Assembly: GCA_002179805.1 (NCBI GenBank)
Contig: NAVB01000024.1
Location: forward strand, 25,359-89,358
Direction of reading: 5' to 3'
From: Acanthamoeba lenticulata
Lineage: Eukaryota > Discosea > Longamoebia > Acanthamoebidae
Length of the DNA: 64,000 nucleotides
Positions 1 to 64,000 of this stretch are shown piece after piece. The number at the start of each line of letters is the position of its first letter. Position 1 is the stretch's first letter. The notes under the pieces are model-generated. The model was not told the origin of the DNA, did not search any database, and saw only the letters and a program-made list of their open reading frames with translations. The position numbers and the translations under genes are program-made.

Positions 1-1811
1 CCGCAGCTGGTTTTGCTGCTGGTCGTCTGCGATAGCGGGCGCGACAGCAACGCTGGCGAATCCAAACGCGCGCTCCTTGTGAACGGCCTCGTCGGCCAGG
101 TCCTGCCATGAGGGCGACCGATAGTCCACGATGTCGTCATTGTCGTCGTCATCGTCATCATCGTCTTCATCGTCTTCGTCGTCTTCGTCATCTTCGCCGT
201 CTTCGTAACCGTACGCATTGCCCAGATTGTCATCGGTCTCGCTTACAGCACCGATGGATGAATGGTCATCTTCGTGCGGCCCATCGGCTTTGCCGATGGC
301 CTCATGCTCCCCGCTGACGTTGACCTCGTCCTCTGCCTCTTCCATGTTCTTCTCCTCCATTTCTACGCGGCGGTGCGCCCGAACGCGCACTCGGTCAACC
401 TACACGCCTCAGGCGGGCACGCAAAGGAGGAAAGACGCACGCAAGTAGACGCGGCGCTTGAACTGTTGTAGTTCCCTCTTGGTCTTCTGGCTGCGCATCC
501 AATTGCCGAGGTACTGCGCGTCGCCAATTGATCAGCGCGTGTGATGATCAGAACAGGTCAAAGAGAAAGAAGGAAAGAGAGGAAGGAAAGAAGGAAGGAA
601 GGGGAGGATGTGAACAGCGCGCTCCAATGGGAGAGGCACGCACGCGCTCGGCCCAGGAGGGCTTCCATCGGTAGACGTCGAGGTTGCCGTAGCGGCTCTT
701 GAAGCTGGTCATCATCGCGTAATTCTTTTGCCACGTCGCCGCCCTATCGAGACCCCAAGGCGGCCCGCAAGCCCGCGAGAGTCAGTGCCGCTTGAACCAC
801 GAGAGAGAGACTTGTGCCGCGCACCTGATTTTCCACTCGTAGCGGAGTCGATCGAGCGCCTTGATCTGCTCTACGCTCAGCTTGCGCTGGGTGAAGAGAC
901 AGCGCTGCTCCCGAACCCACTTGGAGAGTGGGATGTTCTCTTCCCACATGAGGGGCACCTGGCAGTGGCCGAACCGCTTGTAGTACGTGCGTAGCTCCTG
1001 CGCGCCCCAAAATAAAGGAAAGAAAAAAAAACAATTAATAAATTGATATTATTATTCTCAATCAGAAGGGCGGCTAAAGGGAGGTCACCTCGTAGTATTC
1101 CCACCAGTTCCGCACGCGACGACGAATCGTGGTGGAGAGCCAGGGTACGCCGATGGCGGCGAGCCGCGCCTCTTTGTCCTTGTCGAGCTTGCCCAGGAGT
1201 TGCAGGCTCTGCTGGTGGATGAGCCACTCGGCCAACTGCACACACATGCCGTGAGGGTAAGTGAGGACAGAGGGCGCTGACAAGCAAGAAGGTGGAAGGT
1301 CCTACCCCAGGGTAGTGGACGGATTTGACTGGCGGGCTGAAGTCGTCGATACTGTGTGGTTGTGGAAGAGGACGTGAGTTGCGTGCGTGTCCACGTGGAC
1401 GTGCAGTGCGCCGGTCATGATGAGGGCGTACTCGCGTCGGTAGGCGAGGAGCTGCTCGAAGCGCTCGTCCCACGTGATCGTACTGACGGGTGCAGCCCGC
1501 GGGCGATCGCGCTTGGGCTCCACCAGCGACGGCAGCGCGCGCACATACTCGGCGAGCGCGGCGCTCGTGTCCTGCAGGGAAGTGGAGTCGAGCACAACGT
1601 CGCGGTTTTGGGCAGGCTTCTGCGCTTCGTTTGTGTCCGCGGCCGAGGAGGAAAAGGCGCTCCAGCGCTGGAGCATGAGGCGCGGCTGTCTCTGAATGAC
1701 GACAGCTGCCCTCGGAGGGAAGGCAAGGTGCCTGGCGGTGGCAGCCAGCGAACGGGAGAACAGGGGCTGCACAGCCAACGATCGCCGCAACGACGAAGGA
1801 GCGGATTGCAA
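1..1811 (-). CDS. Helicase-associated (HA) domain repeat protein, presequence-like N-terminus, partial
   Basis: Seen: a minus-strand, multi-exon gene running off the window start. The first exon (about 1811 to 1400) has an Arg/Ser/Ala-rich, acid-poor N-terminus with SLRRSLAV and SRSLAATARH, like a mitochondrial presequence. It then reads TITWDERFEQLLAYRREY, the opening of an HA domain. The next exons give LAEWLIHQQSL with ARLAAIGVPW (near 1220-1130), then a second HA unit with YYKRFGHCQVP, LSKWVREQR and LDRLRYEWKI (about 990-820). Exons with AMMTSFKSRYGNLDVYRW (about 725-640) and YLGNWMRSQKTKREL (about 525-455) follow. The last exon (about 363 to 1) is an Asp/Glu-rich tail. Known: HA domains are small helical repeats found after some bacterial helicases and, without any helicase, in several protists. 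Inference: a mitochondrial nucleic-acid-binding protein. Odd: the frame at 1811 opens with TTG and a stop lies upstream, so the initiating ATG is probably in an unseen upstream exon; the first in-frame ATG is near 1677. The C-terminus is missing. Confidence 0.7.
131..205. repeat. GTC/ATC/TTC trinucleotide-rich tract coding an acidic run
   Basis: Imperfect repeats of three-base units read on the minus strand as a long Asp/Glu run inside the last visible exon of the HA-domain gene. Confidence 0.75.
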
Positions 1812-2630
1812 GAGAGGCGCATGCTGGCCGCACGCCGCTCGTCTAGTTCACGTTTTACGTTATTCAGCTGCAGCTGCTTGCATCATTGACTGAAAGCACT
1901 TACCGCATCCTGAGGAGCCAGCAAATCTCGAGCGAGCGCAATCACAAAATCGGCCTATCAATGGAGTAACCACAAGCTGGTCCAAGAATTCGAGGAAGAC
2001 GGAACGTTATGCCATAATGGAGCCCAAGATCGTAAACCGGAGGTCTTTTCTCGGGGAGAAACGATTACGACGAAAATAGTTCAACTATTTTCGGCACTCC
2101 TGGTGGTGCTGACGCGGCCTACGTAAGGCGCCAACTGCTGCGCCGAAGATTGACGTAACCAGCCAAGAGCAGGGCGAGCTTGTGGCGGTCCTGCAGTTTG
2201 TGGGCAGTTCAAAATACTACGTACCACCTCTCGCGAGTGAAACATGTCCATACGCGACTTCAGCCCGCTCTACAAATGGGTGCGTAGCTGAATTTCTCCG
2301 CTCTACAAAAGGTCGCCGTCATCAAAAGAACGAAATTTGATTGATATCGATATTATTGTGCAGGGCTTCAGCATTCGCACGCCCAAGTTCCTCATACCGC
2401 TCTTTGCCAACAATTTGTTGTCTGTGGGCAACGACGCAATTGCGCCTGTGGAAGATGTGACATACAACGACAATGACGACCTTTCACGCGGTCCGATCAT
2501 CCAAAAGCGGAAGAGAAAGAACCAGCTGCTCGATCAGGGCAAGGTGGAACTTGAGTTTAAGAAGAACGAGGAGGCTATTGTGACGGTTCAGACAAATGAT
2601 GAGGAAAGGAAGCCACCATGTGGGGTTGAA
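1812..2630. other. Intergenic region upstream of HMG-CoA reductase
   Basis: This 819-base stretch lies between the divergent HA-domain gene and the first ATG of HMG-CoA reductase. It is clearly more AT-rich than the flanking genes. The reductase frame stays open upstream from about 2337 to 2630 but contains no ATG there, so this could be 5' leader or part of an upstream coding exon. No clear TATA element or RNA gene was recognised. Confidence 0.5.
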
Positions 2631-4463
2631 ATGTCTACTACGCCTACCGAGACGCCAGCTTCTTCGGCGGCACCAAAGCCCATTCCCGAGCGCAGTGATG
2701 CCGAGATTATGGAGTTGGTGAAGGAGGGCAAGCTTCCACCCTACCTGCTGGAAAAGACCCTCGGCGACCTGGAACGCGCCGTGCGCATTCGTCGGCTCCT
2801 CCTGGGTACGACCCGCCCGCACGCTTGCCCACAACGCAGGCCAAGTGGCTCATCTCTCTCTCTCTCTCCCTCTCCCTCCTCCTGCCTCGGCAGAGTCCAG
2901 CGTGGGCCGGAACGAGTTCATGCAGCCGCTGCCCTTCGAACAGTTCGACTACTCCTCCGTGTTTGGGCGCTGCTGCGAGAACGTCATCGGTACGGTCACC
3001 TAGCTCGGTTCCGGACAGCACTCGTAGGTTGCTCGAACGACTAAAACTCATCTCACGCGCGCGCGTAGGCTACGTGCCCATTCCGGTGGGCGTGGCGGGA
3101 CCTGTGCTGCTTAATGGAGACAATGTCCACTTGCCGATGGCCACCACCGAGGGCTGCCTCGTGGCGAGCACCCACCGCGGCTGCAAGGCCATCTCGATGT
3201 CCGGCGGAGCCACGGCCGTCGTCACCACCAACGGCATGACGCGCGGGCCGTGCGTGCGCATGCAGTCGGCGCGCGAGTCAGCGCAGCTCAAGGCTTGGCT
3301 CGAGGACCCGGACAACTTTGCCCAGCTCAAGGCCGAGTTTGACAGCACGAGCCGCTTCGCGCGCCTCCGCGACGTACGTCTCCGCCTCGTCTCGCCTCGC
3401 CCCGACCGCGGAGCACTGACTTGTCCCCGACGTCATCCGACATCAGGTCAAGGTGGCCATCGCCGGCCGTAACGTCTACATCCGGTTCCGGAGCAGCACC
3501 GGCGACGCCATGGGCATGAACATGCTCAGCAAGGGCACCGAGAAGGCGCTTGCCTTTATCCAGCAGGCTTTCCCCGACATGCTCATCGTCAGCCTCTCGG
3601 GCAACTACTGCACCGACAAGAAGCCCTCGAGCATGAACTGGATCGAAGGCCGCGGCAAGTCGGTCGTCTGCGAAGCCATCATCAAAGGTCCCCCTCCTCT
3701 CGAAGCTGCCTATTACTGGCCTTGGGCTCACGACGTGAACACACAAAACTGTACAGGCGATGTGGTGCGGGACGTGCTCAAGACCACGGTACGGGCCATG
3801 GTGGAGCTCAACACGCAGAAGAACCTCATCGGCTCGGCCATGGCTGGTTCCATTGGTACGTCAACCTGTTCTCTTTCTTGTTTTTGGGGCCTTGCGCCGC
3901 GGCTGATTGCGAGGGTGTGTTTGCTGGTTATGCATCAGGCGGCTTCAACGCGCATGCAGCCAACATTGTGACCGCCATCTTCATTGCCACGGGCCAGGAT
4001 CCCGCCCAGAACGTAGAGAGCTCCAACTGCCTCACCATCATGGAGCCGTACGTTCCCTCTACTGAGAACAAACACTTTATCGCTTTTGCTCACTCGGGAC
4101 ATTGGCCCCAATGCAGGACGGATGACGGCAACGACCTGTACATTTCGTGCACGATGCCCTCCATTGAAGTGGGCACTGTGGGCGGCGGAACCCACCTGCC
4201 GGCCCAGTCTGCGTGCCTCGACCTTCTCCGCGTCAAGGGGGCGTCAGAGGAGAACCCGGGCCGCAACGCGGAGAAGCTCGCTGAAATCGTGTGCACCGGC
4301 GTGCTCGCGGGAGAGCTTTCCCTCATGGCCGCTCTTGCTGGTGCGTTGTCCCACCGGCTCCACTACCGACCGCCTTGATGATGGTTCCGCCCCGACTCAC
4401 ACATCCTCAACTCCAGCGGGCCACTTGACGCGAAGTCACATGCAACTCAACCGCGCCAAGTGA
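2631..4463 (+). CDS. 3-hydroxy-3-methylglutaryl-CoA reductase (class I), catalytic domain
   Basis: Reduces HMG-CoA to mevalonate with two NADPH, the committed step of sterol and isoprenoid synthesis. Exons: 2631-2805, 2894-2989, 3069-3373, 3447-3687, 3757-3855, 3939-4047, 4117-4340, 4417-4463. They sum to 432 codons, giving 431 residues. Seen: the linker start ([17 protein letters not shown]), [17 protein letters not shown], the substrate-loop glutamate in [15 protein letters not shown] and GTVGGGTH of the cofactor site, the catalytic Lys in DKKPSSMNW, the Asp in GQDPAQN, and the C-terminal His in TRSHMQL. All four catalytic residues are present. The chosen start is the first ATG in frame, preceded by GAA; it gives a soluble protein with no membrane segments. 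Animal, plant and fungal enzymes carry N-terminal ER anchors, so an upstream exon could exist. Six of the seven introns start GTACG or GTGCG. Confidence 0.93.
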
Positions 4464-5008
4464 TGATGATGCGGACGACGGGGATCGAATGGGTCATGGC
4501 GATGGGTGACCAGGCGGGAACGGAGAGAAACGTTTATTTATTTATTTATCAGACGATCAGCTTGGCGGGGTGACGAGAAGGCGAAGGACCAAAGAGCAAG
4601 ACAGCAGAAAAAGAGGCCATACACGGCGCCACAACGCCCTTGCGCGGCCAGGGCGGCACACCAACGCGCAAAGAGGCGACCACTTGTGTGACAACAACCC
4701 CTTTTCCTCCCCCTAAATTGTGAAGGACTAGGTGAGAGCTCATGTAGCAACAACAGTACCAAACAGTAAAACGAGGAAACTCCCACCTTCACCAACCAAG
4801 AACCAAGAACCATGATCCCTCTACACCGAAGCGAGTATTTCGTTGAACACCGTCCGGCCCCAGCCAGCGAAAATCAGAACCGACCCAGAAAAACAATAAA
4901 AAAAAAAAAAAAAAGCTGTGGTTGTCCCGACTTCGCCCCAAAAAGAGCCTGACCCAACCGCCAGCAGCAACAAGACCATCACCCAGCTTGGGCCAAGGGT
5001 CCGCAGCC
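4464..5008. other. Intergenic region after HMG-CoA reductase
   Basis: This stretch holds a (TTTA)n tract near 4530-4550 and an uninterrupted A-run near 4897-4913. Nothing coding was supported. The A-run might suggest a processed insertion, but no upstream cDNA-like copy is visible. Confidence 0.4.
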
Positions 5009-5194
5009 ATGGATGTGGACAAGTGCTGTGTGGGACGGAGTGGTGAGGCTGGACTGAACTTGCCTGTGGCTCCTACTATGTTCCTTGCTGTCGGTGTTTT
5101 GATGGCTGTGTTCATCTGGCACCGCGTCTTTGGCCGCAAAATCCATCAACCGTGCGAACGGCCGCAGACTTGCACACGACATGCACCAAGCTGA
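5009..5194 (+). CDS. Small single-TM protein, possibly Sec61-beta-like
   Basis: This 61-residue ORF starts at an ATG in good context (gccATGg). It has one strongly hydrophobic stretch, roughly residues 24-43, containing PTMFLAVGVLMAVFIW, and then a basic flank HRVFGRK. The segment GLNLPVAP before the hydrophobic core and the HRVFG after it resemble the C-terminal tail of Sec61-beta, where a GLKVGPVP-like motif precedes the TM helix and a short basic end follows. Sec61-beta normally has about 50 polar residues before this and ends soon after the helix. Here the N-terminus is short and there is a 17-residue extra tail. The resemblance was judged by eye and may be chance; a cag just before the ATG could also be a splice acceptor from an upstream exon. 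Confidence 0.3.
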   Translation: MDVDKCCVGRSGEAGLNLPVAPTMFLAVGVLMAVFIWHRVFGRKIHQPCERPQTCTRHAPS

Positions 5195-5563
5195 AACCTT
5201 CGGCCTTTGTCAGGTATCAATAGCCCGCACAACAAGAAACACCCCCTTGAATTATTAGTTCGCACCCCGGAGCTGCCCCAACAATATAATTATTATTGAT
5301 TACTTATTTTTATTATTTTTATCCTCGTTCTCCACATTCCGCTCTGCCCTCAACTGGTGTGTGGATATTTCCAGGCGCTACCCGAGCCTGGAAAAGAAAC
5401 GGACTACCTCCAGAATCGGCTCGCATTCGATTTTGAGCCCAGGCCCACGTCGGCGGTCACACCTTAGCAATCACACATCAGAGGAGAGGAAAAACAAAAA
5501 GCTGGGACCTTAGAACACACCGAAGCCACCACAATCGATCAGGGAGAGACCAGACCCACCCCA
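5195..5563. other. Intergenic region before the PHD protein
   Basis: About 370 bases with an AT-rich core near 5280-5325 (ATTATTATTG-like). No coding or RNA feature was recognised; it probably holds the promoter of the downstream gene. Confidence 0.35.
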
Positions 5564-7745
5564 ATGGAAGCTCTCATGGATCTTAATCCTGCTGCTCTTC
5601 CGCCCCGCAAGCGGCTCAAGTCGTTAGGATCATCAGCCAGCCCGCCTTCAACCCCTACAACGCCTCCTCCTCATCGATCTTCTCCTTTAGCCGGCCCTTC
5701 AACACGCCCTTCATCTGAAACAAATGAATCCTCTTTGGCTCAGGTAAAAACTAAATTTCCTCTTTTATCCCCTGAGCGATGTGGCTGACATTAAACTTTC
5801 TCCCCCACAAGACTACGTTGTTGAAGCGCAAGCAACCTGAACCTAGAGAGAGGGAAGAAGAAGAACTCTTTATCTTCTCCAATCAAGGCCTTCCCCCTCG
5901 CAAGGCGTCTGCGCCTCACATTAAGCCGAGAGGCAACCCATCGCCCTTCCCTTCTGATTCAGAACCCGAACAACCTCGTCGAGGTAGACCTGGCCGTAAA
6001 CCTGGCTCGTCCAAGAAGGTATTGGTACCCCGCCATCCAAATTTACTCACTTGATGCTAAATTTCCTTCATGTGCATTTTTTTCGATGCAGCCTATCAAG
6101 AGACCCAGAAATGAACCGCTCTATTGTCTCTGTCGCCAACCTTATGACGAGGAGGTCTTCATGATTGCATGCGATGTCTGCAACGATTGGTTCCACGGCG
6201 AATGTGTGGGGATGACAGAACGCAAGGCTCAATCATTGAAGACCTACATCTGCCCGCCATGTACAAAGTCACGAACAACTGGACGCCGAAAGAGTGTGGT
6301 CAAGGAAGAGATAGAGGACGAAAGAGTGAATGTGGATGGCGATAGCGGCGATGAGGGGGAGGAAAGCCCACAAGAGTTTCAACGATCGAAGAAGGAGGCA
6401 TCCGCAAGCATGCGTGGAAGAAGGGGTTCAACAACAGCTGTCGGCACGTCAGCAACGAGGAGGCGAAGTGGTGTATCTACTGGGATAAGCGGCCGAATGA
6501 GCCATGTGGATGAGGAGTCTGCTCAGGTGGCGACGGGAGAAACGGATTCAAGCAAAGAGGTACAACTTTTCTCCCTCCTCGTTTTCCATTATTGCTGCAG
6601 ACCATCTCATTTCAATCAATTCTTGTTTCTTGCCCAGGATGTCGCGCCTCGCAGGGTGTGTGCCAACAAGAGCTGCCACCACTCGGCAAAGCCCAATTCT
6701 AAGTATTGCAGCACGGAGTGCGGGGTGCACGTCGCCACGCAGTTCCTGGAAAAGCAGAAGGCTGCCGCTGCGGCTGCTGCAGCGGCAATGGCCCCGGAGC
6801 AAATGCGGATAGCTTCGCCGAAGCCGTCACCCAAACCTGGCGACGTTTCGCTCTCCTTCAGCAACGATGATCTTCCCAACTTCTCTTCTATCAAAAGGTA
6901 CCCTCTCCATCCGTAACGCTGCTGTTCTGACCTCTTAAGCTCTTCGGTTTCTGATGTCGCTCTTCCCGTTCAGGTCTCTCGAAAACTCGCCCGACATCTC
7001 GGCGGCCGACGACACGGACCTAAAGCAACTTGAGTCGCTCGAGCGGCAGCGACGAGAGGTCGAGCAAAACCTGCGCAGCCTCGCGGTCAAGCGCGACGAT
7101 TTTGAACAGGCTGTACGCTTCTCAGCCACACTGTTCGCGACCCCCAGCAGCGCAACGTCAGCCTCGGCCAGCAGCGACCAGGCCTCGCAGGAGGCTCCCG
7201 AGGTGATGGACTGCTTCTCGTGCGGCCAGCCCATCGCTGGGCGCAACTTTGCACGCCACATCGAGCAGTGCTACACCAAGAAGGAGGGCATCAACACAAC
7301 CAGTTCGGGTGCAGTCCTGCTGAGCGCTTCCAAGCTCGAGGCGCGCACTCTTGACGATGGCACTGTGATTGCCTTTTGTAACCGCTACGACGCGACACGC
7401 GAGGCCTACTGTGCGCATGTGCTCGACTCGTGCCCCGTCCACTCGGACAAGAAGGGTCTCGACGAGCATCGGCTCTGCGGCTGCCCCACTGGCGACTTCA
7501 AGTCAGGACACTGCGAACGACTGCGTAGCGAGTGCGTGAAGCACTTCAACTGGGAGAATATTCGCAAGATGGAGATGAAGCTCGAGAAGAAGCGCCAGAC
7601 GCAGCTACTCGGCTCGCTCGATGCCGAGATCGAGCTGGTCAAGACCCGCATCCGGCGGAGGAACCAGACGCGCGATGACGAGCATCGCACCATCGAGGAG
7701 AACGGCGCTTCCAACACACGGCAGCATTCGCCCGCCAGCAAGTGA
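5564..7745 (+). CDS. CFP1/Spp1-like PHD-finger protein of a COMPASS-type H3K4 methyltransferase
   Basis: Exons 5564-5743, 5812-6018, 6092-6559, 6638-6897 and 6974-7745 sum to 629 codons (628 residues). Seen: a Ser/Pro-rich, basic N-terminus; an AT-hook-like [10 protein letters not shown]; then a canonical PHD finger beginning [11 protein letters not shown] and running through [15 protein letters not shown] to YICPPC. Exon 4 carries the second Cys-rich block of the CFP1 C-terminal domain ([19 protein letters not shown]). The last exon carries the third ([21 protein letters not shown]), then [28 protein letters not shown] and [10 protein letters not shown]. Known: this order matches vertebrate CXXC1, which reads H3K4me3 and recruits SET1. 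Odd: no CXXC DNA-binding finger (CGxCxxC) is visible between the PHD and the C-terminal domain. It may therefore rely on the PHD finger and the AT-hook-like motif, as yeast Spp1 relies on its PHD. Confidence 0.9.
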
Positions 7746-8205
7746 GCGCTCGAAGAGAGAGAGAGAGAGAATGTTATGTCGAACCACGCACGCGTGGAGC
7801 GCTTGGTTTTTCTTTTCATGCTTGTATACACACCCCAATCTTAAACAACAGTAACAACTGGCCTTCTGCAACAACAACCAAACCTACAACTCGCTTCGCA
7901 GCCTGGCTGAAGGTGAACGACGTCGCAAGCTGGATCGTGTCGGCCGCCAGAGGAGAAGAAAGCGAGAACCGCGCGGGAGCAGCCGGCCAGCGACAACGGT
8001 CAGAAGAAAGCGCAACGGCCAGAAAGCCCGGCCTTGTCGTGGGAGTGGGCGGGCTTGTGTTTTGGCGTCCGTTGGCGAATGAAATTTCAGAGCGGCGGAG
8101 GCTGTAACGGTCCGGCTGCCCTCCCGCCGCTCGCCTCAAATACGGCTTGTGCGAGCACCAGCCAAGCTCTTTCATTCGAACCCCAACCCACGCAAACACA
8201 CTCTA
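7746..8205. other. Intergenic region with a (GA)n tract
   Basis: 460 bases between two plus-strand genes. A GAGAGA tract lies at about 7754-7771, just after the PHD gene stop. The last 100 bases before the HMG-box ATG are C/A-rich like other leaders here. No gene was supported. Confidence 0.4.
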
Positions 8206-8877
8206 ATGGCGGATACCGACACCAAGGCCACTACCAAGACCAAGAAGGCGACCGACGCCGAGGGCACCAAGAAGCGCGAGAGGAAGCCTGTCGAGCCCAC
8301 CGCTGCCTGTACGTTTTCCGGCTTTTCTTTTTCGGCCTCCCGTCTGTCTGTGAAGATCTTGGCCGAAGATGTGAAACTAATCTGCTGCCACCCCCTTGTT
8401 TAAACATACACAGCGAGCCGTCCTCCCCGCACGCTCAGGAAGCCCAACCGCTTCGAGTTCGGCTCTGAGGAGAGGAGCACCCTCACCTCCAAGCGGAAGA
8501 GGGCCGCCTCCAAGGAGCGCTCGCCCGCCAAGAAGACCAGGAGGTCGGTCAGCAAGTCTCCCTCGAGGAGCAAGAAGTCGAGCAAGAAGAGCAGCAAGAA
8601 GGAGAAGGATCCCAACGCCCCCAAGAAGCCGCTCACCGCCTACATGCTCTTCGCTGCCGCCAACAGGGACAAGATCAAGAAGGAGAACCCCGACGCCACG
8701 TTCGGCGACCTGGGCAAGCTGCTCGGCAAGGCCTGGAAGAAGGCCAGCAAGGCCGACAAGAACAAGTACGAGGCCAAGGCTGAGAAGGAGAAGGAGAAGT
8801 ACGACAAGGAGATGGCCAAGTACAAGAAGAACAAGAAGAACCAATCTGAGGAGGAGGAAGAGTCCGAATCCGACTAA
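8206..8877 (+). CDS. HMG-box chromatin protein (HMGB/Nhp6 type)
   Basis: Exons 8206-8308 and 8414-8877 make 189 codons (188 residues). Seen: a Lys/Thr-rich N-terminus; a basic Ser/Lys-rich linker with repeated KKSSKKSSKKEK; one HMG box starting at DPNAPKKPLTAYMLFAA and ending at KEMAKYKKNKKN; and an acidic tail EEEEESESD. This is the family's usual layout: a single box that bends DNA without strong sequence preference, next to a basic arm, with an acidic regulatory tail. It acts in the nucleus on chromatin. The N-terminal basic arm of about 90 residues is longer than in yeast Nhp6. The segment RTLRKPNRFEFGSEERS just before the linker looks ordered, but I do not recognise it. Confidence 0.93.
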
Positions 8878-9226
8878 GCATCACCGCTTCTGTCTCTCTC
8901 ACCCCTATCCCCTCCTTTCTCCGTCTCTTGTATGTATCTAGCCTTCAGTAATTGAAGAAATTGAATCAATCTGTCGTTCCTACGTTCCGTAGTCACCACG
9001 TCCCTTCTCTCCTGCTGGCCCTGCCTCCACGGCGTGACTCAACTCCTGTCTCGCACAACAACGCACATGGAAACGCAAGCGCTAGCGCACTATCACCCCC
9101 ATGTTGCACGTTGAAGGAGTGTGGCACATCAACCACTACCCTCATCCACCAATCTTTCTCATCTTTTAGGGCAAGTGACCCCAGGCTGGGGTCTGCGTCG
9201 TTTATTTGCGGAAGAGCACATGATGT
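8878..9226. other. Convergent 3' intergenic region
   Basis: 349 bases between the HMG-box stop and the stop of the minus-strand epimerase gene. It must hold both 3' ends. T/C-rich, with nothing else recognised. Confidence 0.4.
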
Positions 9227-10594
9227 TCAGTTGTCGAGGCCCATGATCTTCCTCATGCGCTGGAACATCTGCTCCAGGCCCTTGTGGATCTCGGGAAGGT
9301 CAGGATACTCAGCAAGCAGCTTGCTCTGGTCCTGTTGCGTGCCAGAGAGGCAATGGGAAGCCACGTTAGTTGTGCATAAGGTTGGGAAAATGGAGACGAG
9401 AAGAGCAAACCAGCTGGTTGTTGGAGCGCCCGGCCTTGAGGATCTTGGCCTGTTCTTCCAGCGAGAAGTTCTTCCACTCGAACTCAGGGTTGATGTACTG
9501 ACAGAAGGGAAACGGCACGGAGAGGACTTCTCGTCAGCAAGCATATCCTTACAAGTCAAACGAGGGTGCGTAAGTATACCTTCTTGTAGAGGGCAAGAAC
9601 TTCGTTGTGAGAAGCAACGCCCGGGTTGGTGAAGTTGTACACGCCCTTGCGCTCCTTCTTGGTCATGTCAATGGAGATAGGCAGAAGGTCGTGCAGGATG
9701 GACAGCGAGTTGGGGACATCGACCACCTACATGCAGAGAGCAACAGCGTGAAAAGTTTGTCTAAGCGCAGCAAGGGGAAGGGGGAGACTTGGAGGCATGT
9801 ACATACCCTCTCGTACTTGCTGATCTTGGTAAGGAAGCTCCTGGCGTTGAGGTCGTCGGAGATGGGCATGCGCAGCCTGAGCGTGAGCACATTGGGGTAG
9901 ACCGACAGCAGCTGACACACACACACAAGATGGTGAGCGGATTGGCCAGAGAGCTTCTGAGAAGGAGCGCGCGCGTACCTTCTCAGCCATGATCTTGGAG
10001 TGCGAGTAGAAGGAACCATCGTAGTTGGGGACGTCCTCTTCCTTGAATCCCTTGCCGCTGCCGATGGGGTGAGCCTCATCGTACTGGTAAATGCATCCGC
10101 TGGCGTAGTTGGTAACGTGGATGCCTCCCGCAGCGTAGCAGGTGTCAACCAAATTCACGGTGCCCACCACATTAGCCCTGGTGGTCTCCTGCTTGTGATC
10201 CTCACACCAATCGACGTTGGGCCTTCCGGTCTGATTGGGAAAAAAAAAAAAACAATGAGGGCCAGTACGGACTTCACGCCAAGAAAGACCCCAACTGAGG
10301 GACCGAGGCCACGCACCACACCAGCGACGTTCAACACATACTTAGGCTTGAACTGATCCAGATCCCTCTGGATGGCAGCCCTGTCCTCAAGTCTCGCGGT
10401 AGCCACGTTCACCTCTTCACCCTGCTCCTTAAGCATGTTGAAAAGGAGGCCACCGAGCCAGCCCTTGCCACCGAAAATGAGGAAACCCTGCATCAGGTTG
10501 ATGATGTACAACAGGTTAAAAAGACACCCAATTGACTTGCTTGAGTGTTTAACACGGTCAAAGAAAAAGAACGCACCTTACGCTCAGCCTGCAT
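9227..10594 (-). CDS. UDP-4-keto-6-deoxy-D-glucose 3,5-epimerase/4-reductase (UDP-rhamnose synthesis)
   Basis: Exons on the minus strand: 10594-10577, 10487-10317, 10230-9979, 9911-9807, 9726-9580, 9497-9411, 9331-9227; 295 codons (294 residues). Seen: the Rossmann NAD(P)-binding loop FGGKGWLGG, GVTGRPNVDWCEDHK, the short-chain dehydrogenase pair YSHSK, LRLRMPISDDL, VYNFTNPGVASHNE and RSNNQLDQSKL. Length and motif order match the plant NRS/ER (UER1) enzyme, which converts UDP-4-keto-6-deoxyglucose to UDP-L-rhamnose in the cytosol. The 4,6-dehydratase domain that plants can fuse to it is absent, so a separate dehydratase must exist elsewhere if the pathway works. The first exon encodes only MQAERK. 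The start is 227 bases from the divergent epsin ATG. Confidence 0.93.
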
Positions 10595-10821
10595 TGTTGT
10601 TGTTGTTGGTTTTGAGAAGGAAGACAAAGCCAAAACTGATTGTGGACCGCTGCTTGCGTGACAAAGGTCACGCGGAGTTCTTCAGCTGACGTCAGCTTGT
10701 TAAAGGGCCCCTTTCGTGTTGTGGAAAAGAAGGAAGCAGAGAAAAAAGGCTGTTTTTTTGCTCGCCGCGTCAATATCATTTGGCTGAAGGCGTGGGAGGC
10801 TTTGCCAGCACGCGAGAAGAG

Positions 10822-13455
10822 ATGGCAGACCTCTGGAAGGACCTAAGCAAGGTGGCCAACAAATCATGGAAAATGGGGTGCGCTTAGAACCACAGAACGT
10901 TTTGCGTTGCGCTCGTGTGAGAACCAAAGAAAAATCAGCTCTACCCTCCTCCACAGCAAACGCTTGCATCTGCGCCCCTAAAATTCCTATTTGTACTTGG
11001 TGCCTGCAGCAAGGATTATGCGCTGGGTACGCCCGAGATCGAAATTAAAGTTCGTGAGGCGACCTCGAACGAGCCTTGGGGTCCCACAACTGCTGAGATG
11101 CAACAACTGGCCCAATCTACCTTCAACTAGTGCGAGCAACCCTCCCCTCCTTTCCCACGTTTTTATGTTGTCTTGAGGCCGTGGCCTAACACTGGTGTGC
11201 ACGCATCTCTCGGCTCTTTCCCAGCGCGGATTTGCCAATTATTATGAACACGCTTTGGAGGCGAATGGCTGACACGGGCAAGGACTGGAGGCACGTTTAC
11301 AAGGTATCGACGCGACCTCTTCTTGGCCAGCCCGCAACTTGCGCGCAACATTGCGCTGAGGTTGCTGCTTGAGCGTTGTTGTGGTGCTGGACGGTCCTCG
11401 TCGTGTGCTATCCTGACTGGGGCGCGGGGGCTGTAGTCATTGATCGTGCTGGACTTCTTCATCAAGCACGGCTCCGACCAGGCCCTCCGCGAGATGCGCT
11501 ACCACGTCGTCGACTTGCAGAACCTCACCGGCTTCCAGTACATGGACGAGAACTACCAGGACGTCGGCCAGAGCGGTGCCTGCGCCCTCCCCGACTGGCT
11601 CGCGCCCGCGCCGGCTGACGTGTCGCCACCTCACACTCACCCTCTCGTGTGCGCGTGCAGTGAGGGAAAGGGCCAAGAAGGTCCTGGAGTTGCTGCACGA
11701 CGAGAGGCGCATGAAGGAGGAGCGAACCAAGGCCCAGCAGAACCGGAGCAAGTACCAGGGCTACGGATCCGACTCGTCCATGCGCGGCGGCCCCCGCACT
11801 GGCCGTACCTCTCCCCCGCCCCTCTCTTTTGGTGAATTCTTGGCATTCCAGGGCGCTCATCCGTCCGCCCACGGCGCAGCTGGCTACGACTACGATCGCC
11901 CGTCCTATGGCGGCGAGACCGACCCGTACGGGTACAGGGCGCGCGGGAGCAGCCCCTACGGCGGACGACGCGAGGGCGGGGACGGCTACACCGGCGGCAG
12001 CCCCTATGGCGGGAGCAGCCCCTACGGCGGGCGACGGGAGGGCGGACTCGGCGGTTCGGGAGGCGGAGGCAGCGGCAGCCGCTCGCGCGCCACGGCCGAC
12101 CTGAGCGACTCGGACTCGGACTCTGAGTTTGAGCTCCCCGCCTCCCGCACGGCCAGACCCAGCGGTGGCGCCTCGACGGCCACCGCCTCCAGCGGCGGCA
12201 GCGCCGTGCCCAGGAGGCCCAGCGTGGACAACGGCAGCAGCAGCGGCAGCGGCGGCGGTGCCACCTTTGACCCCTTTGGCCAGCTGGCCGCCACACACGC
12301 CGTGCCGCCGGCCGTGAGCAGCGCCAGCAGCGCCTCGTCGTCGCCTTTCTTCCCGGCTTTCGAGTCAACGCCCGTGACGGCTCACGGCAACGGCAGCAGC
12401 AGCAGCGGGAGCACGGCGCTGCCCCCGAACCTGTTCGACTCGCCCACGATGACCTCGACGCCGCCGCCCGCCGCCGCGATGGGTCCGCCCCTCGGCGTCC
12501 AGATGGGCGGCCCGTCCCTCTTCCCGCCTGCCGCTGGCGGCTCCCAGCGGCCGCCTCAGCAGCAAGGCCCCGTCGAGGCCGAGTGGGACGCCTTTGTCGG
12601 CTTTGACGACCCCAGGAAGGTAGCGACAACAATTACTTTTATTATTATTATTATATTTATTCTTTTCAGCTTGATTATTTATTTTGAGAATGAACATTTA
12701 TGGCTGATGCGCCGGTGACGTGCAGCAACACAAGGAAGAAAACCAAAACGACCTGTGGAACAAGCACAAGAACCTGTTTGACCTGCAGCACCTCAGCCTC
12801 TCTGAGAAGGAGGCCGCCGCCGCTGGTGCCTTGCCCCCCTCTCTTCCTCCTCTTCCCACGCCGTTCTCCGTTTCTCTTGATGTGCGCTGACGCTGTGTGG
12901 TCCTCCCTGTTGACCGTCACCGGAGCTCAGCGGCCGCCGGGGCGCAGAAGAGACCGATGGCGACGATGACGTCGGCCGCCGGGCGAGGGAGGGGCGCCGC
13001 GGGCGCCCCTGCCACCGCCACGGCGGGCTCGCCCAGGCCCGCGGCGGGCCCCACCATGATGCCCATCGCGCCCGCCACGGGCATGGGCAGCGGGGCCGCC
13101 TACCCGACCTCCATGGTCGCCACGCCCTACGGCATGCCCTACGGCGCCGGCGCCACCACCGTCGGCGCCATGGGCGCCTACCCCGCCGGCATGGTGGTGT
13201 GTTCCCCGATCGTCCCCTCATCTCTCCGTCCTTGCCTCAGTGGTGCTGACCCTGTGGCGCGCGCAGGTGGGCTACGCGCCGGGCGTGCCGGGCATGGTGC
13301 CCGTGGGCTACACGACCGCGGGGGCTGCGCCGGCTCCGTTCGGCTCGGCACCGATCCCGGGAGTGCCGACGGCCGCGGCGTCCCGCCCCGGCGGAGCGGC
13401 GCCCGCCGCGGGCGCGTCGTCGTCTTCGTCCAACGGCGTCTCCCTCCTCTTCTAG
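10822..13455 (+). CDS. ENTH-domain (epsin-type) endocytic adaptor
   Basis: Exons 10822-10877, 11010-11129, 11225-11303, 11437-11575, 11661-12619, 12726-12825, 12931-13196 and 13267-13455 make 636 codons (635 residues). Seen: an ENTH domain over about the first 150 residues with IEIKVREATSNEPWGP, PIIMNTLWRRMAD, KDWRHVYKSLIVLDFFIKHG, FQYMDENYQDVG and SVRERAKKVLELL. Then a long disordered region rich in Gly, Ser, Pro and Ala: tandem SSPYGGRREGG-like units near residues 250-285 and an Asp/Ser acidic patch DSDSDSEFEL. DPFG and NLFD motifs and an NLFDLQ segment could bind clathrin or its adaptors. A Met/Gly/Pro-rich end (TPYGMPYG, PGVPGMVPVG) closes the protein. Role inferred from the family: binds phosphoinositides through ENTH and links cargo to clathrin coats. 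No ubiquitin-interacting motif is obvious. A 21-base removable segment near 11832 would keep frame but is too short for a trusted intron. Confidence 0.9.
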
Positions 13456-13956
13456 TCCAGACCCCCACCCCCGCCCTCCACTGCCTTGCTGTTCTCCGCC
13501 CTTTTTTTTTGACGTTGTCTTAGGCACAAGAAAGACATACACCCGAACGCAACGCGCACATGCCACATTTAACACCCACACAAACACCATCCGCGGGGGG
13601 TTGCTGTGGAGGGGACCAGGCCGTTGGTTGCTGGCCATGTGCCAAACGGTCATTCTTCTCCTAATTTGTCTCTGCCGCGTAACTCCCCTCGATCTCGCAC
13701 ACGTTGGGGATCGTTTTGTGTCGACATAGCTACCCCAGAGGGAGGGCCAACGTTGTTTGTTCGTACGCAGCCGCACACGACCGTTCGAACGACTGGCGCG
13801 AGTAGAGGAAAAGAGACAGCACTAATCGCCAGCAACAACCACGGCCTCTTCGAAGAGGCGCCCGGGAGGAGAATAACGAGGCTCGCGTAAAACACTTCTT
13901 CAGCTCGCCCCCCTCACCCAGCTGACGTCAGGGAGGCCTTGTTGTGCGAACGGGGG
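13456..13956. other. Intergenic region
   Basis: 501 bases between the epsin stop and the Rap-GAP start, both on the plus strand. It contains a T-run at about 13503-13510 and otherwise mixed sequence. No RNA gene or extra ORF was supported. Confidence 0.35.
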
Positions 13957-16883
13957 ATGGATTCCTCTGCGGACGGCGCCAGCAGCGGCGAACGTAAGGG
14001 CGTAGCTGTCGCCGAGGAAGGCTCGCCGACACCCTCTCCGTCAACCTCCAGCCCCAAACCCAAGACCAAAAAGAGCAAACGCTCTGGCAGCCTCATTGGA
14101 GGCTTTGTCCCTTCTTCCTCGCCTTCGCAGCGGAGACCAGGGGCCGCGCCACCGCCGGTGCTGCCCGCCGCCCCCAAGCCCGCCCTGAAGGGACGCGACG
14201 CCTACCGCAATGGCCCGCGGTCTGTACTCTCGAGCTCCAGCGAGGCTCTCCCGTCCCCGAGCTCGCCCTCTGGCTCGCCTCTGAGTTCGCCCAAGTCTAG
14301 CAAGGCAGCGCACGCGTCGTTTGCCGCCGCCATGTCCGTGGCCGGAGCGGCCTCTGCCACAGCGGCTGCCATCACATCGGGCGCCCTCACCAGCCCCCGC
14401 TCGCCCAAGGAGAGCCCGCGTTCCTCGCCGCGCAACCGACGAAGCGAGTGGCGACACGCCCACTCGTCGTCCGAGGACTTGAAGGCCATGCAGCAGACGC
14501 CCGATAGCGAGAAGGGCGAGAAGGGCGAAAAGAGCGAGAAGACGTCGGAGAAGGCAGAGAGGCGCAGGGGTCCGGCCTTGCGACATCGGTCGATCTCCTC
14601 GTCGCGTCTCGTGGAGACTTCCTCCTCGATGCTCGACCCCAGTCGCCGGCGGGCCGCGGCGCACGAGGACGCAGGCATGCCCATTCTCACAGCGTCGGCC
14701 ATGAGCGCCTCCAAGACCTTCATCTCTGGCGCTCAATCCCCGCCGGACGGGACCACTCCAGACGTAGAACTCCCTCATCGCGTTGTGTCCATCTTGACAT
14801 CATCGTCACCCGATCACTCACTCAAATGCCCTGTGACGCACAGAGGACGAAAGCCAAAATGACGAAAAAGAAGACCTTTGGGTCGCTCTCGCGCTCGAGC
14901 ATCCGCACCAGCCTGCGAAAGGGCATCTGGGGAGCTGCCGATGAGGTACGACAAGTAGCGAACTGAGGCCGCGAGTGCCAATCCTGGCGACTCACCGCAC
15001 ATCCGGGCGTATGATGTAGGACCACCAGGAGGGGGAGGATATTGAACAACAGCCCCCGCCACAGCGACCACAGGGCGCACCATCCGTGTCGCACCCCACG
15101 CTGGTCTCCAGGCCCAGCGACCTGTCCCAGGCCAAGACCTTCATGGTGGGCAAAGACGCCCTCACGGCCGAGGAGCGCGAGTGGGTCACCCAAACGCCCA
15201 ACATCCTCCAGTGGTCCGACGTACGTGTCCTTGCCCCTCGAGACCCGTTCCTTCTCCTCCCTCGAAGCTCACGACAGATCGCTCTTCGCGTGACCTCTGG
15301 CGGGAGCGCAGGAGTACAGCCCAGAGGTGGAGGAGAAGAGCCTCATTCAACAGGTCGACGGCTTCATGAGGGAGCTTGGGCGGCCGGTCTTCACCGACGC
15401 CTACGCGCGCATCGACCCCAAGGTGGCCAACGCGTTCCCGCTCATCGAGGCCGACAAGTACCGCCACTACTACAAGGACTACCTCCTCCACACGGGCGGT
15501 AATGAATGACAACCTGCCCTGTTGCTCTTCTGTTTCTGTTCAACGTTGACCGGCTGGAGGGATGCGCAGACGTGGAGAACTTTGTGAGCCACATCGAGGA
15601 CGAGCACGTGATGGGCCCCGTCGTGGTCTGCTGTGAGAGCGGCAACCGAGACCAGGCGCGGCTCAAAGTCCTCATCCACACCAGGAAGGGCACCGACCGG
15701 ACCTTTGTGCCCAACGACGGCACCAACCGGATCAAGTCCCTCAAGGCCCTTCAGCCCGGGCTCGGTCCCATCCGTTTCCTGCGAGTCAAGGACTCGCGCT
15801 TCAGCCAGGACATGGTCGACTACGAGGACAAGCTCATCGCAACCAAGTACAAGTTTGGCATCCTCTACGGTCGGGCCAACCAGTCGACGGAGGACCAGAT
15901 GTACAATAACGGTAGCCTTTTCTCTCCCTCTCTAGACTCACAGTGTTTGCACAACACAAGCTTACCTGTTCGGCCTGAGCCAGAGCACGGGAGCGCGCTG
16001 TTCGAGGAGTTCTTGGACATGCTGGGAGAGCGGGTGCGCATGCTGGGCTTCCGGCGCTTCCGAGGCGGTCTCGACGCCAAGAGTACGTTGTGCGACGTGA
16101 CACAAGGGCGATGGTTCTTGAGGTCTTTGGCTCACTTGGCGCTGCGCGCGACAACAGGGGACACGACGGGCTCACACTCTGTATATACGGAATATCGAGG
16201 CCAGGAGGTCATGTTCCATGTGAGCACATTGCTGCCCTTCTTCCCGGAAGACCCTCAGCAGGTGGAGCGCAAGCGCCACTTGGGCAACGACGTCGTCATC
16301 GTCATCTTCCGCGAGGGCTCCAACGAGCAGTTTTCGCCGCTCACCATCCGGTCCCAGTTCAACCGTACGCGCCTTTTCCTCCGTCGTCTTCAAGAAGATA
16401 CGCAACTGGCTGCTGACGAGTCTCATTTGGCGCAGATGTGTACATCGTGATCACGCCTCACAAGGAGGGCAAGAAAAAGACGACCTACCGCATGGCGGTG
16501 GTGTGCAAGCATGGCGTGCGCCCGTTCGGGCCATCACTCCCCGAACCAGCCGTGTTCAAGCGCGGCCGCAAGTTCCGCGAGTTCCTCCTCACGAAAAGTA
16601 CGACTTCTCACTGCCCCACGACCATCAACGTGACTCATTGTACAACGTGTGTGGCGTATGACGGAGAGCAGTGATCAACGGCGAACGGGCGGCCTTCCAC
16701 GCAAAGGACTTTGTCCACAAGTTCAACAACACGAGACGCATCCAGCTTCACGATGTGGTGGAGCGCTATTCCGAAGGCGCTGTTTCGGCCGAACGCAACA
16801 CCATCTTGGCGCGCCTCTCTCGCTCTACGTCCAGCATGGCCCAGACCCCCCTCTCTGCCCAACCGCCCAAGCCCCAGGCGTGA
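13957..16883 (+). CDS. Rap-GAP domain protein
   Basis: Exons 13957-14763, 14844-14945, 15020-15220, 15312-15498, 15570-15911, 15984-16082, 16158-16364, 16436-16597 and 16672-16883 sum to 773 codons (772 residues). Seen: a long Ser/Pro/Lys-rich N-terminus (about residues 1-310) with an Glu/Lys run near residues 190-205, then a folded region from VSHPTLVSRPSD onward. The C-terminal half is a Rap/ran-GAP domain with HSVYTEYRGQEVMFHVST, LLPFFPEDPQQ, RKRHLGNDVVIVIF and SPLTIRSQFN, ending VFKRGRKFREFLLTK. The asparagine of the LGNDVV motif corresponds to the catalytic Asn thumb that stimulates GTP hydrolysis by Rap-type GTPases. It probably acts in the cytosol or at the plasma membrane. The Ser-rich N-terminus is a likely phosphorylation region (inference). 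No GoLoco, PDZ or TBC domain was seen. Confidence 0.92.
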
Positions 16884-16949
16884 TCGTAGTTGAGCTGGAA
16901 AATGCAGAATAACTTTGTGATTGTCGGGGCCCGATAATTCCAGCAAAAA

Positions 16950-16978
16950 ATAAAATAAAAATACAAAGATAAAAAAAA
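16950..16978 (+). other. Candidate polyadenylation signals of the Rap-GAP gene
   Basis: Two overlapping AATAAA hexamers at about 16950 and 16955, followed by a long A-rich tract, lie 67 bases after the Rap-GAP stop. Confidence 0.45.
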
Positions 16979-17028
16979 ACTCTTCGGAAACTCAGAACGA
17001 ACAAGAATTGGATGTCCATGGCGGAGGA

Positions 17029-18764
17029 ATGGGATCCGAAAGCCTGATAGATGGGGTGGTAGGACTGGTCCTGTATTCGCTAGTTACCGTGATCACCATC
17101 GCAGCCTACGTGTGGACGGCTTTGCGCGCACGTTCGTGCTTTCACATTTCCGTGCAGACCGTTTTTCACTGCTTCCTCTTCTCTTTCCTATGTGGTAAAG
17201 CCCCTCCCCTTCCTCCCATTCCTGCCTGAAGCCACCCCCACACGGTGGTCGGGTTCCTTCTTCTATTTTATTTATTTATTTATTTATTTTACACGCCTGA
17301 AAGCGCAACGCCCTTTTCCTCCCCCCATTTTGCCTGCGTCTCTTGGCTCACGTTCTGCCTTGGGGGGGGGGGGCGCAGTGCGGTGGGGATGGCTCGCCTT
17401 GCGCACCTTCGACAACACTGATGACGAGTCCCCCGTCACCTTTGTGTACTGCCTGCTGGCTCCTCACTTCTCTCTGCTGCGAGGTTGGGCTGGCGTGCTC
17501 ACGTTGGCTACGTGCAACACAGGATGAACCGCGTCGCGTTTTGTCTCTACTTCACCTCCTTCTTGCTGGTGCTCTTCTATTGGATGGAGACCTACCACCG
17601 CAACTACATCGACGTCGACGGCGTAGGCGCCTTCCTCCCCCGCCTGCGGTACGTCGGTCTCTTCTCGGGCCTCTTTTCTTGGCGTTGCTGCGCTCTGACC
17701 CATGCGCGATCGTCAGGTGGGTATTTGTGGTCACCGTCGTGTCCATTTACATCTTCCAACGTACGTCTCTCTCTCTCTCTCTCTCTTTCCTCATCTCGCG
17801 CGGCTGTGGCCTCTCGTGGCTGACCAGACATCCCCCATCCAACCACCAGTTTCAATCCTGATTCTGTTTCTCGCAACGGGCGAAGAGCGCGATGGCGATC
17901 CCGTACAGCCTCCCCCCTCCTTGGCATATCGAACGTGTCCGCGTGGCGCCTCTGACTAAGTGCGATCGAGCGTGTGTTGTGGTGGCGATGGGAGGGCAGA
18001 TTTATGACGCCAACATCATCGCAGACGCGTGCTTGTTCCTGGTCTACGCCTTTCTGTTCCTCATCTACGGCCTCCGCATCCTCGTTGAGCGGCGCGCCCA
18101 GGCCACGCAGCTCTGGGGCGACACGCACGAAGTGTGGAAGGTGTGTGTTGCCCCAATCGTTCCCCATCCGTGGCATTCCTTGAATGCCGATCGGGAGGGC
18201 TCATCGGGAACGTCGGTTGGTGGCGCAGATGCTCGGAACGACGATGATCTTCACGGCCTGCTTTTGCTGTAGAGTGGTCATGTTCCTCTACCGGTACCTT
18301 TCTCCCCCTCTGCCCGCCAGTGCACTGCTCGCGTGAGGACTCACACACTCGAGTGCCTCCCGCATAGCCCCATCACGGGCGACTACCTGCCGGACTCATT
18401 GTTCATGATCCTGGCCTACTACGTCCCCGAGGTCCGTGTGCCCTCTTCGCCGTGCCATGGTGACCACGTCTGACGCGTGCCGTGCGCAATGCAGTTAGTG
18501 CCGTCGACGTTGCAAGTGTACATAGTGACGACCAGCAAGGAGAAGGCCCTCCGCGACAACAAGTTTGTCGAGGACCTCTACGAATCCAGCGATGACGAGC
18601 AGGCGTCGAGCAGCAGCGGCGAAGGCTCGGGCGACCTCGCCGGCGATCCACCGAGCCAAGAGAACAGCCTCGTCGGCTTCCCGCACATCGGGCCCGGCGA
18701 GGTGGTCTCGTCCGAGAGCACGGCACTCCTCCAGTACTCGCGAACGCGGACCTCCATCTACTGA
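17029..18764 (+). CDS. Seven-TM THH1/TOM1/TOM3-like membrane protein
   Basis: Exons 17029-17194, 17379-17445, 17484-17648, 17717-17760, 17850-17902, 18000-18140, 18229-18293, 18368-18431 and 18495-18764 give exactly 345 codons (344 residues). Seen: about seven hydrophobic helices, including VVGLVLYSLVTVITIAAYVW, NRVAFCLYFTSFLLVLFYW, WVFVVTVVSIYIF, LSILILFLA, ACLFLVYAFLFLIYGL and MIFTACFCCRVVMFLY. The final PDSLFMILAYYVPELVPSTL helix matches the family end before a cytosolic acidic/Ser-rich tail. Known: plant TOM1 and TOM3 are tonoplast proteins needed by tobamoviruses; relatives occur in many protists, and the normal job is unclear. Start: the first ATG in frame, just before the first helix. 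Odd: the second intron uses gtactg...gcgag, and the first intron has twelve G directly before its acceptor cgcag. Assignment is by topology and local motifs. Confidence 0.72.
17265..17290. repeat. (TTTA)n tract in intron 1 of the TOM1-like gene
   Basis: TTTATTTATTTATT-type tandem repeat inside the first intron. Confidence 0.8.
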
Positions 18765-19107
18765 CACGACCACCTTCTTCTTCACTCTGCTTTCCTGACA
18801 TCTTCCTCCCCTCCTCGAGAGCTCATCGTGCCCCGGCCGGTTGGGCCGTTGGCCTCTTCAAGTTTTGGTGTGCCCTCCCCTCCCTTATTGTCTCCTCCTT
18901 ACGCGCCAACGACAGGCTTGGTCCTTTGCTAAGCCCCAAAAGAGATTTTCAAACCACTTTGCGATCTTAGGGTGTCAACAAGGCCTCATTCTATACAAGA
19001 GGGTACTCTGTTGCTGTTGTCTGTTTCCATTCGGCCGTCCGTGCCTTGCGAGTAGTAGATTACCGATGTTCATCTCGATCGGCAGCTGAGATTAAATCGC
19101 ATTGCGA
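18765..19107. other. Convergent 3' intergenic region
   Basis: 343 bases between the TOM1-like stop and the stop of the minus-strand zinc-finger gene. No feature recognised beyond the two 3' ends. Confidence 0.35.
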
Positions 19108-19420
19108 TTACTGGGGAGGGAGGGTCGGGAAGCACTGAGCAAAGGTGTTCTTGGAGTGCTTGTTATCGGCGTGCTCCTTGAGAGTCTTGGGGTTGGAGGT
19201 ACACAAGAACGTTTGCTGCCGTGGCAAAAGAAAGATAAGATTACTCGCTGCCGAGAGCAGCCTGCAAGTTGCGCAAGGGCGTTTATACCTTGCAGATGGC
19301 ACAGATGATGCTGAGGGCCTTTTCGTTCGACTTCAGCTGGCTCTGAGCGGTAGAACCGGCATTCTTCTTGGCGTTGCGCTCACGCTTTTGCGCGGCCTGC
19401 TGAGCATTGCCCTTACCCAT
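19108..19420 (-). CDS. Small C2H2-like zinc-finger protein (At2g23090/ZNF706-type)
   Basis: Two exons, 19420-19289 and 19215-19108, make 80 codons (79 residues). Seen: a basic Gly/Gln/Arg/Lys-rich N-terminus starting MGKGNAQQAAQKRERNAKKN, then a single zinc finger: the Cys pair in IICAICKQTFLC and the His pair in EHADNKHSK. It ends in a short FAQCFPTLPPQ-like tail. This length and layout match a small conserved eukaryotic family (4F5-like head plus one finger; plant At2g23090, animal ZNF706). The molecular role is not well defined. The gene is divergent from the F-box gene, with 224 bases between the two start codons. Confidence 0.88.
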
Positions 19421-19644
19421 TGTTGATGCTTCTCTTTTTAAAATGAACAGACGGTGACGGGGCAAGTTTACAGAATGGAAAAGATGGCCGTTGCGGTAGG
19501 AAATCTGTTCTTAGCTGCTGTTGCTTCTGCGCCACACAAGAGAGAAATAGATGAGAAGGGAGAAGAAAAGAAAACTTCCGAAATATGCAAGTTATGACGA
19601 CATAACATTTTTAAAAAGAAAAACGTTTAAAAATCATTAGAAAA

Positions 19645-22105
19645 ATGGATCGCAAGACAGATGGAAGCTGTTCGCGACCACCTCTGGAGAAAGGGGAGCT
19701 TGGCAGGTGCCGCAATGTTGGCTGGAGTGCATTGCCACGGGAAGTAGAGGTCATGATACTTGCCCGTCTACCTCCACTGCACGCCCTTCGGCTCGCCACG
19801 GTGTCCTCATCCTGGCTCAGTGTACGTGCATTGCCCACCACTTGCCCCACAGGGCGTCTTCCTTACACGTGTTGCGATCGAAGGCGGTGCGCACGCCACA
19901 AGTGTGGCGCGAGCTCAAGTTCACTAGCGGGCGCCTGTGCGCGCGGCTGCTCAACGAACACCTGGGCCGCCTGTGCATCGTTTATGGCACTGCTGTGCGG
20001 CGTGTCGAGCTTCACCGGTTGCAGCTGGTGACCGACGCGGGCGTGGAGATGCTGATGCAGTGGTGTCCTCACATGCGGGCCCTCAGCATTCGCCGCTGCC
20101 CTCACGTGACGCCCAAGGTGGGCACGCCTCTGGCTCCTCAACCACTGCGCCACTCACCAGCACACTGATGACAGGCGCCCTGCAGGTGGTGGACTTGTGT
20201 ACCGAACATGTCCGGGAGGACTTTGCCGAGCTGCGGCTCAAGGCCAAGTGGACCGGCGCGTTCCGCCTGCGGGTGCAAGAGTTGAGTGCGTAGTTCTCAG
20301 CTTGGGATCACCCGACACGAGCTGCGCATGGACTCACTTTCATTCTCCCGCCCCTGCACTGATGGCGTCAGTTTGGCTGGAGAGCTTGAAGCGGCTGGTG
20401 AGCAAGTGCGGCCCTCGGCTGGAGGTGTTGGAGATGCAGGTGCAGGTGAGCATGCTCGACGGTCTGATCAACGAACTCGAGAAGCATATCGCTGCCCAGT
20501 GTGTTGGCCAATCTTCTTCTCCTTCTTCTTTCCGAGACTCGTTGTTCACCACCACGACTCCGGCAGGTGCGGTGCCCGCCTGAGGGAGCTCTCGCTGGAC
20601 TTCATCACCAGCGCCGGGCTGGAGCTGCTGGCCTTCAACTGCCCCGGCCTGGAGATCGTCAACAGCACCACCGGCATCGACTTTGACTTTGTACCTTACC
20701 GCCTCTCCGGCCTCCCCTGCCGCTGGCCTGGGGCCAGAGTCCGCTCACTTCTCCCGGGCGTCTCGTCTGCGCGCAGGGAGAGTTGGGCGAGGCCAAGTTG
20801 GGCAACATCGGCGAGCGAGCCATAGCGCTACGCCACATCAGCTACCTGGGCGTTCCCTATGGCCAGCTCCCGCGGCTCATCGCCGCGGCCTTCACCCGCC
20901 TTGAGGCGCTGGAGCTCAGCGGAGGTCTCGAAAACGAGGATGCTGGCGACGAAAACGGCGCGTCGGAAGGCGATCGATTTGTTCCCGCCACGATGCTGTC
21001 GGACCTGCTTGGGCGGTTTCCGCACCTACATCGCCTCGGCCTCACCTACTACGCCCTGCCGACCACCTTTTTCTCGGCCTCGTCGCTCGGCTCCACCGCC
21101 AGCAGGTCAGCTCCTGAGCCAAAAGAGACGAATGGGTTGATTGATTGATTGATTGATTGAAGCAGGCCATCTGACCATTGCCTGATCGGGCACGCGCAGG
21201 ACAGACTGACTTGCCTCAGCTTGGAGGGCTCCTCCGTGTCGGAGCGCGATGTTGAGGCGATTGGTGCCGAGATGCATGGCCTTGAAGAGATCAACGTTAT
21301 GCATACCGTCTTCGACGACGATCTCGTGGCGGCCTTTTGCCGCGGACATGACGCCCAGCGCTCTCGAGTCCGTGTCTTCCGTGTCGATGGCACCGAAGTC
21401 ACCATCGACGGCATCCAGGTGTTACGCTCATTCATACTCATGCCTTGAGCCCACATCCGTAGATGCTGACGCGTTTGTGTGTTTCTTTTTGTCTCATGTG
21501 ATTCGGCACAGCGCCTGGTGGACTCGTGCCCGCGGCTGCAGTCAGTCGGCTCCTACGGGCCGCCTTTGACCACGGACGAGCGTCTCCTCGGCCTGGCCCA
21601 CGCTGGCCCTCATCATGGGCCGAGGCAGCGACGTGACGCCCCATGTACGTCGCGGACAACACTGGCGGCAACAGCAGAAGCAACGCGCTAATGCACACGA
21701 GAAACAACAGGGCTTGCGGCAGTTCTTCGAGCGAGGAGGAGGGCGTGAGGCCGAGACTGTGCTCGTTGTCGGTCCCGGGACCGCCCTGGACGAGCCGGCC
21801 CTGCGCGCCCTGCTCGAACACTGCCCGCGGGTGGAGAAGCTGCGGGTCAGCGCTATGGCCTCCTTTGATGACACTTGCCTGGCGTCCCTCGCGCTCCTCG
21901 CCCCGGCTTCCCTCATCACCGCCCAGATCGTGCGTCACGCCTCTTCTTCATCGTGCCGACCTCGTCGCATTGCAACTCACACAATCTCCACTCGTGAAAG
22001 ATCGCGTGTCCTGTGACAAAAGAGGCGGCTGCAGATATGGCAACCCGAGTCAGCTTCGTGCTGGACGTCCGCTTTACGGCCACACGAATGCACAAGGTGA
22101 TGTAG
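19645..22105 (+). CDS. F-box and leucine-rich-repeat protein
   Basis: Seen: an F-box at the N-terminus (WSALPREVEVMILARLPPLH, then LRLATVSSSWLS and TPQVWRELKF), the Skp1-binding module of SCF ubiquitin ligases. LRR-like exons follow: VTDAGVEMLMQWCPHMRAL, CGPRLEVLEM, ARLRELSLDF with LELLAFNCPGLEIVNS, LIAAAFTRLEALELSG, LHRLGLTYYALP, GLEEINVMHTVF, LVDSCPRLQSVG and LEHCPRVEKLRVSAMASFDD. These are the substrate-recognition part, so the protein probably selects targets for ubiquitination. The last exon likely ends VRFTATRMHKVM with TAG at 22103-22105. Two joins do not resolve cleanly: about 19820-19870, where the F-box exon and the next exon differ in phase with no good acceptor, and about 21600-21640, where the frame changes inside an apparent exon. 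Either unusual splicing or a base error could explain them. An (ATTG)n tract sits in the intron at about 21137-21160. Confidence 0.75.
21137..21160. repeat. (ATTG)n tetranucleotide tract in an F-box gene intron
   Basis: Five to six perfect GATT/ATTG units within the intron between two LRR exons. Confidence 0.85.
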
Positions 22106-22117
22106 GCCAGGAAAAGA

Positions 22118-22145
22118 AATAAAGAAATAAAAAATTAAAATAAAA
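22118..22145 (+). other. Candidate polyadenylation signals of the F-box gene
   Basis: AATAAA at 22118 and again at 22126, in an A-rich tract starting a few bases after the proposed stop. Confidence 0.45.
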
Positions 22146-22321
22146 GAGACGAGAAACACAGAAGAATTGGAAGATTTACCAGATTAAGACTTTGTGTGCT
22201 AAAGCAGGGATGGACACGCACCATCATGTACGGGCTCCTTTCGCGACTTTTCTGCTTTGATTGTTCAAAATAAGCCCCCGGGCACATCATCTAGCGCCTT
22301 GCCTGCCGTCCCGTTAACGGC

Positions 22322-25300
22322 ATGGATGGGGCTCTAACTTGCTTCATCTTCACCTTCCTCTTCACAATCTCTCTAGCATCCCCCATAACACCAGATGCCT
22401 CTTTGCCTGATCTCTGCATTGTGGTCAATTACCACACTGGTAAAGCTTCCCCCTTCCTGCCGTTGTGGTAAATAGTACTAATTTTCACCTCTGGTGGGTC
22501 TCACTCAGCAACATTGCCTGCGGTTGATGGCTTAAACTCGCCGGCGCAAGAGTCGCCTAAGACTCCGCAGTGGAACAGCCTCAAATGGGCGCGTGACGCT
22601 TGTGTGACACACCAGGGTGACTCCTTCACCTTTGCCGACACCAAAGGGCAGCCCCAGTCTTCGCTCCAGTTGGCCGATGGCTTTGCGCAGTTGCAAGGGC
22701 TCACTTCGTCCAAGGGCACCGTGCGGCGCTCCATTACGGCACAAGTCTCGGCTGACGGGCAGCAGCTCGACTTGCTGAACATCACCCTTGAGTTTGGCCT
22801 CTCTGTCAAGTCCGCCAAAACCAGCGCCAACATTGCGGGCGTCGTTTTCAAGACCATCACCAACGTTCCGCTGCGTGCTGCCACGAGCCTACCCACGGGG
22901 TGGCAAGGCGCCCTGCTCCCGCCCACCTTGACCTCTTCGTCGCTGGCCCTCTACGACGCTGACCTCTGCGACGGCACCTTCCCCGCCGTCGTGGACACCA
23001 CCGTCAAGCTGCCCGTCAATGTCACCCAGATGCAGGACGTGGCCGACATTGTTCGGGACGTGTTGGGCAGCCCGTCCCTGCGCCAGGTCCTCTTTGACAC
23101 GGCCCCGTCGGCCCTCCGCGAGACAGTCCGCGGGGCCTTCCTCAATTCTTCCTCCTTTGCCCCCGTGGCCGCGGCGGACGTAGTCGTCGGCAACATCTGG
23201 GCCTCTGCCTCGGCGGTCCCGGCCGTCGGGCTGCTGCTCCAGAGCGTGGTCAAGTGTCGCGGCTACGAGTGCGCGAACACGCCCGTGGCCGCCGCGTTGC
23301 AGCAGCTCGTGATTGCGTCAGCGCGCGACCAGGACCTGTGTGCCGCCCCTGTCCTTGTGACCGACTCTCTGAGGGCGTCGGTCAGCGTCGACCTCTCGGT
23401 CGTCCTCTCGCGGGCGGCTACCGACCTCACCGACGCCCTGGTGCGGGCTCGCGGCATGGGCGCCCGGAGCGAGGCCCTCTTCAGCTGCGATGACGGCGCC
23501 TCCTACATCGGCATCTCCCTCGTCGTGACGGGACCGCTCAACGACACGCTGCCGCCGTGGCCGCTGCTGGGCCTCACCAACCAACGCACGGCCGTGAACC
23601 TCGTGCGCGCCATCCCCGTGGTGACGCGGGGCCTCATAGCCGGCACCGTCCGCAGCACGGCGGCTACCGGTCGGCCCAGCTTCTACAGCGTCCTGTCGGC
23701 CGACTTGTTCGCTGCGCACCGGGGCGGCCTGCTGGTCCCGGACTACCCTCTGCGCGCAGCCGACCTGACCGCCAATGCCACGAGCCTCTTCGCTGCCGTC
23801 CGGAGTCGGCTGGCCACGACGGTGCCGCTCGTGGACGCGCTCCTGGTGGAAATCTTGCCGAGCGACGCCAAGGCCGTGGCCGCGCTGGTCGACGACTACG
23901 TCGGCCAGACGTTCGAGCCGTCGCTCTTTGGCTTCCTCCACTACCTCGCCCGCGCGTGGCCTGCCCAGATGCAGCTTTTTGTGTCGACAGATGGGCTTGA
24001 CGCTATGATCTCGTTCGACATCGCGCGCCCGCTCACCCGCATCACCACTTCGTCAACCGCTGCGCCCATCGTCGCCCGGGCGAATAAGGCGCTGAACGCC
24101 CTAGGCGCCGCCGTGATAAAGATGTACGACAGCCTTGACGACTACACGACGCCGCGAATTCCGAAGAACCTGGCCAATACCAACATCGGTCTGGCCCGCT
24201 TCTTCACCGGCGCAGTGACCATCAACTGCTCGCTCGCCGTGGCCGACCATAGCAGCACCACCGACATGGTCGTGTCCGTCATCGTCGAGCCGCGCTACAG
24301 CGCCGTTGCGACGGTGCGGGCGAGCTTCCCCGACGACTCTGGGGACTCGGACCAGCTGTTTAGCGCCGCCCGCATCGTGTACGACTTGGGTGCTGACGAC
24401 GTGGCGATCACCGCCACGGCTGAATCCGACGTGGAGGACGTCATCGGCGCGATGGTGGGGCTCACCCTCGGTGGCCACCTGGGCGTCGAGGGCTCGTGGG
24501 GCAACCCGTCGGCCCTGCAGGCCTCCCTGCGCGGCATCGCCGCGGGCATCGGGCAGGTCGAGTGGGCTCGCGGCGTCGTGCAGCCCTTCACCAACGTCGA
24601 CTTTGGGCGCATGACGAACAGCGTGCGGCTGAACGACATGGTCGCCGCGTTGGCCGCTAGCGCGACCATCAGCTCCACGGAAACAACCACCGCGTGGACT
24701 CTGGCCACCACGCTCGAGAACGCGATTACGGCCTACGCCAAGAATGACAAAAATGTGATCCTCCGCGCCCGCGTCGTTCCTCTTCTCGCCATACAGACCC
24801 TCGATGTGGCCCTGGTCGTCTACAGCCAGAGTCGGGCGCAGCTGTCGGGCGTGGGCACTTCGTGGGAGACCGTGGTCGACACGTCGCGCCTGGAGATCCC
24901 GACCGCCCTCACCACGACGCTGCGCTTCACCGTGAGTCCGTCGGCGTTCAACATCAGCGCCTTCCAGGTGGCCGGCGCGGGCGAGCTCCACGGCTGGGCA
25001 CTGCCCTTCACCTACCGCATGCTATCGGGCACGGTGACGAGCGGCTCCGTAGCCGGCTTGTCGGTGAACTTGCCCAGCACCTCGCGCATGCGCCTCGTGA
25101 TGGGCGTCACCACCGAGCGGCTGGACCTCATGGCCAGCGTGTCCGACGCCGATCTCGTAGATCCTCGCCGGGCCGTGATGAAGGTTACTACTGTCGCCGA
25201 CGGCTCCGATGCTCGCCACGGGACGCCCACGGTCACGGCCTCACGCGTCATGGCCGTCCTGAGCGGCGTCATTCTGCCGGCCTTGCCGCAGGCCTTCAAG

Positions 25301-28300
25301 GGCGCGCTCAACGTGCCCATCCCGCCGCTGGAGCAGCCGCTCGGCTCGGTCACGCAGTTCAATACCCTCCTGACCAACATCCAGCCCTGGCTGGGCGCCG
25401 TGCCTCGGCCGGCCAACACGGCCCAGCTGGTCCAGTCGGAGCTCTATTGCACGGGCGTGCCGCTGGGTACCAACGTCACGGCCTTTACGCTCAACGTCAG
25501 CCTTAACGGCGACGCGCAGCCCCAGCAGTGCCGCGCGTCGGGGCCGCTGACGCCGGCCAGCGTCGCCGACCTGCGCGATGCCGTGGCGTCCCTGCTGGAC
25601 GGCTGTGGGCTGAGCCCTTTCCTCGCCGTGCGCGCGCTCGCCACGCAGAGGCAGCCGGACGGCAGCCAGTGTGGCCGCGTGGGCCTGTTCCCCGCCGTGC
25701 CGGGCATCGTGTGGAGCCTGGCCGTGGCGACGGTCTCGGTCGGGGGCAACGTGACCATCACCGGCAAGTGGGTCACGTCGCCCGACCCGGCCTTTGGCAC
25801 CTGGAACGACTTTGCCCGCCTCGTCGCGGCGATCTTTGCCTACGACGACGACCCGCTCGGCTCGGGCTCGGCCCAGTGGACGACGGCCAACGCGTCGCTT
25901 GTAGTGCCGCCGGAGCTGGCCGACTGCTACCCGCCGGAGCTGCCGGCCATGGCCGTGCGAGTCGAGGCCAACCACGCCGCCGAGGACTACGAGTTTGACC
26001 TGCAGCCTCAGATCACCGCGGCCGACGGCGCGCTTCAACTGCAATCGCACACGGCCAAGGGCTCCGGCGTCGTGACTTCGACCCTCTCGGCCGTCATGTT
26101 CACCGTCTTTGGCGCACCGATGCTCGGCGGCCGCGGTAACATCAGCCTCAGCACGAACTTCGACAGTGTCAACGTCACCATCAACGCCACAGTCGTTCCG
26201 CCGGCACCCAACAACACGTTTGTGCTTCTCATTAGTGCCCAGGTCCTCACGCCGTCCGCCCGGCCCGGCCTCGAGGCGCCCCCGCCGCCGGCGTGGATCA
26301 GCCTGCGGCAGCTCATCGAGCTCCCGCCTGGGAAGCTCGTCAGTGCGGCCCTGCTGGAGGACGTCGTGCCGCAGATCAACGCCACGCTCCAGCCCATGAT
26401 GGCCGTCTATCTCGTGCCGGCGGACGGGCTCGTCCACACGACCGCGCAGATCCGCTTCGATCTCATGCGCCGCCAACTGCCCGACGGGCGCTGGCTCCTG
26501 CCGGCCAAGTTCGGCTTTGATGCCGTGTCGTCGCTGCCGGCCATCACCAACGCCACCAACAGCCCCGCCCAGGCCGTGATCCTGGCCAAGGACCTGTCTA
26601 TGACGCTCGCCACCGACGTCCAGGCCGCGCACGCCGTCCCGGCAGCCACCAACAGCAGCACGGCCGAGGGCCCTCGAGGCCGCATAGGCGCTCTTGCGTT
26701 CAAGGCCGCGCGGCAGGCGACGACCAGCCGCATGCGGGTGACGGTGACGGGCACCAGCTCGTACCAGAACCTGACCGACCTCTACCCGTCGCGCGAGACC
26801 TTCTTTGACTCGTTCCGCGTGACCGTCGCCGTCAACAACTCGGCCGTCGTCACGGGCGTCGACCTGCCCGACATCGCCAAGCCCGACCACAATAACAGCT
26901 CGGCGGCCCACTACGCGGCCGCGGTCAACCCGGTGGGCCTCGAGATGGCGCGCGTGGCGGCGGGCCTTGGCGGACCGGCGCGCAACGAAACGCCCGGGAT
27001 CCGCTTCGGGCAGGTGGGCCACTACCTCGTCGACAGCCTCGGCGCGCTCAAGAACCTCACGCAGCGGCTGACGTCCTGGTCCTCGAGCTTCAACGGCACC
27101 AAGCGCGCGATGGAGCGGTTCCGCGGCCTGCTGGCCACGAACGAGTCCATTTGCGTGTGGATCGACCTGGCCAACGGCCTCGCCACGGCCATCACTCTCA
27201 CGCCGCTGGTCAACCAGCCGATCCCGTTCACCCAGCGCACCTTTGGGTCGATTATCACCGAGAACGTGGTCGACCAGCTCGACGCGCTCGAGACCAACGT
27301 GTGCGGCGACCACCAGGCCTTCTCGTTCGACACCTTTTGCCAGTTTGTCCAAACGGCCTTCACCGGCACCGTGACCTCGTGCGTCAACGCCACGCTCTCG
27401 TCGGAGGCGCTCACGGTCGACCTGCTCGTGCGGCCCTTTGTGCGCACCTACGCCGACCGACTTAGCCTTGACACCCGCGCCCTCTTCAAGAACTCGGGCC
27501 TGCCCGCGGGCCTCGGCGGAGACGGCGACCTCGTCATCACGACCGGCATCGACTTTCGCCTGCGCTTCATCGCCAACTTGACCGGCAACGTGACCTTTAG
27601 CCTCGACCACGACGTCACATCGCTGGCTGTTGACCTCGACTTTGACCTCCGCGGGTCGGTCTCGGGCACCTTTGGGCCCGTCACCCTCACGCTGCCCGAC
27701 GCCCACGCCTGGGTTGGCAGGCCAGCCTCCCTCGTCGCCCGCCTGCCGGCTCCGTCGCACGCCGCCGTTACCGTTGAGGGCGCCGGCAGCAATGGCACCA
27801 GAAACCACACGACGATGCCCGTGCGGCTCGACATCGTGGGCAAGGCCGGCTTCGAGAGCGTGGTGGGCTTCAGCACGGACGTGCAGTGCCAGGTCAGTGT
27901 GGCCATCGACGACTTGGAGGCCTTCCTGGCTGGCAAGGCCGACCCGGTCGTCCACGAGGAGGACTGCGGTGAGGGCTTTGCCGAGGAGCTCGTGCGGCTG
28001 CTGCACATGCAGTCGCTGGCCGACTCGTTCACGCTGGGCCTGGTCACCCAGTGGGAGACCGGCCTTGCGGCGTTCATCGATCTCTTCATCGGCGCGCTGC
28101 GCGAGAGCGCCGAGCTCCCGCTGGTGGGCAACCTCGTCACGGCCCTCGTCTCCGACAGCGTCCTGCAGGTCAACGGCGCCGACGCTGTGAACAGCCTCAC
28201 GCGGGCCATCACCTCCATCGACGCCAACACGCTCCGGCAGAACGTGTCGCAGACCGAGGCCCAGATCGAGCAGCTCGTGCTCAACCTGTTCACCGAGGCC

Positions 28301-31300
28301 CTGTGCTTCGAGTTCCGCCACCTGCTCGTTGCGTGCCCGCCGACCCCGAGCGCGTCGGACCAGGTCTTTGCATGGCCGCTCCACTTTGGCGGCGCCAACG
28401 CGCTGCCGCTGCCCCATGTCGGGTTCGACCTGGGCGACCACGGCGTGGCCTCGCTGGCATTCAAGTGCGGCGTGGAGCTCGAGATGGAGTGGGACCTGCG
28501 GACGACGATGCTGTTTAACCGGTCGCACGGCCTCTCGTTCCACTTTGACCCGAAGCGGCCCGTGTTCGAGGGCGACATCCTGCTTGAGGCCGACCATGGG
28601 TGCGAGCTGTCGGGCTCGCTGGGCTTTGTCGGCGCCGACCTCAAGATAAAGCAGCCGACGCTCCTGGCGGCCAACCTGACGGTGGACGCCGGCTTCAACA
28701 TCGAGCTTGAGGCGTCGGCGCAGCTGCTGGGCGCGCTCGACCTGGGCTTTGGCGGCGAGCTGGCCGAGCGGCTGGCTCACTCGCCCGACGCGCTCGACGT
28801 ACTGCCACACTGGCAGGCGACGGTCAACCTCACGTGGGACTGGGACTTGCGCCACAACACGCACACGACGCCCCACTTTGACATCAGCGGCATCGGCTTC
28901 TGCGTCGGGCGGCTGCTGACCAAGGTCGTGGCCGGCACCGTGGCGCAAGCGGCCGACAAGCTGCTCCACCCGCTCAACCCGGTGCTCGGGCCCGACGGCA
29001 TCCTCCTCAAGCCCGTGCCGGGCCTGTCGGGCGTGTTCGGCAACGAGATGAACCTCGTGCAGCTGCTGGTCTACGCATGCCAGTCGAGCAGCGAATGCAA
29101 GTTTGGCGGCCTGCTCGAGATGCTGCAGACTTTTGTCCAGGTCTTCAACGACATCGAGCGGCTGGCCGACATCGCGGCCATGCTCGACGGCGAGGGCTGC
29201 AACATCGTGCAGTACGCGCGCAACTTCACCGTCGACTTCCGGCACCCGGACCCTGCGCCGGCCTTCTACGGGCCGATGCCGCCAGAGGGCCTCCACTTCA
29301 AGGGCAACGCGCAGAGCAACGAGGAGCTCAAGTCCAAGGCCAGCGGCTTCCACAAGGGGGCCACCACGAGCGGCAAGTTTGGCGTCCGGATCTACGCGTT
29401 CGATGACCTGGCCGGGAACATGCTCGCCGTCTTCACGGGCAAGGACTTCCCCCTGGCGGGCGTGACGCTGCCGGATGTGACCTTCTTCGTGGGCATGGAG
29501 TGGCCCATCCTCATATGGGACCCGCCCGAGGTGGACATCATCGTCGGCGTCAACGCGCGGCTCACGCTGGCCTTTGGCGGCGTCTCGCTCATGTACAGCG
29601 GCATCGCCGGGGCGGTCAAGACTAAGTCCCCGGGCGTGCTCTTTGGCGCGCTGGCCCTGCCCACCCGCAACGACGACGGCTCCGTCCGCTGGCCCGTGCA
29701 GGCCGCCATCGGCCTCTACGGCGGCGTGGCCATCGACATCTTCATCTTCCGCGCCGAGACCTACCTCACCGTCACCCTCGAGGGCGACGTGGGCTTTGTC
29801 GACATCGACAACGACGGCTGGGTGACCATCAACGAGATCGCCTTCCTCATCCGCCTCAACGGCCCCGCCGGCGCCATCCGCTTCCGCATCATCCTCCAGC
29901 TGGGCTTTGGCATCAAGATTCAGACCTGCATTAACCTCATCGCCGTCCGCTACTGCTACACGTGGACCGACCAGCACTGGGACCACTCGTGGACTCTCTT
30001 TGAAAGCGAGACCAACGCGCTCGACTCCCTCGCCACGGCCTCTGGCGCCCAGACCTCGGTCAACCTCGCCCTCGTCCCCTTTGGCGGCGGCCGGCGTCAG
30101 CTCGGCTTTGTCGACAGCGAAAAGGACGACCACAGCGAGGGCTTTGCCAACGCCACAGCGCTCGCCGTGCCGGCGCTGACGGCCTATGACGCATGTGAGG
30201 ACCACGGCCTCGTGCACGCTCGGGTGCAGGCCCTAGCCGCTGCGGCGGCCGCAGATGACGGTCTCGTGTTCTCGCTGTACCAGATGAAGACGGCCCTGAC
30301 GGTGGACTTTACGCCGTCGGGCACGCCCTCCTTTGGCAGCGCGCCGCACATGTCGCGCAGCAACCTGCCCCTGGGCCAGGCCATCACCTCCCACGGCGAC
30401 CCGGGCGACCGGGCCTTCACGTGGTCCGTGGGCTACGTGACCCAGCTGGTCATCTTGCCCGACCACCCGACCGTCACGCTGCGCTACCTCGTGAGCGATT
30501 ACAAGAACCTGAGCACCATCTCCGTCTCGCCGCAGGCCGTCACGCCCAACGCGGTGCCGGGCGTCACGATCGCCCGCTGCGCGCGGGTGCACTTTGCCAA
30601 GCCCAAGGCCTCGGTCAAGTTCAACCTGTGGGGCGTGCCGTGCCCGGTCCTGCTCGAGTCGGCCATCGGGACCAACATCTCCATCACTGGCCGCGTGGCT
30701 GACTACGCCAGCCGGCCAATCATCATCACGGGCCAGGCCTGGGGCGTGTTCAGCACCATCGCCGCCACGGCCCTCAGCATTAACTCGTCGGCCATCACGG
30801 CCGGCGACGACGACGGCGCCGCCCAGGTGGGTCTGCCGGCTAAGTTCAAACTGCTGTCCGTGACGGGCGACCTCCAGCGCTCGTCGGTCTTCACGCTCGG
30901 CGACGTCCCGGCGGGCACGTCGGTCAGTATCACAGGCGGCGCCGGGGACGACCGCTTCGTCGTGTCCGACATGCAGCTCCTGCTGGGCAGCGCCATGATC
31001 AATGGCGGTTCGGGCCTGGACTCGTGCGAGATCGTCGTCGACACGCCGCCGGGCCTGGGCGTGGCCATGACCGCCACGCCCACGGGCCTCGTCGTGCAGA
31101 ACGGCCTCAACGCCACCCACCTCAACGGCTCCACCAGCCCGGGCAACAACAGCAGCAGCACCAACAGCAGCGGCTCACCGACGGTCTACGTGCTACGCCA
31201 CACGGGCGTCGAGCGGCGAGTCTACCGCGTGCGGGGCGCACCCAACACGCGCAGCAACGTGACGCTGCTCGGGGTAGCGCGCGACGACTCAGTGGTCGTG

Positions 31301-34300
31301 GTGGCCCAGGGCGCACCCGGCGGCACCATCGTGCAGCACATCACCGGGTGCGACGGCAAGTCGGAGCTGCGGATCAACATCGAGGGCAGCGGCTTCCACG
31401 AGGTCCACATCGGCGACAACGGCCAAGTGACCGGTATGCGCTGCACCGTCTGGCTCAACGTGGCCGCTGGCCCCGGCGCCAACGGCTCGACGCCGAACGA
31501 CCTGTCCGTCGGGGTCATCATCGAGGCCGGCGCCGAGAGCCGCGCCCTCGAGTATGATATCCAGCAGAACGCGATCCTCGTCTACGAAGTCGACGACAAG
31601 GACGGCGGCTTCTTCCACCTCATGTTCCCCAACGAGGGCGTCGATCAGGTCCAGATCCAGTTTGGCAACGGCGGCTCCGTGCTGCGCATGGCCGAGGGCA
31701 CCACCGGCACCGAGTTTGTGTTTGCCTTTAACGACAACAACAACGCCAGCGCTGCCAACGTCACCGACGTCGCTGAGGAGCCACCTACCAACGTGGTGTA
31801 CATCACGGCCACCAACAGTCCGGTCCTGATCACGGGCTCGATCACGCAGCTCAACCTCGGCCCCAAGCAGAGCCAGATCGGCGGCGCCAATCCGCTCCGC
31901 GCCATTCTGGCTCCGGTCGCCATCGCCCAGCCTCTGACCAGCGGCGCGGTCGTGAGCCTGGCCTCGGGCACGGGCAAGAACGCTCCGCCGCAGAGCTTCT
32001 ACCTCGACCAGGGCTGCCTCGCCCGGCTGAACAGCACCAGCGACGGTGGCCCAGTCGGGCCTAGCCACGTGAGCCGCCGGCCGTCAGCCTGGCTCTGCAA
32101 TCGCATGACGTCGCACGGCCTGCCGGCCGCCGCGTGCGCCAATCCGTGCCCGCTGGTCTACGCGGGCGCCATCAACTTGACCATCGCCACGGGCTGGGCC
32201 AATGACTCCTTCTACGCCGTCAACGTCAGCACGGCCAGCGTCGCCCTCAGCCTCGGCCCGGGCGCCGACAACGTCACCTGGTTCGCCGGCGTGCCCGCCT
32301 CTGAAGGCCTCAACGGCAAGCGCCCGGCGCCGGCGACGGCGCGCATCGATCTCGGCCCGGGCGCCGACTTTGTGCTCGTGGATTCGCCGACGGGCAACGC
32401 CGCTATCTCGCTGGGCCGCGACAACGACGTCGACACGGTCGCCTTTTACTACGGCGGCCTCGCCCTGCCGCCGAGCGTGCACGATAACGTGATCAGGCCC
32501 GTCGGGCCCGACGATGCCTCTTTAGCCCTCAAGCAGGTCCGCACCGAAGACCTCCTCTTCATCTACGGCGGCCACCCGACAGCGCCCGCCGTGGCAGCCG
32601 CCGACGGTCCGGTGATCGGCAGCGGCCGCGTCGACAGCGATATTAGCAGCCGGCCGGTGGTCACGGTCAACATCACGGTGCCGGGCCAGGTCATAAACAT
32701 GGACGTGCAGTCCAACGTGACCTACGTCGTCGTCGGCTCGGCGCCGCTGGCCACACTCAACCTCAACGGTCAGGCCCGCAAGCAGCCGCCACTGCCGGCC
32801 GCCCAAGACTGGGACATGGTCGTCGACGTGCCCTCGTCGGTCGCCATCGACGTCAACATGTTTGCCGCGGCCGGCTCGCGCACAATGGCGCTCGTCAATA
32901 TCACCGGCGCCGGCAGGACCGGCCTGGGCCCGCAGCAACCGGTCAAGCTCGAGTCCCTGGAGCCGCCCGGTCTGTGCCGCATCACCGTGGGCGTCCTCCA
33001 GGTGCGCACCACGCACGTCGAGCACATCAAGCTCACCCCACAGGGGGCCGTCGCCGTCGAGGTCGCCGGCACGGCCGGGGCCGACCTCGTGATCCTCGCG
33101 CCGCCGCCTTCTTCTTTGCGGTCGACCGTTCACTTGGCCAGCGCCCAGGGCGATGCGCTTGTGGTCAACGCCTCAGTCGTCGTCTCGCAGGCTGCGATGC
33201 TCGCCGGCCACACGATCGTCGCCGCCGGCGCGCAGACGCAGGTGGGCTTTGACGACGACATGTCGTTCTCGGGCGCGTCGTTTGTCGGCGGCTGCCTGCT
33301 GGCCGACGGCATCGCGCCGCCGGCGCCCGCGTCGTTCTCAACCTGGTTCGCTGCAGAGGTCATCGGCGCGGGCATCAACGCCACGGCGGCGGCCGCCGGC
33401 TGCTCGCTCTTTGCCAACCGAGTGGACAGGCTCAACCTCACGACGCCCAGCCTGCGCATGAGCGGCCTCGGCGCCGAGCTCGTCATCCGGCGGCTCACCC
33501 TCCAGCGCGTGGCGGCCAACGTGGAACTCGACAACACGGGCGCGCCGGCGTGGACCAACGCCACGGTCCGCGGCACGCTGCTCGGCGTTGACGGCCGCTT
33601 CGCGGTCGACCTCGAGGCCGGCGGTCAGCTGACCGTCACCACGCCTGTCTTTGTCGGCGGCGACAACGGCAGCCTGCTCGATGTCTATGCCGTCGACGAC
33701 CGCGCCAATGCCACCCGCCAGCCCGCTTGCCAGTGGCTCTTTGGCACGCAGGCCGCCACAGCGGCCACGGCCTCGGGCGCGACCCTGCTCATGAGCTCCG
33801 CCGCCGACCCTGACGGCCAAGAATTGACCGTCGTCACGCTCTACGGCTCATCGCTGCTGGCGCCGCGCCACCTGCCGCTGGTGCGCCTGCACGGCCCCGT
33901 GCGCCTCACCGCCCTTCTGCACAACGCCACAGACGGCACCCGGCGCGACGTCGTAGTCCGCCCGTCGGCGCTCTCGGTCGTGGAGGCCCCGCTCGCGCCG
34001 CCCAATGTGACCACGCCGGCGGCGTCCGCTACGGCGCCGCTGCTCCACGTCGCGTGGGTCGGGGCTCTGCCGACCTCGGGAGGAGCAGCCCACCAGGCGA
34101 GCCTCCAGCTGGAGCTGCTCGACGGCCACAGCAACAGCGTCGCCTTCAATGCCAGCCAACGCTGGCGCCACGCGCAGGCCGCCTTTGGGCCGCCCGTCAT
34201 CGTCGTCCACGGCGCGGCCACGCTGGCCCTCAGCCCGCCGGCCAACCTCGCGGCGCCGGCCGTGAACCTCCTCCACACGAGCGCCATGCGGGCCGACCTC

Positions 34301-36151
34301 GCCACGCAGTTTGTGCAGCCCGTCGCCGGCCCGGCCGATGCCGTCTACTGCTTCCAGCCCAACCTGCAGTGCAACGTGGACTCGTGGCTGTGGCTCAGCG
34401 TGCGCCAGGCGCCGTGGGTCGATGCCGACCTTCCGTGCCGCTCGAGCGATGCGCTGGCCAGCTGCCGCCGCGCCGTCTTTGCCGCCCTCGACGTCCGGGG
34501 GGCTGCCGTCTGGCGCCACCGCCTGCGCGCCGTCCTCGAGCCGCCGCAGCTTCCATCGCCGTCACCGTCGTCTTCACCTTCGTCACCATCGCCGTCATCG
34601 TCACCGTCGTCGCCTTCGTCATCGTCATCACCGCTATCGTCGCAGTCATCTTCGCCGTTATCTTCACCGTCGTCTTCGCCATCATCGCCGTCATCGTCCC
34701 TGCCATCGCCGTCGCTATCGTCTTCACCTTCGTCACCATCACCGTCATCTTCATCGTCGCCGTCGTCGCCACTGTCGCCTTCATCGTCGCCTTCGTCCGC
34801 TGTGGCTTCGGCTTCGGCCTCGGCCTCAGCCACGCCCAGCCCGCCGCCCCAGAGCAACAGCACCAACGCCACGGGCGTGATGCCCATGTCGCTGCCCATG
34901 ACGAGGGCAGTGGGCCGACGCACGGAGCAGGCGCCTGTCGTACAGCTGCCGTTCGTGCTGTACGTGGGCAACGACGCCACGGGCCCTGCGGGGCAGCACG
35001 AGGGCGGGCTGGCCCAGTCGGCCCCGAGCCAGCGGGCCTACGGGATCAGCGTCATCGTGCTCTTTGCCGTGCTCACAACGGTCGGGTTCGGCTGGTGGGC
35101 CGTGACGGGCAGCATCGTCCCGTCGGGCTGGGGACCGCTCGTCATCACGGCCGCCCTCGCGGGCCTGCTCGACTCGACCGCGTCGACGGTGGGCACCAAG
35201 TCGTGGGACCCGCGTGTGGTGGCGCTGGTCGAGGGCGCCTACTGGATCGTGGGCGCGCTGGCCTCGGACTGCCGCCCGCTGGGCGACTTCCACCTGGCGG
35301 TCCTGGGCGTCTTCATCACGGCCAGCCTCCTGACCCTCCCGGCCTTCTTCTACAAGTGGCGCAAGGTCGTGCCCGTCCTCCAGCGCGCCGCCACGGCCCT
35401 GGCCGTCGTCACGCTGCCGTTTGCCATTGCGCAGGTGCCCGGCACCAGCGACGGGCGCGAGTGGGGCCTGTTCACGGGCCTCGTGGGCGCCTGCGGGGCG
35501 CTCGCGCTGGCCTCGTTCTGCTTCCACACGGTCAAGGCCCTCCCGAGCCGGCGGCGGCGCTGCTTCTCGTTCCTGCCGGCCTTCTTCACGGGCCTCGTCG
35601 TCGTGTCCATGTCGGTCCTCGCGCGCCTCCGCGAGTCGCTCGGGCCCGACCACGGGCCCCCGCGCGAGCTCCTCTACACGGCGGCCCTGGTGGCCCTGGG
35701 CGTCGACGCCGCGGCGAGCCTGAGCAGCATGCTGGTCCTCATCTCGCTCGTCAAGGGCTGGTGGCGCGTGAGCCCGCTCATCCTCTCCGGCGTGGCCATG
35801 TGCCTCAGCGTCGCCGCGGGCCTCGCCTTTGTCGGCGGCGGTGCCGCGGCCGCGACCACCGGCGCGCTGCCCGTGGTGGCCTTTTACCTGTGGCTCCTCG
35901 TGCCGTCGGCCGCGACGCTCCTGGTCATGTGCCTCCCCTACCCGGTCATCGCCAAGCCCGCCGTCGACGACACCCCGGCCAAGGCCCCGCGGGGCAGCCG
36001 CCGACAAAGGCGCGCGGGCAAGGCCAAGTCGACGTCGAGTAGCGAGGATGAAGAGGAGGACGACGAGGACGACGAGCAGCCTCTGCTCTCCTTCAACCGC
36101 ACGGGCAAGGACCATGAGGAGGAGGAAGTGGAGGAGGCTGGTGAACGATGA
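22322..36151 (+). CDS. Giant secreted/surface adhesin-like protein with polytopic C-terminus
   Basis: Exons 22322-22439 and 22509-36151 make 4,587 codons (4,586 residues). Exon 1 starts at ATG and encodes a signal peptide (hydrophobic core CFIFTFLFTISLAS). A phase-1 intron joins it to a 13.6 kb uninterrupted exon. Seen in order: about 2,400 residues of beta-strand-like, Val/Thr/Ala-rich sequence with many N-glycosylation sequons; at about residue 2470 a perfect EF-hand/dockerin loop DIDNDGWVTINE; at about 2850-2885 GGAGDDRFVV and INGGSGLD; further on SLGPGADNV and DLGPGADFV, resembling RTX-like or LEPR-XLL-like bacterial repeats. A Ser/Pro stalk lies at about 4055-4140, then roughly eight TM helices at about 4217-4520, and a basic then acidic cytosolic tail with SSEDEEEDDEDDE. 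Role is inferred: a calcium-linked surface adhesin anchored by a polytopic domain. I recognise no enzyme. One intron in 13.8 kb is exceptional beside neighbours with an intron every 100-300 bases. Confidence 0.85.
34549..34810. repeat. TCA/TCG/TCT/CCA-type trinucleotide tract coding the Ser/Pro stalk
   Basis: About 260 bases of near-tandem T-C-N and C-C-N codons encode an almost pure Ser/Pro segment just before the C-terminal membrane region. Repeat units such as CGTCACCGTCGTCTTCACC recur with small changes. This is consistent with a mucin-like O-glycosylated stalk and with length variation by slippage. Confidence 0.85.
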
Positions 36152-36248
36152 GCAGACGTGAAGGCCTCCCCCAAGGCCTTGACGTGTAAATTTTTTGTTT
36201 TTCTTTCCAGATAAATATAATTTCTATTTTGAAGGAAACGAAGAGGAG

Positions 36249-37937
36249 ATGGAGGTGGAGGAGGACCGCACCGGGGGAGGGACGCCGTGGGTGGGGCTGT
36301 CGCTCATGCCGCATGAGCTGTACAGGCGGGCCATCCAGCCGCTCCTCGACGAGCACCTCGTTGACGCCCTCGAGTGGAGGTGCGTCTGTCTCCAACAACA
36401 GCACCGACAACAGAAACAAACAAACGCAAACAAACGGGCGGGGGGGGGAGAGAGCAGCTGCGACATCGGGTGGGGCGGGCATGGGCTGCCCCGGTGGGTG
36501 GAGCGCTTGCTGACGCGCTACAGCCGGGCCGGGCGGCTCTTTGGCCACGGCGTCATGTACTCGCCCACCTCGGCCATGTGGGAGCCCGACCGCCAAGCCG
36601 CCGTACGTTGCTCCTGAGCCACGTCACCGGTTCCCTTCTACGTGAGCTCACGCATGCATTCGCGGAGAAGTGGCTCAAGCGGCTGGAGGCCGAGTGCCAA
36701 CTGCGGCGGTTCGAGCACATCACCGAGCACTTTGGGTTCATGACCGCCGGTGACGCGTTCCAGGGCTGCCCGCTGCCGCTCCCCTTCACCCCCGGGTGTG
36801 CCCGCCCTGCCCTTCACCAGCATGCATCACCTTTCGTTGTATTCTTCTTTCTCACATGGGCGGAGGACAGGGCGGTGCGCGTGACCGTCGATCGTCTGCG
36901 CCGCATGCGCCGGGCCGCCGGGGGCGCGACGCCCGTGGGCCTCGAGAACCTGGCGCTGGCCATGGTAAACGTCCGCCCGTGAGGAGCTCGTGGGTGGCGC
37001 GCATTGTCAGGTGCGCTAACGACGGTGGTTTGCGCACGCAGGGCATGGACGACGTGGAGCAGCAGGGCCCGTTCATCGCCGCCGTGCTGGAGCAGCTCAA
37101 CGAGGACGAGCCCGGCTCCGGTGTGATGCTGCTCGACCTCCACAACCTGTACTGCCAGATCGCCAACTTTGGGCTCGACCCGGAGACGGCCTTGCGGCGG
37201 TATCCACTGGCGCACGTCCACACAATCCACATCTCTGGCGGGTCGTGGTGCAACCTGGCCTCTGGCGGGAAGCCCTTCCGCCGGGACACCCACGACGGCG
37301 ACGTCCCGCCTGAGATCATCGACCAACTGCTGCCGCTCGCCCTGCGCCTGTGTCCCCGCCTTCGCGTCGTCATTCTTGAACGGTGCGGTTAGAGACATCA
37401 CCTTGGGGCTCATCCTTGGGTGCAGGGGCGCCTCACATGTGCGCACATACAGGCTGGGTGAAACCATCCAGTCGGAGGAGGACGCCGAGAGGCTGCGCCA
37501 AGACTATCGGCGGATCCGCGAGATGGTCCACCAACACCGGGTGCCCATGGGCGGAGAAAACGAGCGGCGGCGTGCCGAGGGGGATCGGCAGCGGGGCGAG
37601 GAGGAAGCGGATCGGCAGCAGGACGAGGAAGAAGAGGCTCCATACGAGGACGAGGAGTTGGGCCGGTACCAGGCGGCCTTCCTGCGTCTGTTCGCGCAGG
37701 ACCTGGCGCCCGAAGAGCTCCTGCAGCAGCTTCTTGCGCTCCCCGCCTTCGGGCCCTTCCGTGGTGCGTTCCCGCTCTCCAGGTCCAAGTTTGAGGGTAG
37801 GTCTCTCACCAGCTCACCCTCTCGGCGCAGACTACGTGGCCGGGTTCGACGTGCGGTGCGTGGAAGTGGCGTCCGTCCTCGTGCACAAGTGGGTCCGCTT
37901 CCGCGATGGCAGGCGTACAACGACAAGAAGAACATAA
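36249..37937 (+). CDS. DUF692-family enzyme (MNIO / MbnB-TglH-ChrH type)
   Basis: Exons 36249-36379, 36458-36602, 36668-36795 (or 36647), 36871-36964, 37042-37382, 37453-37763 and 37831-37937 give 419 codons (418 residues). Known: DUF692 proteins are TIM-barrel, multinuclear non-heme iron oxidases that modify Cys or Asn residues of peptides, as in methanobactin synthesis. Seen: EWSCDIGW (about 42), GHGVMYS (73), TEHFGF (111), VGLENLAL (157), LLDLHNLYC (196), HTIHISGG (226), RRDTHDG (246) and VILER (276), the conserved metal and substrate positions of the family in order. After the barrel come RLRQDYRRIR, a Glu/Arg/Gln-rich charged insert (about 305-340) and a C-terminal segment with FLRLFAQDLAPEELLQQL and DVRCVEVASVLVHKWVRF. 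Start: first in-frame ATG, 97 bases after the giant gene's stop. Six introns show that it is a resident eukaryotic gene. The substrate is unknown. Confidence 0.82.
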
Positions 37938-37979
37938 AAAAACACAGACATACAAGAGCCAACCAACCTGGGGGTGTGG

Positions 37980-38020
37980 TAGTGGGGCGTGGGGTTGGTT
38001 TATTGGGGTTTGGGGTTGGT
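37980..38020 (+). other. G-rich tract with G-quadruplex potential between convergent genes
   Basis: Four GGGG runs at about 37984, 37991, 38005 and 38012, separated by 3, 10 and 3 bases, lie just downstream of the DUF692 stop. Confidence 0.5.
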
Positions 38021-38148
38021 GCTCGCACCGAAGAAGACTCGAGCTCAGGAGTCTCCTCACGGGACAGCACGCTGGAAAAATAGAGAAGAAGGCAGGAGGC
38101 AGGACAGGAGGGCGCGAGTCTGAACCACAATTCCTTGGGCAAGACTAC

Positions 38149-38996
38149 TTATTTTTGCTTCTTGTTGAGCTTCTTCCTCTTGAGGCCATCCTCGAAGTTG
38201 AGCTGGATGACACCCCAGAAGCCGAAGGGCACCAAGATGGAAGCGACGCTCAGGAACGAGAAGATGCCCCAGTTGGCCTGTCGTGGTGAAGACCGATTAA
38301 TAACTTGCAGATGGTGACTACGTTACGAAGGATGGTGGACGTACAAGGTGAGAGCCGCTGCGGACCTCGCCGTCGCTGGACGACTGAATGGGCAGCGAAC
38401 CGACACCATTGGAGATGGAAACCTGAAAGAAGGAGAGAATTGAGCAAAGGATCACTCGGGCCACTCCATCGAGAATTGTGGGCGCACCAGGACGGAACCC
38501 TTAGGGCTCTCACGGTACTGGGCGTAGGCGGGGTAAGCCCTCACGACAGTGTTGGCAACACCGGCCTTGGGCTGGACAACGAAGTAGTGCGAGACATTCT
38601 GGCCACTGCACGCAAATCCATTAGGCCTCGTACAAATTGGGCAACACTGCTTAAAGTGGGCGGCGTACGGGGCGATCTTATCCCACGAAGCGGTAGGAGT
38701 GCCAACCTTGAGGTCAAAGTTCTTGAGCCAGTCCTGATCGATCAGCTCCACATCATACGCGTTGCTGTGGCCAAAAGGCTCAATTAAGTCCATTTTCATG
38801 AAGGACCTCTACAATTACTTTGATGGGTGAGGGAAATGTACGTCTTGCCAGTGTTGAAGATGTTGATCTTCACTGCAACAGCTCGCGAGGAAAGGATCTC
38901 ATTGTTGGCGATGGTTTTCCGAACAACGAGCTCCGCACTGCAGAGGGAAAGGAGGAGGACCAAGCCCACCACGCAAAGCACGATCTTGTGCAGCAT
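38149..38996 (-). CDS. Translocon-associated protein subunit beta (TRAP-beta / SSR2)
   Basis: Exons on the minus strand: 38996-38842, 38764-38669, 38605-38488, 38422-38345, 38277-38149; 192 codons (191 residues). Seen: a signal peptide (IVLCVVGLVLLLSLCSA), a lumenal beta-sandwich with IFNTGKTNAYDVELID, DLKVG, WDKIAPGQNVSHYFVVQP and KAG, then a TM helix in IFSFLSVASILVPFGFWGVI, and a basic KRKKLNKKQK cytosolic end. NVSH is also a glycosylation sequon in the position used by animal SSR2. Known role: a type I subunit of the TRAP complex beside Sec61 at the ER. The di-lysine-like tail fits ER residence. The splice choice after GSVL (donor gtgcgc) was made because it restores phase 0; a later gtgatc donor breaks the frame. 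Confidence 0.9.
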
Positions 38997-39156
38997 TTTG
39001 TTGTGGCCAGAAAGATAATCTGTGACCTCTCTACTGCCGCGACTTCAATCTCTCGCTCCAAGCGGTGACACCGCTGACGACAAAGTCAACCAAAGTCGGC
39101 GGCACTTTTTTACAAAACTATTTCGGAAACCAATTCCGAACTTACAAAAACACGGA

Positions 39157-42100
39157 CTATGACGGACGGAAGCCGGGCTCGGTCAGGCTGAGGCGGAACC
39201 AGGTGTAGACGACGAGCAGGAACGCGAGGCCGCACCAGAACGCCTGCCTCAGTTGTTGGCTGGCGCGCTGCTCGGCCCGTCGAAGGTCGACCACGAGAGA
39301 CTCGCACATCCCCATCAGCGACTGAGCCTTGAGCTGCCACACAAGGCTTCCTCTTTCTACTTCACCCTCTTCCTCCTCTTGGTCGATGACATGTCCACCT
39401 CCGTATTCTGCCGAGCCTCTGGGTCGGGGGTCGGGGCGTCGTCGATGGAGAGTCGACTCGCTGCCCACTAGCGGTGTGGAGGAGCTGGCTGCCAGCTGCA
39501 TCCGGTTGGCGAGCTCCTCGCGTTTTCGTTCGCTCTCGACCAGAGCCTCCTGGAGGGCGGTACTGTCCTCCTTGTCGCTGTGGATCCTGTTCTGTAGCTG
39601 CTGGCGTTGAGTCGCTTCCTTCAACTGGCGGCGCAGCTGCTCGACCTCTTCCCGTAGACGCTCTGCTTCGCCTCGGTCGCGCAGATACTCATTTTGAAGT
39701 TCCATCTGCTTGGCGTCGGCTCGGGCGAGCTCTTCAGCTTGCTCGATGCACTTTTGCTCGCTGTCGGCCAGAGCTTGCTGAAGATGCTGGATTCTCGCCG
39801 CGTCGCGCTGGCGTTGTTCTTCCAGCTCTACCTGAGCGTCGGCCTGACGTTGCGCTTCCATGGCTCTGCGCTGCGCTTGGTCGGTTTCGAGTTGCCGAGC
39901 AAGCACCGCGCGGTCAAGCTCGGAACGATGTAGCTCGTCCTTGAGCTCGTCGATGCGCGCCTGAAGCTGCTCAGCGGCGCTCTGCCGAAGAGTAGCCACG
40001 TCGTGGGCCTGAGCCGCGCTGGCGAGCTTGGCCAACAACTCGTTGATCTGTTGCTTCAGTTGCTCGACCTCGATCCTGTGCTGTTCATGGCTGTTCGTCA
40101 GGGCCTCATCCAGCCGCCGAGCCTCGGCTTCAAGAACGCTCCGGGCTTCCAGCAGCATCTTACACTCGTCGGTGTGCTGCTTCAGCTCTTCGGCTCTCCT
40201 TTGCGCTGCATTCTCGCTGTTACTCCTCTGTTGGAGGAGTTCCGCCTCGGCAGCGCCGTGTCGTTGCTGCCATTCGCCGAGCTGTTGTTGCAGAGCCTCC
40301 ACCGTGCCCTGCCCTTCGTCCAATGCCTTTTGCAGGAGCTGACGCTCGGTTTCGAGGGCGCTCTTGGCATCCTGCAGATCGCGTACGTCGTCCATGAGGC
40401 TCGCGTATCGGGCCTGAAGAGCGGTGAGCTCCTCCCGCAGCGTGTGTGCGTTGGCCCGAGCGAGCTTCAGCTCTGCCTCCAAGTTGTCCTTCTCCTCGCG
40501 ATACTTGTTGATCAGCCGCTCTGTCTCGTCGCTCTGCGCTTCGTTCGAATCGCTGCCCCGCTCGCTCTCGAGTTGCGCCTTGGAGATTTCTACAACTGCG
40601 GGCTGACGTTCCAAATTCTCGAGCTTCTCCCTCAATGCCTCGTTCTCTCTCTTCAGGTGCTCGAGCTCGCCTCCGGTCGTCAAAGGTGGCACCACATCAT
40701 CCCCAGAGAGTACCAACACGCGACCAGTCATGTCGTCCTCACGACCATCCTCACCGGCTTCGAGCTGCTCCTGCGAGCCGAGCCCAATCAACTCTTCCGA
40801 GATGGACTGTGGGACAGCAAATCATCCGTGATCAGGGCCTTTCGCTCTTGAGACGCAGCGTGGAGAGCGGGCAGAAGGGCGTTTACGATACCTGGCCATC
40901 AGTGAAGGAATCCAGAGAGTCGACGCGTAGAATCTGCGAGTGGTGCTGGAATTGATCCGCTTGGTATTGCGTTCTCTTGAGTTCGCGATCGAGGTGCTGA
41001 TTCTCCTCCTGCAGCTTCTTATTTTCTTCGCTCAAGTGCTGCCGATCGGCTTGTGCCTCCTGCAATTGCCAGTGAACCTTGAGACAGGCGGGCCAGCATG
41101 ACGAGACCTAGTGCGTATCGGGGATGGATGTGCAAACCTGAAGCTTGGTGCTCACGTCTTCTAGTGTTTGCAAAAGCATCTCGTTCTCCGTCTTCAGCTT
41201 CTTCGAGCCCTTGATCTGCTCGTTAAGCTCCCTCGTTTCTTCCTTTGATTGTGCTGCACAGCGTTTCCATATGATTAAGGCCACCTATGTAGAACCAGAA
41301 ATGCGGCTTATCATACCCAGTTCGACGAGTAGCTGCTTTTCTTTTTCCTTCTGCTCCTGACAGGTCTTGTTCAAGCTGGCGAGCTTGGTTTCGAGCCTCA
41401 GGAGTTCCTCTTTATGCTGGAGGGGTGATCGTTTCGAAATAAGGGCTGGCAACGCACCCCTGGCGACAGAGAAGGAGTGTGAATGGGCGCATACCTCTGC
41501 TTCAAGTTCGTCCCTCTCATCTAAGTCGCGCTGATTCTTGTCTTTTTGTTGACTTAGCTCTTTCCTCAACTTCTTGATGGCTTTTTCTGCTTCCTCCCGC
41601 TCCTTCAACAGCTCAGCGATTCTCTCCTCGTTTTCCCTCAGCTCCTGACGTATGGCATAAATATGATAGAGAATATTAAGTAGGCGGAGCGAGTGAGGAT
41701 CGCCATCAGGCGCAGTCGAACAGAAAAGCAGCTGGCACCTGAGCAAGGACGTTCGCAGGACGCAAGGGGGTTGGTCGTGGGAGCTCTTTGGCCGCATGCT
41801 TTGAAGGTGAAGGTGAAGAGGAAACGGTGCTTTCATCGCTCTTACTGCGGACTTGAAGTAGCGTGTTGATGTCCTCTGGCCAGTCATCCTCGTTCTCTTC
41901 TCCAACGTTGTCGTTCTCCTCTTCTTCGCCTTCAAAGAGGCGCTTGACTACGTCTATCGAAATGCTAACACCCGAGCCCAATTAGGCAGGCATTACAACT
42001 CTGAAACTGGGTGTAATACGTACAGGCCATTTTCATCAGCGCAACGTTCAATCTCCTCTGCTGGAACATCGCGGCCGCTCAATTGTTGTAGCAGCTCGGT

Positions 42101-42283
42101 GAACTGTGCTTTGTGCATTCTTCCCTCCTCAAATCGGCTCAAGATGCTTGTACGAGGCGATTGCAGTAACCTGTTAGGGGCGATGAAGCCAAGCCCATTG
42201 CTGCCGCAGCCTGGAAATGATTCGCCCTCGAGCGCCACTTCAAAGGCTGGCCGTGGCAGCCCTTCGTCTTCATCTCCTTCCAT
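39157..42283 (-). CDS. EF-hand-like, long coiled-coil, tail-anchored membrane protein
   Basis: About 890 residues in at least seven exons; the large last exon spans about 40806-39157. Seen: an N-terminal acidic, EF-hand-like helix-loop region (FEEGRMHKAQFTELLQQL, then ERCADENGLISIDVVKRLF, a degenerate calcium loop). A Ser/acidic linker follows, then about 600 residues of heptad coiled coil rich in Glu, Gln, Leu and Arg (for example EEVEQLRRQLKEATQRQQL). Near the C-terminus lies one TM helix, WCGLAFLLVVYTWFRLSL, followed by only TEPGFRPS. The short lumenal end makes it tail-anchored. Such layouts occur in golgins, in ER/nuclear-envelope tethers and in KASH5/LRMP-type proteins (EF-hand, coiled coil, TM, short lumenal tail). 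Which applies here is not settled. Start: ATG 42283, divergent from the zinc-finger/kinase gene with a 194-base gap. Confidence 0.78.
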
Positions 42284-42477
42284 TGTGGCGCTTCTTTTCT
42301 CTTCCCGCCAAAACGAAAAGTGCAAGAAGCAAGAAACCTTCTTTTTTGTTCTTTTCATTAATTAACATAAAATAGCTCAACAAGAACGAGGCCTTGGCTT
42401 TTTGGCGTGGTTCGCGGGGTCTCACAGGTCGAGAACTCGTTCCTGTAGACTGACACTTCGGCCGTCTGCACAACTTC

Positions 42478-44819
42478 ATGGATGACGATGCCGCGAATCG
42501 CGGCTGCGGAGCAAACAAGATGGAGGACCCTTGGGATCTAATTCAACTGGATCTGCAAGAACTTGGACCGTTCTTCTTTGATCAGCCACCTGGTGCCCAC
42601 CCAACTTTCGATTTAAGCTTTTTGGGGTTGGTGTTGTGTGACCCTCTCTGCGCAATAGGCCAGGAACAGGCTGGCGTCGGCGGGCAGGCCGAGTTATATG
42701 GTGCGTCACTCCCTGATCGCTTTGGGAACTGCAGGAAACTGAACGGGGTCTATGTCCGTAGTCTATGAGGAGAATCGGGCGATGGCAACAGAATGGGCCC
42801 CACCAGAGCCAACGACCACGTCGTCCTCTTCATCAACGGCGTCCCAACAGGCGAGTGGCGAGAAGAAAAAGAAGGAGATCACGTGCAGTAGGTGTGGGAA
42901 GAGGTGCAAGACCTCGCAGGCGTACGCCAGCCATCTCAGGTCGTGTCAAAAGAAGCAGGCCTCTGCGGCCCGCGCCCAGCGGCACCTGCTGCCAAGGCAG
43001 TCCGTGTCTCCACCGCTCCCATCACAGCCTCATGTACAGGCCCAGCCCCTGTGGCAAACGAGCCAGCCCCCACCTCGAGCCCATCCTTCCCCAGTCTGTG
43101 CTGCGCCCAGCCCTCCGGCGGACTCTCTCCTCCGTGGGCCGGGCCACTTCCAGCCTCACTGCCATCTACCGCTGGTGCCCGCGATGGTGGGCCCGCACGA
43201 TGGCACCTCGTCCGGGTCTTCGTCTTATGCGTCGTCGCCCTCCAGCTGTACGCCACCTCTGGGCCCAGGCCAGCCACTGAGGAGCCTCCTCAAGCTGCAC
43301 TGAACTCATTCACGGATGACGGGGATGCGCGGACAGGGTCTCCGGTGACGTCGCCTTCGCAGCAGCAGCAGCAGCAGCATCAGCAGCAGACTGGGGCGCC
43401 CGGTGACCAACCCTATATCATCGTCAACCTTGAGCCCAACGGCCGACTGATTTCTCTCAGCCTGTTCCCGACGCGCGGCACAACCGAGGTGACCTTCAAC
43501 GAGCTCCGGCGCGCGACGCAGCGGGAGGGCACGCGGCCCGGCCACTGGGCCATCTGGCTCCAGCCACACGAGATCGCTGACGCCGCGCGCAACCGCACCA
43601 CCTTCCTCGAAGTCTACGACGGCCAGTCGTCTCGCGTCGCCTACCGCCTGGCCTTCTACTGTCCAGCCGGTACGCGCCCTACATCATCATGCCCTCTGTT
43701 TGATCGACCGCGACTCACCTCGTGATGTCCGGAACTCCCCGGCATTAGTCTCAATGACGGGCGGCGAGGTGTCGCCCCAGCGGAGCTTTCCGAGCCCCAA
43801 GGAGGACGACGGCGACCACGACTCGCACGACCGGCGTGGTCCATCGCCCAAGCGGGCAAGAGCGGATGACAGCCCTTCGTCCTATATCGTGGCGGGCTCC
43901 AATCCTTCCATGTACGCACGCACGGCCATATCCCTTTGCCCTCATGCCCTCTGGCTCATGCGCCAAATCGGGCGCCACCCAATGGACAGACATCACTGCC
44001 CGGGCGCCACGCACGGATGCAACTTCTTATCTGCCGCGCTGCCCGAGGTCTGGGAGCACATGGAGGGATGCGCTACCTATCTGTGTCCGCGTGTGCACCA
44101 GTGGCACCGCGCGATGCGCGACCTCCTCTATTTTGTCGTAAGGCTTCGTGTGCGGTTTCCTTTCATCCCCCCCCCCCAAAGTTCCTCTTCGTTTTCATTC
44201 TTTATTCTTCGTTCTTTGAAAAATGACTAACCGCGCGTACACGCACAGCGTGGAGAGGCTGTTGAGGCGGAGCCCATACGGCCATACGACTCCGGAGACT
44301 ATCTACCTCGCCTTTATCGAGCGATCACCTACACCATCCTGGGTTCGCTCCCCTCCACTAAGATGTGGCCACCTGAGCGTTACGCCAGAAGAAGCTGAAT
44401 CAACTTTCTCTCTTTCCTTTCGTTCCTCCCTCTCTATTCGCCCCCCGTAGGACGCCTGCACCAGCCTGGTAGCCAAGTCTCAACCTCGAATGACAGCGGG
44501 TCTACGCATCCAGTTCCCGATCAGTCCGCCGACGAACCCAAGAAAGGCGATACGGTCAAGCAGGAGGCGCGTGATGAACCTCAACCGCCAAGACAGGGGA
44601 CCGGCACCGTACGCATCAAGCCAGAGACACCAGCACGCAGCGAGGAAGAGAAAGGAGAAGCCGACTCGACCTCGTCCGAGGACGAGGGCTACAACGAGTG
44701 GCCGTCTTCGTGGAACGCCGAGGACGAGCCGCCAGTCTCTCGGGAAAAGCCCGAGCACATTGGGCGCCCTCCGTCGCCACCATCATCGTCGGAGCAGCGA
44801 CGTGAAGGCGGCGCTGTCG

Positions 44820-44858
<39 letters not shown>

Positions 44859-47800
44859 GCGCCGACAAAGCCAGCGGCGGCGGGTTAAGCCTCTTGGAAG
44901 AGATACGCAACACGACGGCCGCGTCTTTGATACTGGAGTCAGCCCGGAAGGACGTCGATAAGCGCGACTCCAGAGACAAGGGAAAGGACAAGGAAAAGGG
45001 CAAGAAGCTGCTCAAGAAGGCCAAATCCCTGCCCAGCGCGACCGACGACAAGCCGTCCTTTTCGGTGCCCAAGAAGAAGACCGGTGACGGCAAGGGCACC
45101 AGCAGCGGCGACATCGAAGTCGCGGAGCTTCTTCACGCGGGGGGCATCCAGCCACAATCGGCTGTGCTGGTGCGACACGTTGCCGCGTGGGACTCGCCCA
45201 AGCCCTCCTCGTCTTCCTCTTCGTCCTCAACGTCGTCCGGAAAGACCGGCTCGCGAGGCGATGAGCAGATCGGAGAGGCTGAGCTCACGAAGTTGCTCAC
45301 TCCGCTCGCGCCATCCGTCGATGAGAAGCTTCTCGCCTCGCGCCTCCACAGTTGGGGTGCGTTTCCCTCTCTTCCCCTCCCCCCCCCCAAACGCTCGCTC
45401 TTTTGCTTCGCTTTCGCTTTTGCTCTCGTTTTTTCTCAAAGGTCGAAACTGTGCTTGGGGGGGCGGGGGACCGACGAGCAGGGGCCGCAGAGTACCCTGG
45501 GAGCCTCCTCCGGACAAGGCAGCGAGCTGGTGCCGTCGGATGGATGATTGACCCGCGTACCCAGCTCGAGATGGGCGACACGGTCGCCTTTGGGCGCTAC
45601 GGCCCCGTGCAGAAGGTGAGCTCATGCCCCGTCCCTGTTGCCCCATCCATTTTCTCTGGCTCGTGACAACCACTGAGCTGAAACCATTCATGCTCGCACC
45701 GTGTCTCTTCCCGCACATCAGGCCATCCACCGGAAAACTGAGATGACCGTGGCCGTGACGCCTCTCCACGAGTCTGCCGTCCCGAGGGAGCTCCGCCAGC
45801 AGGTGCTGGCGTCGGAGATGACGCAGCTGACGACCCTGCGCCACCCGAACCTTCTGGCCGTGCTGGGCGGCTTCCTCCGGTATGCAGCTCGCCTCCCTCC
45901 CCATGATGAGCGCCGCTCACGCACCCTCGCCACGCTCAGGCCGCAGATGAGCATGGTGACCGAGTGGGCGCCGCTGGGCACGCTCCACGACTTGCTCTAC
46001 GACGCGGACCGCGCGACCGCCATTCCACCGCAAGCCACGCTGCGCATGGCGCACCAAGCCGCCCGGGGCCTCCACTTCCTCCACTCCCGAGGCATCGCGC
46101 ACGGCGACCTCAAGTCGAGCCATCTCCTGCTCGACGCCGCGGGCAACATCAAAGTGGGCGGCTTTGGATTGCGTCAGCTCCACGGCGGCTGCGCGACGAG
46201 CGTGCACTACATGGCACCCGAAGTCCTGGCCGGCGAGGACGAGGGCTATGTCGAGGCCCTCGCCGACGTCTACGCCTTTGGCGTCATCCTATGGGAGCTC
46301 CTCACTCGCACGCGGCCCTACGCCGGCCTCTCGCCGGCGGCCATCGCGCGCCTCGTCGCACACGAACACATGCGGCCCAACACTGTGAAGCCCTCTCGCC
46401 CAACCTCGTCCTCGTCGCCAGCGGGGCCACTGTCGGCGCTGCTGCTGCAGTCGTTTGGGCGGCGCTTTGTGAGCCTCATCGAGGAGTGCTGGCACCGGGA
46501 CCCGCTCCTCCGCCCGACGTTCGCCGAGCTCCAGGGCCGGCTCGAGGGCCTCCCCTACTTTGCTGCCACGGCGGAGAGCGAAAGTGAGGAAGGCGGCGTG
46601 ACGACCGCCGTCTGGCTCGAGGAGGAGGCCGTGCGCCGCCGCCGTGTGCGGCCGCCCGCGGTGGACCAACAGCCGCTGGTGGCCTTGGTGAGCTCGGCGA
46701 TCGCCAACGCCACGGGACTCTGGGTCTCGGCCCCGGAGGACATGCGCGAGGCGACGAGCGCCCACAACGAGATCCTGCGGGAGCTCCTGTTGCAGCACGA
46801 GGGCTACGAGCTCGCCCAGGTCGACCACGCGCAAGCCACCAGCGGCGGCGATCTGCTCCTGGCCTTCCCCTCGGTGGTCCACGCCCTCGCCTGGTGCGTC
46901 GACGCCCAGCGCGAGCTGGCCGATGTCCGCTGCGGAGGAGGTGCCCAGCGGGACGGCGCCGTCCTGCGCGTGCGCATGGGAGTCCACGTGGGGCGGCCCA
47001 CGATGGAGTCTAGCGAGCCGCTCTCCGGCCGCCGCGCCTACAGTGGAGCCGTGGTCGACATCGCCGCCCGCGTGAGGGCCCGCGCCCATGGCGGCCAGGT
47101 CCTGCTCTCGGGCGCCGCACACGGCGCTCTCGCCGCGCCGCCCGCCCAGTGCAGCTTCGCTCGGGCGGGTGTGATCAAGGACGACGGCGCCCCAGATCAC
47201 GGCGAGATCGAGCTCTTCGAGATGAAGGTACAGGGTCTACGCGCCCCCGACAAGGCCCAGCCGGCCGACGAGAGAGCGTCGTGGCTGCTCGACTATCGTG
47301 TCGACCTCGAGCTCGAGGCCGACCCGCCTGTAGGCGGCTCCGGCGCCCTCGGGGCAGTGATCCTCAAAGGCAAGAGGGGCACTGAGACCTTGGCAATCAA
47401 GCGACTGGCCAACCAGAAGCTCGACGAGCGCGGCCTGCGCGACTTACGCGCTGAGGCGGCATTCCTCGCCCGCCTCCCGCGGCATCGCCACGTCGTACCG
47501 CTGTTGGGCGCGTGTCTGCGCGCCCCCGACCTGTGCATCGTCACCGAGTGGGCCGCCCGCGGCTCGCTCGAGGACGTGCTCGCTGACCCGCGGGCGCGGC
47601 TCCCATGGGCCCTGCGCTTGCGCATGCTGGCTGACGTGGCGCGCGGCCTGCACCACCTGCATGGCCTGGAGCCTGCCCTCGCGCACGGGCGTCTCACATC
47701 GGCCAACGTGCTGATCGACGCCGACCACCGCGCCAAGCTGACCGACTTGGGGTTCAACCGCACGCGCGAGGCATGCGCGCTGCTGACGTCGATGCCGCCA

Positions 47801-48124
47801 CGGCCGCCCGCATGGACGGCCCCCGAAGTGATCATGGGCGCCGAGCCCTCGCCGGCTAGCGACATCTACGCGCTGGGCGTGCTCATGTGGGAGCTGGCCA
47901 CGCGAGAGCGGCCCGACGAGGGGCGCACCTACCTGGGCCTCGTCAACGACGTTCTCGCCGGCAGGCGGCCCGACTTGCCCGCTGCGTCTCTGCTCGATAT
48001 TGAGGGCAGGGAAGAGGGCGGCATGAGCGATTCAGAGTACAGAGACCTGATGGCACGGTGTTGGCACGTGGAGGCCAGCAGTCGACCTGCCGTGAAGGAC
48101 GTTGTGGACCTCGTCGGCTCATGA
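42478..48124 (+). CDS. Zinc-finger, pseudokinase-cyclase-pseudokinase fusion protein
   Basis: Read as one gene because every junction from 42478 to 48124 keeps phase. N-terminus: MDDDAANRG, ELYVYEEN, a C2H2-like finger (CSRCGKRCKTSQAYASHLRSC region), a Pro/Ser-rich stretch, a poly-Gln tract, a folded segment (YIIVNLEPNGR, VYDGQSSRVAYRLAFYC), a TRAF-like Cys/His block (HHCPGATHGCNF, EHMEGC) and a Ser/acidic linker. Kinase-like domain 1 (about 45560-46560) has VAVT where the ATP lysine should be, HGDLKSSHLLL in the catalytic loop and GGFG instead of DFG. A class III cyclase-like domain (about 46660-47220) has SGGDLLLAF, RMGVHVGRP and VVDIAARV, but no FxD metal site at its start and D for N in VNxAAR. 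Kinase-like domain 2 (about 47320-48121) keeps LAIKRL but has HGRL in place of HRDL and DLG for DFG. Kinase-cyclase fusions are common in Acanthamoeba; here all three catalytic centres look impaired. Two separate genes remain possible. Confidence 0.72.
43360..43390 (+). repeat. CAG repeat coding poly-Gln
   Basis: CAG units, interrupted once by CAT, encode a run of Gln and His in the zinc-finger/kinase gene. Confidence 0.85.
44822..44857 (+). repeat. AGC repeat coding poly-Ser
   Basis: Twelve tandem AGC units encode a poly-Ser run in the linker before kinase-like domain 1. Confidence 0.9.
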
Positions 48125-48294
48125 AGCCGTTCTTCTTGGGTGCAGCAAAATAATAATTTGGCGGAAATCTGCTGTTTCGTTTGGTTTTTGTCGACCGGCC
48201 ATCGATAACAACTGGTTTGCTCTTTGGTGATTCCATTCATCAGCAAACCTTTTCTATTTGGTCCAGCGCAACTTTGGGGCTTGACTCGGCCACC

Positions 48295-50349
48295 ATGGAT
48301 GGCGGCCCATCCCTTTCGCTTGGCTTATCCTCAATTGGGGGTACCTATAACGTGATGGTTGATGCCATTATTCGCCCCCCTCGGTACGGCGTGGCTCTAT
48401 CTGCCTGAGTTTTCTTGCTACGCACCTATGTTAATTTTTTTACTTCCTCTTGCAGCATGCGCTATACTACAGCAGACCTGGGGCCAGCCAAATTCCGGAT
48501 TGGCAGAAGATCCTTCCAGAGGACAGATTTTCAGGTTTTGACGCGCCTAAAGTCGATTGTGTACTCGTCATTCTCACACGATTGACATTTGCTACCGCGG
48601 CAGGTGGTGAACAAGCGCGGCCTGACCATCGAGGCGAGCCACTACGAGCCAGTGGCGAGTGAGCGGCCGCGCAAGCAGCTGCCGTGCGTGATCTACCTTC
48701 ATGGCAACTGCGGCTGCCGCATGGACGCCGTCGAGTGCTTGCCCATCCTCCTGCCCTACAACATCACCCTCGTTGCCCTCGACTTCACCGGGTCGGGCTT
48801 GTCCGAAGGTGCGCTTCGCTGCACGACTCCAACCTCTTCTGCATTTTTTTTACATGTGGTGTGGGACTCCTGCGTGCGCAGGCGAGTACGTCTCGCTGGG
48901 CTACTACGAGAAGGAGGACCTCGTGGCCGTAGTGGAGTACCTGCGCGGCCTTGGCACGGTCTCTCGTATCGGCCTCTGGGGCCGCAGGTGCGTCATTGAC
49001 AAACATCCGCTGCACGATCGCGTGTGCTTTTGCTGTCGGACCCATGGGTCGTCACGTGACGCTGATGCGCATCAACCGCGCGGTACACAGCATGGGGGCG
49101 GCGACATCGATCATGTACGGGGCGACCGATCCGTCGATCGCGTGCATGGTGCTAGACAGCCCGTTTTCGTCGCTTACCAAAGTGGCAAAGGAGCTTGTCG
49201 AGAACTCTTCCGTATGTTCTCTCCCCCGCCCCTCACATAGACTGTTTTATTGTGCGTAAAAACAATGAACTCTTGGCGATGTTCGCTGATCGATGAGGAG
49301 AGAGCAGGTCAAGATTCCCAAGATGATGGTCAGCATCGGCCTGCGCATGATCCGCAAGACCATCGTCAGCAAGGCCAAGTTTGACATCAAGTGCGCCACC
49401 CCTCCCCCCCCCGACAGCTCCCCGCCTCCTCTTCCCGTCATCCACCAACCGCCTCTCACCATCCTCGCGTCCGTCCCTCCTCCGCGGTTGCAGCAAGCTG
49501 GATCCGGTGGGGGTGGTGGGGAGCTGCTTCATTCCGGCGCTTTTCGTGCACGGCGAGAACGACACCTTCATCGGGCCCCACCACTCGCACGAGCTGTACG
49601 CGTGCACCGCCGGCCTTCACTTCATCCGGGGGATTGCGGACGGCTTGACGGGGGAGGGAGGTTGCTAATGGGCATGCATGCTTGGGGGGTCAGGTATGAG
49701 AAGTACGCAGGGGACAAGAACCAACTGCTGGTGGAGGGTGACCACAACTCGGCCCGGCCGCCCTTCTTTTACGATTCAGCCAGCATCTTCTTCCACAACG
49801 CCCTCCTTTCGGCCGAGGAGCAAGGTGCGCACATCTTCTTTTTGCTTCTTCTTCCTTCCGGCCCTCTCCTGGCGCTATGTTGTGCTCACGCGCAGCGCTG
49901 AGGAGCAGAAGAGACGCTTAAGGTAGCGGAAGCGCTTGAGGGCAGCTCGGCAGAATCGTCGACTCCCGCCTTCACCCACCGATCCATGAGAATATCCGGT
50001 ACTTCTTTTGGTCTTTTTATTTTCTTCACGTGTTTTTTCCACCATATCTTGTCTAACAACCCTTCTTTCTTCTCGGTTTGGGGGTCAGCCATGGAGGGAT
50101 ATCCGGCATCGGATTACGAACCCAGTATGGAGGACATGGAGGACGAGATGCTACGGCAAGCTCTGCTTCTCTCCCTCCAGGAGTGCAGCCCACCCTACAC
50201 GGAGGAGGGGTACCCGACCCGCTACTTGCCCCAACCCCCCACGCCCCTCTTCACGCGGTATCGCAACGCTCTCCCCCGTTTCCTGATGGGTTGCGTGCAG
50301 GGACAACGAAGAAAAAGAGGTCGATGAGGCCCGGCTCGTTGACCTCTGA
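48295..50349 (+). CDS. Alpha/beta hydrolase with C-terminal ubiquitin-interacting motif
   Basis: Exons 48295-48383, 48456-48534, 48604-48808, 48882-48987, 49091-49211, 49308-49390, 49494-49595, 49694-49824, 49909-49998, 50089-50182 and 50301-50349 make 383 codons (382 residues). Seen: a lead-in (MVDAIIRPPR, FQRTDFQVVNKRGLTIEASHYEP), the oxyanion-side motif YLHGNCGCRMDA, VALDFTGSGLSEG, the nucleophile elbow LWGRSMGA (GxSxG), LDSPFSSL, the acid region VHGENDTFIGPHHS and the catalytic-His region EGDHNSARP. These match the plant and protist serine-hydrolase group with SMGA and GDHNS signatures, whose substrates are unknown. After the hydrolase, EDEMLRQALLLSLQEDNEE fits the UIM consensus (acidic cluster, then AxxxS and E). 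The last splice (gtgcagcc to gcgtgcag) joins this to DNEEKEVDEARLVDL and a stop. Confidence 0.85.
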
Positions 50350-50649
50350 CGTGAGGTCACCTTCGTAGGGATGCTCTATGGGGTCGTCCCCTCATAAGTT
50401 TTGTGCCGTATTCTACGTTGCCCTCCTTGGCCAGACGTCTTTTCCCAAGCGCGTGTACATATTTCCAAAAAATGTAGCTTTTTTATTTTTGGACACCAAG
50501 CATCGCTGTATGGGGGCTGCGCAAGTTGGATGGGGATGTGTGTTGTGTGCTTGCCAGTTTGTTTGTGTGTACAAAGTGGGGAAGGAGTGAATGAAGGGCA
50601 GAGAAGGAGCAGCTGCCAAGCCTGGAAGAGCGGCAGTTGGTCGAGGCGT
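50350..50649. other. Convergent 3' intergenic region
   Basis: 300 bases between the hydrolase stop and the proposed AGC kinase stop. AT-rich near 50460-50500. No gene supported. Confidence 0.35.
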
Positions 50650-52527
50650 CTAACTTTCCTTTCTGGACACTGCACGGCACGCGTCCCAAATAAATGAGCC
50701 CCCCACTCATGAAAAGAAGAAAAAGAGGCCGCAACGGCAGACGGAGGAGGCAACGTACGTGGCGTAAAGGACGAGAAATACTCGTCATTGCCAGATGAGT
50801 CAGATGACGAGTCCGAGGAATCCGAGTCGCTATCGGAGGAGTCGTCCGAAGAGGACTCAGATGAGGAATCGGACTCGTCTTCTGAGTCGGTGAGGGGCTC
50901 GGCCTCGAGCAGTTTCTTGTTGTCCACCTCGGGGATGATCGGCGGCGTCTGATTGCGGATGAGGGCCCAATTTACCTTGCCCTTGAAGAACGGGTGCTCC
51001 TTGATGTCGGCCGCTCCATGTTCCGAGCCGAGGCGCTTGCGAGGATCTTTGTCCAGCAGCTTCTTCACGAGGCTCTTGCCCTCCTTACTCACCTGTGTGA
51101 CGACAAGCCCCAACATTGTCAAGACAACAAAAAAAAAATGTATTATAAATAATTTATCATTCTGGCACAAAACCATGAAAGTAACGTACGTTGGGCGTCT
51201 CGGGGAACTTGATGTTGGTCTTGTGCAGGATGTGGTCAAACGTGTGCTCCCTCGTGCGGCCACGGAAGGGCGTTTTGCCATACTGTTGTGAAAATAGGCA
51301 TACGTCCACACACCACAATGGGCACCCATTACGGTGACAAGAGGGTTTCAGGGATCAAGTGCAAGATGCCAAGTAGCACAACAGAAGGTTTGGCGAGGGG
51401 TGTACCAGCATCTCGTAAAGGAGGATGCCGAAGGTCCACCAGTCCACGGACGAAGTGTGGCCAAACCCTTCAATGACCTCTGGCGCAATGTACTCCTCGG
51501 TACCCACGAACGAGTTCGTGACCACTGACGGCCGAGTGTCGAGCTTCATCTTACCCGTCAGCATCTGTGTCACCACCTTTGGGTTGACAGGAGTGGCTGA
51601 CTGCTTGGACAGATCAAAGTCGGTCAACATGACGTGGCCGCTGCCATCAAGAAGAAGGTTTTCTGGCTTGAGGTCTGCACACATTGAGGAGAGATTTAGA
51701 CAAAAACGTAGAGAATCCTTGTGACACACAAAGAGAACGCACCTCGGTAGATGAAGCCCATCATGTGCAAGTACTCGAGCGCCAGGAGAACCTCGGCACC
51801 ATAAAACCGCACCTGGTCCTCTGCACAAACAAATCATAACATGTCAGAAAATGCTGAAGCAAGTTGGAGCTTTAGTGCGTGCAACAAACCTGTAAGGCAC
51901 TTGTTAGGCTGCCGCTGTAGCATCTTGAAGAACTCACCCCCGGCACAGTAGTCCATAATGAAGTAGAGGTTGTTCTTCGTCTGGAACGAGTAGTGCAGCG
52001 TCACGATGAAAGGGTGATTGGACGTGGCGAGGATCTCTCTTTCCGTGAGGGCTCGCTTGACCTGCCACCACAAGCAAAAAAAACATCAGACATCACACTG
52101 ATGGCCAGCAGCGAGGTACCGCGGTGAATACCTTGTTCCTCGAAATCATCTCGTTCTTGTCGAGAACCTTCATGGCAAAGAGCTTGTTCTTGCCCTTGTG
52201 CCTCACCAAGTAGACCTTACCGACATCGCCTCGGCCAAGCACCTTCAATTTCTCAAAATCTTTGCGGCTGACGTCGGACCGCTCACCGCGCTTCTTCTTG
52301 GATCCCTCAGCCTTGGCCTTCTCCTTCTTCTTGGCGTTTCTCTTTTCGCTTCTTTCTCGCTTCTCGGTCCTCCTCCTTCTCTCCCTCCTCTCCTCTCGAT
52401 CGCGCTCTCGCTCTCGATCCCTTTCGCGCCTCTCCTTCTTCTCAGATCTTTTTCTGCGTTCTTCATCTTTGTCACGATCCTTAGTCTTGCCTTTCCGACC
52501 TATAGAGGGTGAACTCTTGGCTTCCAT
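50650..52527 (-). CDS. AGC-family Ser/Thr protein kinase with DFD (flippase-kinase / AGC VIII-like)
   Basis: Minus strand, start ATG 52527. Seen: an Arg/Glu/Lys-rich N-terminus of about 85 residues, then [20 protein letters not shown] (glycine loop), FAMKVLDK (ATP lysine), [38 protein letters not shown] (catalytic loop), LTDFDLSKQ (DFD in place of DFG), a T-loop insertion, then [46 protein letters not shown] and [23 protein letters not shown] Ser/Asp/Glu-rich tail and EYFSSFTP, a hydrophobic-motif-like end, follow. DFD plus the insertion is typical of plant AGC VIII kinases (phototropins, PINOID) and fungal flippase kinases (Fpk1/NRC-2), all active enzymes. No LOV domain is present. The 3' end is inferred: a gtacgtt donor near 50763 followed by either of two acceptors gives the same stop at 50650. 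Confidence 0.87.
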
Positions 52528-52686
52528 TGTATGCTGGCGTCAGATGTTTGTGGTTTTGTTGTGTGTTTGAGTGGAAACTTTTGCAGCAATAAATAAAAGG
52601 TCGCAGAATAATAAAGAATGCACAATGCGCGGACACTTTATTTCTGTTTTTGCGCTCTATTTTCCAGCAAATCGGTGCCCAAAGAC

Positions 52687-55276
52687 TCAGCACGCCGCGT
52701 GCCTTGTCGGCGCGCTCGCGACTCGCGCGGGCACCAGGCCTCCCGCCGACAGCACAGTGCTCAAGGGCTGCTCCTTGATCAGCTCGCTTCTCGCAACGTC
52801 GCTCTCAACGCCACGGAGCGAAGCTACAAAGTTACGAAGGCAATCGTCCAGCTTCTGTGGTGTGGCCTCTTGTGCCGGATGCTCGCTGCCTCCTTTCTTC
52901 TTGGGCAAGAACTCTCGCCGTACGATGAAACGAGGATCAGCACTGCCCAGAGAGGCACTGGTGGCTCGCTGCACCGATTCCAGGTCGGCGGCGAGCTCAA
53001 TCCGCACGTTGAGGCCAGACGCGAGCAACTTCCGGTGCACCAACGAGTACTCGAGCAGGATCTGGGATCACAAGAAAAGAGAGTGAGACGCGGGCTCGAG
53101 CGGTAACCAACCAACGCAGACAAAAGCAACTGAACCTGCTCTTGGAGGGCCTGCTTGAAGGGCATCTGGGCGGGCATCAGCAGCCGGACATCTTCACGCA
53201 ACACGCTTTCTTGGTCGAGCGCGGATTCGTTTTGCGCAGCGGGCTCGCTTGGTCGTGGAGTGCGGAACACCTGCGCACCGACAATCAGTGATCGATCGTC
53301 AGCTCCCGTGCGTCGCTTGGTAGTTCACACGGGATGGAATGGGGCGCCCTTACCTGGGAGGAGCAGTGTGGCCCGCCGTACATGGCGGTGACGCCACCGT
53401 AGGGCATGAATGTGACCCGTCCGCCATCGGCGATGAACTGGGGCTGTGCTTCGAGCAAGGCTTTGGTCTGCTCGTCGCAGCACACCAGGTGCGAGTTGCC
53501 CAGATTTACAAAGTTGATGCCGTAGCCCCTCTGGCACTCCTCCGGAATCGGGATCACCTCATAGCCCTGTGCCGAGTGATCACCACCCACCCCGGTGTCA
53601 GCCGCCGAAGAGCTGCGCGGTGGCAAAGCGCGGGTCAAGACGCCGCACCTGCTCATCCAGGTACTGCGAGAACTCGACGTCCCACTGGGCCAACCGGTAT
53701 TGGCCATCGTCGTCTCGCACGTATTCGTCCACAAGCCGTCTGGAGGCGCGACGGATCACGTGTGAGGGTGTGTCAGTGCACTTTCCAGGACTAGAGTCCT
53801 CCCTCCTCCCGTTTCCAACGCACCGGAGAGGGGCGTTGGGTCCAATGAGGGACGCCAGAAGCACAACACATCGGTCGCTCGCAATGTTGAACACCGTGTC
53901 CTGTGTGCAGAGTGAAGAAGGACGACGGGAAGGGGACCAGGGTGAGAAGCGCAACAGACCGGAAATTGGTGGTGATGGTGGCCACGGACCAGATGCATGT
54001 GCTTCTGGGAGCGCTCGAAGAGGTCGCGCACGACAGCCACGCGTCGCGTGCCCAGCAGATCGTTGTCCATGAGGTAGCGGGCCGCGCCTTCGCTCGTGCG
54101 CGGGCCCACGCCAAGGAAGCAGAGATCGGGTCCGGCTGGCAGGAAGTCGCCGCCCTCGAGCGTGTGCGGGTCAGGCACTTGCCCGATGACCTGTGCGGCG
54201 TGTAAATGCAGGCAGCTCAAGTTGTCAACTCGGCTGGCTCACAATCATGGTGAACGGGAGGGTGAGCACGTACAGGGAAGCCCAGCTTCTGCCAACAAAA
54301 CTTCATGATCGCCACTTCGGGCTTCCTGCATAGCATGGGCCGATCAGCGTCATTTTCGCGGCAGGAGGAAAGCAGGAACTCACGGGATGCGTGGCAGTAG
54401 TACCGCTGTTTGGGGTGCATGTTGGCCATGACGATGCCCTTGCGTGTGGTGATCTGCTGATCCCTGGTGAAGACCAGGTTGCCCAGCGGGTTGAAGATGT
54501 AGCTGGCCGTGACGGGCGTCTCTTGGTTGGCCTTCTGCAGGATGATGGTCGGGTTACAGAGCAGCAGGTTCACCAGGCTGGCCGAATCCAGTGCCCCTGT
54601 GCCGCGACGCAAAACAGGTTGGCGAGAGGCCACAACGTTGAGGCGAGGGAACAAAGTGGGGATATCCTACCGATGACCTCCCGCTTGTAGTGCTCGTCCA
54701 CAAAGCAGGCTCGGCCGTGTGGGCCATGCGCGCTGCTGGTCATGTCGAGTGCAGTGCTCATGGTGGAGGTGAGGCCGTGCGAGGCCCACAGGTATTGCAG
54801 GTGGCCCACCGTAAAGTCTTCCAGCTCCCGTCGCGCTTTGGAGTCGATGTCGCAGTCCTGACGCGCATACCGCGGGGGTGACGCAAATGAATGTCACTCC
54901 CCGAGACTTGCAGTGCACTATGGGGTAGGGGAGGCGGGAACCTTGAGAAGGAGGTCGCGAACGAGCATGACTTTTAGTCCCTGAGCACGCAGAGTCTGTT
55001 GAAAGTGACGGTGCGCCTGCTTGGCACTCTTAAGGTTGACGGCCTTCTCAAACAGGGCACTTGTTGGGTGCAAGGTAGCGATGAAGGCCTCCTGGCCAGG
55101 GCAATGCATCTGCACACAACACAAGGGACCGGTGAGACCTTTCTGTACGCAAGTGCGAGAAGGCTGACCAAAGAAAAAGGCACCAAAACGGTATGGGCAA
55201 CTTCGTTCTCGGCGTTCTGGACACGAGGGAGAGGAGAAGCCACCGGCTCATGGGAATCAGAGGGCACGCGTTGCAT
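52687..55276 (-). CDS. Arginine deiminase-like amidinohydrolase with a C-terminal extension
   Basis: Minus strand, ATG 55276, stop 52687. The start exon (MQRVPSDSHEPVASPLPRVQ, NAENEVAHT) joins MHCPGQEAFI, then ALFEKAVNLKSAKQAHRHF with LRAQGLKVMLVRDLLLK. Seen of the deiminase fold: NLVFTRDQQITTRKGIVMANM, EGGDFLPAG, FLGVGPRTSEGAARYL, the catalytic His in HMHLDTVFNI, INFVNLGNSHLVCCDEQ and the Cys-bearing end GGVTAMYGGPHCSS. This enzyme class converts arginine to citrulline plus ammonia; eukaryotic examples are known in some anaerobic protists. After the Cys, about 200 residues continue with EDVRLLMPAQMPFKQAL, EYSLVHRKLLASGLNVRIEL and RFIVRREFLPKKKGG. This segment looks like the opening of a second amidinotransferase-type domain that is then cut short. 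Assignment of the first domain is firm; substrate and the extension's role are not. Confidence 0.82.
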
Positions 55277-56055
55277 CTCTCAGGTAGCAACAAAATCAGC
55301 TTAATTGATCTACAAAAAGAATGCGACACAAGGTTCGGCTGTTGGCGTGAGGTCGTCGTTTGCAGTTGGGTTTGTGGTCGCAAACAGCGCCATTTTGAGC
55401 CAAGAGCACCGCACAACAGGAGCGCAGCCGCCTCCGTTCAGTTTTCTCGTGCTTTTGGGTGAGGAATGATCCTGCCGGACTTTTTCTGAAAGGCGGATCA
55501 CACGAGTTGCTGTCTTGCACAGTGTGCGCACAACAGTGGCGCTCGCGCACGCGCCCGTACATTCTGCGATTTTGCAGGATTGGTGCGCGTTGGCGCAAGC
55601 TCAGCATCATGACCATGAACGAGAGACAGTGTCGGCGTGATCGATGGTCAGCATCAACGCCGCTGCTTGCGTATAGCAATTGTAGTGTAACCAGAGCGCT
55701 TCGCACTTGATGTGCCCCTCACCAACCAGCGAAACTAGAGCTAGAGAGCGAAGGGATGCAGTAGAGTCGGAGTCATCCTTAAGGTGGACGCAAGCGTCAG
55801 CGCAGAAGAAGGCTGTGATTGGAGTACTCAATTTTCGTCTGCGGCTGAGTTCCTGCCGCGTACATGCATCATCTAGTGGAATTTTCAAGCCATGTGCGAT
55901 GGCCCAGAATTCTTACTTATTTCCGAAGCAAAAGGTGGCGGACTTGGCAGGCCGCATAAAAAGGGGGACGCTCAGCCAGCGCCTGCTTCTTCATCCGCAG
56001 TACCTGCAACACCAAAAACCAGTTCAGGCGCCCAAGGAACACTCACAGATAAACA
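55277..56055. other. Divergent promoter region between the deiminase and Hsp90 genes
   Basis: 779 bases. Small open frames exist on both strands, but none has a recognisable protein or splice support. A TATA-like element precedes Hsp90. Clean heat-shock elements with two-base spacing between GAA and TTC were not found by eye. Confidence 0.45.
55955..55962 (+). promoter_or_regulatory. Candidate TATA element of the Hsp90 gene
   Basis: CATAAAAA lies 94 bases before the Hsp90 ATG and is followed by a G-run. A start site about 30 bases on would give a leader of roughly 70 bases. Confidence 0.4.
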
Positions 56056-57204
56056 ATGGAGGACACGGAGACGTTCGCCTTCCAGGCGGAAATCAACCAG
56101 CTGCTCAACCTGATCATCAACACGTTCTACTCGAACAAGGAGATCTTCTTGCGTGAGCTTATTTCCAACGCTTCCGATGCGCTCGACAAGATCCGCTACA
56201 TCGGTCTTACCGACAAGTCTGCGCTGGAGAGCAACCCGGAGCTGTTCGTGCACCTCGTGCCGGACAAGGTCAACAAGTGCCTTCACATCATCGACTCGGG
56301 TATCGGCATGACCAAGGCCGACCTCGTCAACAACCTCGGCACCATCGCCAAGTCCGGCACCAAGGCCTTCATGGAGGCGCTCCAGGCTGGCGCTGACGTG
56401 AGCATGTACGTAGTAGTGGCCGTAACCCTTCTTCTTGTTATTCCGCGTTCGCTTTATTCCTGTAATTACGCCCCTTTCCGGAGAAATGACTGGAATGACT
56501 TACACATACCCGACATTTTTCTTTTCCGTTCGATCACCTACACACGAACAGGATCGGTCAGTTCGGCGTGGGTTTCTACTCGGCTTACCTGGTCGGTGAC
56601 CGCGTCGTCGTGACGACCAAGCACAACGATGACGAGCAGTACGTGTGGGAGTCGGCCGCCGGCGGCACCTTCACCATCAAGCGCGACACTGAGGGCGAGC
56701 CCCTGAAGCGCGGTACCAAGATCACCGTCTACCTCAAGGAGGACCAGATGGAGTACCTCGAGGAGCGCCGCATCAAGGACCTCGTCAAGAAGCACTCGCA
56801 GTTCATCCAGTACCCCATCTCGCTCTGGGTCGAGAAGACCAAGGAGACTGAGGTCGAGGAGGACGAGCAAGCCGAGAAGAAGGAGGAGGGTCAGGAGCCC
56901 AAGATTGAGGATGTCACCGAGGGCGACGAGGAGAAGACCGAGAAGAAGACCAAGAAGGTCAAGGAGACCTACTACGAGTGGGAGCTGCTCAACAAGACCA
57001 AGCCCATCTGGACGCGCAACCCGCAGGACGTGCCCGACGAGGACTACAAGCAGTTCTACAAGAACCTCACCAACGACTGGGAGGACTACCTGGCCGTCAA
57101 GCACTTCTCCGTCGAGGGTCAGCTCGAGTTCAAGTCGATCGTGTTCGTTCCCAAGCGCGCGCCCTTCGACCTCTTCGAGACGCGCAAGAAGCGCAACAAC
57201 ATCA

Positions 57205-57242
<38 letters not shown>

Positions 57243-58402
57243 GAGGAGCTCATCCCCGAGTGGCTCAACTTCGTGCGCGGCATCGTCGACTCTGAGGATC
57301 TGCCGCTCAACATCTCGCGTGAGATGCTCCAGCAGAACAAGATCCTGCGCGTCATCCGCAAGAACCTCGTCAAGAAGTGCATCGAGCTCTTCAACGAGAT
57401 CGCCGAGAAGAAGGAGGACTTCGACAAGTTCTACGAGTCCTTCGGCAAGAACCTCAAGTACGGCATTCACGAGGACTCGACCAACCGGTATGTGCACTTG
57501 ATCTTTCCTCTTTTTTTTTCGCCCACTTGTTCCATGTGTTCTTTTTTTTTTCTGACTTCTCATTCTTTCCTAGGTCCAAGCTCGCTGAGCTGCTGCGCTT
57601 CCACTCGACCAAGTCGGGTGCCGACATGACCTCGTTCAAGGACTACGTCACGCGCATGAAGGAGAACCAGAAGGAGATCTACTTCATCACAGGTGAGACC
57701 AAGAAGGCCGTCGAGAACGCGCCCTTCGTCGAGGGTCTCAAGAAGAAGGGCTACGAGGTGCTCTTCATGGTGGACCCCATCGATGAGTACATGGTCCAGC
57801 AGCTCAAGGAGTACGAGGGCAAGAAGCTCGTCAACATCACCAAGGAGGGCCTCAAGCTCGACGAGTCCGAGGAGGAGAAGCAGAAGGCGGAGGAGACCAA
57901 GAAGGCCAATGAGAACCTGTGCAAGGTTGTCAAGGACATTCTCGGCGACAAGGTCGAGAAGGTGATCATCTCCAACCGCCTCGTCGACTCGCCCTGCGTG
58001 CTCGTGACTGGCGAGTTCGGCTGGTCGGCCAACATGGAGCGCATCATGCGCGCCCAGGCCCTGCGCGACAACTCGATGCAGACCTACATGGTCTCCAAGA
58101 AGACCCTCGAGATCAACCCCGACCACTCGATCGTGACCGAGCTCCGCAAGAAGGTCGACGCCGACAAGAACGACAAGACCGTCAAGGACCTCGTCTGGCT
58201 GCTCTTCGAGACCTCGCTCCTTGCCTCCGGCTTCGCCCTCGAGGAGCCCGCCTCGTTCGCCCAGCGCATCCACCGCATGGTCAAGCTCGGCCTCAGCCTT
58301 GATGACACCGACGAGTCGGCCAAGGTCGACGATGACCTGCCGCCCCTCGAGAGCGACGACGGCGCCGCCGAGGAGGGCTCGCGGATGGAGGAGGTCGACT
58401 AA
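56056..58402 (+). CDS. Cytosolic Hsp90 chaperone
   Basis: Exons 56056-56405, 56552-57487 and 57574-58402 make 705 codons (704 residues). Seen: the GHKL ATPase domain with [19 protein letters not shown], the ATP-binding [11 protein letters not shown], the lid GTIAKSGT and [13 protein letters not shown]. Then a charged Glu/Lys linker (about residues 220-260), the middle domain with the catalytic-loop Arg region ([17 protein letters not shown]), and the C-terminal dimer domain with [15 protein letters not shown]. The protein ends MEEVD, the docking tail for TPR co-chaperones. The tail and the lack of a signal peptide place it in the cytosol. Only two introns interrupt it, fewer than in most neighbours, and codon choice is strongly biased to C/G endings as in highly expressed genes. 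Confidence 0.98.
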
Positions 58403-58831
58403 GCAGTGCGCGCGTTTCGTCTCTTCTTGTTTTCACCTTGCGAGTTGACCCCCCCCCACCCACTACTTCAACTGTTACCTACCCCCTGTAGCTTCCTTTT
58501 TGTTGAACAATAACAACGTATCTGCGTTGAAATCCCACACAAGCACTCTCTGTTCGTGTTCCCGGTGCTCACCAACTTGAACGAATGGCATTGTCGTCCT
58601 CGGCTCTTGCTCCCCCTCGCAAATGCAACTCGCACAGATCGAGTTTGGCTCTCCGTCTTGCCAAGAGGGGAAAGGGTCATCTGCCTTTATGGCGCCCTGC
58701 GTGTCCCACAGCAGAAGCGTTCCTTCATTCCCCTCCTCACCAACAAGGAGCACCATTTGTCTCACATTGAGTATGTTGAGAACAGAAAAGGTCTCTTTGC
58801 AGCCACAACTCGAAAACAATAGCTGCTCTGC
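58403..58831. other. Convergent 3' intergenic region
   Basis: 429 bases between the Hsp90 stop and the SDHC stop. A C-run lies near 58450-58457. Nothing else recognised. Confidence 0.4.
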
Positions 58832-59564
58832 TCAGAAGGAGTAGAAGGCGAGGCCAAGCGTGAGCAGAGCCGTGCCGCCGATGAGCGCGTAGCTGGAGTT
58901 GTAGACCTCCGGCAGAGTCAGGCCCTTGGCCGTGTAGTCCCAGTACTGCCACATCATGCGCGTGTTAGCGACACTGTGTAACCGGCACAGACGCACACGT
59001 CAAAGGGGGAGAACCGCGCACCAAGTGCCTGAGGCCAGCCAGGGTATGGTAAACGAAGGGGAAGGAAACGAGCAGCTTGGCGGGGACAACGAGGAGGGGA
59101 GCCGCGGCCTTAAAGGCGTCAATGTAGACCGGCAGGTCATGAGCTCCAAAGAGAGCAAGAGCGCCAGCGGTGTAGATGCCTGTTCATGTTGGAGAAATGT
59201 ACTTGATTAATTGTCCTATGGCGTGCATTGGTATTTCCTTGCATGCGGAGGAGGGCAGGAACACCAGCCATTCCAAATCAGAGGGAGATTTGGGGGGGGG
59301 GGTACCGGCAGTCAAGGCACCACCAGTTGCGCGGTTAGTGATCGATGTGATAGCAGGCAGAGGGAACCTGTAGATCGAGACATGAGGGGAGAGAGGCCTG
59401 TTGGGCTTCGTCTCCGTTGAAGCACTGGAGGGGATCGTCGCGAGGCTGCGCGTGGCAATAGCAATCGGCGAGCGCAAAATTTGAAGACCACCAGCGACGG
59501 CACCCCTAGCAAAAGGAGGAATCACGAAGGCGGAGGCCCGAGCAGTAGTTTGTCTAGCCAACAT
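58832..59564 (-). CDS. Succinate dehydrogenase cytochrome b560 subunit (SDHC)
   Basis: Minus strand, ATG 59564, stop 58832-58834. Exon 1 has an Arg/Ala/Thr-rich mitochondrial presequence (MLARQTTARASAFVIPPFAR) and the family signature RPLSPHVSIYRFPLPAITS followed by ITNRATGGALTAG. Exon 2 continues IYTAGALALFGAHDLPVYI, then KLLVSFPFVYHTLAGLRHLV, where the His of the LRHL motif is the expected heme b ligand. The last exon reads ANTRMMWQYWDYTAKGL, TLPEVYNSSY and ALIGGTALLTLGLAFYSF. Three TM helices fit SDHC, the membrane anchor of complex II with the ubiquinone site (the SPHVSIY Ser and the conserved Arg of NRATG). The start codon lies 162 bases from the divergent phosphatase gene. The first intron begins gtaccc followed by a long C-run. 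Confidence 0.92.
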
Positions 59565-59725
59565 CTTCTTCAATTGATCGCCACTAAACAGAATTCGACG
59601 ATTGTGCAAGTCGTGACGAATCTTTTTTAATTTCTTTTGTCGCGATTTTCCTTCAGTGCAGCGCTCATTTCTTTTATGCTTTTTGGTGTTCGCTTTCGCT
59701 GTTGCGTTCTCCCAGGACCCACACC

Positions 59726-62289
59726 ATGGCTCGCGGCTTCATCTTGTTTTGCGTGTTCATAGCCTTGGCCGCGTTTGTAGTTCAAGATGCTGGCGCTTTT
59801 GACATACGTTATCATCTCGGTTCTAAGACACCGTACTACCCGCAGCAAGATTCCTCCAGTTACACGCCCCCACCTGAGGGCTGCCGTCCTGCGCACATCA
59901 ACCTGCTTGCTCGCCATGGGTCGCGTCGGCCGAGCAGGTACGTTTTATCTTGCACCATCGAGCAGAGCGCGTAGGCCAGGTCTTACGTTCATGGGCTGCA
60001 GTGGCGACATCAAACAGTTCATCAAGTTTCACAGTATTTTGGAACAACACCACAACGCAATGGGTTCGTTTTCTCTTCTTGTTTTGCTACCCATCCCACC
60101 AACAAGGCGGGAACTGACTTGGGCCTTGCAGCGGCGTACCCGTGGATGCAAAACTGGACCAACCCGTTTGAGCTTGCTGATGCCGACTACCTCACCGTAC
60201 TGCTCCTTGGCACCATGTATAATTCATTCATTTTAAATGGCCTTGCCCACTGAGAAGCTCCATTTGCGGCCTTTGTGCAGTTGCAAGGTGAGTACGAGCA
60301 CTATGACATGGCAAAGCGCGCGCTTGCCTACTACGGTGATCTGCTCAATATTTATCCCTACGAGGTGCTTCATCCGTTGCTACTACTTGGTCGCTACGTG
60401 GCCTTAGTCTCATGAACTCATCTCAACATGGGTTTTACCCAGCCCTCGCGCTACGATATTCACTCTACGGAGATCTCTCGCGCGGCGATGAGCGCCAACG
60501 CCTACGCCTTCGGTTTGTTCGAGGGCCGCGGTCAAGTTGGGGAGAGCAAGTATGATCCCTTCCTCGTGATTACCAACAACGCGACCACCGACAACGAGCT
60601 TCGCTTCTTCAAGACCTGCCCGAACTACATCTCACAAGTCAAGAAGAACAAGCTCTGTACGTCGTTAACATGCTCCCCCCCAGCTGGGCATTCACTACGT
60701 CATGCTCACTGCTGAATGAATGTTGATCTCTCCTCTCGGACTTTTAGCCACCGTTGAGAGCCAAGCCTACAAGCACGCGCAGTTGCCTTTGTTGGCCGAC
60801 AAGCTGACCAAGAGGCTGAACATCGCTGGGTGGAACCTCACCACCGACGATGTACGTCAATCGCCTTCCATTGTTTTCGTTGGTTGATACGCTCTCCTGC
60901 TCATTATCCGGCCTTACCTGGTTCGTCTCCTCCTGTAGGTTGACACGATCTGGTCGCTCTGCCTGTTCCAGCTCTCTGCCCAGAACATCTCCGGTGCCGT
61001 GGTCCCTCTCTTGTTCTTGCTAACGTCGGTGTCTGACTTCCCCTTCCCCATTTCCTTTCTCTACTTTGTCGTCTACAGACCAGTTCTGCGGCTTCTTCGA
61101 TGAGGACGACACCGAAGTGATGAACTATGCTGAGGACCTTTCTGCCTACTGGACCAAGGGCTACGGCTACCCGATCAACTATGAAATTGCATGCGTTCTC
61201 ATGCAGAACTTTATGGTGCCGTTTCTTCTTCTTGCCCCTCTTCCTTTACGCGGGTTCCTCACCCTCCTGCACGGTACAGGGCTCGATCAACGAAGTGATC
61301 GACAACCCTGTCGATCAGCACTCGCTCCGAGCCAGCCTGCGCTTTGCTCATGCCGAAACCGTCATGCCCTTCCTCAGGTATGCCAAGGCGGCCCTTTCCA
61401 TTTTGCTATTGAAAGTGGTTGTGCTCATTCAGCCTACCGCGCGAACAGTTTGTTGGGCCTTTTCAACGACAGCATCCCTCTTCGCGCCACCAACACTCAG
61501 GAGCAGATCAACAACCGTCTCTGGCGCCAGAGTGTGATCTCGACATTCGCTGCCAATGTGGCTCTGATCACCTACAACTGTTCCCAGCCTGGCGTACGCC
61601 CCCCCTCCCCTTCTCTGCTTTCTCCCTTGGACAACCTGCAACGTGCGTACTACGAGATTCAATCAATAATTTTTTATTCTTCTTGCGCATCACGGGCACA
61701 GGCGCCGCCGGACTACCGCGTGAAGGTGCTCCACAGTGAGAAGGAGCATCTCCTTCCGGAGTGCGATGGCAAGCTCTACTGCCCCTTGCCTCGGGTACCG
61801 TTTCTCTTTACTTCGCGTTGCGAGATGTCCTTCCTGAACCCTCCCCATCCGCGCACCACATCAGTTCCAGGAGATCTACGCCAAGGCGCTGACCTGCGAC
61901 TTCAACAAGCTGTGCGGCATTAAGCCCTGCGCGAGCGGGTATGTCGGCCCCTCCCAAAAGCCAGTCTGGAGGACGTGACATGTCATCATGACCTAAACGT
62001 GCCACGATACAGCAGCGGAGATGATGGTGGCGATAGCCCAGCCGAGCTGTTCAGCCACAAGACGGCGATCATCATCCTCATCTGTGTGGGCGCTGGCGGC
62101 GTGTTCGTCGGCGCTTTGGCTGCGGGTATCGTCGTCTACGTTGTCCGCTACTTCCGACGAAGGCATGAGGAGCAAGGTGCCGAGACCCTTCCCCCTTTAT
62201 CGCCCTCTTGTACGTTGCTCACTTGTCCTCGTCCTCTCCCATGCTGTGCTGCAGGCTACGAGCTGGCCGCGGATTCCGTCATCCTCTAA
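59726..62289 (+). CDS. Histidine acid phosphatase, MINPP type, with C-terminal TM anchor
   Basis: At least eleven exons, ATG 59726, stop 62287-62289. Seen: a signal peptide (FILFCVFIALAAFVVQ), the branch-2 histidine phosphatase motif LLARHGSRRPSR, substrate-pocket segments SRYDIHSTEISRAAMSANAYAFGLFEG and KTCPNYI, DQFCGFFDEDD, the proton-donor motif RFAHAETVMPFL and the family end YRVKVLHSEKEHLLPEC with FQEIYAKAL. HAE rather than HD marks the multiple inositol polyphosphate phosphatase group, which strips phosphates from InsP6 and lower forms. Animal MINPP1 is an ER-lumenal soluble enzyme. This one adds a TM helix, IIILICVGAGGVFVGALAAG, a basic RYFRRRH stop-transfer and a short tail ending ADSVIL. 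It is therefore a type I membrane protein acting outside the cell or in the lumen of lysosomes or phagosomes (inference). Confidence 0.88.
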
Positions 62290-62518
62290 GCAACTCCTTT
62301 CTTTATTTCTCCTTTTTCTTTTTTAAAAACAATTTTCGCTTTGGAGGAAAGAGAGAAATTAAAAGAATATCAACATGCTCTTTTTTTGCGTGACTTGCCT
62401 TTTTGGAGAAGGAGGCAAACAGCGAAGAAACCTGAAAGTGATGGAGCGGGAAGTTGGCGAAGGGGCAGACATCGTTTACTAAGGCGAACTTACGGCGAGC
62501 GTTGTGTTGTTGTAAAGA

Positions 62519-62530
62519 GTATATATATTT
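62519..62530 (+). promoter_or_regulatory. Candidate TATA element
   Basis: TATATATATTT ends about 20 bases before the ATG at 62552. If transcription starts about 30 bases downstream, the second in-frame ATG at 62594 (context ccaaaATGg) would be the better start. Confidence 0.4.
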
Positions 62531-62551
62531 ATTCCTCATATTCCACCGGCA

Positions 62552-64000
62552 ATGCCAGCCAGCAGCGACATCTCGATACAAGAGCTCGCCAAAATGGAGG
62601 TGGTTTTATTGTTTAAGAAGCTGTTACGCACTACTGTGGGTCAGGAGACAAAAATGTATCTCATGACGGAGGAAGAGGCTGAAGCGTTACTGGAGAAGAT
62701 GCCTCCGGGTGCCTGCCTTCTCCGACTAGACCCGAATCTCTGCCCGCGGGCGCCGTACGTCCTCCGACGCCGCTCGGTTGTTCTGGTCAGCCTCTAACAG
62801 TTGCATTGCGCGTGCAGGCTAACACTAACGTACAAGTACAATGAGCTTATGTTTCATCATCAGCTCGACAATATTCAACTGCATGTGAAGACGAAGAAGG
62901 ACGTTCACTATGCACACGCCAACACGAGCAACACCTTCCAATACATCCGCAAGGTCTTCATGGAGTTTCTGCCGCGAATGCAGATGTTTATTGAAGAGTT
63001 CACCACCAACCAGAACTTCGTCGGTTCGTGCTTGACTCTGCCGCTTCTTCTGGGTGGGCGGCAGTGTGGGCAAGTAAGACTCAAGCTCTCAAACTTGGCA
63101 CAGAAATGGACCTGGACGCGTTAGCGGACCCGGAGGTCATCAACGAGCTCCAAAATAGGCGATGCTTCATCTATCCGAGCGGAAACAAGATCATCATCAA
63201 GAGGAAGAAGGAGGTAGTGTCGTGCTGCATCATGTTCTTGCTGGTCCGCACACAGCTGACCGGCAGTGTGTGCAGGGACAGAACAAGCTAGAGTGCCTCC
63301 GGGTTGGATTCGATTTTCTCAACGCCACGTTCATCACGCAGAGGGATGACCCATCCTCGCCCATCGTCGAAACCAACTCGTTCTCAATGGCCCTCTTGAG
63401 TATGTTTCAGGCTCGCAGTAAACTGCCAGAGACTGACCACTCCATCTGCAGATTTCCTGGAGGTGAGCACGGATGATGCGGCTCTCGCAAGCGAAGTGCT
63501 TCAGCGACGGGAGGATATTATCAAGGGCAACCATGACTGCCACGATGATGATAGCATCATAGACGATATTGTACCTTCTTTTGCTCTGGTGCGGAGCCTC
63601 TCCACTTGTCGACATCGAGAGCAAGCGGCTGACGCACCACCCAGGGGCAGAGCCGGACGCCCCGATACTATGGCAGCAAGGATAAACATGAACTCATTAA
63701 GAGTCTTCAGAACTCCATCTGCCATGCCAATGCTAGCGAGGTTCGTTGTTATTGCTCCTTCTTCTGCCCCCCCCTCTAAAGCACTAAATCAATGCTGCGC
63801 AGCTGGTGCATGCCGGCATTCCACCACGAGAGCCCAAGCAAGTGGCCATGATCATCCTCGATTCGGTGCGCCTCCTCGTCTACCCTGTGTGCAGCGCTCA
63901 ACACTCAACAACTTTTTGGGGTGTTTATTTTATTTTTATTTACTAAATATCAAATAAATAATAAATATACCCAGGTGAAAACGCTGAAGAGGACAGACCT
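62552..64000 (+). CDS. Unrecognised conserved-looking intracellular protein, partial
   Basis: Multi-exon gene running off the window end. Exon 1 reads from MPASSDISIQELAKMEVVLL through TTVGQETKMYLMTEEEAEALL and PPGACLLRLDP. Later exons keep phase: LTLTYKYNELMFHHQLDNIQ, AHANTSNTFQYIRKVFMEF, FIEEFTTNQNFV, KTQALKLGTEMDLDALADP, NRRCFIYPSGNKIIIKRKKE, GQNKLECLRVGFDFLNATF, DDAALASEVLQRREDIIKG, DKHELIKSLQNSICHANAS and LVHAGIPPREPKQVAMIILD. The frame resumes after a last intron ending ..cccag just before the window end, giving VKTLKRTD. No signal peptide or TM helix is visible; it is helical, with mixed charge and long conserved-looking stretches. I do not recognise the family. Either ATG 62552 or ATG 62594 could be the start. 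Confidence 0.65.

Follow-up and report, generated by a model that had tools for sequence, protein, structure and literature searches.

What does an amoeba do with an iron enzyme of a family whose described members, in the parts of the literature consulted (PMC12636315, PMC10214503, PMC12452194), are bacterial? The question is raised by a gene at positions 36249-37937 (+) of the window, the 64,000-nucleotide stretch of Acanthamoeba lenticulata DNA analysed here, which a first-pass annotation had read as a resident DUF692 gene for a peptide- or thiol-modifying oxidase with no described eukaryotic role. On the latter point, literature searches for DUF692, MNIO (multinuclear non-heme iron oxidative enzyme) or UPF0276 in eukaryotes, and for DUF692 or RiPPs in Acanthamoeba, agreed with the annotation, returning no report of a eukaryotic MNIO among titles and the beginnings of abstracts, and no word starting with eukaryot, amoeb or Acanthamoeba occurs in the main text of PMC12636315.

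A resident gene with six introns

Rebuilt from the raw sequence, the gene comprises seven plus-strand exons that join into one open frame of 418 aa, with a TAA stop ending at 37937, and the seven motifs previously listed for the spliced protein were all recovered in this frame. Exon 1 (36249..36379) provides the ATG start and the first barrel strand (WVGLSLMP), and was aligned to Balamuthia and bacterial relatives. The iron ligands are carried by the four following exons: H74 in GHGVMYS on exon 2 (36458..36602), H113 in TEHFGF on exon 3 (36668..36795), E160 in GLENLAL on exon 4 (36871..36964), and D198/N201 in LLDLHNLYC, H229 in IHISGG, D248/H250 in RRDTHDG and E279 in VILER on exon 5 (37042..37382). 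Exon 6 (37453..37763) encodes the end of the barrel, a charged linker and the start of a C-terminal helical bundle, placed according to an ortholog model, and exon 7 (37831..37937) the remainder of this bundle and the stop. A tandem acceptor (GAG|AAG at 36668/36671) makes a start of exon 3 at 36671 possible, giving a 417-aa form whose RQxxW spacing matches that of the relatives in the alignment.

The six introns are all of GT-AG type and 65-78 bp long: intron 1 (36380..36457, GTGCGT..CAG, 78 bp), intron 2 (36603..36667, GTACGT..GAG, 65 bp, or 68 bp to AAG), intron 3 (36796..36870, GTGTGC..CAG, 75 bp), intron 4 (36965..37041, GTAAAC..CAG, 77 bp), intron 5 (37383..37452, GTGCGG..CAG, 70 bp) and intron 6 (37764..37830, GTGCGT..CAG, 67 bp). 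Their number is as first described, but the GT[AG]CG donor style attributed to them holds for four of the six (GTGCG, GTACG, GTGCG and GTGCG), GTGTG and GTAAA deviating from it. About 0.5 kb downstream, on the same 89-kb contig, lies a eukaryotic TRAP_beta exon (38452-38808 (-); Pfam 34.1 bits, cut-off 22.4); TRAP-beta is a translocon-associated protein. Because of its introns and of this neighbouring exon, the gene is no contamination, as already argued in the annotation, and represents a resident, nuclear, intron-bearing eukaryotic gene, present as a single copy in the 48.5-Mb, 1825-contig genome.

Directly upstream, the window holds a single open frame of 4559 codons (22472-36151 (+)). This frame contains an extended Ser/Pro-rich region and, towards its end, several hydrophobic segments, and has no Pfam match at E 0.01. 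Some regions of the assembly are present twice with few differences (e.g. C196/C893, C50/C1492, C823/C1528 and C273/C1689), as if two haplotypes had been kept separate; unlike these, the enzyme locus and the peptide locus described below are single in the assembly.

Family, fold and origin of the enzyme

The protein matches Pfam PF05114 (formerly DUF692) over residues 60-284 with 80.4 bits, for a gathering cut-off of 25. Ranking of NCBIfam models placed ChrH (NF050165) first with 279.4 bits, versus 56.3 for BufB, 50.2 for HvfB and 26.5 for ApyH, the last three falling below their curated cut-offs of 310, 360 and 400 bits, respectively. NF050165 is itself an equivalog model, MNIO_ChrH (chryseobasin maturase), with a cut-off of 600 bits, which the amoebal protein does not reach. 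As yardsticks, the enzymes of Dyadobacter luteus (L062), isolate SJ512 (L052, barrel only) and Paraliomyxa (L042) score 390, 323 and 251 bits on this model, Dyadobacter being the genus of the characterised DybH and isolate SJ512 the source of the characterised mel cluster, and 600 bits is reached by none of the proteins scored for comparison, six of them bacterial relatives and three other amoeba-like ones. Since the ChrH model comes far first at 279 bits, the amoebal protein is ChrH-type but, by the 600-bit cut-off, no chryseobasin maturase, and its membership of the ChrH-type MNIOs, within the MbnB/TglH/ChrH family, is nearly certain.

None of the His, Glu and Asp ligands on which the DUF692 assignment depends has been lost. 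The nine iron ligands of TglH (H71, H107, E151, D184, N187, H216, D229, H231 and E258) are identical at all nine positions of the amoebal protein (H74, H113, E160, D198, N201, H229, D248, H250 and E279), seven of them aligned directly to TglH and two (H74 and H113) through 3bww and the family alignment. The fold was examined on the predicted model of the Balamuthia mandrillaris ortholog (P0001; pLDDT 90, pTM 0.91), standing in for the window protein itself, which consists of a barrel and four C-terminal helices (384-442). A structure search with this model returned DUF692 enzymes as the first seven VIA-align entries and the first six Foldseek rows, recovering the expected DUF692 TIM barrel, with 17-21% identity to TglH and MbnB structures in the structure alignments. 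As judged from this ortholog model, the window protein shares the DUF692 TIM barrel and a C-terminal helical bundle.

A charged insert and a C-terminal module (VASVLVHKWVRF) had been singled out as a possible binding site for a partner or substrate. Both are present, but they align with the linker and bundle of bacterial members, and 29 of the best 120 of 2570 matches, the Balamuthia protein included, span at least 92% of the query. The module is therefore no amoebal novelty, since an additional C-terminal helical bundle after a linker characterises the ChrH-type subfamily, according to the consulted part of PMC12636315. The barrel fold and iron ligands are shared with TglH and MbnB (PDB 8hci/8hi7 and 7dz9/7fc0/7tcr/7tcw), which, unlike the amoebal enzyme, are without the C-terminal bundle in the same part of that source; these two enzymes act together with TglI and MbnC as partners, and catalyse carbon excision or oxazolone-thioamide formation.

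The closest relative among the matches listed is the Balamuthia protein, a database entry named 'DUF692 domain-containing protein' without assigned function, which has the same architecture and 47% identity over 95% (E 7.3e-113). Sequences of eukaryotic source numbered two among the best 120 of 2570 matches, and likewise among the best 120 of 1914, namely Balamuthia and one EukProt transcript; the search of viral_contigs gave no relative of the enzyme. In an IQ-TREE phylogeny of 72 rows, the comparison with amoebozoans and bacteria that the annotation had called for, the window protein, P0003 (73% identical to it over 143 columns), P0001, P0004 and P0002 form one clade (100/99), P0002 and P0003 being called amoeba-like from the tree alone and P0004 being the EukProt transcript, with species not given. 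This clade is nested in a 25-row set (98/89) in which Myxococcota account for 11 of the 13 named bacterial loci. FastTree (201 rows) placed the amoeba-like clade (0.977) beside Melainabacteria-type enzymes, and we preferred the IQ-TREE placement inside the mostly myxobacterial set. Because five amoeba-like sequences form one clade within this set, a single bacterial transfer is the simplest account, and the phylogeny suggests one acquisition of the enzyme gene from bacteria that predates the divergence of these amoebae.

A tail motif in bacterial loci and in the amoeba genome

Published ChrH-type enzymes oxidise CPxCGxG tails, and DybH works without a partner protein, also on tail-bearing GFP; a large substrate, the 34-kDa MelA1, is known as well (consulted parts of PMC12636315 and PMC10214503). 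The extent of this association was evaluated on 80 bacterial loci, the best among 216 relatives that two peptide patterns had retrieved from GTDB genomes. An ORF of at least 30 codons ending in CxxCGxG lies on the enzyme strand in 70 of these 80 loci, and one ending in the strict CPxCGxG in 60; in 65 loci, the CxxCGxG end is located at most 600 bp from the enzyme start. The opposite strand carries such a frame in one locus, where it is a second one, ending in CGPCGMG (L016:2511-2882 (-)); none of six permuted motifs was found in any of the 80 loci, on either strand. The ten loci without a CxxCGxG frame include six (L068, L074, L076, L082, L083 and L093) in a Melainabacteria-type clade (100/100), where the precursor can sit kilobases off (bacterial L046 and L067), the others being L026 (Melainabacteria), L027 (planctomycete), L044 (myxobacterial) and L028.

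Several bacterial loci display particular arrangements. Beside CPPCGMG or CPGCGMG precursors, the Bacteroidota loci L019, L022, L024 and L050 hold frames ending in CGKCGKG and CEACGRG, perhaps several precursors per enzyme. In the planctomycete loci L029, L040 and L054, the open frames terminated by a CPPCGMG or CPGCGMG tail are 267-299 codons long and may represent a form with large precursors outside Cyanobacteria. Among the matches listed, seven bacterial ChrH-type enzymes (P0029, P0033, P0095, P0118, P0155, P0167 and P0174) carry a fused zinc alcohol dehydrogenase-like domain; the 732-aa enzyme of L028 (7935-10130), in whose locus no CxxCGxG-ended frame was found, matches these fusions in length and pairs with P0029 in the tree. 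The dehydrogenase-fused enzymes possibly have another substrate or a further oxidation step.

In the amoeba, a whole-genome search for strict CPxCGxG-TRR gave four matches (one in the reversed control) and no credible gene. Amoeba site L003 (CPACGRG-stop) is antisense within a protein kinase gene, sites L002/L004 (CPFCGCG-stop) are 29-aa frames with a better-scoring antisense frame, and site L005 ends in TGG. Embedded CPxCGM was matched seven times, versus seven in the control, in frames that appear by eye zinc-finger-like or unrelated. The relaxed CxxCGxG-TRR motif gave 87 matches genome-wide against 83 in the reversed control, and hence no genome-wide excess. These 87 comprise 48 TGG-ended matches, which were left out, 3 with an internal stop and 36 clean stop-terminated sites, of which 35 (all except C1244) were screened coarsely by open frame and codon use; sites L003, L126, which sits between kinase exons, L002/L004 and a pair on contig C128 were inspected individually, the rest by the coarse screen only.

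Among the 35 screened sites, the C128 pair alone combines a tandem copy with a coding-like upstream exon. On the minus strand of that contig, CYACGRG-stop and CLACGRG-stop are separated by 398 bp. From 87 random matches, about 0.04 pairs on one strand and at most 500 bp apart would be expected, and two permuted motifs, with 76 and 81 matches, yielded none. The pattern [DE]PCxxCGxG, without stop requirement, is matched four times in 48.5 Mb (control 0), by the C128 pair and by a site, present in duplicate, that lies antisense to a cobalamin-independent methionine synthase gene; only the C128 pair has both the preceding [DE]P and a stop directly following.

The first candidate gene (C128:15018-14894 + 14844-14775 (-)) has a predicted product of 64 aa ending in LPKEPCYACGRG (KEPCYACGRG-stop), and the second (C128:14669-14518 + 14443-14377 (-)) one of 72 aa ending in RLTDPCLACGRG (TDPCLACGRG-stop), with an N-terminal hydrophobic segment of 19 residues (mean hydropathy 2.49). 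In both genes, the last exon is joined in phase over a GT-AG intron. When the six frames were compared by codon use, the first exons ranked best (3.2 versus at most -9.9, and -0.1 versus at most -26.5), and the motif-bearing last exons did not (own -14.1 versus a best of -11.2, and own -6.1 versus -2.0). Over the last ten sense codons, the two genes share four identical codons (P, C, G, G) and show three silent differences (A, C, R) and three residue differences (K/T, E/D, Y/L). Splicing from the first exon of gene 1 to the last exon of gene 2 would likewise preserve the frame, so that alternative splicing is possible, and the resulting 63-aa form is an equally plausible reading of the locus. 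The pair lies between a plus-strand 2-oxoacid dehydrogenase acyltransferase gene, downstream of which it stands on the opposite strand, and a plus-strand frame of 343 codons that has no Pfam match and is a gene by our reading only. Comparison of the 72-aa peptide with the protein collection gave one candidate with shared words and none at an E of 10 or less, and no paralog of it was found in the genome; the same genome search with the 64-aa peptide gave two weak and unconvincing matches (E 0.08 and 0.39).

Amoebal tails have Y or L where P stands in most bacterial precursors. Similar variants also end frames in bacterial loci (CPACGRG (6), CTACGRG, CLACGMG and CEACGRG), of which those seen once may be due to chance. 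Overall, the enzyme resembles ChrH, DybH, MelH and ArlH (NF050165; consulted parts of PMC12636315 and PMC10214503) by its TIM barrel, the same iron ligands, linker and C-terminal helical bundle, by its best-scoring family model and by bacterial relatives lying beside CxxCGxG-ended frames. It differs from them by its eukaryotic host, its six introns, a score of 279 bits versus the equivalog cut-off of 600, tails of CYACGRG/CLACGRG instead of CPACGMG, and candidate precursors located on another contig, unlike the bacterial clusters. From these sequence comparisons, we strongly infer that the C128 pair represents the candidate substrates of the enzyme.

A putative eukaryotic ChrH-type pathway

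The best explanation of these observations, and in our view a likely one, is a eukaryotic ChrH-type RiPP pathway in which the C128 tails would be oxidised into a sulfur-bridged macrocycle and a hydantoin. The balance of evidence also tilts towards a complete pathway, made of a bacterial MNIO that has acquired introns, two unlinked nuclear precursor genes, one of them with a membrane or secretion segment, and a C-terminal oxidised two-cysteine macrocycle. By analogy with the chemistry described in the consulted parts of PMC12636315 and PMC10214503, the enzyme would use a two- or three-iron centre and O2, with the substrate thiolate bound to iron, for a four-electron oxidation of the CxxCGxG tail at the C-terminus of short ribosomal peptides, generating a sulfur-bridged macrocycle between both cysteines and an adjacent hydantoin, and would need no separate partner protein. 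The most likely substrates would be the predicted 64-aa (KEPCYACGRG) and 72-aa (TDPCLACGRG) peptides of C128 (-), with a predicted mass change of -4 Da (+10 Da with additional S-methylation). For bacterial precursors that carry a signal peptide, the consulted parts of the literature describe cytosolic modification before export; given its hydrophobic segment, our guess is that the 72-aa product may likewise be modified in the cytosol, then displayed or secreted.

Alternatively, a ChrH-type enzyme could act on the C-terminus of another amoebal protein, comparable to the 34-kDa MelA1, the C128 pair being coincidental. ChrH-type enzymes accept large proteins and GFP bearing the motif (same sources, consulted parts), a motif split by an intron would evade pattern searches, and C1244 and the 48 TGG-ended matches stood outside the motif screen. 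This alternative nevertheless appears unlikely, as none of the other clean sites in the coarse screen of 35 out of 36 shows a coding-like upstream exon in addition to a tandem copy, and only the C128 pair unites a preceding [DE]P with a following stop. Recruitment of the enzyme in amoebae to a small thiol or metabolite rather than a peptide would be consistent with an enzyme gene that is unclustered with any precursor, with the dehydrogenase-like fusions of the bacterial relatives P0029, P0033, P0095 and P0118, and with the L028 locus, paired with P0029 and devoid of a CxxCGxG-ended frame. We consider it quite improbable, since the MNIO functions described in the consulted parts of the literature, including PMC12452194, all concern ribosomal peptides, and since the amoebal proteins retain the C-terminal bundle and occupy a branch separate from the dehydrogenase fusions, amid enzymes whose neighbouring frames end in CxxCGxG. 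Finally, a functionless relic of a bacterial gene, compatible with the single copy, is hardly credible, because seven intact exons, the full set of iron ligands and a shared branch with the Balamuthia ortholog, the 73%-identical P0003 and two more amoeba-like sequences argue for long retention.

The reading of the enzyme as an amoebal peptide- or thiol-modifying oxidase is supported, and the RiPP pathway gives it a nameable candidate substrate, turning a 'DUF in a eukaryote' into a testable prediction with a defined mass change. If true, the pathway would add eukaryotes to the hosts of a new class of iron oxidation chemistry, and its unlinked organisation would show that eukaryotic systems can be found by the tail motif of their substrates. 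As amoebae feed on bacteria, a peptide resembling bacterial products would invite tests of metal binding, defence and signalling.
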